Shown: positions 1-64,000, counted from the stretch's first letter. The stretch is DNA of 64,000 bases from Acidaminococcaceae bacterium (GCA_017405945.1 JAFQZL010000013.1:1-64000); one strand, 5' to 3'. Numbers and translations are program-made. Notes: generated by a model not told the origin, from the letters alone.

Positions 1-2721
1 ATGACCTGCAGCGCCTGCTCCAGCCGCGTAGAAAAAGCGGTGAGCAAGCTGGAGGGAATTGGAAAAGCCAGCGTGAACCTGCTGACCAATTCCATGCAGG
101 TGGAATATGACGAAACGAAATTAAACGAAGAGAAGATTGTTCAGGCTGTAGTGGATGCAGGCTACGGCGCCGAACGGGTGGAAACGGGCCGCAGCGGTAA
201 AACGAAGAATGATTCAATCGTCGGCGCGGCAGCAGGCAGAGGCGACGGGACGGCAAGTAATGGTATTATTGCGCCCGGCAGCGGCCAAGCAGTCGATTCT
301 TCTGCAAAAGCTAAAAAACCGGAAGAAAATCCGGCGGTGAAAGCAGCGAGGGAAGCTATTGCGGAAATGCATCACCGGCTTATGTGGTCGCTGGTATTTT
401 TAATTCCGGTGCTGATTCTTTCCATGACACCTATGTTTGCAAAATTTTTCGGCTTTGCGGTTCCGGATATTTTGCAGAATTATTTTTACGGAACCAATAA
501 TGCAATCTGGCTGGCTTTTACGGAATTTATCCTGGTACTGCCTATTCTGATTATCAATAAAAAGTTTTTTATCAGCGGATTCAAGAGCCTGGCCATGGGC
601 GGTCCCAACATGGATACGCTGGTGGCGGTAGGGTCCGGGGCAGCGCTGCTTTATGGTATTTTTGCCATCTACCGTATCGGCTGGGGCCTGGGCCACGGCG
701 ATGCGGCGCTGGTGGATTTGTACCGCATGAACCTGTATTTTGAATCGGCTGGTATGATTGTCACCCTGATTACTTTCGGCAAATGGCTGGAAGCCCGTTC
801 TAAAGGCCGCACCTCCAGCGCCATTGAAAAACTGATGGACCTGGCGCCGAAACAGGCTGCGGTCATCCGGAACGGCGCGGAAGTTGTCATTCCGGCGGAA
901 GAGCTGGTGGAAGGCGATGAAATCGTGGTGCGCCCCGGCGAAAGCATTCCGGCAGACGGGGTGATCATCAGCGGCACTACCAGCGTGGACGAAGCGGCCA
1001 TTACCGGGGAGAGCATCCCGGTGGAAAAACAGCCGGGAGATAAAGTTATCAGCGCCACCATCAATAAAACCGGGTTTATTCATTTTACAGCCCAACGGGT
1101 AGGGGAAGACAGCACAATCAGCCAGATTATCCGGCTGGTGGACGAAGCCAGCAGCAGCAAGGCCCCCATTGCCCGCATGGCGGATAAAATAGCCGGTGTG
1201 TTTGTACCGGTGGTCATGCTTATTGCGCTGGCAACCTGCATTTTCTGGCTGCTGTGGGGCGAAAGTTTTGAATTCGCCTTCAGCTGTGCCATCAGTGTAC
1301 TTGTCATCAGCTGCCCCTGTGCGCTGGGCCTTGCCACACCGGTAGCAATTATGGTGGGAACCGGCAAAGGCGCGGAGAACGGGATCCTGATCAAATCCGG
1401 GGAAGCACTGGAGACGGCGCATGGCCTGGATACGGTAGTGCTGGATAAGACGGGGACCATTACGGAAGGCAGGCCCCGGGTCACCGATGTAATTCTGCTT
1501 CGCGGCGCCGCCGATGAAACGAATCCGGATTTTGCGGCGCTGCTTACCGCGGCGGCAGGACTGGAGCATGGCAGCAGTCATCCCCTGGCAGGCGCGGTGA
1601 TGGAATATACAGCGGAAAAGCAGATTGCCATCCCGAAGATGGATAATTTTGTTACGCTTTTCGGCAAAGGTGTCCAGGCGGAACAAAACGGAAGCACGTT
1701 TTACGCAGGCAATGTGACGCTGATGGAAGAGGCGGGCATTGATGTTGCGGCGGTATCCGGCGAACTGGACAAGCTGGCAGATGCAGGCAAGACCCCGCTG
1801 CTGTTTGCAAAAGATAAAGAACTGCTGGGCATCATTGCCGTGGCGGACAGGGAGAAGGAAACCAGCTGGCAGGCCATCGCGGAATTTAAAAAACTGGGCA
1901 TCAATGTGGTAATGCTGACTGGTGACAACCAGCGGACAGCGGAAGCCATTCAGAAACGGATGGACATTCCCCGGGTCATTGCTGGTGTGCTGCCGGAAGG
2001 AAAAGAAAAAGTCATTGCCGGTCTGCAGGCAGAAGGCCATAAGGTGGCAATGATTGGGGACGGTATCAACGACGCGCCGGCTCTGGCACGGGCGGATGTG
2101 GGCATCGCCATCGGCGCCGGCACGGACGTGGCCATTGAAAGCGCGGACATCGTACTGATGAAAAGTGATTTGCTGGATGCGGTAGATGCGGTTCGCCTCA
2201 GTAAAGATGTCATCAAAAAAATAAAAGAAGGTCTGTTCTGGGCCTTCTTCTATAACGTGGTCTGTATTCCGGTGGCAGCGGGCGCGCTGGTGCACTGGGG
2301 CATCCATCTCAACCCCATGTTCGGGGCGGCGGCCATGAGCCTGAGTTCCGTTTCGGTGGTGACTAACGCGTTGCGGCTGAAAGGCTTTAAACCGACTGCG
2401 GCGGTGAAGAGCGAAACGGCAACGGAAACCGGAGCTGTGCAGTTGCAGAGTCTGGGTATGGTACCGGTGAATGCCGGTAAAGATAATAAAAATATAAGTA
2501 TTACAGGAGGTTCAATTATGGAAAAAGTATTAAAAGTGGAAGGAATGACCTGTGCACATTGCCAGAAACACGTGACTAACGCGCTGGCGAAACTGGAGGG
2601 CGTAACTGCGGTAGAAGTAAGTCTGGAAGCTAAAACCGCTACGGTGAAGGCTGACCGCGACATTCCGGTGGCTGAATTTGAAAAGGCGATTACCGATGCA
2701 GGGTATGAACTCGTGAAGTAA
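1..2721 (+). CDS. copA: Copper-translocating P1B-type ATPase with fused C-terminal CopZ-like domain (5' partial)
   Basis: This is a membrane pump that exports Cu(I) using ATP. The reading frame is open at the window edge. The first Met is the Met of the MTCSAC metal-binding motif, so the true start lies upstream. Domains in order: heavy-metal-associated domain (residues 1-60), an Ala/Gly-rich linker, membrane segments from about 128, TGES actuator motif at 335-338, CPC metal site at 438-440, phosphorylation site DKTGT from 482, the conserved HP at 527-528, and GDGIND at 686-691. The frame continues without a stop into a second metal-binding domain (MTCAHC) from codon 840. The join passes through sequence that looks like an intergenic spacer with a Shine-Dalgarno site. 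The family identity is certain; the fused C-terminus is unusual. Confidence 0.96.
2505..2510 (+). promoter_or_regulatory. Internal Shine-Dalgarno site for copZ
   Basis: AGGAGG lies seven bases before the in-frame ATG at 2518, inside the continuous copA frame. The preceding codons are A/T-rich and encode a low-complexity Asn/Ile/Ser stretch, as expected of a former intergenic spacer that has become translated. Confidence 0.65.
2518..2721 (+). CDS. copZ: CopZ-like copper chaperone, in-frame internal start within copA
   Basis: The last 67 codons of the copA frame form a complete small heavy-metal-associated protein. It starts [15 protein letters not shown] and ends DAGYELVK, the usual length and form of a free CopZ chaperone that hands Cu(I) to CopA. 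The internal ATG at 2518 is preceded by AGGAGG (2505-2510) at seven bases, an ideal ribosome binding site. Free CopZ is therefore probably made as well as any read-through CopA-CopZ protein. The sequence cannot say how much of each is produced. Confidence 0.7.
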
Positions 2722-2745
2722 AATTTGCTTTTGTAACCACTTTTG

Positions 2746-2906
2746 AAAAAAGGCTTCGCAAAAACGTTCCGTTTGCTATTTCACGGACTTGTTCGCCTGT
2801 GGCTTCGAAACTCGGGGCTTTGCCCCTCAGACAGTCTCGCCACGACGGCGAATTTCATCCCGTGAAATAACGCAAAGGTTCACTAAGTTTTGCTTCAGCC
2901 TTTTTT
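2746..2906. repeat. Long-hairpin intergenic repeat, copy 1
   Basis: This is the first of three related elements in the window (others at 50330-50530 and 56133-56303). It folds as one long imperfect hairpin. The outer stem is AAAAAAGGC with GCCTTTTTT. Next come a GCAAAA/GTTTTGC stem, a 10-bp stem TATTTCACGG/CCGTGAAATA, and a TTCGCC..GTGGC stem. The tip is GGGGC-TTT-GCCCC (2814-2826). It sits between the convergent copA and diaminopropionate ammonia-lyase genes, and its A-run and T-run ends suit a bidirectional terminator. Confidence 0.8.
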
Positions 2907-2940
2907 TACAAGCAGATAGTTAACATTATTATTTCCAGAT

Positions 2941-2974
2941 AAAAAACCTGATGCGAAAAAGCATCAGGTTTTTT
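2941..2974. terminator. Bidirectional intrinsic terminator
   Basis: A perfect 14-bp stem, AAAAAACCTGATGC with its exact complement, closes a six-base loop. It has an A-run on the left and a T-run on the right. It lies just past the 3' end of the minus-strand ammonia-lyase gene and beyond repeat copy 1, so it can end transcription from both sides. Confidence 0.9.
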
Positions 2975-2997
2975 AATGTTCATAACAATTAACTTTA

Positions 2998-4197
2998 TTA
3001 TTTTGTAAAAGATTTCCCATGCACTATTTGTTGATAACCGTCCGGATCGGTATCGCCTTCGGTATTAATCAGCAGGATTACCGAATCCGCGTTGATACGA
3101 AACAGGTTACGAAGCGTTTCATCCTGCAGGATCCGGTTGACGAGACCGTAGGTTACAGCCCCGGATTCTCCGGCGACAATCGCTTTGTCTCTGCCAATGG
3201 GATTTGCATAGGCACGCATGCCTTCTTCCGTGATGATATCATCACAGGCACAGAAGAAAGCTGCTTTGTCACGGATAGCGGGCCAGGTCACCCGGCAGGG
3301 CGTTCCGCAGTTCAGACCGGCCATAATGGTTGAAGGGTTTCCCTCTAAAGTGTGAACCAGTCCGTCACCGGCTTTCACAGATTGATAGATGCAGGCTGCT
3401 TCCACAGGTTCAACAATTGTGAAAATGGGAGGTTTTTCGCGGTAGCAGGATTGAAGAAACTCCATAACACCGCCGGCCATGGCTCCGACACCTGCCTGCA
3501 GAAAAACGTGGGTTGGAATAATCTGTCCTAACTGTTCTACGGTTTCTGCCGCCAGGGTCAGGTAGCCGTCGATAATCCATTCCGGATACTGTTCATAACC
3601 GTCCCACGCAGTGTCCTGAATCAGTATCCAGTCATTTTTAAGCGCCAGGTTCCAGGAATGTTCCACCGCCTGATCATAATTAAAATCTGTAATCTCCGCA
3701 GTGGCATTGCCGGCTTTTTCAATGGCAACGCGCCGCGTTTCCACGGAACCTTTTGGCATAAATACAGTGGCGCTGCAGCCGAACAGCTTTGCGGCCCAGG
3801 AAACACCCTTGCCGTGATTGCCGTCCGTGGCTGTGACAAAATGGATTTTGGCGCATTGCTTCCGGACGTTGTCTTTCCGGAAGTAACGGTAATCAACAGT
3901 TTTGTAATCCAACCCCAGCCTTTCGCAGAGGATGCGGAACATGGCGTAGCTTCCGCCGAGGCCTTTAAAAGCATTTAAACCGAAACGGTGCGACTCATCC
4001 TTGCAGTATATGTCTGAAATTCCAGTGGCAGTGGCTAACTCCTTCAACGCAACCAAAGGGGCAGGCGCATAACCGGGCAGGTTTTTGTGAAAACGGATCG
4101 CGTCTGCGGCCACGGCTTTGTCAAAACGTACATATTGGGTTGCTTGGGTTAAACTCTTATTTTTCAGGATGCGGAAATCTTTGAACCGGTATTCCAT
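2998..4197 (-). CDS. dpaL: Diaminopropionate ammonia-lyase (PLP enzyme)
   Basis: This cytosolic enzyme uses pyridoxal phosphate to split 2,3-diaminopropionate into pyruvate and two ammonia. The length (399 residues) and the motif KDESHRFGLNAFKGLGGSYA match the YgeX/DpaL family; the Lys in NAFKGLGG (about residue 78) should carry PLP. A second fold-type II motif, DGNHGKG, follows. I start at 4197 because a GGAG lies ten bases upstream, whereas the in-frame ATG at 4206 is almost touching it. The gene is monocistronic and converges on copA. It fits a lifestyle of amino-acid fermentation. Confidence 0.93.
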   Translation of the reverse strand: MEYRFKDFRILKNKSLTQATQYVRFDKAVAADAIRFHKNLPGYAPAPLVALKELATATGISDIYCKDESHRFGLNAFKGLGGSYAMFRILCERLGLDYKTVDYRYFRKDNVRKQCAKIHFVTATDGNHGKGVSWAAKLFGCSATVFMPKGSVETRRVAIEKAGNATAEITDFNYDQAVEHSWNLALKNDWILIQDTAWDGYEQYPEWIIDGYLTLAAETVEQLGQIIPTHVFLQAGVGAMAGGVMEFLQSCYREKPPIFTIVEPVEAACIYQSVKAGDGLVHTLEGNPSTIMAGLNCGTPCRVTWPAIRDKAAFFCACDDIITEEGMRAYANPIGRDKAIVAGESGAVTYGLVNRILQDETLRNLFRINADSVILLINTEGDTDPDGYQQIVHGKSFTK

Positions 4198-4278
4198 AAG
4201 AATCATTCTCCGCGATTGCTTCAGTGGTCATTCAGTGGTTAAATAAAGCTGAAACTTCTTATGCTTACTGTATAATAA

Positions 4279-5133
4279 TTAGAGCAAACCACCCGGTACT
4301 TCTAGCGGGTCGGGGCCGTAATCGTTGGGGCCGTCCGTCCCTTTGAAGAACAGAAGGTAGATACCCAAAACAAGGTTTACTAACGGAATAAACACGCCGA
4401 CGCACCACCAGGCCGGTCGGTTCAGATCGTGCAGACGCCGGATTATGAGCATGAAGCTGGGGATCAAGGCAGCAATCGAAATAATAGTTCCCAGCATGGC
4501 AATTGCGCTGCTGTTCATTGAAACGGCGACCATGGTGATTAAATTTGTAATGATTGAAACGGCTGCCCCAAGCGCAAGGGCACGGAAGAAGTAACGCTTG
4601 CGGTTCAGGCGGTTGTCGTAACGCAGGAACATGGACTGCAGGTCTTTGTCCGGTTCGTATTTGGGGCCTGTTCCGCCCCGGGCAAATTCTTCTTTGTGGA
4701 TGTAATCAGTATGTGGAAAGGCCTGTTCGGCTTCCTGTCGCAGAGAAGAATGCGAAGGCCCGTTGTCTTTTGGCGCTTCTTCATGAAAAGGCTGAGGGTC
4801 CGGGGGTGTCTGCTCCCGGGGCGGTACGAAAGCATCCTGTGGTTTTTCAGGAACCGGGTCCGGATGAATTGCTCCCAGCGTGGCAGCTGTTGCGGCACCT
4901 GCAGCACAGGTTGTCGCGGAAGAAGTGTCGGGAATTGCAGATGTTATGGAAGGGTCACCGGCCGGGGTATTTGCCGGAGATGTATTTGCGGAGGCATTTT
5001 CTGGGAATGAATTGGGCGTGGTCGCGGCTGCCGGCGCTGTCGCTTCAGTCTGTTTTATCGGTGCTCCGCAGTTCGGACAGAACTTGTTTTCGCTTTTTAA
5101 GGGTGAACCGCAGTTTTCACAAAAATTAGCCAT
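4279..5133 (-). CDS. Zinc-ribbon DUF805 membrane protein
   Basis: The N-terminus has a double CxxC zinc ribbon (CENCGSP ... CPNCGAP, residues 5-23). A long Ala/Pro/Thr-rich low-complexity linker follows (about 30-150). The last third is a DUF805-type membrane domain with several hydrophobic segments and the family motif RRLHDLNRPAWW. It ends with a polar tail carrying DGPNDYGPDP, typical of DUF805. The molecular function is unknown. A Shine-Dalgarno GGAGG precedes the start. It stands alone, transcribed away from tRNA-Ala. Confidence 0.85.
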   Translation of the reverse strand: MANFCENCGSPLKSENKFCPNCGAPIKQTEATAPAAATTPNSFPENASANTSPANTPAGDPSITSAIPDTSSATTCAAGAATAATLGAIHPDPVPEKPQDAFVPPREQTPPDPQPFHEEAPKDNGPSHSSLRQEAEQAFPHTDYIHKEEFARGGTGPKYEPDKDLQSMFLRYDNRLNRKRYFFRALALGAAVSIITNLITMVAVSMNSSAIAMLGTIISIAALIPSFMLIIRRLHDLNRPAWWCVGVFIPLVNLVLGIYLLFFKGTDGPNDYGPDPLEVPGGLL

Positions 5134-5334
5134 GATTGTTTCCTCCTCGGTTATAGTTTATGTAACTTGATTAGTTAGTAAAGTACTCCCCGATGTTTGA
5201 AAATCTCTCAATTACATTCTATACTATCGGGCAGATATCTGTAAATGCAGTCTGTAAAAAATAATAAGGCATATGCGGATGCAATTTCCCGGGAAATATT
5301 GTAAAATGAAACCTTCGATTTGGTGAGAAAGCTA

Positions 5335-5363
5335 TTGACAAAGGATGCTTTTTTCCGTATAAT
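5335..5363 (+). promoter_or_regulatory. Consensus promoter of tRNA-Ala
   Basis: TTGACA (5335-5340) and TATAAT (5358-5363) are both perfect consensus boxes with a 17-base spacer, ending 18 bases before the mature tRNA. This is a strong vegetative sigma-70/SigA-type promoter. Confidence 0.9.
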
Positions 5364-5381
5364 ATCGCTTGTAAAGCTTTT

Positions 5382-5457
<76 letters not shown>

Positions 5458-5468
5458 AATGAAAAAAT

Positions 5469-5508
5469 AACAGCCATACAGGTTTTCGGACTTGTATGGC
5501 TGTTTTAT
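5469..5508 (+). terminator. Terminator after tRNA-Ala
   Basis: AACAGCCATACA pairs perfectly with TGTATGGCTGTT around a 12-base loop, followed by TTATTATT. It lies 12 bases past the tRNA 3' end. Confidence 0.85.
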
Positions 5509-5851
5509 TATTGTCCGGTTTTAAAATGGACAGTAAATAGACAGTTATGGTTTCTCCCTTTATTTTTGATTTTGCAGAGGTTATGTAGAAAGTGAAGATT
5601 CAGCAATCATGCGGGGTTTCGCATTTATTTCTACGTTTCTACCTTTTTTCTACCTTTTCTACGTTTCGTCAAATTTCAGGCTGCAGGCAATTTGCCACTG
5701 CAGGTTGGCGTGGCTTTCTTGAAATTTGAAAATCATACTTTTTTTACAAAAAACCGGCGTAAACATAGCGTATGGAACAGGATATGATATACTATAAATT
5801 ATAAGAAAGTTTTTTGATTAATGGTTAATAATATGGAAAGGAACCGGGTCT
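5509..5851. other. Long intergenic leader before the NifH-like gene
   Basis: No credible gene is seen here. The stretch holds a cluster of four direct TTCTAC units (5627-5664). A possible folded segment follows (5670-5728): an outer 9-bp stem CAAATTTCA/TGAAATTTG encloses a hairpin CTGCA-GGCAA...TTGCC..TGCAG. Next are a T-run and an A/T-rich promoter-like zone with a TATACT box near 5790. These are candidate regulatory signals for the downstream gene. Confidence 0.4.
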
Positions 5852-6676
5852 ATGTTTAAAATCGCATTTTACGGAAAGGGCGGTATCGGAAAATCAACGA
5901 CGGCATCCAATGTTTCTGCTGCGTTAAGCGAGACAGGAGTGAAGGTGTGCCAGATTGGCTGCGATCCGAAAAACGATTCCACCCGCCTGTTGCTGGGCGG
6001 AATCTGCAAAAGAACCGTTCTGGACGCGGTAAGAAGCTCGGACGATGGCAGCGTTACCCTGGAAGAAGTCGTACATTATGGCTATAATCATATAAAATGC
6101 ATCGAAGCCGGTGGTCCGGAACCCGGTGTCGGTTGTGCCGGCAGAGGTATTATCGTTGCCCTGGAGCGTTTAAATGCATTACATGCAAATGAAGACGATG
6201 AACTGATTTTGTACGATGTATTGGGAGATGTGGTCTGCGGCGGTTTTGCGGTGCCAATCCGGGAGGGATACGCTGAAGTTATTTATATTGTGACTTCCGG
6301 AGAGATGATGTCGCTGTACGCCGCAAATAACATTGCAAAAGGCATCAAACGGTTTGCGCAACGTGGAAAAGTGCGTCTGGGCGGACTGATTGGCAACAGC
6401 CGGAATACCCCAAAGGAAAAAGAACTGCTGGAAGCGTTTGCAAAGAAACTGAATACCAGGCTGATTGCGTTTATTCCCCGGGACCAGATAGTACAGAAAG
6501 CAGAAATCCGGCGGCAGACTGTAATTCAGTATGCGCCGGATTCCTGTCAGGCACAGGCATACCGTGAATTGGCAAAAAAAATTCTTGATAATAAGGAACT
6601 GTCAATTCCCACGACCATGACGTTTGAAGAACTGGAATCATTTATGGCGGAGATGGGCGTGGAAGATAATATATAA
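5852..6676 (+). CDS. Orphan NifH-like [4Fe-4S] ATPase (nitrogenase reductase family)
   Basis: A 274-residue protein of the NifH/BchL/CfbC family: homodimeric ATPases that pass electrons from a bridging [4Fe-4S] cluster to a partner. Visible features are the P-loop GKGGIGKST (8-16), the switch-like CDPKNDSTR, cluster ligand Cys95 in GVGCAGRG with the adjacent Arg98 that is ADP-ribosylated in true NifH, and the second ligand Cys129 in [10 protein letters not shown]. All key residues are intact. No nifD, nifK, nifB or other partner lies in the window, so the electron acceptor is unknown. It is likely not a dinitrogenase reductase but one of the poorly characterised NifH-like groups. Confidence 0.88.
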
Positions 6677-6728
6677 AAACGGTTTACTATTTTCTGAAGC
6701 AATGCATCTGAGTTGTTACAAGTATCGT

Positions 6729-7931
6729 TTATGTCCGTTCTTTCCCAACAGTCTCTTTATGCAGTTTTTCCCTTTGGGCAGTATCCGTAAAATTTTTCAG
6801 TTTGCAATACACGATACGGCGGACGGAGGCGTCAATGTCCGCCAGGGAAAGCTTTCCGTCTTTTACGGCCTGCAGCGTGCTGCGGTAAATACGCTGCTGA
6901 ACTTCCGGATCATGGCAGCTCAGCAGTATGTCCGTTCCGGCCTGAATGGCAACGATACCGATTTCTTCCGGCTTATATCCTTCGCTGACGGCGCCCATGT
7001 CCAGGTCGTCGGTGATGACGATGCCCTGATAACCCAGCTGGCTCCGAAGCATTTGTTTCAGGATGACTGGCGAAAGGCTGGCAGGTTTTGCATCAAAGGC
7101 AGGGTAGCGGATATGGCCGGCCATCACCATGAACTGATGGTGAGGGTATTGGTCGATGATGTGCCGGAAAGGCAGCAGGTCTTCCTGTAAAATAGTCTGC
7201 CGGGGCACATTCACTACCGATTTTTCGGTATGGGGATCGGTTTCACTGCGGCCCATGCCCGGGAAATGTTTGATGGTAAACAGAACGCCGCTGTCCCGTA
7301 AGCCGCGGCAGGCCAGCTCACCAAAAGATGTGACCTGTTGCGGTGTAGTTCCGTAGGTGCGGCCGTGCATACGGCTGCTGATATCAAGCACAGGGGCAAA
7401 GTCAAGGTTGAAGCCCAGTTCCCGGATATCGTTCCCGGTCTTGTTCGCATGCGTATATGCTTCTTCCGGTTTGCCTTTGCTGATTTCCGTTGGTGCAGGC
7501 GCTGTGTAGGCCTGTTGCTTCATCCGGGTCACCAGTCCCCCTTCCTGATCTACCGAAAGGAACAGGGGAAGGCTGTAAGAGTTCAGCGCCAGGTTCTGCA
7601 GGGAGGAGTTTAAGGTTTTGACCTGTTCCCGGGTTTCCATGTTCCGGTCAAACAGAATTACGCCGCCCACGTGCATGGAAGCAAGATTGCTTTTTGTGTT
7701 TTCGGTAAGTGTCGTCCCGTGGATGCCCACGAACATCATCTGGCCGATTTTTTCTTCCAGAGTCATTTTGTTCGTGACAGAATCTGCCAGCTGCCAGAGT
7801 CCCTTTTCCGTGGCCCAGGTGTCCGCGGAAGACCCTGCAGTCCGGTTCGTTCCCTTTTCAGCAGCGCTGCAGCCGAAGAACAGGAACAGTATACATAATA
7901 ACGTAGCGCAAAGAGTTAGCTGCTTTTTCAT
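6729..7931 (-). CDS. Glycoside hydrolase family 3 lipoprotein (NagZ-like beta-N-acetylhexosaminidase)
   Basis: The signal peptide ends in a lipobox (LFFGC), so this is a surface lipoprotein. The catalytic domain has KHFPGMGRSETDPH, the loop that carries the acid/base Asp-His dyad in NagZ-type enzymes. It also has ITDDLDMGAV with the nucleophile Asp, and SVDQEGGLVTR near the substrate site. It probably removes GlcNAc from peptidoglycan fragments or chitin-type sugars. I place the start at the ATG at 7931. The TTG at 7943 is in frame but only two bases from the GGAGA. It is single, followed by the convergent NifH-like gene. Confidence 0.88.
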   Translation of the reverse strand: MKKQLTLCATLLCILFLFFGCSAAEKGTNRTAGSSADTWATEKGLWQLADSVTNKMTLEEKIGQMMFVGIHGTTLTENTKSNLASMHVGGVILFDRNMETREQVKTLNSSLQNLALNSYSLPLFLSVDQEGGLVTRMKQQAYTAPAPTEISKGKPEEAYTHANKTGNDIRELGFNLDFAPVLDISSRMHGRTYGTTPQQVTSFGELACRGLRDSGVLFTIKHFPGMGRSETDPHTEKSVVNVPRQTILQEDLLPFRHIIDQYPHHQFMVMAGHIRYPAFDAKPASLSPVILKQMLRSQLGYQGIVITDDLDMGAVSEGYKPEEIGIVAIQAGTDILLSCHDPEVQQRIYRSTLQAVKDGKLSLADIDASVRRIVYCKLKNFTDTAQREKLHKETVGKERT

Positions 7932-8089
7932 AGTACGCGTCAATCTCCGAATCTATTGTAGTTGTTCTTATTATATCATATTATATATCATTGCGCGGTG
8001 CTTGCCAAAAATGGTATGATATAAAAAAGCTGTGACGCAGAACGGGAAATATTTTTTTAGATCAACTGTCAGTTGTGGAGGTATTGGCT

Positions 8090-8428
8090 ATGAAACTCCG
8101 GACTTATTATCTCCTGTCGTGGTTAAGCGGGCTATTGACGCTGATATTTTCCGTTGGGGGAGCTTTGGCGTTTGTAACTTATCTCAGCAGTCCTACCACC
8201 GTGGACGGCATTGTCCGCAAAGGGCATATGAGTATTATGGAATTTGTTCTGCCGCTGTTTCTGATTGGTCTCGTCTGTTTTGTCCTTTATCTTTGCGCTT
8301 CCCTGTTCTGTGTTTTCCGCAGGCTGAAGACACAGGAGCACAGGTTTCTGCACTTTCTGCTGAATCTTGTTTTATACCTGGTTACCGCGGCGGGTACGGT
8401 TCCGTTAATGATACTTCTTTTCAGTTAG
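8090..8428 (+). CDS. Small integral membrane protein, unknown function
   Basis: A protein of 112 residues with about three hydrophobic helices (near residues 5-30, 45-75 and 85-110) separated by short polar loops. I do not recognise a family. The ATG at 8090 is preceded by GGAGG at good spacing; an upstream in-frame GTG at 8075 lies before that site and is unlikely. The upstream region is shared with the divergent GH3 lipoprotein gene. Confidence 0.6.
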   Translation: MKLRTYYLLSWLSGLLTLIFSVGGALAFVTYLSSPTTVDGIVRKGHMSIMEFVLPLFLIGLVCFVLYLCASLFCVFRRLKTQEHRFLHFLLNLVLYLVTAAGTVPLMILLFS

Positions 8429-8569
8429 TAAATTGACTTTTACACAGATTTTTACTATAATTTATGGAGTATAGTGGACAGTATAGGAAACAGACCCAGT
8501 GGTAACTTTCTTAAGTTTTTCTATAAAGTTGAGTTACAGGCTTTGGCGATGCCGGGAAGGATGGGCATT

Positions 8570-8677
8570 ATGGGTGAGAAGTTTAAGACCTTTATTTCCT
8601 GCACAAAAGAAGATAATTTGAAGCTGCTTGCGTTTGTAATTGTTCTGCTTGCCATCATTGCGTTTTTTGGCTGGTAA
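8570..8677 (+). CDS. Possible 35-residue single-pass membrane peptide
   Basis: A short frame begins MGEKFKTFIS and ends in one hydrophobic helix (LLAFVIVLLAIIAFFGW). The same frame extends upstream to a GTG at 8474 and has ATGs at 8549 and 8561. A weak GGAAGG lies before the chosen start. The positive-then-hydrophobic layout resembles a small membrane peptide, but coding evidence is thin. Confidence 0.35.
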   Translation: MGEKFKTFISCTKEDNLKLLAFVIVLLAIIAFFGW

Positions 8678-8885
8678 TGTCAATGTGTCTTTTTTGTTAA
8701 ATATGGGTTTTTACTGTACTATATGTTGTGATTTTATGTTATAATGAATCAACAATGATAATTTGTTCCATGTAAGTTGTATTATATAATTTTTGAATCT
8801 GGCAAAACGTTTATTACCCGTGGAAGGTATTTCCGGTAAACCGAGTTTTGAAAAACATAAATTTTGACTGCAAAGGTGTGATTTG

Positions 8886-9590
8886 ATGAAAAAATCAAAG
8901 CCTAATATTTTTGTATATATGTTAGCCTATCTTGCGATCCTGATGCGCTGGATGCGCCGGAGCACGCTGGGCAAAGTAGTGACGGCGGGTCTTTTGATCG
9001 TTCTTGTCAGCGGTACGTATAACCACCTGAGCGCGGCTCCTTTTTTTGCGGATAACGCCCAGCCCAAACTGACGGAAACGGAAAAGGTTGAGCAAAAAGG
9101 AAAAGAAGAGATTGCGAAGAAGGCGGAAGTACAGAAGAAAGAAGTAGAAGAGGCCAAGGTTGCTTCACAGCCTGTAACGAGCCATACCTACAGCCTGGTT
9201 ATAACGAAAAGCGCGTACCGGATATCCCTGTTAGACAACGGGACTCCGATCAAGGAATATAACTGTGCGGTAGGCCGTAACCCGGGCCAGAAAACAAAGA
9301 CCGGTGACGCAAGGACGCCGGTTGGCACCTTCAAAGTTGAATCCATCAATCCTTCTTCCGACTGGGTTTCCGATGAAGATGGAAAAGGCGCCTACGGGCC
9401 CTGGTTCATCACCCTGGATACCCGGGAACTGAGCAAGGGCGAATGGAACGGTATCGGTATTTCCGGTACAAATAAACCGGAAGGCCTGGGAAGAGCCTCT
9501 TCAGCAGGCAGTGTACGGGTACGGAACAGCGATATCGAAGAGATAAAAAAATTTGTGAAGGTCGGCACAGTCGTCACGATCAAAGAGTGA
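8886..9590 (+). CDS. YkuD-fold protein lacking catalytic His and Cys (L,D-transpeptidase pseudoenzyme)
   Basis: Membrane-anchored: a hydrophobic segment at about residues 30-50 is followed by a Lys/Glu-rich coiled-coil linker (60-95) and a YkuD domain. The domain keeps the fold landmarks GRNPGQKTKTGDARTPVGTF and GAYGPWF. In the active site the expected HGT reads SGT and the expected SxGC reads SAGS, so both the catalytic His and the nucleophile Cys are Ser. The gene directly downstream is an intact homologue. A structural or regulatory role in the wall is more likely than cross-linking. The ATG at 8886 is chosen over the adjacent TTG at 8883. Confidence 0.85.
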   Translation: MKKSKPNIFVYMLAYLAILMRWMRRSTLGKVVTAGLLIVLVSGTYNHLSAAPFFADNAQPKLTETEKVEQKGKEEIAKKAEVQKKEVEEAKVASQPVTSHTYSLVITKSAYRISLLDNGTPIKEYNCAVGRNPGQKTKTGDARTPVGTFKVESINPSSDWVSDEDGKGAYGPWFITLDTRELSKGEWNGIGISGTNKPEGLGRASSAGSVRVRNSDIEEIKKFVKVGTVVTIKE

Positions 9591-9599
9591 TAAGCAGTC

Positions 9600-9648
9600 A
9601 AAGAGTTATTCCTCAAAGAAGTGCTTGCGGAATAGCTCTTTCTTTTTA
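9600..9648 (+). terminator. Intrinsic terminator between the two YkuD genes
   Basis: AAAGAGTTATTCC pairs with GGAATAGCTCTTT around a 16-base loop, followed by CTTTTTA. It suggests the two YkuD genes are separate transcription units. Confidence 0.8.
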
Positions 9649-9713
9649 TAAAAAACCGTATTGTATTTAGGGGACCTGCGGGAATTGACAGTGACCCGGA
9701 AAGCGAGTTTGCC

Positions 9714-10442
9714 ATGAAAACAAATCGGAAACTGACAAATATTACGGCAGTACTGATGGCTGTATTGATGGTGCTTTGTGCTATGGCCATAACGGGCTGT
9801 ACCGGAGAAGATAACCCGAAAGAAAAGTCTGAGATTACAGAAACGAAGAAGACGCCGGAGCAGTTGGCAGCAGAAAAGAAAGCCAAAGAAGAAGCCGAAC
9901 AAAAAGCCAGGGAAGAAGCGGAGAAGAAAGCGAAAGAAGCTGAAGAGAAGGCTAAAAAAGCGGCGGAAGAAAAAGCGAAACAGGAACAGGCGTTGATTAA
10001 ACAGAATGCGGACCAGAAAAAGTATCATATATTTATCAAGAAGAGCGCTTTCACGCTGTACCTGCTTGATGATAAAAACAATGTGATTAAAGCGTACGAC
10101 TGCACCCTTGGGAAAAATCCGGGGCAGAAACAGAAGCGTGGCGACATGAAGACCCCGACCGGAACGTTCCTGGTGGACGAGATCTGCGATGCCTCCGGCT
10201 GGACCCACGATTTCGGCGACGGCAAAGGCGAGATTAAGGGCGCCTATGGTCCCTGGTTCATCAGTCTCGATACGGATGCAATGAGCAAAGGCGCCTGGGG
10301 CGGTATCGGTATTCATGGCACCCACAAACCCAATGTAATGCGCACCCGCGATTCGGAAGGCTGCATCCGTTTGCAGAACCGGAATGTTGAGGAACTGAAA
10401 CAGTATGTGCGGGTGGGCACGAAAGTTGTAATCGAAGAATAG
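9714..10442 (+). CDS. L,D-transpeptidase lipoprotein (YkuD family)
   Basis: Signal peptide with lipobox ITGC (Cys near residue 29), then a long Lys/Glu/Ala coiled-coil stalk (about 40-95), then a YkuD domain. The catalytic motifs are intact: GIHGTHKP with the His, and DSEGCIRL with the nucleophile Cys and its Arg. YkuD enzymes form 3-3 peptide cross-links in peptidoglycan or attach proteins to it. It shares architecture and sequence with the degenerate gene just upstream, pointing to a local duplication. Confidence 0.92.
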   Translation: MKTNRKLTNITAVLMAVLMVLCAMAITGCTGEDNPKEKSEITETKKTPEQLAAEKKAKEEAEQKAREEAEKKAKEAEEKAKKAAEEKAKQEQALIKQNADQKKYHIFIKKSAFTLYLLDDKNNVIKAYDCTLGKNPGQKQKRGDMKTPTGTFLVDEICDASGWTHDFGDGKGEIKGAYGPWFISLDTDAMSKGAWGGIGIHGTHKPNVMRTRDSEGCIRLQNRNVEELKQYVRVGTKVVIEE

Positions 10443-10470
10443 ATTCTTCAGGCGAGGGGATTGAAGCACT

Positions 10471-11634
10471 TTGAAAAAGATAAATCTGGCAGTGTACCTG
10501 TTTTCACTGGGACATTTTGCCGTAGACTGGAGTCAGGGAGCGATACCTGCTCTGTTGCCGTATTTTATACAGCATTATGATTTGTCGTATCAGGCGGCAG
10601 GCGCCCTGGTTTTTGCCAATGTAATGATTGCTTCTGTCCTGCAGCCCATATTCGGTTATTACTCCGACCGCATTTCCCGGCCTTGGTTTATTCCGCTGGG
10701 TCCTTTGTTCAGCGGTATCGCCATATCGTTGATGGGTTTTTGCACTTCCTATTGGGCTATTTTTGCGGCGGCGACGCTGTGCGGGATCGGCAGCGCGATT
10801 TTTCATCCGGAAGCGGCGCTGATGGTCAACCGCATTGCCGCGAAAGCAAAAGGACAGGCATTGGGGACTTTTGCCGTAGGGGGCAACGCCGGGTTTGCGG
10901 TGGGCCCGGTAGCGGCAGGTTTTTGCGCGTATAAGTTGGGAATACACACGTTGTTGCTTTTCGTTGTGGTCAACGCAGTGCTGGCCGCCATGATTCTGGC
11001 AAAGATGCCATCGGTCCTGCAGCAGGTTTCCTTTCAAAAAGAGGAAGAAAAAGAGAAACATGCCGCAAAACCGGAAAAGAATAACTGGCCTGCGTTTGCC
11101 AAACTGTCGGTTACAATTCTGGCCCGTTCCATAGGGTTTACGATGAGCAATACGTTCATCCCCATTTACTGGATGACCGTGCTGCACACCTCCGCGACGC
11201 AGGGGACTACCGCATTATCGTTCCTGTTTACGCTGGGCGCCTGCATAACCTATACAGGCGGCCTGATTTCCGACAGGTTCGGTTATCTTAAGATTATCCG
11301 GGCGGCATTTTTGTGCATGGTTCCCACGTATTTTATTCTGACGCACACGACGAATGTCTGGCTTGCTACCGTATTATTGATTCCTGCGGCCGTTTCCGTG
11401 TTTATGCCATACAGCCCGATTGTTGTATTAGGGCAGTCCTATCTGGCAAAAAATGCCGGTTTCGCTTCCGGCGTAACACTGGGGCTGTCGACCACCTTAG
11501 GCGGAATCTTTGCGCCGCTGGTAGGGCGCGCGGCGGATACCTGGGGGCTGGTGACGGCGCTGCAGATTTTCTGGATTGCCGGAATTGCCGGTCTGATTGC
11601 AGCATTTTTGCTTCCGGAATCGGAAAAGGAATAA
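10471..11634 (+). CDS. MFS transporter, fosmidomycin-resistance (Fsr)-like
   Basis: A 12-helix major facilitator of 387 residues. The start (SLGHFAVDWSQGAIPALLPYF) and GYYSDR and GIGSAIFHPEAA segments are those of the Fsr family of drug/proton antiporters. The middle loop (about 190-205) is charged. It starts at a TTG 28 bases after the previous gene, with GAGGGGA about ten bases upstream. The true substrate is not readable from sequence. Confidence 0.85.
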   Translation: MKKINLAVYLFSLGHFAVDWSQGAIPALLPYFIQHYDLSYQAAGALVFANVMIASVLQPIFGYYSDRISRPWFIPLGPLFSGIAISLMGFCTSYWAIFAAATLCGIGSAIFHPEAALMVNRIAAKAKGQALGTFAVGGNAGFAVGPVAAGFCAYKLGIHTLLLFVVVNAVLAAMILAKMPSVLQQVSFQKEEEKEKHAAKPEKNNWPAFAKLSVTILARSIGFTMSNTFIPIYWMTVLHTSATQGTTALSFLFTLGACITYTGGLISDRFGYLKIIRAAFLCMVPTYFILTHTTNVWLATVLLIPAAVSVFMPYSPIVVLGQSYLAKNAGFASGVTLGLSTTLGGIFAPLVGRAADTWGLVTALQIFWIAGIAGLIAAFLLPESEKE

Positions 11635-11668
11635 GAAAGCAGGATATAAAAAGAAAGAGGATTTCGTA

Positions 11669-11992
11669 ATGGAGCAAGTGAAAGAAAACATTGTGGTTGT
11701 AACACCGGATAATTTTCAGACGGAAGTGCTGGAGTGTGAAAAACCGGTTCTGGTAACCTTTTATGCGAATTGGGACCAGCCTTGCCGCATGCAGCAGCCG
11801 GCGCTGGATTCCATCGCGGACAGGCATCCTGAAATTAAGGTGTGCAAACTGGATGTTGAAGAGCATGCTGCTTTTGCGCAGCAGTTTGGTATTATGATGA
11901 TTCCCACGACGATCGCTTTTAAAAATGGGAAAAGGGTTAAACGGGCCAGCGGCCTGCGCCTGGAGCATGTTTTACTGAGCATGGTAGAGTAA
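11669..11992 (+). CDS. Thioredoxin-like protein with a WDQPC active site
   Basis: A 107-residue thioredoxin fold lying 34 bases after the MFS gene and just before a normal thioredoxin. The active-site WCGPC is WDQPC here: the surface-exposed nucleophilic Cys is replaced by Asp, leaving only the second Cys. The cis-Pro loop (MIPTT) is kept. It cannot carry out normal dithiol exchange; it may act as a monothiol partner, scaffold or binding protein. The start at 11669 is preceded by AAGAGG at eight bases. Confidence 0.85.
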   Translation: MEQVKENIVVVTPDNFQTEVLECEKPVLVTFYANWDQPCRMQQPALDSIADRHPEIKVCKLDVEEHAAFAQQFGIMMIPTTIAFKNGKRVKRASGLRLEHVLLSMVE

Positions 11993-12030
11993 ACGAAAAG
12001 GACTTAGTGTAAAGAAAAGAGGGAATGAAA

Positions 12031-12339
12031 ATGGCAGTAACCGTAGTTAACAAAGAAAATTTCAAAAATGAAGTATTAAAAGCAGATAAACCGGTGCTGG
12101 TTGACTTTTGGGCGACCTGGTGCGGTCCCTGCCGCATGATGGCTCCCGTAGTGGAAACGATTGCGGAAGAACATCCGGAGTTAAAAGTTTGCAAAGTGGA
12201 TATCGACGAAAATCCGGAACTGGCGCAGCTTTTCAACGTTATGAGCATTCCGACGCTGGCTGCCTTTAAAGACGGTCAGCTGACGGGAACCGCGATTGGC
12301 TATCAGCCGAAGGAAAATGTACTGAAACTGTTTGCGTGA
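12031..12339 (+). CDS. trxA: Thioredoxin
   Basis: A canonical 102-residue thioredoxin with FWATWCGPCRMMAP and the cis-Pro loop SIPTLAAF. It reduces protein disulfides in the cytosol. The ATG at 12031 has GAGGG seven bases upstream; the ATG at 12025 touches that site. It is followed six bases later by the reductase-like gene, so the pair is co-transcribed. Confidence 0.95.
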   Translation: MAVTVVNKENFKNEVLKADKPVLVDFWATWCGPCRMMAPVVETIAEEHPELKVCKVDIDENPELAQLFNVMSIPTLAAFKDGQLTGTAIGYQPKENVLKLFA

Positions 12340-12345
12340 GGAAAC

Positions 12346-13230
12346 ATGATGGATATTATTATTATCGGCAGCGGCCCGGCAGGTGTTTCCGCTGCGTTGT
12401 ACGCAAAACGCGCCGGCGCGGATGTAACGGTGATCACCCGGGGCAGCGGGGCGCTGGCAAAGGCGGAGAAAATTGAAAATTATTATGGCCTAGCCGAGCC
12501 TGTAACGGGTGCGGAACTGGAAGCAAACGGTATTGCCGGGGCGAAGCGGCTTGGCGTGAGCTTTATCGAAGATGAAGTGGTGGGCCTTGCCATGAATGAA
12601 GATTTTACCGGGCTTGTCGTACAGACGCCGGGCCGTGCCTGCGAAGCGAAAGCGGTAGTGCTGACAGCGGGAAGCACACGGCTGGCGCCGAAGATTCCGG
12701 GACTGAAGGAATTAGAGGGCAAAGGTGTAAGTTACTGCGCTATCTGCGATGCGTTTTTCTATCGTCAAAAAACCGTGGCGGTTCTGGGGGAAGGGGACTA
12801 CGCCCTGCATGAAGCGGAAATTTTGCTGCCCCATGCCGGTAAGGTGATGCTGTTCACCAACGGAAAAGAGCCTGCGGTGAAAATACCGGATACCATTGAA
12901 GTACATAAGGAAAAAATCATTGCCGTGGAAGCGGAAAATGCGAATGGGATGGAACGCGTAAGCGGACTGCGAACGGAAGACGGTGCCGTTACTCCGGTGC
13001 AGGGCCTGTTTGTTGCGCTGGGTACTGCAGGTAGCGTCGACCTGGCCCGTAAAATCGGAGCGGCTACGGATAACAACCGTATTGTTGTTGACGGAGAGAT
13101 GGCAACCAACGTACCCGGGCTCTATGCGGCCGGCGACTGCACCGGCGGCCTGCTGCAGGTGGTAAAGGCTGCTTATGAAGGCGCAGTGGCAGGGCTGGCG
13201 GCGGCAAAATATGTAAGGAGCCGGAAATAA
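12346..13230 (+). CDS. trxB: Thioredoxin reductase-like flavoprotein without NADPH-binding motifs
   Basis: A 294-residue FAD protein of the low-molecular-weight thioredoxin reductase fold. FAD sites GSGPAG (8-13) and GLYAAGDC are present, and the redox centre is CAIC. In the NADPH domain the usual GGGDSA is GEGDYA and the usual HRRxxxR is absent (TNGKEPAV at that place). This pattern is known from the ferredoxin-dependent flavin thioredoxin reductases of clostridia. Ferredoxin as donor is therefore a reasonable inference. A second Met at 12349 has slightly better ribosome-site spacing. It is the last gene of the thioredoxin cluster. Confidence 0.87.
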   Translation: MMDIIIIGSGPAGVSAALYAKRAGADVTVITRGSGALAKAEKIENYYGLAEPVTGAELEANGIAGAKRLGVSFIEDEVVGLAMNEDFTGLVVQTPGRACEAKAVVLTAGSTRLAPKIPGLKELEGKGVSYCAICDAFFYRQKTVAVLGEGDYALHEAEILLPHAGKVMLFTNGKEPAVKIPDTIEVHKEKIIAVEAENANGMERVSGLRTEDGAVTPVQGLFVALGTAGSVDLARKIGAATDNNRIVVDGEMATNVPGLYAAGDCTGGLLQVVKAAYEGAVAGLAAAKYVRSRK

Positions 13231-13249
13231 TTTTAATATGCAGTAAATT

Positions 13250-13300
13250 AAAAAACCGCTTGTAACATGAAGTTAACCATGTCACAGGCGGTTAGATTTT
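13250..13300. terminator. Bidirectional terminator between trxB-like and htpX-like genes
   Basis: AACCGC..TGT.ACATG pairs with CATGT.ACA.GCGGTT. An A-run lies on the left and TTTTTT on the right. It lies between convergent genes. Confidence 0.8.
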
Positions 13301-14212
13301 TTACGCCATATTATAGTTTGCGTTTACATAGTTCTTAATCCGTTCCAGCCGTTGCCCGGTGGCGGGATGGCTGGATAAGATGCGGGTGGCGAAACTCATC
13401 TGGGATTCTCCCTGGCTGATAAGCAGAAGACCGTTGTACAGTTCTGCGCCCAACCCGATTTTACAGGCGTACAGATCTGCTTCGTATTCGTCCTGCCGGG
13501 AACTGAACATAGTGATAAGATGCAGGGGCAGCTGCATCAGGAACTGGAACAGCCAGATTTGTATGAGGAAGAACCAGGAAATGATGGCGGTAATCCAGCC
13601 GATGACGGGGATGAAACTGATGATCTGAAGGGCCAGTGTGATGAAGCTGTAGATCCGTACGACCAGATTTCCGAATGAACTCATGGTACTCGTCAACAGG
13701 GCGGTGTTGGTGTCCCGGTTTTGGATATGCCCCATTTCATGGGCCAGGATACCGGCAATTTCATTTACCCTCAAATTCGTTAACAGCGGAAGCGTGACCG
13801 CAATATTATTGCTGCCCACTGCGAAAGCGTTCAGCATTTTTGCGTTACAGATGTACAAATTATAATCATCCACATCGAGCCCGGCCTTCCGGCAGACAAT
13901 GGACATGGCCTGCTTCAGCTGTTCCCCGGCGACTCCTGTGGGGGCCTGGCAGTTCATGGACCAGCAGAGATAACGCTGCATAAGCCGGGTACGGTACAGC
14001 AGGCAGGGAATCAGCAGGGTCAGGGCAGATAAAACGATAATTATATTTGTTTCCGTGAAGGGGATACTAAAATAGTTCATTCCTTCCTGCAGCCACTGCC
14101 AGCGGACAGGGTTGAACAGTTCTACCAGTCCCCAGAAAGTGGAAACGATCAGGAAATTCACTATAAACGTCAGGCTGAGGACAATAATATCCCGAAGCAG
14201 GTTATATAACAT
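13301..14212 (-). CDS. htpX: HtpX-like membrane zinc metalloprotease (M48)
   Basis: A membrane protease thought to degrade damaged membrane proteins. Two hydrophobic segments at the N-terminus precede the zinc site HEMGH (158-162, with catalytic Glu159). Further hydrophobic helices lie at about 180-235, then DEYEAD, which supplies the third zinc ligand. The length (303 residues) is normal. The start at 14212 has AGGAG six bases upstream; the in-frame ATG at 14233 has none. Confidence 0.9.
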   Translation of the reverse strand: MLYNLLRDIIVLSLTFIVNFLIVSTFWGLVELFNPVRWQWLQEGMNYFSIPFTETNIIIVLSALTLLIPCLLYRTRLMQRYLCWSMNCQAPTGVAGEQLKQAMSIVCRKAGLDVDDYNLYICNAKMLNAFAVGSNNIAVTLPLLTNLRVNEIAGILAHEMGHIQNRDTNTALLTSTMSSFGNLVVRIYSFITLALQIISFIPVIGWITAIISWFFLIQIWLFQFLMQLPLHLITMFSSRQDEYEADLYACKIGLGAELYNGLLLISQGESQMSFATRILSSHPATGQRLERIKNYVNANYNMA

Positions 14213-14479
14213 ACAGGCTCCTTTTTCTAACATATCTGGCTAATATATTTGCTTATTTTAAATTATACTACAGAACAATCAGTTTTCAAAAATATATTAA
14301 AGATGAACCTGATAGCAGTTGTGATAATTACGGTTCTGATATATAATGTAACCATCTTTTCTGATACTGGAAAAGAGCCTGGTAATGATTACATAGAACG
14401 GTAATGATTAATTTCAGCACATACAAGACGCAACAACGCTGCAGTGTTGGAACTATTGTAAAAGAATGGAGAGTTTTTT

Positions 14480-15085
14480 ATGGAAGAAACTGTGAATATC
14501 CATGCGTCTGAAAAAGAATGCAATACGACGCCGGCCATGACTCATGTGGAAGCGAATCAGGAGGGTTACCGCTGGGTGGCGATTACGGCCATGCTGTTTG
14601 CCATCGGTATCATTCTGCATACGGTAAGTCCTAATGTGGGGGGCGTTACTCCCAACTGGACCATCGCCATGTATTCCATTGTCATCAACCTGACCCGGCC
14701 GCCTTTGAAACGGGCCATCGGCATTGGCTTTGTGGCCGGCCTGACATTGATTCCATCGTCCAAGTCGGCGTTCCCGCTGGGGAACATTGCAAGTGAACTG
14801 AGCGGGGCGACTACCTGCTGCCTGCTGGTGAAAGCTTTTGTGGCCTGCCATATGGGAGACTGGCGGCTTACCCCCTTTATCACCGGCTTTGCTTCTACCT
14901 TTGTATCCGGCGGCGTGTTCACTTTTATTTTAAAATTAGTGCTGGGCCTGCCGCTGAAGGTATGGATTTTTGCCATGCTGCCGGTTGTGGCGGTAGTCGG
15001 TGTGCTTAACGGCCTGATTACATTCGGTCTGTTCCGTCCTGTGAAGAAACTGTTTTACGCGCAGGAAGGGGGCGAAGATAAATGA
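14480..15085 (+). CDS. ECF transporter S component (substrate-binding membrane protein)
   Basis: A 201-residue protein with about five to six hydrophobic helices after a polar N-terminus. It is the first gene of a four-gene operon with two ATPases and a T component, so it must be the S component that sets specificity. The PLKRAIGIGFVAGL and FPLGNIASEL segments recall TrpP-like S components, which would suggest an amino acid such as tryptophan; this is weak evidence. The stop overlaps the next start (ATGA). GGAGAG precedes the start. I see no clear riboswitch in the 267-base upstream gap. Confidence 0.82.
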   Translation: MEETVNIHASEKECNTTPAMTHVEANQEGYRWVAITAMLFAIGIILHTVSPNVGGVTPNWTIAMYSIVINLTRPPLKRAIGIGFVAGLTLIPSSKSAFPLGNIASELSGATTCCLLVKAFVACHMGDWRLTPFITGFASTFVSGGVFTFILKLVLGLPLKVWIFAMLPVVAVVGVLNGLITFGLFRPVKKLFYAQEGGEDK

Positions 15086-15945
15086 ATTCCATGATTTCCG
15101 TTTCCAACTTTTATTTTAACTATCTCCGCTCTGACCTTGTGCTGAAAAATGTAAATATAGAAATTGAAAAAGGTTCTTTTACTGTCATCATCGGCCCCAG
15201 CGGCGCGGGAAAGACCACGTTGTGCAAAGCCATGACGGGTATCGTTCCTTTTTATTCCGGCGGCGATTATGCCGGTGAAATCAGAGTGCTGGGTGAATCG
15301 ACAAAAGGGAAAAAAGTTTCCGACCTGGCCATGAAGGTGGGACTGATGCTGGAAGATTACGAAAGTCAACTGGTTTCCCTTACAGCTGGGGAAGAAGTAG
15401 CTTTCAGCCTGCTGAATCACGGTTTCCCGCCGGAGGAAGCGGAAGAACGCACCCGCCTGGCGCTGGAAGATGTAGGCCTGCCGGGGCGGGAAAGTTATCA
15501 GCTGGACGAACTGTCAGGCGGACAACGTCAGCGCCTGGCACTGGCATCGCTGTTGGCAGTGCATCCGGAAATCATCGTGCTGGACGAACCGGTCAGCGCC
15601 ATGGATCCCGACGGGGGCGAGAGCCTGTATAAGTTATTGGACAAAATCCACAAAGAACATGGCACCACATTCATTGTAGTGGAACACCGGCTTGAGTTTG
15701 TGCTGCCTTATATGACGGACCTGATTGCCGTGAAAAACGGTGAAATTGCGGCGCAGGGGCATTGTGAGGACGTGGTGCCCCAAATTTATGAAGACGAAGA
15801 ACTGCGGCCGCTGCTGCCGGATCTGTGGCAGGTCAGAAGCAATCTGGAAAAGAAGACCATGCATCAGTTTAAGTTGTGGAGATCTGCCGATGAAGCAGTG
15901 AAAGAATTGCAGTCAAAAGGTTTTGGAAGAGGGGTGAGGGCATGA
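15082..15945 (+). CDS. ECF transporter ATPase (EcfA-type)
   Basis: ABC ATPase of the energy-coupling module. Walker A GPSGAGKTT, signature LSGGQRQR, Walker B IIVLDEP, D-loop SAMD and H-loop VEHR are all intact. It is 287 residues long with the extra C-terminal region typical of ECF ATPases. It overlaps both neighbours by four bases, giving translational coupling with the S gene and the second ATPase. Confidence 0.92.
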   Translation: MNSMISVSNFYFNYLRSDLVLKNVNIEIEKGSFTVIIGPSGAGKTTLCKAMTGIVPFYSGGDYAGEIRVLGESTKGKKVSDLAMKVGLMLEDYESQLVSLTAGEEVAFSLLNHGFPPEEAEERTRLALEDVGLPGRESYQLDELSGGQRQRLALASLLAVHPEIIVLDEPVSAMDPDGGESLYKLLDKIHKEHGTTFIVVEHRLEFVLPYMTDLIAVKNGEIAAQGHCEDVVPQIYEDEELRPLLPDLWQVRSNLEKKTMHQFKLWRSADEAVKELQSKGFGRGVRA

Positions 15946-16748
15946 TTGAAGCAAAAGAGATCAACTTCGCCTATCGCCGCGGCATTCCGGTGCTGTTCGA
16001 TATCAACTGCAAAATCGAAGATGGGGAATTCGTAGCGCTGCTGGGGCACAACGGCAGTGGTAAAACCACCCTGTCCCGCCTGTTTATGGCGTTGGATCAT
16101 CCCCGCAGCGGACAGATTCTTGTGGATGGGGAAGATATTATCAATTATGAACCGGCCGACCTGGCGGATAAAGTCGGATATGTGTTCCAAAATCCGGATT
16201 TGCAGATTCTGGCGGATACGGTATATGAAGAAGTTGCCTACGGTCCCCGGGTCAAGAAGCTGCCGGAAGAAAACATCAAAACAAATGTGAAAGCAGCATT
16301 GCAGGCCATGGGACTGAAAGAACTGGAAGCAAAATATCCCCGTATCCTTTCCTTCGGACAGAAGCGGCGGCTGGGAGTGGCGGCAGCTTTGGCGCTGAAT
16401 CCCCGTATGCTGATCCTGGACGAGATCACTAACGGCCAGGACGCGGCGGAACAGGCGGCTATGATGGAATACCTGAAAGCATTAAATGAAGAAAAAGGAA
16501 CGACCATCATCCTCATCACCCATGATATGAACGTGGTGCGGAAATATGCCAGAAGGGCTATTGTCCTGACAGACGGTCGTCTGGTGTTCAGCGGCACGCC
16601 GGAAGAACTGTTCGAGGGAAATCAGCCGGTGGAACACTGGGGCCTGCGCCGTCCTACTGTTTCCGCACTCGCTTCCCGCCTGGGGGTTTCTGCCGCGTCC
16701 TGTGAAGAATTCTGCGAGGAAATCCGGAAAGGAGGCGCTGCTTTATGA
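15942..16748 (+). CDS. ECF transporter second ATPase (EcfA'-type)
   Basis: The partner ATPase in the asymmetric ECF pair. Walker A GHNGSGKTT and Q-loop VFQNPD are normal. The ABC signature is LSFGQKRR rather than LSGGQ, and Walker B continues LILDEITNGQD where LDEPTxGLD is usual. The second composite ATP site may therefore be weak. It overlaps the flanking genes by ATGA junctions. Confidence 0.9.
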   Translation: MIEAKEINFAYRRGIPVLFDINCKIEDGEFVALLGHNGSGKTTLSRLFMALDHPRSGQILVDGEDIINYEPADLADKVGYVFQNPDLQILADTVYEEVAYGPRVKKLPEENIKTNVKAALQAMGLKELEAKYPRILSFGQKRRLGVAAALALNPRMLILDEITNGQDAAEQAAMMEYLKALNEEKGTTIILITHDMNVVRKYARRAIVLTDGRLVFSGTPEELFEGNQPVEHWGLRRPTVSALASRLGVSAASCEEFCEEIRKGGAAL

Positions 16749-17419
16749 AACTGAACGCCTTTACCTGGATTATCGTAACGCTGGCGGTTACAGCCTGGGT
16801 ATTTATTCTGCCGCTGGAAGCCGTAGCGACGATTCTTGTGTTACAGTTAGTGCTTCTGTTGTATTTCAAACGCAGCAAGACCATGCTGGCGGCTATTGGC
16901 GGGTTAGCTGTGTTTACCGGCATGATGGTCCTCCTGCAGCTGTTATTTGGCTCGCCGCTTGACGTTTCCCTGTTCGGCGGTCTGCGTATGCTGGTCATGA
17001 CCCTTGCCTTTTTGTGCATGCTGGCGACAACGCGTATCCAGAGCATTGCCAAAGCGTTAGTGGACCGATTCCATCTGCCGGTGGAATATGCGTTCATGCT
17101 GACGGCAGCCCTGCGTTTTGTCCCGAACTTTCTGGAGGACAGTTCCATTACCCTGGACGCCCAGTCCTGCCGGGGGTATTCCAACCGGGGCAATGCGCTG
17201 AAACGTCTGTTATCCTACGTGGTGGTGATCCGTCCCCTGGTCATGCGCGCTGTGGCCAAATCGGAAACCCTGGCTCTTTCAATGGAGTTGCGGGGCTTTG
17301 GGGCCAACACATATAAAAATATGCCCAAGGAAGAGCTCACGCTGACTGATTTCGTGGTATTAGTAATTGTTGTGGTATTGAGTACTTATCCGTTCTGGAA
17401 GAAGTTCTTGCCGGTATAA
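16745..17419 (+). CDS. ECF transporter T component (EcfT)
   Basis: Membrane coupling protein of 224 residues with N-terminal and C-terminal hydrophobic helices. The coupling helices that press on the ATPases carry the two Ala-Arg-Gly-type motifs, here AQSCRGY and MELRGFG. It completes an S-A-A'-T operon, so this transporter has a dedicated energy module rather than a shared one. Confidence 0.9.
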   Translation: MKLNAFTWIIVTLAVTAWVFILPLEAVATILVLQLVLLLYFKRSKTMLAAIGGLAVFTGMMVLLQLLFGSPLDVSLFGGLRMLVMTLAFLCMLATTRIQSIAKALVDRFHLPVEYAFMLTAALRFVPNFLEDSSITLDAQSCRGYSNRGNALKRLLSYVVVIRPLVMRAVAKSETLALSMELRGFGANTYKNMPKEELTLTDFVVLVIVVVLSTYPFWKKFLPV

Positions 17420-17432
17420 AAAGTGGAGAGAA

Positions 17433-18641
17433 ATGAGCATTATGACGGAAAAACTGTTTGAAAGAGATTCCAATTTAAAAACCTGCGAAGCGACGGTGCT
17501 GGAATGCGAACAGGCGCCCCAGGGGTTTGCGGTAGTGCTGGACAAGACGGTGCTGTTCCCGGAAGGGGGCGGACAGCTCAGTGACACGGGTACGATTAAC
17601 GGAGCTGCGGTGAAGCATGTGCGGGAAACGAAGGAAAAAATTATCCATGAGTGCGCAGCTGAGTTCCCGGTGGGCAGCAAGGTTACGGTGCAGGTGAACT
17701 GGACGGACCGGCTGGACCACATGCAGCAGCATTGTGGGGAGCACATCCTTTCCTATGCGTTCTTCAAACTGTTTGGTGCCAATAATGTAGGATTCCACAT
17801 GAACGAGCGCCTGGTGACGATTGACCTGGATAAAGAAGTAACCCTGGAAGAAGCCTTTCAAGCGGAAGACCTGGCTAACCGGCATATCTGGGAAGACCGT
17901 CCCGTAACGGTTTCCTATCTGCCCCATACGGAACTGGAGCATCTTCCCATGCGGAAGAAGAATGAGAAACTGACCGGTATCCTGCGGGTGGTGGCAGTAC
18001 AGGACGGGGATGTCTGCACCTGCTGCGGCACCCATCCCACATCAACCGGCGTGGTAGGGCTGGTCAAAATAACGAAGATTGAAAAGCATAAGGGCGGGAC
18101 CCGGGTGGAGTTTCTCTGCGGGCGCTGGGCGTTGGAAGATACCCGGAAAAAGATGCGGTATATCCAGGAAGCCGCGAATATGCTGAGCACGAAAGAAGAA
18201 AAAGTCTGTGAAGGAATTGAACGGCTGGAAGATGAGATTTCGGAACTGAAGGAAAAGCTGCGGGCTGCCGTAAAGCAGATTCAGGAATCGGAAGTTTCAA
18301 CAATTTTGGAAGAAGCCCCGGTCAATTCCGCAGGATGCAAAATCGCAGCCGCGGTCAAGGACGGATACGAGCCGAAAGACGCAAAAACGTTGTTCGGGAA
18401 GCTGACGGATGTTCCCAACACGGTGGTGGCAGTGATATATCACAACGGGGAACGCGTCAATTACATGTTTGGCCTGGGAGACGGCGCAGCAGGTGACTGC
18501 AAAGCCATCATTGCCAGAGCCAATGAGATTTTCGGCGGCAGAGGCGGCGGCAAAAAAGAATCCGCACAGGGCGGCGCGCCTTATGCGGATGATTGGAAAG
18601 AGAACGCGGAGAAGCTGCTTGCTGAGTTGAAAACAAAATAA
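17433..18641 (+). CDS. AlaX-type alanyl-tRNA editing protein with DHHA1 domain
   Basis: A 402-residue free-standing relative of the alanyl-tRNA synthetase editing half. It has the second-additional-domain zinc site: HCGEH (usually HxxxH) and CTCCGTHPTSTG. A coiled-coil region (about 245-290) and a C-terminal DHHA1 domain with the Gly-rich GGRGGGKKESAQGG motif follow. It should hydrolyse Ser or Gly wrongly attached to tRNA-Ala. There is no aminoacylation domain. It begins 14 bases after ecfT, so it may be co-transcribed. An ATG at 17442 is an alternative start. Confidence 0.88.
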   Translation: MSIMTEKLFERDSNLKTCEATVLECEQAPQGFAVVLDKTVLFPEGGGQLSDTGTINGAAVKHVRETKEKIIHECAAEFPVGSKVTVQVNWTDRLDHMQQHCGEHILSYAFFKLFGANNVGFHMNERLVTIDLDKEVTLEEAFQAEDLANRHIWEDRPVTVSYLPHTELEHLPMRKKNEKLTGILRVVAVQDGDVCTCCGTHPTSTGVVGLVKITKIEKHKGGTRVEFLCGRWALEDTRKKMRYIQEAANMLSTKEEKVCEGIERLEDEISELKEKLRAAVKQIQESEVSTILEEAPVNSAGCKIAAAVKDGYEPKDAKTLFGKLTDVPNTVVAVIYHNGERVNYMFGLGDGAAGDCKAIIARANEIFGGRGGGKKESAQGGAPYADDWKENAEKLLAELKTK

Positions 18642-18716
18642 AACATAAAGAACCGATGATTGTTCATTTGCGCATCCGACTGCAGCGCAAATCCGTTTAA
18701 TCAGTGTTTCCAAAAT

Positions 18717-18767
18717 AAAAAGTCCGGAACGTTTTCCTGTCTTGACAGGCAACGATTCCGGACTTTT
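18717..18767. terminator. Bidirectional terminator between AlaX-type and DedA genes
   Basis: AAAAGTCCGGAA pairs with TTCCGGACTTTT, and an inner CCTGTC/GACAGG stem extends the hairpin. The flanking genes converge. Confidence 0.88.
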
Positions 18768-18778
18768 GTATTTTCTTT

Positions 18779-19429
18779 TTATTCTTTTCCCATTTTCGCT
18801 TTGGCAAATTCGTAAACGATAGGCAGTACGGATACGATGATAATGCCTAACGCCACGTGGGAGAAGTTTTCTTTTACGAAAGGAATGTTGCCGAAGAAAT
18901 ACCCGGCACCGGTGAACAGACCCACCCAGACCAGACCGCCGATTACATTGTAGCGGAGAAAGGTACTGTAATGCATGGTGCCGATGCCCGCCACAAAAGG
19001 AGCGAAAGTGCGGACGATGGGGACGAAACGGCAGAGGAAAATGGCTTTGTGGCCATGCTTTTCATAAAACTTCTGCGCCTTTTCCACATGTTCCGGCTTG
19101 ATCAGGCGGTTGTGGCTTTCCAGCAGTTTCTTACCAAATTTTTCCCCAATCCAGTAATTACTGGTATCACCTAAAATCGCAGCCACCAGGCAAATCGTAA
19201 ATAAGGTTCCGAAATGCAGGCTGTTGGCGGTAGCGGACAGGGCGCCGCAGGCAAAGAGCAGGGAATCGCCCGGAAGAAAAGGTGTAACAACCAATCCCGT
19301 TTCGCAGAAAATAATCATAAACAGGATAAAATAAATCAGGGAACCGTAAGAGGCCATGACCAGGGGAATGTATTTGTCGAAATGCATAATGTATTCGCTG
19401 AAATAATAGGGAATCTGGCTGATGTCCAT
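18779..19429 (-). CDS. DedA family membrane protein
   Basis: DedA proteins help recycle lipid carriers or keep membrane potential. The family motifs are clear: ETGLVVTPFLPGDSLLF, then GDTSNYWIGEKFGK, then FLCRFVPIVRTFAPFVAG. It has several transmembrane helices. I place the start at 19429 (MDISQIPYY), with GGAGG ten bases upstream; the ATG at 19447 is itself part of that ribosome site. Confidence 0.92.
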   Translation of the reverse strand: MDISQIPYYFSEYIMHFDKYIPLVMASYGSLIYFILFMIIFCETGLVVTPFLPGDSLLFACGALSATANSLHFGTLFTICLVAAILGDTSNYWIGEKFGKKLLESHNRLIKPEHVEKAQKFYEKHGHKAIFLCRFVPIVRTFAPFVAGIGTMHYSTFLRYNVIGGLVWVGLFTGAGYFFGNIPFVKENFSHVALGIIIVSVLPIVYEFAKAKMGKE

Positions 19430-19609
19430 AAAAAGAAAAACCTCCATAAATAATTGCTTGATTTTAATGTCATTGTATTCTATCATATTTTGCCAAAGAA
19501 TGATATAATTATTTATTATTTATGTTAGTTCGCGCTGTTTAGGTTTTGACTTTACATTTTCTGTTGAAACGAAAGCAGAAAACAAGTGCAAACAGTATTG
19601 GAGGTTACA

Positions 19610-20470
19610 ATGAGCGAAATATTGTGCTGGTGTGGCAGCGGCAAGCCTTATGAAGATTGCCATAAAGAGATAGAAGACGAGATTCGTATGCATCAGTTAG
19701 CGGGGGAAGAGGTGCCTACCCGCCAGATGATCAAGACGCCGGAACAGATTGCCGGAATCCGGGAAGCGTGCAAATTAAATACCGCTGTGCTGGACGAGGT
19801 GGCGAAGCATATCAGAAAAGGAATGACGACGGAAGAAATCGACCGGATTGTGTATGATTTCACGGTTGCCCATGGGGGCATCCCGGCACCACTCAATTTC
19901 TGCGGTTTTCCCAAAAGCGTGTGCACGTCCATAAACGACGTGGTGTGTCACGGCATTCCTTCGGAAAAAGTGGCGCTGCGCTCCGGTGATATCGTAAATA
20001 TCGATGTTTCTACGATTTTGAATAATTATTACGGCGATGCTTCCCGCATGTTTGAAATCGGGCGCGTGGACAAAAAAGCCAAAGACCTGGTGGCGATTAC
20101 CAAAGAGTGTCTGAAGCGGGGTGTGGCGGCGGTTAAGCCCTGGGGACATCTGGGAGATGTAGGCGCGGCGGTTTCCCAGCTGGCGCACAAACACGGCTAC
20201 AGTGTGGTGGAAGAGTTCGGCGGCCACGGCGTGGGCGTAGAGTTTCATGAGGATCCCTTTGTTGCCCATGTGGGGAGAAAAGGAACGGGTATGCTGCTGG
20301 TACCCGGCATGATTTTCACCATTGAACCCATGATCAATACCGGCAGGAAAAATATTTTTATTGACGAAAAAGATGAATGGACAGTGTACACGGAAGACGG
20401 CAGCCTCTCCGCCCAATGGGAGTATACGGTGCTGGTGACGGATACCGGTGTGGAAATACTGTCGTGGTAA
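19610..20470 (+). CDS. map: Methionine aminopeptidase with N-terminal SEC-C zinc motif
   Basis: Removes the initiator Met from nascent proteins. The first residues form a SEC-C motif (CWCGSG...CH) that binds zinc and may help ribosome contact. The catalytic domain carries the five metal ligands: Asp in NIDVS, Asp in YGDASR, His in GGHGVG, Glu in FTIEPMI and Glu in QWEYTV. It has 286 residues. The ATG at 19610 has GGAGG six bases upstream, so the earlier GTG at 19586 is rejected. Confidence 0.95.
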   Translation: MSEILCWCGSGKPYEDCHKEIEDEIRMHQLAGEEVPTRQMIKTPEQIAGIREACKLNTAVLDEVAKHIRKGMTTEEIDRIVYDFTVAHGGIPAPLNFCGFPKSVCTSINDVVCHGIPSEKVALRSGDIVNIDVSTILNNYYGDASRMFEIGRVDKKAKDLVAITKECLKRGVAAVKPWGHLGDVGAAVSQLAHKHGYSVVEEFGGHGVGVEFHEDPFVAHVGRKGTGMLLVPGMIFTIEPMINTGRKNIFIDEKDEWTVYTEDGSLSAQWEYTVLVTDTGVEILSW

Positions 20471-20484
20471 AACCTAAGGGACGA

Positions 20485-20520
20485 GGTCCGGCATGAAACA
20501 TATAATGCCGGACCATTTAT
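20485..20520 (+). terminator. Terminator after map
   Basis: A perfect 10-bp stem GGTCCGGCAT/ATGCCGGACC with a 10-base A/T-rich loop, followed by a moderate T-rich tail. Confidence 0.75.
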
Positions 20521-20704
20521 TCTTTAAAACTGTTTTTTCTTGATATTGGTTGACTTCATATTTAAGATATGATTAAATTATTGTAACAATTCAAAATAAT
20601 TCTCACAATTAATGAGCGATTTATATTTTTTTAACCCGAAATGCATTATTATAAGGAAAATCTGATTAATTATTCTTGTTTTATTATAACGGGAGGGGAA
20701 ATAT
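20521..20704. promoter_or_regulatory. A/T-rich promoter region of the racemase/M20 cluster
   Basis: This 184-base stretch is far richer in A and T than its surroundings, with no gene. It ends in GGGAGGGG, a strong ribosome site for the gene at 20705. It very probably holds the promoter of the cluster, though I cannot single out one clear pair of boxes. Confidence 0.45.
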
Positions 20705-21817
20705 ATGATTATTGACCGCGTAGACATTTACAATGTGCATAACCCGTTTAATCACCCCTTTGAAACCAGTTTTACGAAATTTGTGAACAGGGATGCCCTG
20801 CTGGTAAAGGTCTATTCGGAAGGTCTGGTGGGCTGGGGCGAATGTAAGGCTTTTTATGGTCCTTTCTATAATCCGGAAGATAACGGGACTGTACTGCATG
20901 TATTAAGCAAAATTATTATTCCGCGTCTGCTGCATACGGAAGTGGGCGGACCGGAAGACTTTATGAGTAAATTCAAATTCATTATCGGAAACCGCCTGGC
21001 GAAGGCGGCGATCGAGAATGCGCTCTGGGAGATCCTTTCCCAGCGTACGGGCAAATCGATCAAGACGCTGCTGGGCGGTACGCAAAAAGAAATCAAGGTC
21101 GGTGTTTCCCTGGGGATTGAAAAAGATATCAGTACCCTGTTCAGGATGATTGAAAAGTATCTTAAACAGGGTTATCACCGGACTAAAATAAAAATCCATC
21201 CCGGGCAGGATGTTGAGGTAATCAAAGCGATCCGGAAAGAGTTCGGCGATATCACGTTAACGGTAGATGCCAATTCCGCATATACACTGAAAGATATTGA
21301 CGTGTTCAAAGCGATGGACGAATACGGGCTGCAGTATATCGAACAGCCCCTGGGTGAGGATGATATTGTGGATCATGCTACGCTGCAGGCCGCTATTGAA
21401 ACACCTATCTGTCTGGATGAAAGCATTGTTTCGTACGAATCGGCGGCGGCTGCGATTAAACTGGGCAGTTGCAAGGTCATCAATATCAAATCGAGCCGCT
21501 GCGGAGGTATGTGGGAAGGCAAACGCATCCACGACCTGTGCGTGGAGCATAACATCCCCTTGTGGTGTGGCGGTATGACGGAACTGGGTATCGGCCGGGC
21601 GCAGAACGTTTCCTTTGCCAGCCTCCCTGGCTTTACGGAACTGGCCCACGACGTGGCGGCGGCCAACCGGTATTTTGAAAAGGATATTACCCGTCCCATG
21701 GTGGATATTACGGATCGCTGCACGATCATCGTGCCTGATGAAACCAACGGCGTTAAATACGAAGTAGACGAGGAAGCTATCGACGCTATGTCAGTGGCTC
21801 ACTGGATCTACAAATAA
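20705..21817 (+). CDS. Enolase-superfamily racemase/OSBS-like enzyme, paralogue A
   Basis: A 370-residue member of the o-succinylbenzoate synthase / N-acylamino acid racemase group. The acid-base lysines are in KIK (161, 163) and INIK (262). The Mg2+ ligands are Asp188 in VDANSAY, Glu213 in IEQPL and Asp238 in LDES. No menaquinone gene is nearby, but an M20 hydrolase is. Racemisation or epimerisation of N-acyl (for example N-succinyl) amino acids or dipeptides is therefore more likely than menaquinone synthesis. A second, clearly related copy lies 4 kb downstream in the same orientation. Confidence 0.85.
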   Translation: MIIDRVDIYNVHNPFNHPFETSFTKFVNRDALLVKVYSEGLVGWGECKAFYGPFYNPEDNGTVLHVLSKIIIPRLLHTEVGGPEDFMSKFKFIIGNRLAKAAIENALWEILSQRTGKSIKTLLGGTQKEIKVGVSLGIEKDISTLFRMIEKYLKQGYHRTKIKIHPGQDVEVIKAIRKEFGDITLTVDANSAYTLKDIDVFKAMDEYGLQYIEQPLGEDDIVDHATLQAAIETPICLDESIVSYESAAAAIKLGSCKVINIKSSRCGGMWEGKRIHDLCVEHNIPLWCGGMTELGIGRAQNVSFASLPGFTELAHDVAAANRYFEKDITRPMVDITDRCTIIVPDETNGVKYEVDEEAIDAMSVAHWIYK

Positions 21818-22077
21818 GTATTTACAGATAAACATCAAAACAGCATCAAGTGATAAGAAAAATCGAAAACGGAGAAGTTACAAACGTTTTTTTGAGAAGC
21901 TCACACTCTCGTAAAAATAAATGTGTTTCTGATCGTTTTACCGGTTTTTTATAAAGGGGTTGGTGAAAACCGGCGTTTGAAAAGGAAGGCAGGCGTCCGG
22001 GCTTGTATAAAAAGAACTGTCTGAAACAATTGATTAGTAAGAGAGAGGTATCGGTTAATTAAAAAGGGGGAATTATT
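21818..22077. other. Intergenic region between racemase A and the membrane pair
   Basis: 260 bases without a credible gene. It contains an imperfect hairpin, ACCGGTTTT...AAAACCGG, around 21939-21979. There is no clear terminator or known riboswitch. The downstream GTG gene has its own strong GGGGG ribosome site. It may hold a second promoter. Confidence 0.3.
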
Positions 22078-22785
22078 GTGGATTTAAAACAAGCTATTAA
22101 CAGTCCGGGCCTATGGATTGCTTCATCGCTGATGATCATTGTGATCCTGACCCAGTGTGCCATTTATTTAAGGGCAGCTATTAAAGAAGCTGACAATCTG
22201 GGCATTGCTCCCGAAAGATGGAAAGCGGGCTTCCGTTCTGCCTGCCTGACCTCCATCGGGCCGTCCCTGTCGCCTGTTATTATCATGATGGCGCTGATCG
22301 CCGTATTGGGTACGCCTACCACCTGGATGCGTATGAACGATATCGGCGCAGCCCGTACCGAACTGGCTATGGTTACCCTGGCAGCCGGCGTGGCAGGCGT
22401 GGATCCGCAGAATCCGGCGGCTTTCGGCCTGAAAGGTTTTTCCTACGCTCTGTGGGGCATGGCGCTGAACAATCTGGGCTGGATGTTCTTTACATTGATT
22501 CTGACCCATCGCATGAGTGATGTAGTCGCTAAACTGAATACCAAATATGACCCGGCCTGGATCAAATATCTGACCGCCGGTGCCACCATCGGTCTGTTTG
22601 CGTTCCTGCTGTCACCCCGTCTGGTTATGCCCTTCAAGGCCAGCAACTGGTGTGCGGCGGTAGTTTCTGCGATAGTCATGATGATCGTTTCCAAAGTATT
22701 CGCGAATCAACAGCGCCTGCAGGAATTGGCGCTGGGAATTTCAATGATTGCGGGCATGTATGTGACCGTGGTCATTTTCGGTTAA
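22078..22785 (+). CDS. DUF5058-like multi-pass membrane protein (transporter subunit candidate)
   Basis: A 235-residue hydrophobic protein with about six transmembrane segments. It fits the uncharacterised DUF5058 family in size and in the segment APERWKAGFRSACLTSIGPSLSPVI. The function is unknown. It is followed 18 bases later by a second hydrophobic protein, and both sit between a racemase and an M20 hydrolase, so together they probably import the substrate. The GTG start has GGGGG seven bases upstream. Confidence 0.75.
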   Translation: MDLKQAINSPGLWIASSLMIIVILTQCAIYLRAAIKEADNLGIAPERWKAGFRSACLTSIGPSLSPVIIMMALIAVLGTPTTWMRMNDIGAARTELAMVTLAAGVAGVDPQNPAAFGLKGFSYALWGMALNNLGWMFFTLILTHRMSDVVAKLNTKYDPAWIKYLTAGATIGLFAFLLSPRLVMPFKASNWCAAVVSAIVMMIVSKVFANQQRLQELALGISMIAGMYVTVVIFG

Positions 22786-22803
22786 TGGAAAGGAGTGATC
22801 GGA

Positions 22804-23469
22804 ATGACGAATCCTGAAGCTTACAGACAAAAATGTATTAAAATCGGTCTTGTTTCCGTAACGGCGGCAATCATTGCCAACTTTTGCCCCGCCATTTATT
22901 TCTATATTACCTACGGAGTTATGCCTCCGTTCAGCGACCTGATCAAACTTTGGACAGTTGCAGCCTTTACGTTCGGCGTGTCCTGGTTTATCCAGCCCAC
23001 TACCTTCTTCAGCCTTATGGGTGTCAGCGGCACCTATATCGGCTGGGTTACCGGCAACTGCGCGGATATCCGCTGTCCGGCCATCACCATGGCCCAGAAG
23101 GTAGCCGGCTATGAAGCAGGCACCCCGGAAGGCGACGTTATGGCGACCATGGGTATCACCGCATCTACGTTTACTTCCATCTGCATCATCACGTTCTTTG
23201 CCGTTGCGGGCGGAGAGCTGATCAACCAGCTGCCTCCTTTCATTAAAGCCGGTTTCAAATATATCCTTCCGGCAGTGTTCGGCGCTGTATATACCCAGTT
23301 GTGTACCAAGCACCTGAAGGTAGGTTTCCTGACCATCATCCTGGCTGTTATCCTGACCTATCTGTTCAAGACGGCCAAAGTTCCCAACTGGATCTTGAAT
23401 ATCGCCATCATCCTGGGTGGTGTCCTGATTGCACGTATTGATTTCAAGAGCAAACAGAAGAAAGCCTGA
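22804..23469 (+). CDS. Partner multi-pass membrane protein (transporter subunit candidate)
   Basis: A 221-residue protein with about six hydrophobic segments (about 17-40, 50-75, 115-135, 145-165, 175-190, 195-215). I do not recognise the family. A conserved-looking polar patch, TGNCADIRCPAITMAQ, lies between helices 2 and 3. The start at 22804 has GGAG eight bases upstream; the GTG at 22795 overlaps that site. The tight spacing to the DUF5058-like gene suggests a two-subunit carrier. Confidence 0.75.
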   Translation: MTNPEAYRQKCIKIGLVSVTAAIIANFCPAIYFYITYGVMPPFSDLIKLWTVAAFTFGVSWFIQPTTFFSLMGVSGTYIGWVTGNCADIRCPAITMAQKVAGYEAGTPEGDVMATMGITASTFTSICIITFFAVAGGELINQLPPFIKAGFKYILPAVFGAVYTQLCTKHLKVGFLTIILAVILTYLFKTAKVPNWILNIAIILGGVLIARIDFKSKQKKA

Positions 23470-23585
23470 CGAAAAAGCAAAGTTTTGATCTGGCAATGTA
23501 TGTAAACAGAAGTATCAAAGAAATGCGGAAATGTCCGCAAAACAGAACCGAAAGACAATTTATGACAGAAAGGGGTAAAAACTGT

Positions 23586-24740
23586 ATGGATTTTAAAGAA
23601 AAAGCATTTGCATGGGTTGACGCGAATAAAGACGGTATTGTCGATCTCTGGAGACAGATGGTATCTATTGATTCCGGCATCGGTGTGAAAGAAGGCGGCA
23701 TGGAAATCGGCAACCTGTGCGCCGGCATTCTGGAAGAACTGGGATTTACAATCCGCCGGTACCATTTTGAAAAATGCGGCGATACCATTATCGGCGAACG
23801 CGGCGATCTTTCCAAACCCTATACCCTGTTAATGGGTCATATCGACACGGTATTCTATGAGGGCGAGGTCGCCAAACGGCCCTTCACTATTAAAGACGGC
23901 AAGGCATACGGTCCCGGCGTGCTGGATATGAAAGGCGGCGACTGCATCGCTCTCTCCGCACTGCGCGCCCTGAAAGATGCCGGCTATGATTTCCCCTGCA
24001 AGGTGATTTTTGTAGCGGACGAAGAACCGGCCCACATTTTTTCCAACAATCCGGAAGTTATCATGAAAGAAGCAAAAGGCGCCAAGTATTGCTTCAACTT
24101 TGAAACCGGTTTTCCCGACCATGACATTACCGTACAGCGCAAAGGATGCTGGCGCTTCTTCGTGGAAACCTTCGGACGCGGCTGCCATGTTGGCAACGAT
24201 CCGGAAAACGGTCGCAGCGCGATCCTGGAAATGGCCCATAAGATCATCGAGATCGAGAAACTGACCGACTTCTCCAAAAACTACAATATCAACGTAGGCA
24301 CCATCGAAGGCGGTACGGTAGCCAATGCGGCGCCTGCACACTGCAAAGTGGAATGCGATTTCCGTTATATCAACGAAGCCGATTTGGTTGAAATGCGTGA
24401 AAAGGTAAAGAAGATCGTAGAAACCGTTTACGTAAAAGACGTAACCACCACCATGTCCGAGAGTTGCGGCTTTGCAGCCATGGAACGGCTGCCCGGCAAC
24501 ATGGAATTGCTGAAGGTTGCCCAGGAAGTGGCGCGGGAAAACGGCTGGCCGATTCCCGGACCGAAACTGTGCGGCGGCGCTTCCGACGCGGCCTATACCT
24601 GCAAAGTTGGTGTACCGTCCCTGTGCTCCATCGGCGTAGAAGGCCGCCGGAACCATACAGTGGAAGAATGGGCGGATGTTGACAGCATGTTCGCAAGAAC
24701 CAAATTGATTGCTGCATTAATTTTGAAACTGACAAAATAA
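23586..24740 (+). CDS. M20-family metallopeptidase/amidohydrolase (ArgE/DapE/CPG2-like)
   Basis: Zinc hydrolase that cleaves N-acyl amino acids or small peptides. Metal-site motifs are intact: MGHIDTVF (His and Asp), GPGVLDMKGG (bridging Asp), ADEEP (catalytic Glu) and the final RNHTVEEW His. A dimerisation domain sits in the middle (about 185-290). It has 384 residues. The start at 23586 has AAGGGG about ten bases upstream; the ORF before it, including the ATG at 23562, lacks one. Its place between the membrane pair and racemase B suggests it deacylates the racemase product or substrate. Confidence 0.88.
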   Translation: MDFKEKAFAWVDANKDGIVDLWRQMVSIDSGIGVKEGGMEIGNLCAGILEELGFTIRRYHFEKCGDTIIGERGDLSKPYTLLMGHIDTVFYEGEVAKRPFTIKDGKAYGPGVLDMKGGDCIALSALRALKDAGYDFPCKVIFVADEEPAHIFSNNPEVIMKEAKGAKYCFNFETGFPDHDITVQRKGCWRFFVETFGRGCHVGNDPENGRSAILEMAHKIIEIEKLTDFSKNYNINVGTIEGGTVANAAPAHCKVECDFRYINEADLVEMREKVKKIVETVYVKDVTTTMSESCGFAAMERLPGNMELLKVAQEVARENGWPIPGPKLCGGASDAAYTCKVGVPSLCSIGVEGRRNHTVEEWADVDSMFARTKLIAALILKLTK

Positions 24741-24765
24741 GTCTGGAAAATGAGGGAGAAACACT

Positions 24766-25902
24766 ATGAAAATTAAAAAAGTCGTCCTCCGTGAACTGGA
24801 ATTAAAACATAAGGTTGGCTTCCGTACCAGTTTTGGCGTAAGCACGGTTAAAAATTTCTCCGTAATTGAAGTACATGATTCCGACGGCAACGTCGGCTAT
24901 GGCGAATGCTCGCCTTTCTTCCGTCCCTGGTACAATGAAGAAACCACCGGCGGCGCTATTATTATTCTGAAAAACTTCCTGATTCCCGAATTATTTAATT
25001 TCGGAGAATTTAAAACTCCGGAAGATTTCTGGTTCCATACGGGCTGGATCCGCCGGAACCGGATGGCCCGTTCCGCCGTGGACTGCGCCCTGTGGGAACT
25101 GTATTCCAAACAGCAGGGCCTGCCTGAATGGAAAGCCCTGGGCGGCGTAAAGACGGAAGTAGAAGCCGGCATTTCCCTGGGCATTGAAAAGACACCGGAC
25201 GATCTGTGCCGCAAGGTAGAAGAATCCCTGAAAAAAGGATATCACCGGGTAAAATGCAAAATCGGGCCCGGCCATGATATCCAGTATCTGTCTGCCGTAC
25301 GCAAACAGTTTGGCGATATCATGCTGATGGCTGACGCCAACTCCGCGTACACGCTGGACGATATTCCGGTATTCAAGGAAATCGATGACCTGCACCTGCT
25401 GATGATTGAGCAGCCGCTGGCAGATAACGATATCGTTGACCACCGCCACCTGCAGGCAGCCATCAAAACCCCGATCTGCCTGGACGAAAGCATCGACTCC
25501 TTGGAAGACGCCCGCCGTGCCATTGAGCTTGGCAGCTGCCGCATCATCAATATCAAAGTCGCCCGGGTCGGCGGCCTGACGGAAGCGCGCCGGATCCAGA
25601 AATATGCCGGTGAGCGTAATGTGTTCTCCTGGAGTGGCGGCATGCTGGACGCCGGGATTGCCCGTATGCACAATATCGCCGTGGCAACGCTGCCGTATTA
25701 TGTATATCCCAATGACATCCCCAACAGCGACCGTTACTATGCGGAAGATATCGTATCGCCTTCCACGTTCGTGGACGAAAACGGCAAGATTCAGGTTCCG
25801 CAGGAAGTGGGAACCGGCTTCAAACCTAACATGGAAGTGATTGAAAAGGCCACCGTTAACAAGTGGGAATTTGACGGGGCTCCGCAAGTAGAAGAAAAGT
25901 AA
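24766..25902 (+). CDS. Enolase-superfamily racemase/OSBS-like enzyme, paralogue B
   Basis: A 378-residue homologue of the enzyme at 20705, with the same active-site set: KCK (Lys163, Lys165), Asp190 in ADANSAY, Glu215 in IEQPL, Asp240 in LDES and Lys264 in INIK. The residues that cap the barrel, such as the 15-25 loop and WSGGMLDAG against WCGGMTELG, differ from paralogue A. The two may therefore prefer different substrates. It lies 25 bases after the M20 gene with GGGAG before the start. Confidence 0.86.
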   Translation: MKIKKVVLRELELKHKVGFRTSFGVSTVKNFSVIEVHDSDGNVGYGECSPFFRPWYNEETTGGAIIILKNFLIPELFNFGEFKTPEDFWFHTGWIRRNRMARSAVDCALWELYSKQQGLPEWKALGGVKTEVEAGISLGIEKTPDDLCRKVEESLKKGYHRVKCKIGPGHDIQYLSAVRKQFGDIMLMADANSAYTLDDIPVFKEIDDLHLLMIEQPLADNDIVDHRHLQAAIKTPICLDESIDSLEDARRAIELGSCRIINIKVARVGGLTEARRIQKYAGERNVFSWSGGMLDAGIARMHNIAVATLPYYVYPNDIPNSDRYYAEDIVSPSTFVDENGKIQVPQEVGTGFKPNMEVIEKATVNKWEFDGAPQVEEK

Positions 25903-25917
25903 TATAAAAAAGTCTGT

Positions 25918-25965
25918 AACGGGTTCCCGGATCGTTTTGCTGCGGTTCAGGAGCCCGTTCTTTTT
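25918..25965 (+). terminator. Terminator ending the racemase/M20 cluster
   Basis: AACGGGTTCC pairs with GGAGCCCGTT (one G-U), followed by CTTTTT. It separates the cluster from the riboswitch-controlled symporter. Confidence 0.82.
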
Positions 25966-26012
25966 GTGAAACGGAAAACAGATGAAAATCTTTGGACACT
26001 TGTGCTTCCCGG

Positions 26013-26030
26013 ATGTATACATGTATACAT
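26013..26030. promoter_or_regulatory. Palindromic operator candidate ATGTATACATGTATACAT
   Basis: A perfect 18-base palindrome built of two ATGTATACAT units sharing two bases. Operators of GntR-family regulators often have a TGTATACA core, so a GntR-type repressor or activator is a plausible reader. It lies about 80 bases before the glycine riboswitch, near the expected promoter (A/T-rich, 26040-26090). No GntR gene is in the window. Confidence 0.5.
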
Positions 26031-26104
26031 TTGCAGCACCTCTTGATTTTTTGAAGTAAATTGTTTAAAATCGTCTTATATAAAAAATGAAAATTGAGTG
26101 GATG

Positions 26105-26300
26105 AAACATGCGGAAGAATGCAGGGCCAAAAGGTCAGGCATGCCGAAGGAGTAGCACTCTCAGGCGTTCCGGTGAACACGAAACCGCATGCGGACACAA
26201 CTCTGGAGATACTCATTCAATTGAGAGCCGAAGGTGCAAGGGCGCAGCCCCAATCTCTCAGGCAAAAGGACAGGGTCGGGAACAGGCGGTAATTCCGCTT
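26105..26300 (+). promoter_or_regulatory. Tandem glycine riboswitch (two aptamers)
   Basis: Two glycine aptamers in a row. The conserved core GCCGAAGG appears at 26143-26150 and 26227-26234. The matching CTCTCAGGC appears at 26158-26166 and 26255-26263; the second continues as the hallmark AAAAGGACAG. The first aptamer is the more compact. An intrinsic terminator follows at 26344, before a Na+:alanine/glycine symporter. Glycine thus probably tunes transcription of its own carrier. The sign of control cannot be read with certainty. Confidence 0.9.
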
Positions 26301-26343
26301 GCGCAGTAATACGTTATATAAAGTGTTACATACAATGATATTG

Positions 26344-26384
26344 ACCGGCCTGGAGGGAATGGATTTCCGGAGGCCGGTTTTAAT
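26344..26384 (+). terminator. Riboswitch expression-platform terminator
   Basis: ACCGGCCT pairs with AGGCCGGT and is followed by TTTAATTT. It lies 44 bases after the second aptamer and about 150 bases before the symporter start, as expected for a conditional terminator. Confidence 0.8.
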
Positions 26385-26537
26385 TTACGGTTTCAGTATC
26401 AGGAGGTCCAAATGGGGGAATTCAGGATCCGGGGTGATACAGGATAATACAGCAGTAACCCCGAGGTAGGCGCTACGCCAGATCTGGCAGTGACCGGTAT
26501 GAGGTCCGGTAATTATAAAAAGGAAGAAGGAATTTTT

Positions 26538-27962
26538 ATGGATTGGAAAGCTATTAATGCAACTGTAGACGCAATAGACAGTTTTGTTTGGGGTCCGGCG
26601 ATGCTGGTCCTGCTGGTAGGTACCGGCATATACCTGACTTTTAAGCTGAATTTCCGTACCTGGAGGAACCTGCCCTACGCCCTGAAGAGCGTGCTGGGCA
26701 AAGATGCCCGCACCACGAAACGCGGGCACGGCGATGTTTCCCCGTTTTCAACCCTGATGACGGCGCTGGCCGCTACCATCGGTACCGGCAACATCGTCGG
26801 CGTGGCTACGGCCATGTTCTCCGGCGGCCCCGGCGCTCTGGTCTGGATGTGGATCTCCGCCTGCTTCGGTCTCACCAGCAAGTTCGCAGAATGTATGCTG
26901 GCGGTTAAATACCGTGAAGTAAACTCCAAAGGTGAAATGGCCGGCGGCCCTATGTTTACCATGAAGAATGCCCTGAAAAATAAATCCCTGGGTAAAACTC
27001 TCGGTTTCCTGTTTGCCCTGTTCACAGTGCTGGCCTCCTTCGGTATCGGCAATCTGACCCAGGCGAACTCCATTTCTTCTGCCCTGGAGCAGACTTTTGA
27101 AATTCCTATTGCGGTAACCGGTGTCGGCCTGACAATTCTGTCTCTGATTATTATCTTAGGCGGCATCCAGACCATTGCCAAGGTTTCTTCCGTGCTGGTT
27201 CCTTCTATGGCAGTTCTGTATGTAATTGCCGGTCTGGCCGGTATTTTGGGTAATCTCAGCGCCATTCCCCACGGTCTGTACCAGATTTTTGTTATGGCCT
27301 TCAGTCCGGATGCTGTAGGCGGTGGCGTACTGGGCACGATTACCGTCAGCGTTATGAATGCGGTCCGCTTCGGCGTAGCGCGCGGCTGCTTCTCCAACGA
27401 AGCCGGCATGGGCTCCGCAGCTATTACTGCAGCGGCGGCTCATACAGACGATCCTGTCCGCCAGGGTTACATCAATATGACCGGTACGTTCTTTGACACC
27501 ATTGTTGTCTGCTCCATCACCGGTCTGGTCATCGCTTCCTCCGGCGTATTGGGCGCCACGGCTGCCGATGGCACCCCGCTGAAAGGTATCGCCCTTACCA
27601 TCGCCGCATTTGAACGGTTCGTAGGCCCTGCAGGCGCATATATCGTTTCCATCGGCATCCTGCTGTTTGCGTACTCCACGATTCTCGGTTGGGAATATCA
27701 CGGTGAGAAAGCATTCGAATATCTGGTAGGCGATCATAAATTAAACATCATCTACCGCGTGCTGTTCTCCCTGACCGCTTATATAGGCGCAACCCAGACC
27801 CTGGAGCTGGTGTGGAACCTGGCCGACATTTTCAACGCCCTGATGGCGATCCCCAACTTAATCTGTATGATTATGCTGGCTGACGTTCTGAAGTCCGAAG
27901 CGGAACGGTTCCAACCGATCCTGGAAGCGGAAGAAGCAGCTAAGGCTGCTGCGGAAGACTGA
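26538..27962 (+). CDS. Sodium:alanine/glycine symporter (AGCS family)
   Basis: A 474-residue, roughly 11-helix carrier that imports alanine or glycine with Na+. Family landmarks are TALAATIGTGNIVGVATAMFSGGPGALVWMW in the first half (only part is needed to see it), the SNEAGMGSAAI segment, and GWEYHGEKAFEYL near the end. The start at 26538 has AAGGA before it; the earlier ATGs at 26490 and 26499 are not preceded by one. Codon choice is strongly biased (CTG, GGC, ATC), which hints at high expression. The glycine riboswitch upstream supports glycine as a substrate. Confidence 0.94.
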   Translation: MDWKAINATVDAIDSFVWGPAMLVLLVGTGIYLTFKLNFRTWRNLPYALKSVLGKDARTTKRGHGDVSPFSTLMTALAATIGTGNIVGVATAMFSGGPGALVWMWISACFGLTSKFAECMLAVKYREVNSKGEMAGGPMFTMKNALKNKSLGKTLGFLFALFTVLASFGIGNLTQANSISSALEQTFEIPIAVTGVGLTILSLIIILGGIQTIAKVSSVLVPSMAVLYVIAGLAGILGNLSAIPHGLYQIFVMAFSPDAVGGGVLGTITVSVMNAVRFGVARGCFSNEAGMGSAAITAAAAHTDDPVRQGYINMTGTFFDTIVVCSITGLVIASSGVLGATAADGTPLKGIALTIAAFERFVGPAGAYIVSIGILLFAYSTILGWEYHGEKAFEYLVGDHKLNIIYRVLFSLTAYIGATQTLELVWNLADIFNALMAIPNLICMIMLADVLKSEAERFQPILEAEEAAKAAAED

Positions 27963-28003
27963 TTAATTCCGGATTCAGGCAAATTTTTATTAAATGCAAG
28001 GAG

Positions 28004-28035
28004 GAGACAGAGGCTTTGGCTTCTGTCTCTTTTTT
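28004..28035 (+). terminator. Terminator after the symporter gene
   Basis: GAGACAGAGGC pairs with GCTTCTGTCTC around TTTG, followed by TTTTTTA. Confidence 0.88.
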
Positions 28036-28127
28036 ATATTTTGTACGCGTTATGTTTATGGTATAATGTTTTAGCACCCGGCTATTCCGAATTAAGATCA
28101 GGTAAACAGTACGCTAAAGGAGTATGA

Positions 28128-28622
28128 GTGTCCATGAATCATAAGGCGTCTTCTTTTTTGGTTGCGCAAGGGGCGATGATCGCAGCGGCATATGTGGTGC
28201 TGACAGTTGCTTTTGCACCGCTTTCCTTTAAGGAAATCCAGGTCAGGATATCAGAATCCCTGACAATACTGCCCGTGTTCACTCCGGCAGCGGTTCCGGG
28301 ACTTGCTGTCGGGTGCCTGCTTGCTAATATTTTAGGAGGAGCGGTGCTTGCTGACATTATATTCGGTTCACTGGCCACATTGATCGGGGCGGCGGGGACC
28401 AGGATGTTGCGTGACAGAAACCCTTTTCTGGCTGTTATCCCCCCGATTGTCGCCAATATGCTTATTGTTCCCTTCGTGCTTCGTTATGCCTATGGCGTAC
28501 CGTTGCCAATCCCACTGCTGATGGGGACCATTGGCATCGGGGAAACGGTATCCTGCGGAATTTTGGGATTACTGCTTTATAAAGCTTTGTACGCGCATCG
28601 AAAGAGCATTTTCAAAGAATAA
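28128..28622 (+). CDS. queT: QueT-family transporter (ECF S-type protein)
   Basis: A 164-residue, five- to six-helix membrane protein. The segments FAPLSFKEIQVRISESLTILP and PGLAVGCLLANILGG are those of QueT, the S component predicted to import queuosine precursors and driven by a shared ECF module. A GTG at 28128 with AGGAG five bases upstream is the likely start; an ATG at 28134 is possible. A promoter candidate (TTGTAC, then TATAAT near 28061) precedes it. I see no preQ1 aptamer in the short leader. Confidence 0.85.
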   Translation: MSMNHKASSFLVAQGAMIAAAYVVLTVAFAPLSFKEIQVRISESLTILPVFTPAAVPGLAVGCLLANILGGAVLADIIFGSLATLIGAAGTRMLRDRNPFLAVIPPIVANMLIVPFVLRYAYGVPLPIPLLMGTIGIGETVSCGILGLLLYKALYAHRKSIFKE

Positions 28623-28663
28623 ATAATCATAAACTTTTGGGTTTTATAGATTTTGGAGGACTG

Positions 28664-33760
<5,097 letters not shown>

Positions 33761-33804
33761 GTTATAATATTTGTAAGTGTCTTTTCCATATATATAAATT
33801 GTGA

Positions 33805-33810
33805 TATAAT
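33805..33810 (+). promoter_or_regulatory. -10 box of the gatCAB promoter
   Basis: TATAAT in an A/T-rich setting. A matching TTTTCC-like -35 box lies about 17 bases upstream. A start near 33817 would place the structured leader at 33834 at the very 5' end of the gatCAB mRNA. Confidence 0.55.
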
Positions 33811-33833
33811 ATTATGTACGTTTTTTCAGGCAC

Positions 33834-33914
33834 AAGGGAACGCTGTTTCGCAACAGGTATGTGTTTGCAGGGAAACCGGCGTTAGTCGGTTCTTTGCCAA
33901 AATGGCGTTTCCTT
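33834..33914 (+). ncRNA. Candidate three-way-junction leader RNA before gatCAB
   Basis: Hand folding gives a closing 10-bp stem AAGGGAACGC (33834-33843) with GCGTTTCCTT (33905-33914), containing one G-U. It encloses a hairpin CTGTT-TCGC-AACAG (33843-33856). It also encloses a longer stem (33867-33878 with 33887-33897) that has one bulge and two G-U pairs. It ends 31 bases before the gatC start. I compared it by memory with common riboswitches, T-boxes and ribozymes and found no match. The class is unknown. Confidence 0.5.
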
Positions 33915-33945
33915 AAAGCTTAATGAATAACAGGATGGTGAAAAT

Positions 33946-34233
33946 ATGAAAGTAACGGAAAAAGATGTGAAATACATCGCGGCGCTTTCCCGCCTGGAGA
34001 TTTCCGAGGCGGAAATGCCTAAGTTCACAGAGCAGTTCAACCAGATCCTCAATTATGCGGATATCCTGCAGAAGGTGGATACCACCGGTATCGAACCCAC
34101 TTTCAGCATTCTGCCTCTGTACAATGTGCTGCGGGAAGATGTGCCGCAGGAAGGCGTGGCTCATGAAGATGCGCTGAAAAACGCGCCGGCGGTACATAAT
34201 GACGGATTCAAAGTTCCGCGTGTAATCGAGTAA
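33946..34233 (+). CDS. gatC: Aspartyl/glutamyl-tRNA amidotransferase subunit C
   Basis: A 95-residue small subunit of GatCAB. It stabilises the A subunit in the complex that turns Glu-tRNA-Gln and/or Asp-tRNA-Asn into Gln-tRNA and Asn-tRNA. The start [19 protein letters not shown] and the end VPRVIE are typical. It is the first gene of gatCAB. Confidence 0.95.
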
Positions 34234-34246
34234 GGAGGCAAGGACT

Positions 34247-35719
34247 GTGAAGTTATACGAAAGCACCGTTCATGAACTGCATGAACAACTGCAGAATAAA
34301 CAGCTCAGCTCCGTTGAGCTGACCAAAGCGGTGTACGACCGCATCGATGAAGTGGAAGAAAAAATCGGCGCTTATGTGACACTGGACAAAGAAAACGCCC
34401 TGGCCCAGGCGGCCAAAGTGGATGCCATGATTGCCGCGGGTGAAACCATCAAACCGCTGGCCGGTATTCCGGGCGCCATCAAAGATAATATCAGTACCAA
34501 AGGGCTGCGCACTACCTGCTCGTCCCATATCCTGGATAATTTTATTCCGGTGTACGATGCCCATGTAATCGCCAATCTGCGCAAAGACGAAACCATTTTC
34601 CTGGGCAAGACCAACATGGACGAATTCGCCATGGGTTCCACTACGGAAACTTCTTATATGAAAAAGACCCATAACGCCTGGAACCTGGACTGCGTGCCGG
34701 GCGGTTCTTCCGGCGGCAGTGCAGCGGCTATTGCAGCCGGCGAAGCCATCTGGTCCCTGGGTTCCGATACCGGCGGATCCATCCGTCAGCCGGCATCCTT
34801 CAACGGTGTGGTCGGTATTAAGCCGACCTACGGGCGTGTTTCCCGTTACGGCTGTGTCGCGTTTGCTTCCTCTCTGGATCAGATTGGACCCATCACCCGC
34901 GACGTGACCGACGCGGCCATCGTATTGAACACCATCTGCGGCGTGGATGCCCATGACTCCACCTCCCTTCCTGTGGATGTGCCTGATTTCACAAAAGCCC
35001 TGCGGCAGGATGTAAAAGGCCTGCGCATCGGCCTGCCGAAAGAATATTTTGGTGAAGGTATCGATGCCAAAGTCAAAGAACAGATTATGCTTGCCGTGGA
35101 AAAATACAAAGAGCTGGGCGCGGAAATCGTGGAAGTTTCCCTGCCCCATACGGAATATGCCGTAATCACGTATTACATCATTGCCCCGGCAGAAGCATCT
35201 GCTAATCTGGCCCGTTATGACGGCGTGCGTTACGGCTATCGCAACAAAGAGGCCAAGAGCGCGCCGGAAATGACGAAACTGAGCCGTACGGAAGGCTTTG
35301 GCAGCGAAGTAAAACGCCGCATCATGCTGGGCACGTATGTGCTGAGCTCCGGTTATTATGATGCGTATTATAAGAAAGCCATGCAGGTTCGTACCCTGAT
35401 TCGTAAAGACTTTGACGAAGCGTTCCGGAAAGTGGACGTGCTGCTGACGCCTACTTCTCCGGTGGTAGCCTATCCCATGGATGGCAAAATCGCTATGGAT
35501 CCCCTGGCAATCTACATGCTGGACGTAACCACGATTCCGGTGAACATGGCCGGTCTGCCTGGTATTTCCATTCCCTGCGGCTTTACGGACGGGATGCCGG
35601 TTGGCCTGCAGCTGATCGGCAAGGCGCTGGACGAAGAAACCCTGCTGCGGGCGGCTTACACTTTTGAGCAGGCGACAGATTTTCATAAAGCGGCAGCGCC
35701 TTTGGGAGGTAACAAATAA
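34247..35719 (+). CDS. gatA: Aspartyl/glutamyl-tRNA amidotransferase subunit A
   Basis: A 490-residue amidase that frees ammonia from glutamine for the GatB active site. The Ser-cisSer-Lys triad lies in GAIKDNI (Lys about 80) and in [10 protein letters not shown] with [11 protein letters not shown]. It starts at a GTG with AAGGAGG upstream and overlaps gatB by one base. Confidence 0.96.
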
Positions 35720-37164
35720 TGAAAAATTATATTACTGTCATCGGTCTGGAAGTCCATGCCGAACTGAAAACAAAAACCAAAGCATTCTGCTCCTGCTCCA
35801 CGGAATTCGGTGCGGAACCCAATACTCATGTCTGCCCGGTCTGCCTGGGTATGCCCGGCGCGCTGCCGGTGCTGAACAAACGGGTGGTTGAATTTGCGAT
35901 CCGTGCCGGTCTGGCCCTGAACTGCGACATTCAGAAATTCAATAAGATGGACCGTAAGAATTACTTCTATCCCGACCTGGCGAAGAATTACCAGATTTCC
36001 CAGTGGGACGAACCTATCTGCCTGGGCGGTCACATCGATATCCGTGTCAACGGTGAGAAAAAACGCATCGGCATTACCCGTATCCATATGGAAGAAGATG
36101 CAGGCAAGCTGGTGCATAGCGGCCTGACCATCAGCACGTCTGATTATTCTGCAGTTGATTATAATCGCGCCGGCGTACCCCTGATTGAAATTGTATCCGA
36201 GCCGGATATGCGCAGCGCTGCGGAAGCCCGTGCGTATATGGAACAGCTGAAAGCCATTCTGGAATACACGGACGTCTGCGACTGCAAAATGCAGGAAGGC
36301 AGTCTCCGCTGCGATGCCAATATTTCCGTTATGCCGGAAGGCACTACGGAATTCGGCACCCGCGCCGAAATCAAGAACCTGAACTCCTTCCGTGCACTGG
36401 AACGGGCTATCGAATATGAAGTGGAACGCCAGATCGAAATCGTTGAAGATGGCGGACACGTAGTGCAGGAAACCCGTACCTGGGACGACGCTAACGGCGT
36501 GACCCTGTCCATGCGTTCTAAGGAAGAAGCCCACGACTACCGTTACTTCCCGGAACCGGACCTGGTGCCGGTCAATCTGGATCAGGCCTGGATCGACGAG
36601 ATTAAGGCGACCTTGCCGGAACTGCCCTCTGCCCGTAAGGAACGGCTGCTGGCGGAAGATGTTCCGGAAGACAACGCGGATATCATCGTGGCCAGCAAAA
36701 AGGTGGCGGATTATTTTGACGCAGGTACCAAAGCCACGAAGAACCTGAAAGCCCTGTCCAACTGGCTGATCGGAGATGTCGCCGGCTATCTGAACGCGGA
36801 AGGTATTGAAATCGACGATCCGGAATTCAGGATTACACCGGATCATCTGGGTGAGTTGGTGAACCTGATTGATAAAGGTGTGCTGTCCAGCAAACTGGCC
36901 AAGCAGGTCTTTGCGGAGATGCTGAAAGAGAACGAGGCACCGGAAGCACTGGTGAAGAAGCTGGGGCTGGAACAGGTCAGCGACGCAGGCGAACTGGGTA
37001 AATTGGTAGACGAAGTAATTGCTGCCAATCCTCAGTCCATTGCGGACTTCAAGGCCGGCAAGAAAAAGGCCCTCGGCTTCCTGGTGGGACAAATCATGAA
37101 AGCTACCCACGGAAAAGCAAATCCGGGCATGGTCAACAAGATGCTGATGGAAAAACTGCAATAA
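35719..37164 (+). CDS. gatB: Aspartyl/glutamyl-tRNA amidotransferase subunit B
   Basis: A 481-residue subunit that phosphorylates and amidates the misacylated tRNA. The motifs [20 protein letters not shown] and [13 protein letters not shown] mark the cradle domain. The C-terminal YqeY-like tail domain (about 330-481) binds tRNA. It ends the operon; a terminator follows at 37215. Confidence 0.97.
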
Positions 37165-37214
37165 AAATCATCTGAATTTAGTAATAACAGCATTTCTGTA
37201 GTTGGTTACGGACA

Positions 37215-37257
37215 CAGGCGCGGTTTGCAAATTTAATGCAGACTGCGCTGTTTTTTT
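37215..37257 (+). terminator. Terminator after gatCAB
   Basis: An imperfect stem CAGGCGCGGTTTGCA/TGCAGACTGCGCTG with an A/T loop, followed by seven Ts. Confidence 0.8.
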
Positions 37258-37275
37258 GACAGGGGGATTTGAGCA

Positions 37276-37728
37276 TTGACCGGTGTATCACACAGCATTG
37301 TCACATTCGCAACGTTGTTTGTGGCGACACATAACGTATTCATTTCCGGAAGCGCGATGCTCGGCAGCCTGTTCCCTGACAAGTCGGAGGGATTGTTCTG
37401 GCAGTCCTCCCATCGTTCCTATTCTCACTGGTTCGTGCTGTATGTGGCTGCGCTGGCGTTATTCTGGACGCCGGAGGTGCTTTCTGTAACGGGAATACAG
37501 ATGTGGCAAACGGGAATCCTGCATATGAGCCGCATGTTTTTGTTCTGGTTCTCCGCCGGGGCACTGCTCCATATACTGGAAGATGCAATCTGCGGGCCGG
37601 TTCCGTTTCTGTATCCGGATAAACGGATAACGGTGCTGCCCCGTCTGTTTAAGACAGGTTCTGTTGGGGAATGTCTCTTCGTTATAGCATATTGCGCGAT
37701 TCTGTATCTGGCTGCAGGGAAATGGTAA
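37276..37728 (+). CDS. YdjM-like membrane-bound metal-dependent hydrolase family protein
   Basis: A 150-residue membrane protein with about four hydrophobic segments and the conserved polar residues of the YdjM/DUF457 family: SHSIVT near the N-terminus, SHRSYSHW, and HILEDAICG. These His and Asp residues could bind metal. The biochemical role is unknown. It starts at a TTG with GGGGG upstream; no ATG start fits. Confidence 0.75.
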   Translation: MTGVSHSIVTFATLFVATHNVFISGSAMLGSLFPDKSEGLFWQSSHRSYSHWFVLYVAALALFWTPEVLSVTGIQMWQTGILHMSRMFLFWFSAGALLHILEDAICGPVPFLYPDKRITVLPRLFKTGSVGECLFVIAYCAILYLAAGKW

Positions 37729-37816
37729 GTCAGATAGCGGACAGCGGAGCAGGGAGCAGCAGTGAAAACGAAAAGGGAAACAGGCTTGGCGGAAAAGAGT
37801 TAAGGGGGAAACAAGT

Positions 37817-38593
37817 ATGAGAGATATTGACGATCAGGAATGGAAAGTGTATGTAACAAAATGCACAACCGGGGAATGGCCGGTTCCACCCGGTTTTGTC
37901 AGTGACAAGAATAACTGGCTGTGCCGTGCTATTGTAGGCCGGGTGCTGTACTTTATTAAGGATGTGGAAGGTGCCCTGACGGTGTTAAGCACCTTCATCA
38001 ACGATGTAGAGCCAGATTTGAACGATCATCCGGATCAGGGGATGTGCGAAGCGGAGCATTTTGTACTGAGCCTGCGTGATATTTCGGAAATCATCTGGAA
38101 GCTGACAAAAAACGGCGACGCATCTCTGCAGTATCTGGACAGGGCGTTTAAAATCTGCCGGAAATTTCCTTACCGTTTTCATACGGAAGCTCGCGGTGAT
38201 ATCTGGTACCGGCGGCTGAACGTTCTGGCGGAAAGCGGAAAATTGGAACAAGCTGTCGCTGATGCTGAAGAGATGGTGAAAAATGAAAAACTGGAGTCCC
38301 ATGCGCCGCAGCCCATCATCCCCGACCCACTGTACGATACGGTAAATCCGTATATTTTCTACAGCCTTCGTTTTCTGGCGGAGCAGAAGCATAAAGAAGG
38401 AAAATCGGCAGAAGCCTGTGCCCTGTTTGCGGAAGCCTACAACTATTTCCCGCTGTCGGCGGCAGGCATCCGTGACGTGAACAAGGCGAAGGGAACAAAA
38501 GAAGTGGAAGAACAGTACAAAGCCTGGATTTTCTGTACGACTTACCAATATTTGCCTTGGGAGAAACAGCCGATTGTGAAGTTACGGGACTGA
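37817..38593 (+). CDS. Predicted soluble helical repeat (TPR-like) protein, unknown function
   Basis: A 258-residue protein with no signal peptide or membrane segment. The spacing of Ala, Leu and Tyr in helices such as LEQAVADAEEMVKNEK and AEACALFAEAYNYFPLS suggests tetratricopeptide-like helical pairs. I do not recognise the family. GGGGG lies before the ATG, and it is followed 14 bases later by the RocB-like gene, so the two probably share a transcript. Confidence 0.6.
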   Translation: MRDIDDQEWKVYVTKCTTGEWPVPPGFVSDKNNWLCRAIVGRVLYFIKDVEGALTVLSTFINDVEPDLNDHPDQGMCEAEHFVLSLRDISEIIWKLTKNGDASLQYLDRAFKICRKFPYRFHTEARGDIWYRRLNVLAESGKLEQAVADAEEMVKNEKLESHAPQPIIPDPLYDTVNPYIFYSLRFLAEQKHKEGKSAEACALFAEAYNYFPLSAAGIRDVNKAKGTKEVEEQYKAWIFCTTYQYLPWEKQPIVKLRD

Positions 38594-38607
38594 GATGATT
38601 CGGGATT

Positions 38608-40203
38608 ATGAAAGATAAAATTATTGAAATTTTACAGGGCCTGATGGCTTGCGCTTCGGTTACCAATACAGAAAAAGAGATTGCTGCGGAACAATGGATG
38701 CTGGATTTTTTCCGGAAGCAGCCATATTTTAAGAAATATCCGGAATTATGCGGTTCGTTCCCGGTTCCGGGGGACGTGTTGAACCGCAGTGTTGTCTGGG
38801 CACTGGTGATACCATCGGGCGTTTGCGAAAAATTGAAGAACGAAAATTTGCCGGCAGTAGTTTTCATGGGGCATCACGATGTAGTTTCTGCAGACGTTTA
38901 TGGTGAGGCAGCTCCGTGGGCATTTGATCTGGATGAAATCGCCTCCCATTTGAACGCAGAAACACTTTCTGCAGAAGCCTATACGGACCTGCTTTCCGGA
39001 GAGTGGCTGTTTGGCAGGGGAAGCTGCGATATGCTGGGAGGAACTGCCGTTCAGATGGCGTTGCTTGCGGAACAGGCTGAAGCCGCATTGCACAATGCAG
39101 GGGAAACGAATGAAGGACAGGGCGCGCTGCTGTTTATTTCCGTACCTGACGAAGAATCGTTTTCTGTTGGTATGCGGGGTTCCCTGCCGTTGCTGGAACA
39201 ACTGAAAGACCGGTATCATTTGGATTACTGTTTAGCGGTTTGTTCGGAGCCTAATCAGAAACTGCCCGACGGAAAGACGCAAGTAGTTTATTCCGGCAGT
39301 ATCGGCAAGTTGCTGCCGGTTATACTGGTGCAGGGCAAACTGGTACAGGTAGGGAGTTACCGGGAAGGTGTCAATCCGGTAGGTATCCTGTCCCGTATTG
39401 TAGCGGCGACTGAAGGTGATGAGACCTTTGCGGAAACCTGCGGAAATGAAGTTTCGGTACCGCCGGCGTGGATGTATACCCGGGATTTGAAAGAGGGGTA
39501 TGATTTTTCGCTTCCGAAACGTGCGGCAGGGTATTGCAACGTACTCACGTTCCGGAAAACCCCTGCCCAGGTGATGGCCTATTTCCTGGGGAAGATTAAA
39601 GGGGCTGTAGCGGACACGGGCCATTCAGTTACAGTGATGACGTGGGTGACCTTATGGCAACAGGCAAAGCAGCACAGCGGCTTTAAAGAATTCTGGAAGG
39701 AAACGGAACGGAAGAAAAAAATGCTGTTGCAGAAAGAACATAAAACATTTCCCGAGGTTACCTTGTGGATGATGCAGCAGACGCTGGATTTCCTGAACTT
39801 TGATAAACCGGTGGTTTTATTTGGCTTTGCCCCGCCGTATTATCCCTCGGTACGTAGTGAAGATATGAGAAGCGCTGAAAGATTTGAAATTTATAAAAAA
39901 GCCTTGTCTGCTTTGCAGGATATGGAAATGAAAACCTATTTCCCGGGAGTGTCTGACTGTAGTTATTGCGGGCTTTCCGATAACGCGCAAAGCCCTGTGT
40001 ACCAGGCTAATACGCCGTTGTGGGGAACGGATTACCGGTTTGATATGGAGGCGCTGGCGAGACTACGGATTCCGTTCTTTTTATTTGGTCCCTGGGGTAA
40101 GGATTTGCATCAGATTGGGGAACGGGTCAACCGGCACAGCCTGACGGAAGAATATCCGGGGGTTTTACGCAAACTGCTGCAATGCGTATGGTTATCGGAA
40201 TAA
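38608..40203 (+). CDS. RocB-like M20 family peptidase
   Basis: A 531-residue M20-type protein with the arrangement of RocB, found with arginine degradation genes in Bacillus. The metal-site motifs are GHHDVVSAD (His and Asp), GRGSCDMLGG (bridging Asp) and VPDEES (catalytic Glu). The substrate is unknown; a small peptide or N-acyl amino acid is likely. It begins 14 bases after the TPR-like gene. Confidence 0.82.
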   Translation: MKDKIIEILQGLMACASVTNTEKEIAAEQWMLDFFRKQPYFKKYPELCGSFPVPGDVLNRSVVWALVIPSGVCEKLKNENLPAVVFMGHHDVVSADVYGEAAPWAFDLDEIASHLNAETLSAEAYTDLLSGEWLFGRGSCDMLGGTAVQMALLAEQAEAALHNAGETNEGQGALLFISVPDEESFSVGMRGSLPLLEQLKDRYHLDYCLAVCSEPNQKLPDGKTQVVYSGSIGKLLPVILVQGKLVQVGSYREGVNPVGILSRIVAATEGDETFAETCGNEVSVPPAWMYTRDLKEGYDFSLPKRAAGYCNVLTFRKTPAQVMAYFLGKIKGAVADTGHSVTVMTWVTLWQQAKQHSGFKEFWKETERKKKMLLQKEHKTFPEVTLWMMQQTLDFLNFDKPVVLFGFAPPYYPSVRSEDMRSAERFEIYKKALSALQDMEMKTYFPGVSDCSYCGLSDNAQSPVYQANTPLWGTDYRFDMEALARLRIPFFLFGPWGKDLHQIGERVNRHSLTEEYPGVLRKLLQCVWLSE

Positions 40204-40250
40204 AAAAGTGTTATAATTTATAATAAAGTAAAATATTGAGGGGGAAACGT

Positions 40251-41642
40251 ATGTATAACAAAGTTGACGTTAAATTTATAGCCGGCTTGCAGGCCATTGT
40301 TGGCAAAGAGAATGTGTATTCGGACCCGGACACACTGGACCAGTACAAAACAGACGAAGAAACTGATCCTGCCAAATTCCATACGCCGGAAGCGGTAGTG
40401 GCCCCTGGTTCCACGGAAGAAGTGGCGGCTGTCGTGAAACTTGCCAATGAATCAAATATTCCCATTACGGTGCGCAGTGCCGGAACCAGCCTGGCCGACG
40501 GCGCTATCGCAGTGCGTGGGGGTATCATCCTGTTGATGGGGCGCATGAACCGCATCCTGGAAGTGAACACGGAAGGGTTGTATATGGTTGCGGAAGCCGG
40601 GGCTCTGGTAAAAGAATGTCAGGCTGCGGCGAAAAAACATAACCTGGTGTATGCGGGAGACCCCAGCAGCGCGGAAACCTGCCAGATCGGCGGAAACCTG
40701 GCGACCAATGCAGGCGGCATGAAGGCAATCCGCTACGGTGTAACACGGGACCAGGTGTACGGTATGACAGTAGTTTCTCCTATGGGCGAAATCATGCATG
40801 TGGGTGCCTGCCTGAAGAAGAAGACGACTGGTTATGCGCTGGAGCAGCTGATTATGGGATCGGAAGGGACCCTGGGCATCATTACGGAGGTTACCCTGAA
40901 ATTGCAACCCCTGCCGCCGTACCGGTTTGACGTACTTGCTATGTTCGATACTGTGGAAAAGGCTGCCCGTCTGGTTCCCACTGTAATTAAAGCGGGCCTG
41001 AATCCTACCAGCATCGAGTTTATGGACAACAGTTTTGTCCGCAGCAGCACGGCGTTCTGTGAAATCGATGTGCCGCATCGGGACATTGCCAACTTTGTAT
41101 ATGTAACGGTGGAAACCTTTGATGAAAACCAGCTTGACACCGGGTTGGAAAAATTAAGCGAACTCTGCGAGGAAGCCGGAGCCCTGGAAGTACTGGAAGC
41201 GGACGACCGGTTGTGGAGCCTGCGCCGTAACTGCCAGGAGTCGCTGCGGATTTTGTCCGACGTGACCATTACAGACGATTTCGTGGTTCCGGTGCATAAG
41301 GTGGCGGAAACCATCGAGCATGTGAAAGCCATGGGAGACCATTATCCCTTTGAAGTCATGGTGCTGGGCCATGCCGGGGACGGCAATTTGCACGTCTGCA
41401 TGTGCCGCAAGGATCTGACGGAAGAAGAATGGAATGAGAACGTGGAGAAATTCCACAGGGAAGCTTATCCTTACGTCTACAGTCTGGGCGGGAGGTTATC
41501 CGGCGAGCATGGCATCGGCGCCAAGAAACTGCATTACATGGAAGAGTACACGGAACCGGCCGAACTGGAATACATGCGCATGATCAAGCGGGCCGTGGAT
41601 CCGAAGAATATCCTGAATCCCGGAAAGATTTTTAATGTATAA
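40251..41642 (+). CDS. FAD-linked 2-hydroxyacid dehydrogenase (GlcD/D-lactate dehydrogenase family), paralogue 1
   Basis: A 463-residue flavoprotein of the VAO/PCMH type that oxidises D-2-hydroxyacids such as D-lactate, glycolate or 2-hydroxyglutarate. Motifs: PRSAGTSL-like VRSAGTSLADGA, GGNLATNAGG for FAD, GSEGTLGIITE, and the C-terminal metal-binding GHAGDGNLHV and SGEHGIGAKK. The ATG at 40251 has GAGGGGG upstream. A close paralogue follows directly. Confidence 0.9.
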   Translation: MYNKVDVKFIAGLQAIVGKENVYSDPDTLDQYKTDEETDPAKFHTPEAVVAPGSTEEVAAVVKLANESNIPITVRSAGTSLADGAIAVRGGIILLMGRMNRILEVNTEGLYMVAEAGALVKECQAAAKKHNLVYAGDPSSAETCQIGGNLATNAGGMKAIRYGVTRDQVYGMTVVSPMGEIMHVGACLKKKTTGYALEQLIMGSEGTLGIITEVTLKLQPLPPYRFDVLAMFDTVEKAARLVPTVIKAGLNPTSIEFMDNSFVRSSTAFCEIDVPHRDIANFVYVTVETFDENQLDTGLEKLSELCEEAGALEVLEADDRLWSLRRNCQESLRILSDVTITDDFVVPVHKVAETIEHVKAMGDHYPFEVMVLGHAGDGNLHVCMCRKDLTEEEWNENVEKFHREAYPYVYSLGGRLSGEHGIGAKKLHYMEEYTEPAELEYMRMIKRAVDPKNILNPGKIFNV

Positions 41643-41728
41643 ATTTAGTTTTATCTGCAAAATTTAAGTTTTTGGCGTTTAGTCTGTGATGCGACGGAGA
41701 AAAGGAACGCCGGTAAAGGAGAGTTTGT

Positions 41729-43132
41729 ATGGCAAAGTATAATCCTGTTACCCCTGAGTTGCTGGAAGAACTGAAAAAAGTGGTTGGCGTTGCCAATGTA
41801 AAAACCGATGCGGAAACGCTGGACCGTTTTAAAACGGACGAAGAGACGGATCCCCGACTGATGCATTTGCCGGAAGTTGTGGTCTGGGTCAACAGCACGG
41901 AAGAAGTTGCGGCAGTCATGAAACTGGCCAACCAATTCGTGGTTCCGGTAACGCCCCGCAGCGCAGGTACCAGCGTTTCCGACGGTGCGATTCCCGTTTT
42001 GGGCGGTATCGTGCTGAACATGGAAAAAATGAACAAGATTATTGAAATCAACGAAGACGCCATGTATGCTGTAGCCGAAGCAGGCGCACGCACTATCGAC
42101 ATCCAGATGGCCGCCAAAGCAAAAGGTCTGCTGTACGCAGGCGACCCCTGCAGTGCGGAAAGCTGCCTCATCGGCGGCAATATCGCTACCAACGCAGGCG
42201 GTAACAAAGCAGTACGTTATGGTACTACCCGGAATCAGGTGTTTTCCGTAGAAGTAGTAACGCCTACCGGTGAAATTACAACGCTGGGATCCCGCCTGAA
42301 AAAGTGCAGCACCGGGTATTGCCTGGAACAGTTGGTCATGGGTTCGGAAGGCACGTTGGGCATTATTTGCAAAGCGACCCTGAAACTGTTGCCGCTGCCT
42401 CCCTATAAAGTGGATGTGGCTGCAGTGTATGACGATCTGGATAAGGCCGTCACCCTGGTGCCGAATCTGGTAAAGGCCGGACTGGAGCCAACCAGCGTGG
42501 AATTCATGGACAGCAACTTCCTGAAGAGTTCCTGTGAATACAGTGAGATTAAGCTGCCCCATTGTGATGAGGGCGTGTGTTACCTCATCGTCAGCATGGA
42601 AACCTTCAATGAAGACGAAGTGGACGCCAAAATGGAAAAACTGGCGGAAATCTGTGAAGAATCCGGCGCCATTGATGTGCTGGAAGCAGATGACCGTGTC
42701 TGGACCGTGCGGCGCAACTGCCTGGAGTCCACCCGTTCCCTCAGCAAGATTGCCCAGTCCGATGATTTGGTTGTTCCTGTTGACCAGATTGCCAATTGCA
42801 TCAAGCGCCTGACAGAAGAAGCGAAGAAATACGATTTCACCATGTTCTGTCTGGCCCACGCCGGCGACGGCAACCTGCACTTCCAGCATATGAAGGGTGA
42901 TATGAGTGACGAGGCCTGGGAAGAACAGCAGCACGCTTTCCATGAAACAGCTTATTCCTACGTGTACAGTCTGGGCGGCCGTATTTCCGGCGAGCACGGC
43001 ATCGGCGCGAAGAAGGTTTATGCGATGGAAAAATACACCGATCCGGTGGAGCTGGCTATGATGAAAGCCATAAAAAAAGCCCTGGATCCGCTTGATATCC
43101 TGAATCCGGGCAAAGTGATGAATGTATATTGA
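41729..43132 (+). CDS. FAD-linked 2-hydroxyacid dehydrogenase (GlcD/D-lactate dehydrogenase family), paralogue 2
   Basis: A 467-residue homologue of the preceding gene with the same motifs (TPRSAGTSVSDGA, GGNIATNAGG, GSEGTLGIICK, GHAGDGNLHF, SGEHGIGAKK). The pair arose by tandem duplication. Neither has Fe-S subunit genes beside it. In amino-acid fermenters such enzymes often work with an electron-transferring flavoprotein, but no etf genes are visible here. It is followed closely by a universal stress protein. Confidence 0.9.
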   Translation: MAKYNPVTPELLEELKKVVGVANVKTDAETLDRFKTDEETDPRLMHLPEVVVWVNSTEEVAAVMKLANQFVVPVTPRSAGTSVSDGAIPVLGGIVLNMEKMNKIIEINEDAMYAVAEAGARTIDIQMAAKAKGLLYAGDPCSAESCLIGGNIATNAGGNKAVRYGTTRNQVFSVEVVTPTGEITTLGSRLKKCSTGYCLEQLVMGSEGTLGIICKATLKLLPLPPYKVDVAAVYDDLDKAVTLVPNLVKAGLEPTSVEFMDSNFLKSSCEYSEIKLPHCDEGVCYLIVSMETFNEDEVDAKMEKLAEICEESGAIDVLEADDRVWTVRRNCLESTRSLSKIAQSDDLVVPVDQIANCIKRLTEEAKKYDFTMFCLAHAGDGNLHFQHMKGDMSDEAWEEQQHAFHETAYSYVYSLGGRISGEHGIGAKKVYAMEKYTDPVELAMMKAIKKALDPLDILNPGKVMNVY

Positions 43133-43149
43133 TAAAGGAGTATCTGCAA

Positions 43150-43989
43150 ATGTTTTCCAGAGTAATGCTGGCCTTGGACCTGTCAGAACTTACCACCCGT
43201 ATATTGGATGTGTTTTACAGCGTCTGCCTTGATCCGGAAACGGAAGTGTACCTGCTTCACGTTGTTAAAAAGGCAGAGAATTTTGCCAAGTCTTCTGCTT
43301 ATTACAAAAAGACGTACAGCCGTTTAAACGGGCTGGCGCAGGACATCCAAAAAGCCGGATACGATAAAGTGGAAATCCTGTGGGAAAGCAATCCGGATGT
43401 GCTGCACGGCGTCCAGAAGGCCGTCGACCAGTATGATATCAACCTGTTGTTCATGGCTTCACACGGTAAAGGCATCTGGGCCAGTACGTTCAGGGGAAGC
43501 AATACCTTTAACGCGGTACGGGCCATAGATATCCCAACCCTTGTGGTGAAAGGGGATTACAAGTGCAGCGATTATCTGCAGCGTATCCTGTTACCAACGG
43601 ATTTCTCCCGGAAGTCCCTGATTGCCCTGAACTTTATCCGCAACCTGCGGGAAAACGTAGGGGAGGTCATCTTTGTGCATGTTATTGAAGGCGTACGGGG
43701 CGACGACGAACTGCTGGAAAACAAAGAGATGGCAGAGGATATGCTTAAGGAACTTTGCAACGAGATGCAGGACTTCGGTATACAGTCACGCTACGTGATT
43801 GCAGACGGAGGCGCTGCGTCCCGGGAAATCTGCAAGCTGGCGGAAGAGGAAAACTGCAGCCTTGTTATCACGGGGAAAACCGGGGCAGGGCCTATCAAAG
43901 GATTGCTGATGGGGAGCACGGCCCAGAATATTTTGTTGAATTGCGGCCGTACTCTCTGGGTAATGCCGGACGAAGAAAGCGAAGACTAA
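43150..43989 (+). CDS. Tandem-domain universal stress protein (UspA family)
   Basis: A 279-residue protein with two Usp domains (about 1-140 and 145-279). The second ends ITGKTGAGPIKGLLMGSTAQNILLNCGRTLWVMP, which contains the ATP-binding GxxGxxxGS pattern; the first has the shorter ASHGKGIWASTFRGSN. It starts at 43150 with GGAG about nine bases upstream and only 17 bases after the second dehydrogenase, suggesting a shared mRNA. Confidence 0.87.
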   Translation: MFSRVMLALDLSELTTRILDVFYSVCLDPETEVYLLHVVKKAENFAKSSAYYKKTYSRLNGLAQDIQKAGYDKVEILWESNPDVLHGVQKAVDQYDINLLFMASHGKGIWASTFRGSNTFNAVRAIDIPTLVVKGDYKCSDYLQRILLPTDFSRKSLIALNFIRNLRENVGEVIFVHVIEGVRGDDELLENKEMAEDMLKELCNEMQDFGIQSRYVIADGGAASREICKLAEEENCSLVITGKTGAGPIKGLLMGSTAQNILLNCGRTLWVMPDEESED

Positions 43990-43996
43990 AAAACGC

Positions 43997-44025
43997 TTGA
44001 CAAAAAAAGCTAATATCCGTATAAT
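43997..44025 (+). promoter_or_regulatory. Consensus promoter of tRNA-Ser / SRP RNA
   Basis: TTGACA (43997-44002) and TATAAT (44020-44025) with a 17-base spacer, the same perfect layout as for tRNA-Ala. A strong hairpin CGTGGCTGA/TCAGCCACG follows at 44032-44053, right at the likely 5' end of the transcript. Confidence 0.9.
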
Positions 44026-44086
44026 ATTTTACGTGGCTGACCTTCAGCCACGTATTTACAATTAAAAAGCTTTATTTCCTACAACC

Positions 44087-44176
44087 GGAGAGATGACCGA
44101 GCGGTTGAAGGTGCACGCCTGGAAAGCGTGTGTACGGGAAACCGTACCGAGGGTTCGAATCCCTCTCTCTCCGCCA
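44087..44176 (+). tRNA. tRNA-Ser (anticodon GGA)
   Basis: 90 nt with encoded CCA. The acceptor stem GGAGAGA/TCTCTCC is perfect. The anticodon stem CACGC/GCGTG encloses CTGGAAA, so the anticodon is GGA (UCC/UCU codons). The long variable arm TGTACGG.AAA.CCGTACC is typical of class II tRNA-Ser. Confidence 0.97.
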
Positions 44177-44231
44177 TTTGAAAATGAGTGCCGCATTGCG
44201 GCTTTTTTCTTCTGAATTGAAGAACAATAAT

Positions 44232-44369
44232 GGTTTTTCTGTAAGGCTGTAGCGGCAGGTCCTGCGCGATGGAGGCCTGTGAACCGTGTCAGGTCCGGAA
44301 GGAAGCAGCACTAAGCGGATCCCTTCATGCGCCGCGGGGGTGCCTGCCCTGCGGTCTTACAGGAAAACC
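44232..44369 (+). ncRNA. ffs: Small signal recognition particle RNA (4.5S type)
   Basis: The RNA core of the SRP, which with Ffh targets membrane proteins. The universal domain IV sequence GTCAGGTCCGGAAGGAAGCAGC is present (44288-44309). A long outer stem pairs GGTTTTTCTGTAAG with CTTACAGGAAAACC. There is no Alu domain, so it is the short bacterial form. Boundaries are set from the outer stem and may be a few bases off. It lies 55 bases after tRNA-Ser, probably in one transcript. Confidence 0.95.
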
Positions 44370-44374
44370 GGTTA

Positions 44375-44403
44375 AGAGCAATCCGTTAAGGATTGCTCTT
44401 TTC
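44375..44403 (+). terminator. Terminator after SRP RNA
   Basis: AGAGCAATCC pairs with GGATTGCTCT around GTTAA, followed by TTT. Confidence 0.85.
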
Positions 44404-44494
44404 TTATCCGTTTAAACTAAGTTACCCTTAAATCTGCAACATCTGACATCGGGTTGTTAAAACCGATAATTTGAAAATTTTTCACATTTGAGTC

Positions 44495-44522
44495 TTGCGT
44501 TTATTTAAAAGTGTGCTATAAT
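44495..44522 (+). promoter_or_regulatory. Promoter candidate for the structured region before the 87-residue gene
   Basis: TTGCGT (44495-44500) and a perfect TATAAT (44517-44522) with a 16-base spacer. Transcription would start near 44529, at the base of the possible structured RNA at 44534-44689. Confidence 0.6.
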
Positions 44523-44533
44523 TCAATTCGTTG

Positions 44534-44689
44534 TTCTGCTGAAGTCCCGTGTTAAAAAGTAGTCTTGGCAACTGCAGGAAGCCAGGGCTGTTCTTTTTTT
44601 GCCAGGGAGACGCTGGTTACATGGGTTTGTTCGTCAGGCGGATGAATCAGCGTGTCTTTGTGTACTGGCATGGTGCCACGACAGCAGAA
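44534..44689 (+). ncRNA. Candidate structured RNA (6S-like or leader), class unassigned
   Basis: The ends TTCTGCTG (44534-44541) and CAGCAGAA (44682-44689) pair perfectly and start just after a good promoter. Inside are hairpins GTCT.TGGCA/TGCCA...AGAC (44562-44611) and TGGCA-TGG-TGCCA (44666-44678), plus an alternative ACGCTG/CAGCGT stem (44610-44653). Size, promoter position and the TGGCATGGTGCC hairpin recall 6S RNA. A leader that controls the 87-residue gene 33 bases downstream is the alternative. The short frame upstream of that gene runs through this stretch and looks non-coding. Confidence 0.35.
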
Positions 44690-44721
44690 TGCGGAAAACA
44701 AAAAAGGAAGGAAAAGAATGT

Positions 44722-44985
44722 ATGAAAAAATTGTTTGATGCAACTGCAAGAATGAATGAAATTAAGAAAAGAAAGCTGACTGTAGCCAGGAGACTGCAGT
44801 TTCTGGAAGAAAAAATGGCGGAAGTACCGGTAGAAAGACAGGAGTCTTACAGCGATTTTGTGAAAAAATCTGTGACGCGTCTGTGCTACGGCGCAACCGC
44901 CCAGGAAATCTGGCACGACTGGCAGTGGCGGTCAGTTGGTCTGCCGGCATACTTTAAAAACGTAGCGCTGGCGGCGGGCAGATAA
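44722..44985 (+). CDS. Small basic helical protein, unknown function
   Basis: An 87-residue soluble protein rich in Lys and Arg in its first half (MNEIKKRKLTVARRLQFLEEK) with aromatic residues near the end (IWHDWQW). I do not recognise the family. GGAAGG lies about ten bases before the ATG. It sits between the SRP RNA and dnaX, where Bacillus has no gene of this kind, and is closed by a terminator at 45065. Confidence 0.6.
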   Translation: MKKLFDATARMNEIKKRKLTVARRLQFLEEKMAEVPVERQESYSDFVKKSVTRLCYGATAQEIWHDWQWRSVGLPAYFKNVALAAGR

Positions 44986-45064
44986 ACTGCCTGGCGGTCA
45001 AATGTATTTGTAACGTGTATTAGCGCCGCAAATTAAAGAAATCCTAAAAAGATTGCAAATTCGG

Positions 45065-45113
45065 AGTTGTAAAGAATAAGGCCTGGCTCTTCTTCTTTGC
45101 AACTTTATTTTTT
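45065..45113 (+). terminator. Terminator after the 87-residue gene
   Basis: AGTTGTAAAGAATAAG pairs with CTTCTTCTTTGCAACT with one mismatch and one wobble, followed by TTATTTTTT. Confidence 0.82.
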
Positions 45114-45215
45114 CCCGGAGATTTCATATTTAATTCATTGTTATTTTAGCTGATTTTTACTATAATAATAGAGTAAAATTTATTATACTCCCGGGAACAG
45201 GAAAGGATGTGCGAA

Positions 45216-47138
45216 ATGGCTTACCAAACTTTATATCTGCGCTGGCGTCCGTCCGGTTTTGATACGCTGGTGGGGCAGGTACCGGTCAAGCAGGCGCTGA
45301 TGAATGCGCTGTCCAGCGGCCGTATTGCGCACGCCTATCTGTTTACCGGCCCCCGGGGCACCGGCAAGACAACCACGGCCCGTATCTTTGCCAAGGCACT
45401 GAACTGTCAGAACGGTCCTACGGACCATCCCTGCGGCGAATGCCTGAACTGCCGCCAGATCACGGATGGCAGTGCGATGGACGTGCAGGAACTGGACGCT
45501 GCTTCCAACCGGGGCGTGGACGATATTAAAAATCTGAACAAGAATGCGGACTTTGCGCCGGTGAACTGCCGGTACAAAGTATATATCATCGACGAAGCCC
45601 ACATGCTGACTACAGAGGCCTGCAACGCGCTGCTGAAAACCCTGGAAGAGCCTCCGGAGCATGTGGTTTTCATCCTAGCCACGACGGAACCGCAGAAGAT
45701 TTTGCCGACCATACATTCCCGTTGTCAGCGTTTTGATTTCCATCCGATTACCCGGGAGGAAATTGTGACGCATCTGCAAAAGGTTGCGGAAGGCAGTGAC
45801 ATTAAAGCGGACAAAGAAGCGCTGGAACTGATTGCAGCCGCTTCCGAGGGCGGTATGCGGGACGCGCTGAGTCTGCTGGAGCAATGCGGCGTGATGGCGG
45901 AAACCGTGACTGCTGAAACGGTCCGCTCCGTACGGGGTATTATTGGCAGGGAGATTCTCCGGGAACTGGTCCGCGCGGTGGGGCAGAGGGAAGTTGCTTC
46001 TGCCCTTACAATTTTTGATAAGCTGCTGATGCAGGGCAAGGATATCAGTCAGATCCTGATCGAATTGTCCGGTTACATGCGGGCTTTGCTGCTATATAGG
46101 GCAACACCGGAGTATCAGCCCATATACGTGACGGATACCGCAGAAGAGCTGGAAAAGCTGGCTTCATTTTATACAGGGGAACGGATTCTGGCGGCTCAGG
46201 AAATTATCCATCAGGCCATGAATGAACTGCGCTTTACCGCCCGGGGGCGGATTACCGCTGAAATGTGCCTGTATGATCTGTGCCGGGAGGATAACCGGAC
46301 ACTTAAGGCACTGGCTGCCCGCATCAACCGGCTGGAGCAGGAAATGGCTGCATTAAAAGCCGGCGGACTTACGGTGGCGGTTTCGCAGGAACCGGCTGCT
46401 GTAGCAGCATCGGTAGAAGCCGCAAAGCCAAAACCGGATGAACCGGTTGCACGTGATATACCGCAAAAACAGGAGCCGGCGGCCGGCGTTAAGGAAGAAA
46501 CGCAACAACAGTCCGCGGCAACTGCAGACAGGGAGAAAAAGGAAGATACAGCAGTACAAAGGAAACCGGTTGCTACTGTTCCTCCGGTACAAAGCAATCC
46601 ACTTGAAACCCCTGCGGTTTCTCTGCAAAATGCTGCAACGTCAGGAAACAGTTCAGAATCTTCCGATGGAAGCTATACTGCCTATGGCAGTGATTGGGCA
46701 ACAGGGGATGAGTACTGGACCCGGGCTATGGAAATATTGAAAGCGGAACGGAAAAATTCAATTGCGTCCTGCGCTTCCCACGGCTCTGTGCTGGCTTATG
46801 AGAATCAGACCCTGATCGTTGGATTCAAGATGAAGTTTTTGTGTGAGCGCCTGCAGAAGCCGGATTACCGGGAAGTGGTGGAGGAAATCCTGCTGCGGGT
46901 GGCGCGGGTACCCGTCCGGCTGCAATGCGTGACGGATACGGGCGGGAAAACCGGAGGTTATACACCGGCAGGAAAAACGCCGGGACCGGCTTCCAAGGCA
47001 AAAACTTTACCGGCGGCGGATTCTGTGAAGCCTGTACCGAAACAGCAGGAACCGGCAACAGCTGACCCGGAACAAAATGTATCCGCAAGTACAAAAAAAG
47101 CCATGGAGATGTTCAAGGCAACGTTGCACAAGGTATAG
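45216..47138 (+). CDS. dnaX: DNA polymerase III subunits gamma and tau
   Basis: The clamp-loader ATPase of the replisome. Near the N-terminus: YLRWRP, Walker A GPRGTGKTT, a four-Cys zinc module (CQNG...CGECLNC) and DEAHMLT. The clamp-loader fold ends at about residue 370. A Pro/Ala/Glu-rich linker (about 395-490) leads to a tau-like C-terminal domain. I start at 45216 (MAYQTLYL) because AGGAAAGG lies nine bases upstream; the ATG at 45207 touches it. First gene of dnaX-ybaB-recR. Confidence 0.95.
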   Translation: MAYQTLYLRWRPSGFDTLVGQVPVKQALMNALSSGRIAHAYLFTGPRGTGKTTTARIFAKALNCQNGPTDHPCGECLNCRQITDGSAMDVQELDAASNRGVDDIKNLNKNADFAPVNCRYKVYIIDEAHMLTTEACNALLKTLEEPPEHVVFILATTEPQKILPTIHSRCQRFDFHPITREEIVTHLQKVAEGSDIKADKEALELIAAASEGGMRDALSLLEQCGVMAETVTAETVRSVRGIIGREILRELVRAVGQREVASALTIFDKLLMQGKDISQILIELSGYMRALLLYRATPEYQPIYVTDTAEELEKLASFYTGERILAAQEIIHQAMNELRFTARGRITAEMCLYDLCREDNRTLKALAARINRLEQEMAALKAGGLTVAVSQEPAAVAASVEAAKPKPDEPVARDIPQKQEPAAGVKEETQQQSAATADREKKEDTAVQRKPVATVPPVQSNPLETPAVSLQNAATSGNSSESSDGSYTAYGSDWATGDEYWTRAMEILKAERKNSIASCASHGSVLAYENQTLIVGFKMKFLCERLQKPDYREVVEEILLRVARVPVRLQCVTDTGGKTGGYTPAGKTPGPASKAKTLPAADSVKPVPKQQEPATADPEQNVSASTKKAMEMFKATLHKV

Positions 47139-47205
47139 GTCTTCAGGTTCAACATAAAAAAAACATAAATACAAATTATAGTTACTATTACAGGAGGACA
47201 GAAAT

Positions 47206-47547
47206 ATGAAAGGAATGAAATTCCCCGGCATGGGTGGTATGGGTAATATGCAGGGCATGCTGCAGAAAGTACAGAAGATGCAGGCAGAGATGCAGAAAGT
47301 ACAGGCGGAGCTGCAGGCCCGTACTTTTGAAAGTACGGCTGGCGGCGGTGCGGTTAAGGTTACCGTAACCGGCAAGAAAGAACTTACCGGTGTGGTGATC
47401 GATCCCCAGGTCGTGGATCCGGAAGATGTAGAAATGCTGCAGGACCTGATCCTGGCTGCTGTTAACGAAGCTCTTCATCAGGTAGATACGGTTACGGAAG
47501 CAGAAATGAACAAAGTGACCGGCGGTCTCAAGATTCCGGGAATGTAA
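47206..47547 (+). CDS. ybaB: YbaB/EbfC family nucleoid-associated protein
   Basis: A 113-residue DNA-binding protein with a Met/Gly-rich start, a central helix of Gln/Lys/Met (MLQKVQKMQAEMQKVQAEL) and the conserved GGGAVKVTVTG and DLILAAVNEA segments. It lies between dnaX and recR as in most bacteria and ends one base before recR. Confidence 0.95.
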   Translation: MKGMKFPGMGGMGNMQGMLQKVQKMQAEMQKVQAELQARTFESTAGGGAVKVTVTGKKELTGVVIDPQVVDPEDVEMLQDLILAAVNEALHQVDTVTEAEMNKVTGGLKIPGM

Positions 47548-47548
47548 T

Positions 47549-48154
47549 ATGGCTGGCATGATAAAACCGCTGAACAGTGTGTATGACCAGTTCCGGCGTC
47601 TTCCCGGGCTTGGTAATAAATCAGCTCTCCGTCTGGCGTACCACATCATCGATATGCCGGAAGAAGATGTGCGCCGTCTGGCGGAAGCGTTGCTGCAGGC
47701 GAAACGGGACATCCGTTTCTGCAGGGAATGCTTTAACCTGACGGACAGCGACGAATGTGAGATCTGCAGGGATGAAAAGCGTGACCACAGTACGATCTGT
47801 GTGGTAGAACAGCCCCAGGATGCCATGGCTATGGAACGGAGCCGTGGCTACACAGGCGTTTACCATGTGCTGCACGGGTGCCTGTCCCCGTTGGATGGCA
47901 TCGGGCCGGAAGAACTCCGGATTAAGGAATTGCTGTCCCGGCTTGGCAGCGGGGATGTGAAAGAAGTAATCCTTGCCACCAACAGCAATGTGGAAGGAGA
48001 AGCAACAGCGGCTTATCTGGCGCAGTTACTGCGGCATCAGCCTGTGGTTGTGAGTCGTATCGCCCGGGGTCTGCCCATGGGAGGAGACCTGGAATATGCA
48101 GATGAAGTGACACTTGCCAAGGCCCTGGAAAACCGGACCCGCATCACGGGATGA
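47549..48154 (+). CDS. recR: Recombination protein RecR
   Basis: A 201-residue ring-forming protein that helps RecF/RecO load RecA on gaps. Helix-hairpin-helix (RRLPGLGNKSALRLAYHI), four-Cys zinc finger (CRECFN...CEICRD) and a Toprim domain (VVEQPQDAMAMERS...YHVLHGCLSPLDGIGPE) are in order. Confidence 0.96.
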   Translation: MAGMIKPLNSVYDQFRRLPGLGNKSALRLAYHIIDMPEEDVRRLAEALLQAKRDIRFCRECFNLTDSDECEICRDEKRDHSTICVVEQPQDAMAMERSRGYTGVYHVLHGCLSPLDGIGPEELRIKELLSRLGSGDVKEVILATNSNVEGEATAAYLAQLLRHQPVVVSRIARGLPMGGDLEYADEVTLAKALENRTRITG

Positions 48155-48265
48155 AAGTGGTTTTGTGAAGGGGCAGAGAAGGGTGATTATGGTGAAATCA
48201 GTGTTTCCCTGAGATAGTTAGTGTTTTATGAACTAGATTTATGAATTAAAAAACAGGAGGAGAGC

Positions 48266-48523
48266 ATGGAAATTTTAGCTTCACTTGGCTCATTGGCGGT
48301 AGGCGTAATCATATTGTATATCATTGTCAAACTGTTGTCGCTTCCCTTCAAACTGGTATGGAACGGGATCATCGGGGCCATTATGCTGTGGCTGGCGAAC
48401 CTGCTGGGCGGCGCACTGTTTGGCGTGACGATCAAAATTACCATTATTAAGGCCCTGATTGCCGGATTCTTTGGCATCCCCGGAGCGGCGGCAGTCATTT
48501 TGTGGGATTTGTTTGTAAAATAA
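48266..48523 (+). CDS. bofA: BofA-like (sigma-K processing inhibitor family) membrane protein
   Basis: An 85-residue protein with two to three hydrophobic segments and the C-terminal GFFGIPGAAAVILWDL typical of the BofA family. In Bacillus BofA holds back pro-sigma-K processing during sporulation. It sits downstream of recR as in Bacillus. GGAGGAG precedes the ATG. Whether this organism sporulates cannot be told from the window. Confidence 0.85.
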   Translation: MEILASLGSLAVGVIILYIIVKLLSLPFKLVWNGIIGAIMLWLANLLGGALFGVTIKITIIKALIAGFFGIPGAAAVILWDLFVK

Positions 48524-48536
48524 ACAGGTATTGATA

Positions 48537-49220
48537 ATGAAAAAGTTGCATGCAATCGCTGCATGGATTCAACAGGAGACCAGTGCCCGCCGGCCCCGTC
48601 TCGACAAGACGGGGGTAGTGATGCGGACGGCGTCGGTTCTCCTGTTGTTGCTTCCCGGCCGGAAAGGCCCGGAGCTTCTGTTTGAGGTCCGGTCCTCCAG
48701 ATTAGGGTGGCAGCCAGGCGATATTTGTTTCCCGGGCGGCCGCAGGGAAAACAGTGACCGGAATTTTGCGGCGGCGGCGGTACGGGAAGCTTCCGAGGAA
48801 CTGGGCATCCCATACGGGAATATCCGGCTTTGCGGTACGCTGGACTTTTTTGCGGCCCATAACGGTTTTATGGTGTATCCTTTTGTGGGTATCTGGAATC
48901 CGGCGGACGGTATCTTATCCGGTGACGCCGTGCATAAAACATGGAATTATAACAAAGATGAAGTCGCGGAACTGTTCACGGTTCCGCTTTCCTGGTTCCT
49001 GAAAAACAAGCCCCGTATCGGTACGGCCCACATTCAGGTCACCCGCAAGGATGATTTTCCCTTTGAACTTGTACCCCATCTGGATCCCCACAAGGATTTC
49101 CATCAGGAGTATGAAATTTACTTTTACCAGTATGGGGATAAGGTGATATGGGGTATGACCGCGGCTATTTTACACAGCTTCCTTGACAGATTCGGAAAGG
49201 GGTTAGCAGACTTTGCGTAA
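48537..49220 (+). CDS. NUDIX hydrolase (CoA diphosphatase type)
   Basis: A 227-residue hydrolase. The Nudix box runs from GGRRE to REASEELG (about residues 65-88), preceded by the FPGG segment; the LLLPGRKGPELLFEVRSSRL layout fits the CoA pyrophosphatase subfamily. It would cut CoA or its derivatives to phosphopantetheine and ADP. The ATG at 48537 lies 14 bases after bofA, and the 3' end overlaps the next gene by eight bases. Confidence 0.87.
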   Translation: MKKLHAIAAWIQQETSARRPRLDKTGVVMRTASVLLLLLPGRKGPELLFEVRSSRLGWQPGDICFPGGRRENSDRNFAAAAVREASEELGIPYGNIRLCGTLDFFAAHNGFMVYPFVGIWNPADGILSGDAVHKTWNYNKDEVAELFTVPLSWFLKNKPRIGTAHIQVTRKDDFPFELVPHLDPHKDFHQEYEIYFYQYGDKVIWGMTAAILHSFLDRFGKGLADFA

Positions 49221-50109
49221 AATTTTTTTTCTTATTATATTATTGATTGTGGGATTCCTGAGCGATTTCTCCCTGTTCGACAGCCTCGAACGGCTGGATC
49301 TGCTTTCCGGCAAAAAGAATATTGTGGTGATGGGCTGCGATGTCCGCAAGGGCGATGCAGGGCGCAGCGATACCCTGTTTGTCGTCATGCTGGATAAAAG
49401 CAAAAAAAATGCGGCCCTGCTCTCTGTCCCCCGGGACACCCGGGTAAAGATCAAAGGCCATGGCTGGGATAAAATCAACGCTGCCTTTGCCTACGGCGGC
49501 CAGAAACTTACCCGGGAGACTGTACAGGACTTTCTGGGGATCAAGCTCAATAACTATGTCCTTGTGGATTTCCAGGGATTTAAAGGGCTGGTAGATGCTG
49601 TGGGCGGCGTGGATATCAATGTGGAAAAGCGCATGTATTATTACGATCCATATGACGGTTTTGAAATCGATTTGAGACCCGGAATGCAGCATATGGATGG
49701 AAAAACTGCCATGCAGTATGTCCGTTACCGTGATGAGGAAGGCGATATCGGACGTATCCGCAGACAGCAGAAATTTTTGATGGCGTTGTACAAGCATATA
49801 GCATCAAAGAATATCATTGCTAAAATACCCGGCGTTTCCAAACAGGTCATGTCCATGGTCAAGACGGATCTTTCTCTGAAGGAAATGGTGGAACTGGGCA
49901 ATGTAATGCGTGACATGGTGGAAAAGGATGGTCTGAAGATGTCCATGGTTCCGGGCGAACCGGAATATATTGACGGCATCAGTTACTGGATCCCGGATAT
50001 TCCGAAGATGCGTCAGAAGATGGCGGATATGCAGGGCGTTAAAATATCAGAAAAATTTAATGAGAATACCAAAAAGCTGGAGCAGGAGTATAAAAATTCC
50101 GCGAAATAA
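49213..50109 (+). CDS. LytR-CpsA-Psr family cell wall glycopolymer ligase
   Basis: A 298-residue membrane-anchored protein with one N-terminal hydrophobic helix. The LCP domain shows GCDVRKGDAGRSDTLFVV, the Arg/Asp set in LLSVPRDTRVKI, KINAAFAYGG, and YVRYRDEEGDIGRIRRQQKFL, which bind the polyprenyl phosphate. Such enzymes attach anionic polymers or sugars to peptidoglycan. It starts at a TTG that overlaps the NUDIX gene. Confidence 0.92.
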   Translation: MRKIFFLIILLIVGFLSDFSLFDSLERLDLLSGKKNIVVMGCDVRKGDAGRSDTLFVVMLDKSKKNAALLSVPRDTRVKIKGHGWDKINAAFAYGGQKLTRETVQDFLGIKLNNYVLVDFQGFKGLVDAVGGVDINVEKRMYYYDPYDGFEIDLRPGMQHMDGKTAMQYVRYRDEEGDIGRIRRQQKFLMALYKHIASKNIIAKIPGVSKQVMSMVKTDLSLKEMVELGNVMRDMVEKDGLKMSMVPGEPEYIDGISYWIPDIPKMRQKMADMQGVKISEKFNENTKKLEQEYKNSAK

Positions 50110-50289
50110 TAAAAGGAATTTTACATGTCCGCATATTGTGAACATTTGTAATAAAAAAAGCTCTAAAGTTTTTTCGAAGAAGTACTTTTTCTGAATTCTA
50201 AACCAGTAGTGCAAACCTTGAGGATTATGGCTTGAAGTATCCTTTCTTTTGTGATATAGTATAAATACAATCAAACAGCCCCTCATTTG

Positions 50290-50314
50290 GCCCTTCTCGC
50301 AAGGGCTTTTTTTT
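50290..50314 (+). terminator. Intrinsic terminator after the LCP gene
   Basis: GCCCTT-CTCGC-AAGGGC followed by eight Ts. Confidence 0.88.
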
Positions 50315-50329
50315 CGCGCAAAATTTGAA

Positions 50330-50530
50330 CGTTAAGAGACTAACGGCGGGCAAAGCTTCGCAAAAACGTCAACGATAGCTATTCCATGGACTTATTCGCC
50401 TGTGGCTTCAAAACTCGGTGCTTCGCACCTCAAACAGTTGAAGCCACGGGCATCTCATTTCATCTCATGGAATGACGCAATCGTTTCCTGTGTTTTGCTT
50501 AGGCCTTGCCCGCCGCTAGTCTTTTTAACG
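50330..50530. repeat. Long-hairpin intergenic repeat, copy 2
   Basis: The longest of the three copies. Its outer arms CGTTAAGAGACTAACGGCGG and the complementary CCGCTAGTC...TTAACG pair over about 24 bases. Inner stems are CGCAAAAAC/GTTTTGC, ATTCCATG/CATGGAAT and TGTGGCTTC/GAAGCCAC. The tip is GGTGC-TTC-GCACC (50417-50429). It fills the space between convergent LCP and tex genes and ends five bases from the tex stop codon. Confidence 0.82.
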
Positions 50531-50534
50531 TTTT

Positions 50535-52703
50535 CTATTTGTTCTTGTTTTCCGGTACTTTCTTTAAAGAAAGCCCGATTCGTCCCCGGGCTTCGTCGAT
50601 GCTGATGATCATCACGTCTACGATGTCCCCGGTGGAAACAATATCCAGCGGATGTTTGAAACGCCGGTTGGACAGTTCGGAGCGGTGGATCAGCCCGTTG
50701 ACTTTCAGGCCGATATCCACGAAGCAGCCGAAGTCCACTACATTGCGGATCGTTCCTTTCACGATGGAACCAATCTGCAGTTCGCTGAGTTTGGTAACAT
50801 TTTTCCGGCTCAGGGGCGCAGGGGAATCTTCCCGGGGATCCCGGCCCGGTTTGGCCAGGGCCTGGAGGATATCGGTAACGGTGGGAAGACCTGCCTGGAG
50901 GTGTTCCGCAATCCGTTTCGGATCGGCTTTGGCGGCGGCTAATTGTACGGCAGGGCTGCCGCTGTTTTCTTTTTTGCAGCCCAGTTCTGCCAGAATTTTT
51001 TCCGTCAGTTCGTAGCTTTCCGGATGAACCGGGGTGTTGTCCAGCGGATTGCTGCCGTTGGCGATACGCAGGAACCCGGCGCACTGGGTAAAGGCGGCCG
51101 GACCTAAACGGGGTACCTTTAACAACTCTTTGCGGTTGCGGAAGCGTCCGTTTTCATTGCGGTAGGCAATAATATTTTTGGCTACGGTGCTGCTGACACC
51201 CGCTACATAACTTAACAGAGCCGGGGATGCGGTATTCAGTTCCACGCCTACGTGGTTTACGCAGCTTTCCACTACATCGCCCAGGGCGTTGCCCAGTTCT
51301 TTCTGGTTTACATCATGCTGGTACTGGCCTACGCCGATGGCTTTCGGTTCAATCTTGACCAGTTCGGCCAGGGGATCCTGGATGCGGCGGGCGATGGATA
51401 CAGCGCCCCGCAGGGACACGTTCAGGTCGGGCAATTCTTCTTTGGCAAGCGGGGATGCGGAATATACGGATGCGCCCGCTTCGCTGACGATCAGATACGA
51501 CAGATTCAGCTTGTGCTTTTCTATCATTTTGGCCGTGAATTCTTCCGTTTCGAAAGAAGCTGTCCCATTGCCAATGGTGACGAGGGTAACACCGAACTCC
51601 TTAACCAGTTTTACAAAACGCGCTTCCGCATCGTCCTGCTGGCGCTGGCTGCCGATGATATAAAGGGTATCGGTGGCCAGGACCTTACCCTGGGGATCGA
51701 TGACTGCCGTCTTGCAGCCGGTACGGTACCCGGGGTCCAGACCGATAACAGTATGGCCTGCGATAGGCTGCTGCAACAGAAGCTGCCGCAGGTTGACAGA
51801 GAACACGTTGATAGCCTGCTTTTCCGCTTTCTCTGTCAGTTCATTGCGGATTTCCCGTTCAATGGAAGGGAAGATCAGCCGTTTGTAAGCATCGGCGCAG
51901 GCTTCGGCATACATTTCGGAAAACCGGTTTCCGTTTTTGATTTTCAGGAAACGGTGCAGTTCCGCCAGCATGTTTTCTTCCGGATAATTTAATGAGAGCT
52001 TCAGATATTTCAGCTTTTCACCCCGGTTCAGGGCCAGCGTGCGGTGGGGCGGCAGCAATCGGACCGGCTCACTGTACTCTTTGTACATAAGGAAATCCTT
52101 GCCGGTGACCTCATCGGTTGCAAGGACGGAGGAAATCTGTGCGTTCTGCCACAATACACGGCGGACCAGGGCGCGTACATCGGCCCGGTCGGAAATGGTT
52201 TCCGCTACGATATCCTGGGCGCCTTTCCAGGCGTCGCTTTCCGTTTCCACGCCTTTTTCTGCATTGATAAAAGGGGTTGCCAGTTCGGACAGGCTTTTCG
52301 GCGTATCGGCCTGTAGAACAATATAACCGGCAAGGGGTTCCAGCCCTTTTTCCCGGGCAATCTGGGCCCGGGTGCGTTTTTTGGGGCGGTAGGGGAGATA
52401 CAGATCTTCCAGTACCTGCATCTTTTCTGCCGCCATGATCTGCTGTTCCAGTTCCGGCGTCAGCTTTTCCTGTTCCCGGATGGAGTTTAAAATTTCTTCC
52501 CGGCGCGTGTCCAGATTACGCAGATACTGGGCCCGGGCCTCCAGGTTACGGATCTGTTCTTCATCCAGTGAACCGGTAGCTTCTTTCCGGTACCGGGCGA
52601 TAAAAGGAACAGTGTTGCCGTCGTCCAGCAATTGCAGCGCGGCCTCCGCCTGGGCCGGCCGTATATTCAATTCTTTGGCTAATAATGATACGATTTTTTC
52701 CAT
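50535..52703 (-). CDS. tex: Tex-like S1 RNA-binding transcription accessory protein
   Basis: A 722-residue nucleic-acid-binding protein of the Tex/Spt6-like group. From the N-terminus: helix-turn-helix region with TVPFIARYRKEATGSLDE, the YqgF/RNase H-like domain (IGLDPGYRTGCKTAVID), helix-hairpin-helix motifs (about 500-560, VAGVSSTVAKNIIAYRNENG) and a C-terminal S1 domain (GSIVKGTIRNVVDFGCFVDIG). I start at 52703 (MEKIVSLLA) since the preceding 44 codons lack family similarity; AAAGG is about 11 bases upstream. Confidence 0.95.
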   Translation of the reverse strand: MEKIVSLLAKELNIRPAQAEAALQLLDDGNTVPFIARYRKEATGSLDEEQIRNLEARAQYLRNLDTRREEILNSIREQEKLTPELEQQIMAAEKMQVLEDLYLPYRPKKRTRAQIAREKGLEPLAGYIVLQADTPKSLSELATPFINAEKGVETESDAWKGAQDIVAETISDRADVRALVRRVLWQNAQISSVLATDEVTGKDFLMYKEYSEPVRLLPPHRTLALNRGEKLKYLKLSLNYPEENMLAELHRFLKIKNGNRFSEMYAEACADAYKRLIFPSIEREIRNELTEKAEKQAINVFSVNLRQLLLQQPIAGHTVIGLDPGYRTGCKTAVIDPQGKVLATDTLYIIGSQRQQDDAEARFVKLVKEFGVTLVTIGNGTASFETEEFTAKMIEKHKLNLSYLIVSEAGASVYSASPLAKEELPDLNVSLRGAVSIARRIQDPLAELVKIEPKAIGVGQYQHDVNQKELGNALGDVVESCVNHVGVELNTASPALLSYVAGVSSTVAKNIIAYRNENGRFRNRKELLKVPRLGPAAFTQCAGFLRIANGSNPLDNTPVHPESYELTEKILAELGCKKENSGSPAVQLAAAKADPKRIAEHLQAGLPTVTDILQALAKPGRDPREDSPAPLSRKNVTKLSELQIGSIVKGTIRNVVDFGCFVDIGLKVNGLIHRSELSNRRFKHPLDIVSTGDIVDVMIISIDEARGRIGLSLKKVPENKNK

Positions 52704-52902
52704 GTAATGCAAGGCCTTTCTGATAACAATTAAGGCGGCACGGACTGTGCCTCCCGGAGCAGACAGGTATACCGCCCGCGTTCCGGAAAAAACTGTTGGA
52801 AGCAGACGCTTCCTGTCTATTATAGCACTTGTCAAAGGGAAAAAGATACGATAAAATTATTTTTAAAGAACAAACGATTTTTCAGGAGGAACCGGTATAC
52901 CC

Positions 52903-53556
52903 ATGATTGAACAATATATAGAACATACCCTGCTGAAACCGGAAGCAACGACGGCGGATATTATCAGATTATGTCAGGAAGCCCGTGAACATAACTTCCT
53001 GGGTGTTTGTATCAATCCCTGTTTCGTGCCGCTGGCGAAACATCTGCTGGCGGGAACGGCGGTAAAAGTCGTGACCGTCATAGGGTTCCCTTTAGGCTGC
53101 GATGAGCCGGAGGTGAAAGCAGAGGAGACCCGTCGCGCGGTGCAGAACGGCGCTGACGAAATCGATATGGTCATCAACGTGGGTGCGTTGAAGGGCCGGG
53201 ACAACGCTTATGTGGTGGAAGATATCCGCCAGGTGGTAACTGCGGCAGGGGAAGCACCTGTCAAAGTTATTATCGAAGCGTGCCTGTTAAATGAAGAAGA
53301 AAAAATCCGTGCCTGCAGGATGATTGCCCGGGCTGGGGCTGCGTTTGTAAAAACGAGCACCGGGTTTAACAAGGGCGGCGCGACGGTGGAAGATGTGGCT
53401 CTGTTGTCCGGGGAAGCAAAAAATCTCGGACTGCGGGTAAAGGCTGCGGGGGGAATCCGGGATTATGCGACGGCCAAAGCCATGCTGAAAGCCGGTGCGG
53501 AACGGTTAGGATGCAGCGCCGGGGTCGGGCTTGTGGAAGAAGAGGCCCAGGCATGA
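52903..53556 (+). CDS. deoC: Deoxyribose-phosphate aldolase
   Basis: A 217-residue class I aldolase that splits 2-deoxyribose-5-phosphate to acetaldehyde and glyceraldehyde-3-phosphate, letting cells use DNA sugars. The Schiff-base Lys lies in FVKTSTGF (about residue 152), with the second active Lys in [10 protein letters not shown] and the Asp in INVGALKG's region. Its stop overlaps the next start (ATGA). Confidence 0.95.
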
Positions 53557-54377
53557 GTGGTTTCCAGGTGGCGGTGCTGGCCAGCGGCAGCAAGGGAAAC
53601 GCGACGGTAATGCGCTGCGAATCCGGTATGGTGCTGATCGATGCGGGAATATCCTGTCGCCGAATCGTGCAGGGAATGCAGAAACTGGGGCTCCGTCCCG
53701 AAAATCTTGACGGGGTGTTCATCACCCATGAACACATCGACCATGTGAAAGGGCTGGAGACTTTTACCAGAAAGTACCCGGTTCCCATCTATGCCAGTGC
53801 CGGAACCTGGCGGGGGATTAAGCAGACCTTGCCGCGCCTTGACCTGGAGTTATGCAACCGGCATATCTTTGCGCCCCAGACGGAACTAACGCTGGGCGGT
53901 CTGCAGGTGCGCAGCTTTTCTGTATCTCACGATGCACATGAGCCTGCCGGGTATTCGTTCCGGTGCAAAGACCGTAAATTCGCCTATGTGACTGATACGG
54001 GTTACATCAGCGATCTGGTAAAACGGGAACTGGATGGTGCAGAGGTCCTGGTTCTGGAAACCAACCACGATCCGTTTATGCTGAAAAACGGACGCTATCC
54101 GCCCCCGTTGCAGAAACGCATTTTGGGAACCCGGGGGCATTTGGCCAACGAAACGGCAGGACATCTGCTGGCAGAACTGGCAACATTGCCAAAACAGGTA
54201 TTTCTGGCGCACCTGAGCCAGGAGAATAATACGCCGGGTCTGGCAGAATCTACAGTACGCAGTATTGTGATGCGAAAGATTCCCCGGATAAACATTCAGT
54301 TCTATGTCACTTCGCAGGACGAAGTAGTAAAAAACAGAGAATGGGAGGACTACCATGAGCAAAACATTTTTGAATAA
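53553..54377 (+). CDS. Metallo-beta-lactamase-fold hydrolase (WalJ/YycJ-like)
   Basis: A 274-residue enzyme. The metal motif [10 protein letters not shown] (HxHxDH) and later His/Asp sites ([26 protein letters not shown]) are those of the YycJ/WalJ family, thought to be a 5'-3' DNA exonuclease linked to WalRK in other Firmicutes. No walRK genes are in the window. It overlaps deoC by four bases and the next gene, htrA, by 23. Confidence 0.88.
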
Positions 54378-55500
54378 GGCAGGCAAATTAACCTTCAGCT
54401 TATTGCTGGCGATGAGCATGCTGTTCAGCGGCTGCGGCGGCGACAGCGGTAAGGCTGCCGCTCCGGATGCCAATAAAAAACCGGCGGCTCCGGCTACGGA
54501 ACAGGCGGCTCAGAAGAACGCTGAAAAGAAAGCGGAAGAAATTGACAAGAAAATGTCCGGCGCAAGGAATACACCCATCGTACAGGCTGCGAAAAAGGTT
54601 GGGCCTACGGTCGTGGGTATTACCAACAAAGCGTATGTACGGGACTTTTTCAACCGGGTGCAGCTGGCGGAACGTGGCTACGGCTCCGGTGTTATCTATG
54701 ATAAATCCGGTCTGATCGTGACCAATAACCACGTGGTGGACGGCGCTTCCGAAATCATCGTGAGCCTGGCGGACGGACGCAGTGCCCAGGGTAAGGTACT
54801 TGGGACAGACGCAGCCACGGACCTGGCTGTGGTAAAAATTGATCTGGATAATCTGCCGGTTGCGGAGTTCGGTGACTCCTCCACGGTGCAGGTCGGCGAA
54901 CCGGCCATTGCCATCGGCAACCCGCTGGGTATGGAATTCCGGGGCAGCGTCACGGTGGGCATCATTTCCGCCCTGAACCGTTCCGTGGAAATCGGGGAAA
55001 AGAAATTTACCCTGTTCCAGACCGACGCGGCCATCAACCCGGGTAACTCCGGCGGCGCCCTGGTGAACGCGGACGGTGAAATCATCGGTATCAACAGCGC
55101 CAAGATCGGCGTATCCAATGTAGAAGGCATGGGCTTTGCCATTCCCATCAATAATGTAAAACCCATTATCAAAGAACTGGCGGCCAAAGGCCGGGTAGCT
55201 CACCCGTATGTAGGCGCGTCCCTTATTGACAAAGACATTGCCAAACATTACGGTTTCGATATGGACCTGCATGAAGGCCTGTTCATCATGAAGCTGTCCA
55301 AAGGCGGCCCGCTGGCCCGCTCCGGCGCACGCACCGGCGATATCATCACTGAGTTTAACGGGGTGAAAGTTCATACCGTTGCCGCGTTGCGGGACGAAAT
55401 TGCGAAACACCAGGTGGGCGACCAGGTGAATATCACCATTCTGCGAAACGAGACCCAGATGACGCTGGCCGTTGCCCTGCAGGAATATCCGAGAAACTAA
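54355..55500 (+). CDS. HtrA/DegP-type serine protease, lipoprotein
   Basis: A 381-residue envelope protease for misfolded proteins. The signal peptide ends with lipobox FSGC (Cys near residue 24), an Ala/Lys-rich linker follows, then the trypsin-like domain with His in NNHVVDGA, Asp in TDLAVVKI and Ser in NPGNSGGAL. One PDZ domain (about 275-375) follows. GGGAGG lies before the start, inside the end of the upstream gene. It lies downstream of a WalJ-like gene as in many Firmicutes. Confidence 0.94.
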   Translation: MSKTFLNKAGKLTFSLLLAMSMLFSGCGGDSGKAAAPDANKKPAAPATEQAAQKNAEKKAEEIDKKMSGARNTPIVQAAKKVGPTVVGITNKAYVRDFFNRVQLAERGYGSGVIYDKSGLIVTNNHVVDGASEIIVSLADGRSAQGKVLGTDAATDLAVVKIDLDNLPVAEFGDSSTVQVGEPAIAIGNPLGMEFRGSVTVGIISALNRSVEIGEKKFTLFQTDAAINPGNSGGALVNADGEIIGINSAKIGVSNVEGMGFAIPINNVKPIIKELAAKGRVAHPYVGASLIDKDIAKHYGFDMDLHEGLFIMKLSKGGPLARSGARTGDIITEFNGVKVHTVAALRDEIAKHQVGDQVNITILRNETQMTLAVALQEYPRN

Positions 55501-55575
55501 ACCAACAGGAAAACATGTAAATCTGCGGTGATTCGTACAAAAGTTACCGGGGATGCAGGTTTTGTTCAGAAATGC

Positions 55576-55605
55576 AAAAAGCCGCTCGTAATGGGCGGCT
55601 TTTTT
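55576..55605. terminator. Terminator between htrA and rlmH
   Basis: AAAAAGCCGC-TCGTAATG-GGCGGCTTTTT, A-run and T-run on both sides, 16 bases before the rlmH start. Confidence 0.82.
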
Positions 55606-55620
55606 AACAGGTGGGAAACC

Positions 55621-56100
55621 ATGAAAATTACCATTGCCTGTGTAGGCAAACTGAAAGAAAAGTATCTGACGGCGGCCATGGACGAATACATGAAGCGGCT
55701 GCAGCCGTTCTGCAAACTGGAAATCATCAGCATCAATGAAGAAAAGATGCCGCAGGAACCTTCGGAAGCAGAACGGGAGCAGGTATTGGAAAAAGAAACC
55801 CGGCGGCTGCTGGCTGTGATTCCGGAACATTCCTATGTGGTGCTGCTGGACTTGCAGGGAAAACAGATTACCAGTCCGGAACTGGCGGAAAAAATGGATG
55901 CGCTGGCAGTACAGGGCATCAGCCATATTACCTTTGTCATCGGCGGCGCGTTCGGCTATACGGATGTGTTACGGAAAAAAGCGGACTTCCGCTGGTCCTT
56001 TTCCAAACTGACCTTTACCCACCAGATGATCCGCGTACTGCTGGCGGAACAAATTTACCGGGCGTTTAAGATCAGTAAAGGGGAAAAGTACCACTGGTAA
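55621..56100 (+). CDS. rlmH: 23S rRNA pseudouridine-1915 N3-methyltransferase
   Basis: A 159-residue SPOUT methyltransferase that modifies helix 69 of 23S rRNA. The knot motifs FVIGGAFGYTDVLRKKA and FTHQMIRVLLAEQIYRAFKI, and the ending GEKYHW, are diagnostic. The ATG at 55621 has GGTGGGA before it; the earlier in-frame codons pass through the terminator and are not coding. Confidence 0.96.
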   Translation: MKITIACVGKLKEKYLTAAMDEYMKRLQPFCKLEIISINEEKMPQEPSEAEREQVLEKETRRLLAVIPEHSYVVLLDLQGKQITSPELAEKMDALAVQGISHITFVIGGAFGYTDVLRKKADFRWSFSKLTFTHQMIRVLLAEQIYRAFKISKGEKYHW

Positions 56101-56132
56101 ACGGATTGGTATTTGTATGACGGCGTTATGCT

Positions 56133-56303
56133 GGCAGGGAAAAGACATCGCAAAACGCTCACGGCTTGCTATTCCATGGACTCATTCGCCTGTGGCTTCG
56201 GAACTCGGGACTTCGTCCCTCAGACAGCCTCGCCACGGCGGCAAATTTCATCTCATGGAATGACGCAACCCGTTCGAAGTTTTGCCCATGCCTTTTCCCT
56301 GCC
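56133..56303. repeat. Long-hairpin intergenic repeat, copy 3
   Basis: The third copy, between tandem rlmH and the nucleoside-hydrolase-like gene. The outer stem GGCAGGGAAAAG/CTTTTCCCTGCC is perfect (12 bp). Then come GCAAAAC/GTTTTGC, ATTCCATG/CATGGAAT and CGCC.GTGGC/GCCAC.GGCG. The tip is GGGAC-TTC-GTCCC (56207-56219). Short reading frames crossing it are by-products of the repeat. Confidence 0.82.
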
Positions 56304-56443
56304 GGAATCACATTACCGCTGCTTCCCCTTTTTTATAAAATGGTAATGCACCATACTCAATTTTAGTGTATAATGATTTTAGAAAGACTAGCTTTTTTTA
56401 AAAGTCTGAAAATAAATTCTTGACATCCGAAGGGAGGCTACCT

Positions 56444-57562
56444 ATGAAAACCTGGAAACGTTTATTACAGACGACTTGTGTTGCGGCCCTGGTAGGCGCC
56501 ACGGCTATGACTGTGACTGCTTCCGCTGCAAAAGCACCAGTGGAGAAAGCACCGGAAAAAATTCCCGTCATCCTGGACGCGGACATGGTGGACCTGTTTG
56601 ATGACGGCGTGGCCTTGCTGATCCTGGCCAAGTCTCCCAAAGTCGACCTGAAAGGCGTAACGGTTGTCATCGGCAACAGCTGGGTAGAAGACGGCGTTGC
56701 CAGCACGATCCGCCATCTGGAAGGTATCGGCAGGACTGACATACCGGTTTTTGCAGGCAATAACAAACCGGCCCGGCCCGGTCGTATCGAAAACATTAAG
56801 GCGGAAAAGAAACTGTGGGGCCGCGGACACGACAGCCATCTGGGAGCGGCGGGGTATCCCCGGCCGGCTTCCTGGCAGGAAACATACCGGGAACGGTATA
56901 ATAGCGAACCGACCGTTGGGCCGAAGGCGGAAGACCCCAGCGACTTTATCATCCGCACCATTAAGGAGAATCCTCATAAAGTAACGATTGTTGGTATCGG
57001 TACCGGCGGAAATATTGCCAAAGCATTGGAAAAAGATCCGTCTATTGCGCCGCTGGCGAAGGAAATCGTATATATGGCAGGGGCTTTCCTGCATGCAGGC
57101 AATGTAATGCCCACTGCGGAATTTAATGTCTGGCTGGACCCGGAAGCCGCGAAGAAGGAATATCGCGGAGCCTGGCCGAAGCAGACTTTCTTCCCGCTGG
57201 ATGTATGCGAAAACGAAAGAATCAATTACAAGAACTTCCTGGATTTGGAAAAAAGGGTGAAAAATCCGGTCTTTAAACATATGTGGGAAAACCATTACCA
57301 GACCCCGCTGTTCCGGAACAATCACAAATTCGAGAACTATATCTGGGATGTTCTGGCCGCGTCTTATGTGCTGGATCCGTCCATCGTTACCGAAGAAGTG
57401 TTTATGCCGGTTGACGTAAACGATACCTATTCCCTGTCTTACGGCGAGACGCTGGCCTTTGCGGGACCGGGACCGGAAGGATCCCAAAAGGTCCACATCG
57501 TACAGAAGATCAACCGCAAGAAAGTCTGGAAAATCGTAACGGATACATTTGACAAACTGTAA
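56444..57562 (+). CDS. Exported nucleoside-hydrolase-like protein (IUNH family)
   Basis: A 372-residue protein with a Sec signal peptide (hydrophobic helix, then TASAA-KAP cleavage-like site). Family signs are the metal-site start DADMVDLFDDGVALLIL, VVIGNSW, VGIGTGGNIAKAL, MAGAF...GNVMPTAEFNVWLDPEAAKKE, and YIWDVLAASYVLDPSIV with the late Asp ligand. The usual DTDxGxDD is altered to DADxxxxxDD, so metal binding may differ. It would split nucleosides to base and ribose outside the cytoplasm. The ATG at 56444 has GGGAGG six bases upstream. Confidence 0.83.
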   Translation: MKTWKRLLQTTCVAALVGATAMTVTASAAKAPVEKAPEKIPVILDADMVDLFDDGVALLILAKSPKVDLKGVTVVIGNSWVEDGVASTIRHLEGIGRTDIPVFAGNNKPARPGRIENIKAEKKLWGRGHDSHLGAAGYPRPASWQETYRERYNSEPTVGPKAEDPSDFIIRTIKENPHKVTIVGIGTGGNIAKALEKDPSIAPLAKEIVYMAGAFLHAGNVMPTAEFNVWLDPEAAKKEYRGAWPKQTFFPLDVCENERINYKNFLDLEKRVKNPVFKHMWENHYQTPLFRNNHKFENYIWDVLAASYVLDPSIVTEEVFMPVDVNDTYSLSYGETLAFAGPGPEGSQKVHIVQKINRKKVWKIVTDTFDKL

Positions 57563-57580
57563 AAAAGAGGATGAAGTTAA

Positions 57581-58393
57581 ATGAACCTGTTTACCCCTGC
57601 TGAATTTACGGAGAATTATGCCCAGGCCGGCGTGAAGAAAGCATCGCTTCCGGTTGGTAAAATGTTGTTGCTGGGAGTATTGGCCGGATTTCTGATCGCC
57701 ATGGGCGGCGCCACAGCCAGTACGGCATCCCATGCCATCCCCAATGCGGGTCTGGCAAAGATGGTCAGCGGTCTGCTGTTTCCCTTTGGCCTGGCCATGG
57801 TGATTCTTACCGGGGCGGAATTGTTTACCGGGAACGTGCTGATTAATATTTCCGTGTTTGAAGGGAAAGCAGGTTTCGGTTCCATGCTGCGGAACTGGTT
57901 CTGGGTGTACGCAGGTAATTTCTGCGGCGCCATTCTGGTAGCAGCGGGAATGGCTTTTTTAGGCTGCCTGAATTTATCCGGCGGCGGCTTTGCCGTTTCA
58001 ACCATGAAAGTTGCTGCTGCCAAAAGTTCCCTGCCGTTTCTGACGGCGGTGGGGCTGGGCTTTTTCTGTAATGTGCTGGTGACCATTGGCGTGCTGATCA
58101 GTCTGGGCTCCAAGGATACGATTGGCCGTTTCATCGGCGCCTATATGCCGGTGGCCTTCTTTGTCATCTGTGGTTTTGAACACAGCATTGCCAATATGTA
58201 TTATGTGCCCGCCGGTATTTTTGCCGCGTCGAACCCGGTGTATCAGGCGCTGGCTATGAAAGCCGGAGTCAATCTTGCCAATGTCAGCTGGGGAAGTTTC
58301 TTTATGGGAAATCTCCTGCCTGTTACCATTGGCAATATTTTAGGTGGGCTTGCTGTCAGTTTCATTTTCTGGTACTGCTACGGGAAAAAGTAA
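57581..58393 (+). CDS. Formate/nitrite transporter (FNT) family channel
   Basis: A 270-residue, six-helix anion channel of the FocA/NirC group. Motifs: ILTGAELFTGN, FCNVLVTIGVLIS and FEHSIANMYYVPAGIF with the central His. It should carry formate or a similar small monocarboxylate. It lies 18 bases after the nucleoside-hydrolase-like gene. A broken remnant of a related gene occurs at 63672-63770. Confidence 0.92.
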   Translation: MNLFTPAEFTENYAQAGVKKASLPVGKMLLLGVLAGFLIAMGGATASTASHAIPNAGLAKMVSGLLFPFGLAMVILTGAELFTGNVLINISVFEGKAGFGSMLRNWFWVYAGNFCGAILVAAGMAFLGCLNLSGGGFAVSTMKVAAAKSSLPFLTAVGLGFFCNVLVTIGVLISLGSKDTIGRFIGAYMPVAFFVICGFEHSIANMYYVPAGIFAASNPVYQALAMKAGVNLANVSWGSFFMGNLLPVTIGNILGGLAVSFIFWYCYGKK

Positions 58394-58471
58394 TTGGAAC
58401 GGAATCTGTGATGAAGTGACCTGTTTGCGGTACAGTAAATAAAACGATACTATCAGAGGGGAGATGAATGT

Positions 58472-59581
58472 ATGTCTAACGTCTTAACTCATTATCAGTA
58501 TCTCCATTCGATTCCGGAACCGGGTTTCGAAGAAGTTAAAACTTCAGCCTATCTGGCAGAGAAACTGGCAGCGGCGGGGTTTAAGGTAACCCGGAACCTT
58601 GCCGGGACCACGGGTCTTGTGGCTGAATATGACAGCGGTGTGCCGGGTCCGGTATTCGGTATCCGGGCGGATATGGACGCGCTTACCCATATCATTGACG
58701 GAAAGAAAGAATTCCGTCATACCTGCGGTCATGATGCCCACAGCTCCATGCTGCTGGCAGCGGCGGAAGAAGCGCTGGCTTCGGGAATAATAAAGAAGGG
58801 CCGTTTTAAAGCAGTGTTCCAGCCTGCGGAAGAACTGGGGGCCGGCGCCCTGAAAATTCTGGAAAGCGGAATTCTGGAAGACGTAGATTATTTGCTGGGC
58901 ATGCATATCCGTCCTACGCAGGAATGTCCGGCGGGAGGCGCTATCTGTGAAATGCGTTATTCAGCGGGCTGCCAGTTCCGCGCCCGTATCAAAGGCAAAC
59001 AGGCGCATGGCGCCAGGCCCCATTTGGGAATCAACCCCATTGATGCGTCTGTCTGTGCCATTGCGGCAGTAAACGCCATCCATATGGATCCGCGGGTTCC
59101 CTTTAGCGTAAAATGTACCCGTTTCCATGCGGATTCCGGTGTGTTTAATTCGGTCCCCGAATTCGCAGATATAACGTTCGATATGCGCGCACAGGATAAC
59201 CCCACTATGAAAGAAATGCGGGAAAAGGTCATACGGGCTATTGAAAACGGAGCGGCGGCTGTGGGAGCTAAAGCGGAAGAATTTGAATTCTACACGGATT
59301 TCCCGGCTGCGGAAGGGTTTGAACCAGGGTTCGCGAAAGTTGTACGGGAAAGCGTCGCGGAAGTCGTGGGAGAAGAGAATATTATTCCGGCCTTTAACAC
59401 GTCCGGCGGGGAAGACTTCTTCTGCTTCCCGGTAAATCTTCCGCACCTGAAGGTCGGTTTCGTCGGCCTGGGTGTGGGCGCGGAACCGGGATTGCATCAT
59501 CAGGATATGCATTTCGATCCCAAATATCTGGAAAACGGGGTAAGTATCCACTGTAGAGTGATTGCAAAGATGTTGGGATAA
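58472..59581 (+). CDS. M20 amidohydrolase (HipO/AbgA-like)
   Basis: A 369-residue zinc amidohydrolase of the aminoacylase/hippurate hydrolase group. Motifs: IRADMDAL, TCGHDAHSSMLL, FQPAEELGAGA with paired Glu, and LGMHIRP. The late HHQDMHFDP supplies the last metal His. It would deacylate N-acyl amino acids such as N-acetyl, hippurate-type or aminobenzoyl-glutamate compounds. It begins about 80 bases after the FNT gene with GGGGAG upstream. Confidence 0.88.
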   Translation: MSNVLTHYQYLHSIPEPGFEEVKTSAYLAEKLAAAGFKVTRNLAGTTGLVAEYDSGVPGPVFGIRADMDALTHIIDGKKEFRHTCGHDAHSSMLLAAAEEALASGIIKKGRFKAVFQPAEELGAGALKILESGILEDVDYLLGMHIRPTQECPAGGAICEMRYSAGCQFRARIKGKQAHGARPHLGINPIDASVCAIAAVNAIHMDPRVPFSVKCTRFHADSGVFNSVPEFADITFDMRAQDNPTMKEMREKVIRAIENGAAAVGAKAEEFEFYTDFPAAEGFEPGFAKVVRESVAEVVGEENIIPAFNTSGGEDFFCFPVNLPHLKVGFVGLGVGAEPGLHHQDMHFDPKYLENGVSIHCRVIAKMLG

Positions 59582-59644
59582 AACTGAAAGACAGGTGACG
59601 ATTGCGGAGGCGTTGCGTTTCTCCCATATAAAAGATTGCAGAGT

Positions 59645-59688
59645 AAAAGGGCAGCTCGTTCCGTTTGGGGAGAGCTGCCCTCTTTTAT
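59645..59688. terminator. Bidirectional terminator between two M20 genes
   Basis: AAAAGGGCAGCTC pairs with GAGCTGCCC followed by TCTTTTATTTT, between convergent genes. Confidence 0.87.
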
Positions 59689-59737
59689 TTTCGGTAGTTA
59701 TTGCTTAAATAGTATATATGGATCTGATACCCTCTTC

Positions 59738-60877
59738 TCATGGGTACAGCTTGGCCTGCAGGTCCAGCAGAATCTTTTCCAGGCAGTGCAGGGAAGGTTC
59801 CACGGACTTCAGTTCCAGATATTCCGCCTCGCTGTGTCCGCCTGCGCCGGTAGGACCGATGCCGTCAACTGTGGTTGCGCCTGCGCCGGCCATATGGTTT
59901 CCGTCGCTGCCGCCCCCGGCTTTGACCCATTCGGTGGAAAGACCGAATTCGCGGCTGGCGTTGTCGATAATTTCTACCAGCCCCGCTGTTTCCGGCGTGC
60001 TGGCCATGGGAGGCATGCTCGAAACAACGATAATTTCTGTTTCGATTTCTGCCACTCTGGCATGCTCCTGCAGTTTGGCAAAGGCCTCTTCCATAATGGA
60101 GATCTGGGCCTTGTCCACCACCCGCAGATCAATATCCATGAACGCATCCGCGGCTACGCTGTTGTAACCGCTGCCGCCTTTTACTACACCGGTGTTTACC
60201 GTCATGCCGGTTTCAAAGTTGGTAAGGGCGGCCAGCTGCAGGACCCAGTAAGCCATTTCGTTGATAGCGCTGCGTCCGTCCTGGGGCGCGTTGCCTGCAT
60301 GGGCTGCGCGGCCTTTCAGTTTTACCTGATAATGGCACACGCCTTTGCGTTCCAGAACCCGTGCGCCGGTAGCCCTGGCCGCTTCCAGTACCAGGCAGTA
60401 TTTGCTGTGGGAACCCAGTTCCTGGAACCAGGATAAGACGTGTGTGCTGCCGATCTCTTCTTCCGAGTTAAAGGCCAGGCAGACCTTCAGATCTTTCAGG
60501 CTTCCGGCGTCTTCCATAGCTTTTAAGACGTGGGTGGCCTGGAGGCAGCAACATTTCATGTCGCTGACACCGGGCCCGTAGGCGCGGTCACCTTTCACAG
60601 AGAAAGGACGTACAGCTACGGTGCCGTCAGGGAAGACGGTGTCCATATGGCAGCAAAGGGTTACGTCGTAATAAGTGTCATCCGTGTTGGTGATGACCAG
60701 CGGTTTGGCGCAGTCCGGACCGCAGTCAACCCGTTTTACCCGCCACATAGGGCCGGAAAAATCTTTTGCCAGGTAATCTGCGACTTTATCAATTCCGGCA
60801 AAATTCTGCGCGTTGCAGTCAATATTGACCAGGTACTCCAGATCTTTCATGTATTGTTCAATGTTGTATTTTGTCAT
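59738..60877 (-). CDS. M20-family metallopeptidase (carboxypeptidase G2-like)
   Basis: A 379-residue hydrolase with CCHMDTVFPDG (His and Asp), GPGVSDMKCC (bridging Asp), FNSEEEIGS (Glu pair), and a Gly-rich AGGGSDGNHMAGAGATTVDGIGP region that holds the last ligands. The substrate is probably a small peptide or N-acyl amino acid. It is downstream of the yjiH-yjiG pair on the same strand, 20 bases after yjiG, so all three form one operon. Confidence 0.88.
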   Translation of the reverse strand: MTKYNIEQYMKDLEYLVNIDCNAQNFAGIDKVADYLAKDFSGPMWRVKRVDCGPDCAKPLVITNTDDTYYDVTLCCHMDTVFPDGTVAVRPFSVKGDRAYGPGVSDMKCCCLQATHVLKAMEDAGSLKDLKVCLAFNSEEEIGSTHVLSWFQELGSHSKYCLVLEAARATGARVLERKGVCHYQVKLKGRAAHAGNAPQDGRSAINEMAYWVLQLAALTNFETGMTVNTGVVKGGSGYNSVAADAFMDIDLRVVDKAQISIMEEAFAKLQEHARVAEIETEIIVVSSMPPMASTPETAGLVEIIDNASREFGLSTEWVKAGGGSDGNHMAGAGATTVDGIGPTGAGGHSEAEYLELKSVEPSLHCLEKILLDLQAKLYP

Positions 60878-60897
60878 GTTGCTCTCCGTTATTCACA

Positions 60898-61374
60898 TCA
60901 GTACATAACTACCAGCAGTTTCATGACCCACATGGCCAGCAGCGCGTTTAAGACCGCAATGCCTACCATAATGCCATAGTATTTGGAATTAACTTCCGCG
61001 GTACCCAGGCAGCGGCCCAGATACTGGATCAGGGAGCCCATCAGGTAAATAGCCGGCATAAGGACGGTGATGTCTTTCGGGCTTAACACATTGGAGCCCA
61101 GCAGACCTGCCGCGGCGCCGATACCGCCGCCCATGGACATGAAAGAGGATACGAGGACGGTTATCGCTTCGCCCGGCAGTCCCCACAGGGCCATAATCGG
61201 CGCAAATACGGAACCTAAAATTTTTAACAAACCTGTTACGTTCAATGCTTTGATAATTACAAAAGCCATGATAACGTTAGGCATCATGTTGCGGATGCCG
61301 GTATCCCAGCCTTTGCGGCAGCCTTCGATAAACAAGTCAATAATGTTTTTCTTCTTTTCCTGTTCAGCCATCAT
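60898..61374 (-). CDS. yjiG: YjiG/SpmB-like nucleoside-recognition (Gate) domain membrane protein
   Basis: A 158-residue membrane protein with four to five helices and the Gate-domain segments GWDTGIRNMMPNVIMAFV and SSFMSMGGGIGAAAGLLGS. In enterobacteria yjiH and yjiG sit beside iadA and are thought to form an isoaspartyl dipeptide carrier. It overlaps yjiH by an ATGA junction. Confidence 0.85.
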   Translation of the reverse strand: MMAEQEKKKNIIDLFIEGCRKGWDTGIRNMMPNVIMAFVIIKALNVTGLLKILGSVFAPIMALWGLPGEAITVLVSSFMSMGGGIGAAAGLLGSNVLSPKDITVLMPAIYLMGSLIQYLGRCLGTAEVNSKYYGIMVGIAVLNALLAMWVMKLLVVMY

Positions 61375-62042
61375 GCCGCCTCCTTCGCACCGTTCTTTTT
61401 GTGTTCGTATTTGATATACATGCGCATCAGGTTGGCACCGAAGAATTTAAAAATCATGATCAGGCCAAAGGGAAGGATGATGGGGGTGACCAGCACGCTG
61501 AACAGCGCGGCACCGGATGAGAAGAAATTGGTGATAGTGCCGTCGCCGGAGAACTGGTACATGGCAAAGATGGTTTTTTCATCTTCGTTGATGATGCCTT
61601 CGTTGTACATGGCTTTGATCATGCCTGCGCCGGCATCGGTACTCTGATAGCTGGCGATCATGCCCAGACCGCAGGCACCGGGGATGCCAAGCAGGGGGCG
61701 CAGCAGCGGGGATAATAGTTTCTGTGCTGCTTTCAAACCGCCTAAGCCTTCAACAACATTGACTACGGCCAGAGCAAAAATGACAGCCGGTAACAGGGAC
61801 AGCGCAAAGGCAAAGCCGTCCTGGGCACCGTTGCCGCCGGCACCGCGGAAGGTCAGCATCTTGCCGTTGGCGGCGGCAATTTTGCCGAACGTACCGTTCA
61901 AGACGGTGAAGTCACACACACTGTACCATTCTTTGCTGGTAGCCAGAATTCCGGAGAAGAAAATGATGGCGAACAGTAGCGCAACATAGCTGTACCACTT
62001 GACTTCTTCCTCCTGTTTCGGAACGGGTTTTTTCTCGTCCAT
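61371..62042 (-). CDS. yjiH: YjiH-like nucleoside-recognition (Gate) domain membrane protein
   Basis: A 223-residue membrane protein with about five hydrophobic helices after a polar N-terminus. ALSLLPAVIFALAVVNVVEGLGGL and GMIASYQSTDAGAGMI are typical of YjiH. Together with YjiG it is a probable two-subunit peptide carrier. GGAGG lies well before the ATG. The gene is transcribed away from the isoaspartyl dipeptidase gene. Confidence 0.86.
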   Translation of the reverse strand: MDEKKPVPKQEEEVKWYSYVALLFAIIFFSGILATSKEWYSVCDFTVLNGTFGKIAAANGKMLTFRGAGGNGAQDGFAFALSLLPAVIFALAVVNVVEGLGGLKAAQKLLSPLLRPLLGIPGACGLGMIASYQSTDAGAGMIKAMYNEGIINEDEKTIFAMYQFSGDGTITNFFSSGAALFSVLVTPIILPFGLIMIFKFFGANLMRMYIKYEHKKNGAKEAA

Positions 62043-62406
62043 AATGAGATTCCTCCTTAATCTTTATTTACCGGTATGCAGAAACAACTGAAGCAAAAAT
62101 CCGCTTCTGCCTGTCGGACAATAACTGTTGTCAACAACGGTTGCCGGTTATAGTATTATACCATTGTTAGTACCGAATTAACAGTGCCCTCTGTGTTTGA
62201 TTAAATATGAAGAAAGAATATGTAACTGTTGTTACAGAAACTATCTTTTTATGATAATTTTGTAAAACTTTAACAGTAACGCAAAACGAAAAAGAAAAGC
62301 TGCGCTGTGCCCTTTCGGCTATTAGCGGTTGTATGATATAATCAAATTAACAAAGCAAGGTGCAAACAAACAGTTTTACCCGTTCAGTTACAAGGAGGAA
62401 GAACAA
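62043..62406. promoter_or_regulatory. Divergent control region yjiH / iadA with inverted repeats
   Basis: 364 bases with no gene between divergent operons. A near-palindrome AACTGTTGT.CAACAACGGTT (62123-62142) and a second inverted repeat TGTAAC-TGTT-GTTACA (62221-62236) share a GTTG/GTTAC-type core. They lie in A/T-rich sequence where promoters are expected. A common regulator could bind both. I see no known riboswitch. Confidence 0.5.
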
Positions 62407-63567
62407 ATGATCAAGCTGCTAAAAAACGCACAGGTATACGCGCCTGCGTTCCTGGGGAAAAAAGATGTGCTGGTGGTCGGTGATAAGATCTGCCGTATAG
62501 AAGACGAAATTGCCGGTTATGAGGGTCTGCCGGATGTGGAAGTGTTTGACCTGGCCGGGAAAATGTTGCTGCCCGGTTATATCGATATGCATGTACATAT
62601 CTGCGGCGGTGGCGGGGAACAGGGCTTTTCTTCCAGCGTGCCCGCTTCCTGTCTGAGCATTTTCTTTCAGAACGGTATCACCACTTGTGTAGGCCTGCTG
62701 GGAACAGACGGCATTACCCGCAGCATTGAAGCGCTGGTAGCGAAAGCGCGGGCGCTGACTGAAGAAGGCATGACTGTGTACACGCTGACCAGCAGCTATA
62801 TGTATCCGCCCAAAACCCTGCTGGGGAGTGTAGAAAAAGATATCGTTATGCTCACTCCCATGATCGGCGTTAAAGTAGCCGTTTCCGACCATCGCAGTTC
62901 CAATCCGGACGGGGACGACCTGATTGCGTTAGGCGTAGAGGCTCGCCGTGCCGGTATGATCAGCGGCACCGCAGGTCTGGTGACCATGCACATGGGCAGC
63001 GGAAAAGGCCGGCTGAACCCGTTGTTCGACGCGCTGGAAAACAGCGACCTGCCACCGAAACATTTTCTTCCTACCCACATGCTGCGCTGTCCCGAACTGA
63101 TTGAAGACGGCGCGCGTCTGGTCCGTATGGGCGGTTACATGGACTGCACGGCAGGATCAGATGAAAAAGAGGTTGTGAACAGTGCGAAACTGCTTTATGA
63201 ACTGCTGCACATGGACGGGGTCACCACGGACCATGTGACCATGTCTTCCGATGCGTTTGGAAGCCAGCCCAAGTTCGACAGCTGCGGCGAGTGCATCGGT
63301 TATACCTATGCATCGCCCAAATATCTGCACAGGACGGTCAAACTGCTGGTGGAAATGGGTATGCCGCTGGAAGAAGTTATTAAATTGCTTACCTCCACGC
63401 CTGCAAAGATGATCGCAAAAGAGGGCATAAAGGGCTGCATTGCCCCGGGCGCGGATGCGGATCTGCTGGTCCTGGATGAGAATCTGGATATCAACAGCCT
63501 GTTTGCAAGGGGCAAGACGGCGATGCTCAACGGAAAGGTGCTTATGAAAGGCCGGTTTGAAGAATAA
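62407..63567 (+). CDS. iadA: Isoaspartyl dipeptidase (beta-aspartyl peptidase)
   Basis: A 386-residue amidohydrolase-superfamily enzyme that cleaves isoaspartyl dipeptides from damaged proteins. The binuclear metal site begins GYIDMHVHICGGGGEQGF; KVAVSDHRSS carries the tyrosine/arginine-region loop, PTHMLR the next His, and TMSSDAFGSQPKFD the final Asp. The ATG at 62407 has AAGGAGG nine bases upstream. It faces away from yjiH-yjiG-M20, completing a peptide uptake-and-cleavage set. Confidence 0.93.
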   Translation: MIKLLKNAQVYAPAFLGKKDVLVVGDKICRIEDEIAGYEGLPDVEVFDLAGKMLLPGYIDMHVHICGGGGEQGFSSSVPASCLSIFFQNGITTCVGLLGTDGITRSIEALVAKARALTEEGMTVYTLTSSYMYPPKTLLGSVEKDIVMLTPMIGVKVAVSDHRSSNPDGDDLIALGVEARRAGMISGTAGLVTMHMGSGKGRLNPLFDALENSDLPPKHFLPTHMLRCPELIEDGARLVRMGGYMDCTAGSDEKEVVNSAKLLYELLHMDGVTTDHVTMSSDAFGSQPKFDSCGECIGYTYASPKYLHRTVKLLVEMGMPLEEVIKLLTSTPAKMIAKEGIKGCIAPGADADLLVLDENLDINSLFARGKTAMLNGKVLMKGRFEE

Positions 63568-63612
63568 CTCCTTCCCGACATGTTCTGCGAAGTGGTAAAG
63601 AGTTTGCTGAAG

Positions 63613-63650
63613 AAAGGGGTTACACTGGACGATCATCCAATCCTCTTTTT
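63613..63650 (+). terminator. Probable terminator after iadA
   Basis: An imperfect hairpin (AGGGGTT with AATCCTCT, inner TGGA/TCCA) followed by TTTTT. Weaker than the others in the window. Confidence 0.5.
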
Positions 63651-63671
63651 ATTTCTTTACGAATTTATGAT

Positions 63672-63770
63672 GCTTCTTTCAGGGAAATCTGGTGCTTGTG
63701 ACGCTGGGTAATATTTTAAGTGGACCTGCTGTCAACTTTATCTTTTGATAGTTTCATAGGAAAAAATAGC
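63672..63770 (+). pseudogene. Decayed C-terminal fragment of an FNT-family channel gene
   Basis: The frame reads QGNLVLVTLGNILSGPAVNF-IF before a TGA at 63746. It aligns with the end of the intact channel at 57581 (MGNLLPVTIGNILGGLAVSF-IF), and the bases match beyond the stop (TTTCATAGGAAAAA with CTGCTACGGGAAAAA). No start or upstream helices remain. It is a relic of a gene copy or of an old rearrangement. Confidence 0.7.
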
Positions 63771-63793
63771 AAAAAGTCATCCACATAATTTTG

Positions 63794-63822
63794 GAACCTG
63801 CAAAACATGCAGGTTCTTTTTT
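63794..63822 (+). terminator. Terminator after the FNT fragment
   Basis: GAACCTGC-AAAACAT-GCAGGTTC followed by six Ts. It may be the original terminator of the lost channel gene. Confidence 0.85.
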
Positions 63823-63897
63823 ATGTCGCTAACGGTTTGATATGGTCAGAGTCGGAAAAGATTAATATAATAAAAATTGGATTGAAAGAAATGATCG

Positions 63898-63926
63898 TTG
63901 ACAAAAAAAGCGATTCGAGATATTAT
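63898..63926 (+). promoter_or_regulatory. Promoter for a gene beyond the window
   Basis: TTGACA (63898-63903) and TATTAT (63921-63926) with a 17-base spacer. The window ends with AAAGGAG, a ribosome site for a gene starting just outside. The 63827-64000 stretch holds no other feature that I can support. Confidence 0.7.
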
Positions 63927-64000
63927 AAGTATACATGAATAATACAAAAAGGCTTTAAAGGTGTATTCTTAAGGAATAGATGTTTAAAAAAGGAGAAAAA

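Follow-up and report, generated by a model that had tools for sequence, protein, structure and literature searches.

A Negativicutes gene cluster with two NSAR/OSBS-subfamily enzymes, a DUF5058 membrane pair and an M20 hydrolase: a candidate route for scavenging N-acylated amino acids

Gene cluster and transcription unit layout

The window, the whole stretch of 64,000 nucleotides analysed here, belongs to a Succiniclasticum-like Acidaminococcaceae genome (G000) of 2.46 Mb that is 99% complete. Its nearest named relatives are ruminant Acidaminococcaceae and Succiniclasticum MAGs, in which the DUF5058 protein is 94-100% identical. A cluster of five intact genes occupies positions 20705-25902 of the plus strand in the order RacA, DUF5058 protein, partner membrane protein, M20 hydrolase and RacB. 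All five genes were located, in agreement with a preliminary description of this DNA that had reported consecutive genes on one strand with a DUF5058-type membrane pair. The glycine riboswitch and Ala/Gly symporter that it had placed downstream were likewise found. The features and the evidence for each are as follows.

20705..21817, +, RacA, enolase-superfamily protein of the NSAR/OSBS subfamily, predicted N-acylamino acid racemase, 370 aa (TIGR01928, PDB relatives, catalytic residues, clade)
22078..22785, +, DUF5058 membrane protein, predicted transporter subunit a, 235 aa (PF16481, hydrophobic segments, context)
22795..23469, +, partner membrane protein, predicted transporter subunit b, 224 aa (adjacency to DUF5058, alignment)
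23586..24740, +, M20 metallohydrolase, carboxypeptidase-G2-like, predicted N-acyl-amino-acid amidohydrolase, 384 aa (PF01546/PF07687, 1cg2, Zn ligands)
24766..25902, +, RacB, second NSAR/OSBS-subfamily protein, 378 aa (TIGR01928, separate clade)
25918..25966, +, intrinsic terminator closing the cluster (folding, z -4.45)
26193..26283, +, glycine riboswitch aptamer, neighbouring unit (RF00504, 66.2 bits)
26535..27962, +, AgcS Na+:alanine/glycine symporter, neighbouring unit (PF01235, 434 bits)

The strong terminator 3' of RacB was found by folding and consists of a 10-pair stem with an inner stem, followed by CUUUUU; promoter and terminator scans of the region performed near chance level. The 260-base gap between RacA and the DUF5058 gene has ordinary RNA structure (z -0.40) and holds no convincing terminator. 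The five genes may form a single transcript. Downstream, the terminator intervenes, and among relatives only L005 and L006, the nearest two whose flanks are long enough, keep the riboswitch and AgcS next to the cluster. We therefore set these two features aside as cluster members; they probably form a separate transcription unit. Just upstream of the glycine aptamer, positions 26100-26190 resemble by eye a degenerate first aptamer, but Rfam gives only one aptamer. Upstream of the cluster, 14480-17419 looks by eye like an ECF-type transporter cluster with a membrane protein, two ATPases and an EcfT-like protein.

RacA and RacB belong to two separate clades

RacA and RacB are about 45% identical to each other and are the only members of the N-acylamino acid racemase/o-succinylbenzoate synthase (NSAR/OSBS) family found in the host genome. 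Both exceed the cutoff of the menC model TIGR01928 (336.6 and 309.6 bits; cutoff 200.65), and automatic annotation will therefore call both of them o-succinylbenzoate synthases. The best PDB relatives of RacA include 2zc8 and 1sja, which are N-acylamino acid racemases; 2zc8 scores 288 bits to RacA and 285 to RacB, against 112 bits at most for dipeptide epimerases in the PDB comparison.

The active sites are intact, as described previously. The catalytic residues of RacA, K161 and K163 of the K-x-K motif, the metal ligands D188, E213 and D238 and the second lysine K262, are identical in RacB and across the rest of a 70-row alignment. R266, a determinant of racemase activity that helps specificity, proved uninformative as a marker of NSAR function: it is invariant, being present in RacA, RacB and every menaquinone-context row, so that OSBS and NSAR cannot be told apart by residues.

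The tree of the 70 rows separates 21 RacA orthologues from 19 RacB orthologues, each group with 100/100 support, and the menaquinone-context proteins fall outside both. The two clades were seen only in non-menaquinone loci; the tree label 'TRANS' was assigned per locus and takes in L151, L152 and L154, which have no transporter nearby. The pair therefore did not arise by a recent tandem duplication. On this tree, RacA and RacB represent two ancient, separate clades that have been kept together in many Negativicutes, and we predict that both are N-acylamino acid racemases.

The M20 hydrolase resembles carboxypeptidase G2

The M20 protein matches PF01546/PF07687, and its start at 23586 is supported by relatives, with a longer start possible at 23496. 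Its best PDB relative is carboxypeptidase G2 (1cg2; 156 bits, 30% identity). The two-Zn site (H112, D141, E176, E200 and H385) and the base E175 are all present, in line with the earlier view of an intact hydrolase, and are kept in 31 homologue rows, one of them remote, with the exception of one E200D substitution.

Carboxypeptidase G2 cleaves N-acyl-glutamates. Of its residues, H229, N275 and R288 are retained in the window protein, whereas K208 and R324 are replaced by D and F. The hydrolase therefore probably still recognises a free carboxylate, and glutamate specificity is not to be expected. We predict that it is an N-acyl-amino-acid amidohydrolase.

The DUF5058 pair and its neighbourhoods

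The DUF5058 protein matches PF16481 over the full length of the profile (positions 1-222 of 222; 172 bits, cutoff 28.2) and has about six hydrophobic segments. Its partner has no match in Pfam or NCBIfam. A profile comparison of the two subunits with each other found no homology, and no relative of the pair was found in the PDB. AlphaFold models of the two proteins, built from shallow alignments, were unusable (pLDDT 48 and 45). Comparison with the Gate pair YjiG/YjiH (PF07670) gave hhalign probabilities of 0.1-0.3% in all four subunit pairings and likewise found no homology. Our literature search retrieved no paper on DUF5058.

DUF5058 occurs in 23/300 genomes of the class sample and 33/398 of the phylum sample, as well as on plasmids of haloarchaea and of Paracoccus, Vibrio and Arthrobacter relatives. 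Of 53 loci, 51 have the partner gene next to it. An amide or peptide hydrolase (M20A/other, M20D, Amidohydro_3, Amidohydro_1, amidase, M24, M28, M42 or AAT/C45-type) lies within four genes in 37/53 loci, from archaea to Paracoccus; a CaiB-type CoA-transferase is found instead in 9/53, and neither in 7/53. Genes for M20 proteins or D-acylases account for 41/298 genes at a distance of 1-3 from DUF5058 and for 2/248 at a distance of 5-8. These 53 loci were selected by DUF5058 itself, and kinship keeps them from being independent.

The host genome has a second DUF5058 pair on contig C38 (L003:4974-7665), which is followed by a CaiB-type CoA-transferase gene and lies beside what we take, from reading the sequence, to be a LytS/LytTR-like regulator pair. 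The family is thus not confined to N-acyl amino acids. The arrangement with a CoA-transferase recurs in Acidaminococcaceae (L080, L083 and L086-L091).

The cluster is conserved across rearrangements

Conserved co-occurrence in other genomes, on which the preliminary description had made its reading depend, was found in a sample of 300 genomes of the class. A RacA orthologue, defined by 65% identity or more, is present in 22 of them; DUF5058 accompanies it in 14/22, compared with 9/278 of the others (Fisher p 5e-13, computed without kinship correction). In 11 of the 14 genomes that have both, RacA and DUF5058 lie in one cluster. The gene orders include RacA-DUF-DUF-M20-RacB, M20-RacA-DUF-DUF, RacB-RacA-M20-acylase-DUF-DUF and RacB-DUF-DUF-RacA, and because they differ between genomes, functional linkage is favoured over inherited synteny.

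The NSAR/OSBS loci sampled in the phylum are of three kinds: menaquinone operons with MenB/MenD; loci with a GNAT protein, which makes the substrate within the cell, and a racemase, mostly together with M20D; and loci, including the one in the window, that have a carboxypeptidase-G2-like M20A hydrolase and a transporter and no GNAT. The GNAT profile matches 13 racemase loci of the second kind and none of the third. The DUF5058 pair fills the transporter slot of the third kind in 10 retrieved loci besides the window. Eight more carry an MFS protein, a YjiG/YjiH-like Gate pair or both, and two an NlpA lipoprotein. These alternatives adjoin the same racemases and M20A. That MFS, Gate and NlpA proteins replace the DUF5058 pair at the same place is our main reason for predicting that the pair transports the substrate of the neighbouring enzymes. 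The RacA loci L151 and L152 have neither M20 nor a transporter nearby. Literature searches returned no description of a racemase-DUF5058-M20 cluster of this type.

A proposed route and its alternatives

We consider it probable, with appreciable room for doubt, that the cluster encodes an import, racemisation and hydrolysis route that scavenges exogenous N-acylated amino acids. The DUF5058 pair would take up an anionic N-acyl compound, such as an N-succinyl or other short-acyl amino acid or possibly a dipeptide. RacA and RacB would follow the two-lysine mechanism (PMC8142540), in which a 1,1-proton transfer at the metal-bound carboxylate turns D into L forms and back. The M20 hydrolase would then split the amide of one enantiomer, expected to be L, into the free amino acid and the acyl acid, and its action would pull racemisation to completion as in NSAR/acylase cascades. 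The preliminary description had read the cluster as a complete pathway of import, inversion and release. Comparative context supports that order of events better than the other readings. Completeness and substrate class, the occurrence and direction of transport, the identity of the acyl group and of the amino acids, and how RacA and RacB share the work are parts that we infer. More tentatively, DUF5058 and its partner may constitute a new bacterial and archaeal family of two-subunit N-acyl-amino-acid or amide transporters, and the cluster an undescribed Negativicutes route for N-acyl-D/L-amino acids that needs two diverged racemases together, either for different substrates or as a mixed oligomer.

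The same two enzyme activities would also serve an intracellular D- to L-amino acid conversion of the Geobacillus type, in which a distantly encoded succinyltransferase caps the amino acid, RacA and RacB invert it and the M20 hydrolase removes the cap, the membrane pair importing, for example, D-amino acids. Loci that combine a GNAT with a racemase, mostly with M20D, are indeed visible among those sampled. However, a relative of this GNAT was found neither in the RacA/DUF5058 loci nor in the host genome, where the search had no internal positive control, and the window hydrolase is M20A rather than M20D; we regard this explanation as unlikely. Rather unlikely, too, is a cluster that takes up D/L dipeptides, for instance murein-derived ones, with RacA and RacB as dipeptide epimerases and the M20 protein as a dipeptidase. 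Dipeptide epimerases belong to the same superfamily, several DUF5058 pairs stand beside M24, M28 and M42 peptidases, and Gate pairs replace the DUF5058 pair, but sequence puts RacA and RacB inside the NSAR/OSBS subfamily and a long way from dipeptide epimerases, and the closest solved M20 relative acts on N-acyl-glutamates.

A further alternative concerns only the membrane pair, which might export or carry another organic anion, such as released succinate, while the substrate enters by a different system. The pairs found with a CaiB-type CoA-transferase in Acidaminococcaceae suggest small carboxylates as cargo; against this, sibling clusters fill the slot with MFS, NlpA or Gate proteins, and such MFS and NlpA proteins usually work as importers. 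We give this possibility little weight. Least of all do we expect RacA or RacB to be a true o-succinylbenzoate synthase of menaquinone synthesis in a chance grouping of genes, although both pass the menC cutoff. No menaquinone genes lie near the cluster, as had been stated before, and in the whole 99% complete genome the best matches to MenB (110 bits, cutoff 342.7) and MenD (63.5 bits, cutoff 244.2) fall far below the model cutoffs. The position of menaquinone-context proteins outside both clades and a gene linkage that survives rearrangement also speak against this very improbable reading. Because neither MenB nor MenD reaches its cutoff in the genome, 'o-succinylbenzoate synthase' is very probably an incorrect automatic annotation of both proteins.

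Relation to known systems

The scavenging route that we favour resembles a pathway that Sakai et al. reportedly described in 2006 in Geobacillus kaustophilus, where GNAT, NSAR and M20 proteins are said to convert D- to L-amino acids irreversibly. Both combine an NSAR-subfamily racemase with a cap-removing M20 hydrolase. In contrast, the window has a transporter instead of a linked GNAT, two racemases from two clades, and an M20A (carboxypeptidase-G2-like) hydrolase where the GNAT-type loci sampled here have M20D. Coupling of an NSAR to a stereospecific acylase is also an established biotechnological cascade (PMC7431475), in which racemase and hydrolase together achieve dynamic kinetic resolution of N-substituted amino acids; unlike the cluster, it is a man-made combination and has no transporter. 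The catabolism of D-amino acids through DgcA, an N-acetyl-D-glutamate racemase (NF042940), shares enolase-superfamily racemisation of N-acyl-D-amino acids, and a PRK09061-like D-acylase gene is present in some related clusters. RacA and RacB nevertheless score far below the DgcA cutoff of 400 (91 and 116 bits), and the window has no D-acylase.

These comparisons give a widespread membrane pair a predicted transport function as a lead, set a third class of NSAR/OSBS loci apart from the menaquinone and GNAT types, and correct a likely misannotation. If the proposed route is true, Negativicutes of the rumen and gut are able to use capped amino acids and D-amino acids as food. The host belongs to a group known for living on succinate, so an N-succinyl cap would itself be fuel.

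Additional genes in related clusters

Clusters of relatives hold further genes of D-amino acid metabolism: a PRK09061-like D-acylase in eight loci, below the cutoff of that model; a D-serine ammonia-lyase (669-679 bits in L077, with a relative in L008); a D-amino-acid transaminase-like gene (232 bits, cutoff 277); an alanine racemase (379 bits, L084); and a D-threonine-aldolase-like gene. Their presence is consistent with a diet that includes N-acyl-D-amino acids. None of them occurs in the window cluster, and no close D-acylase was found in the host genome; the window cluster may therefore handle a narrower set of substrates.

A CutC-like glycyl radical enzyme is encoded beside racemase or M20 genes in Negativicutes at L155:5330-7696, L156:12420-14789, L008:18446-20671, L009:8893-10548 and L085:15360-17720. 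Its scores, 683-743 bits against a CutC cutoff of 1050, reach the cutoff of none of the named types tested, and most of the five loci also contain a gene for a radical SAM activase. An uncharacterised downstream step is a possible role. Many racemase/DUF5058 clusters, the window not among them, adjoin a divergently transcribed gene for a 440-aa protein (L076:2000-3322 and homologues) with weak GGDEF_GdpP-like and HTH signals only, which is probably an undescribed family of regulators.

On the haloarchaeal plasmids L112, L116 and L200, the DUF5058 pair and an M20 amidohydrolase lie beside glycine cleavage or related genes. A TRIC-type membrane protein is encoded in L116 and L200, and a PF03458 gene adjoins the pair in L009. 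In L046/L095 (G320:C1:837013-837657), the DUF5058 gene is broken by a TGA codon.
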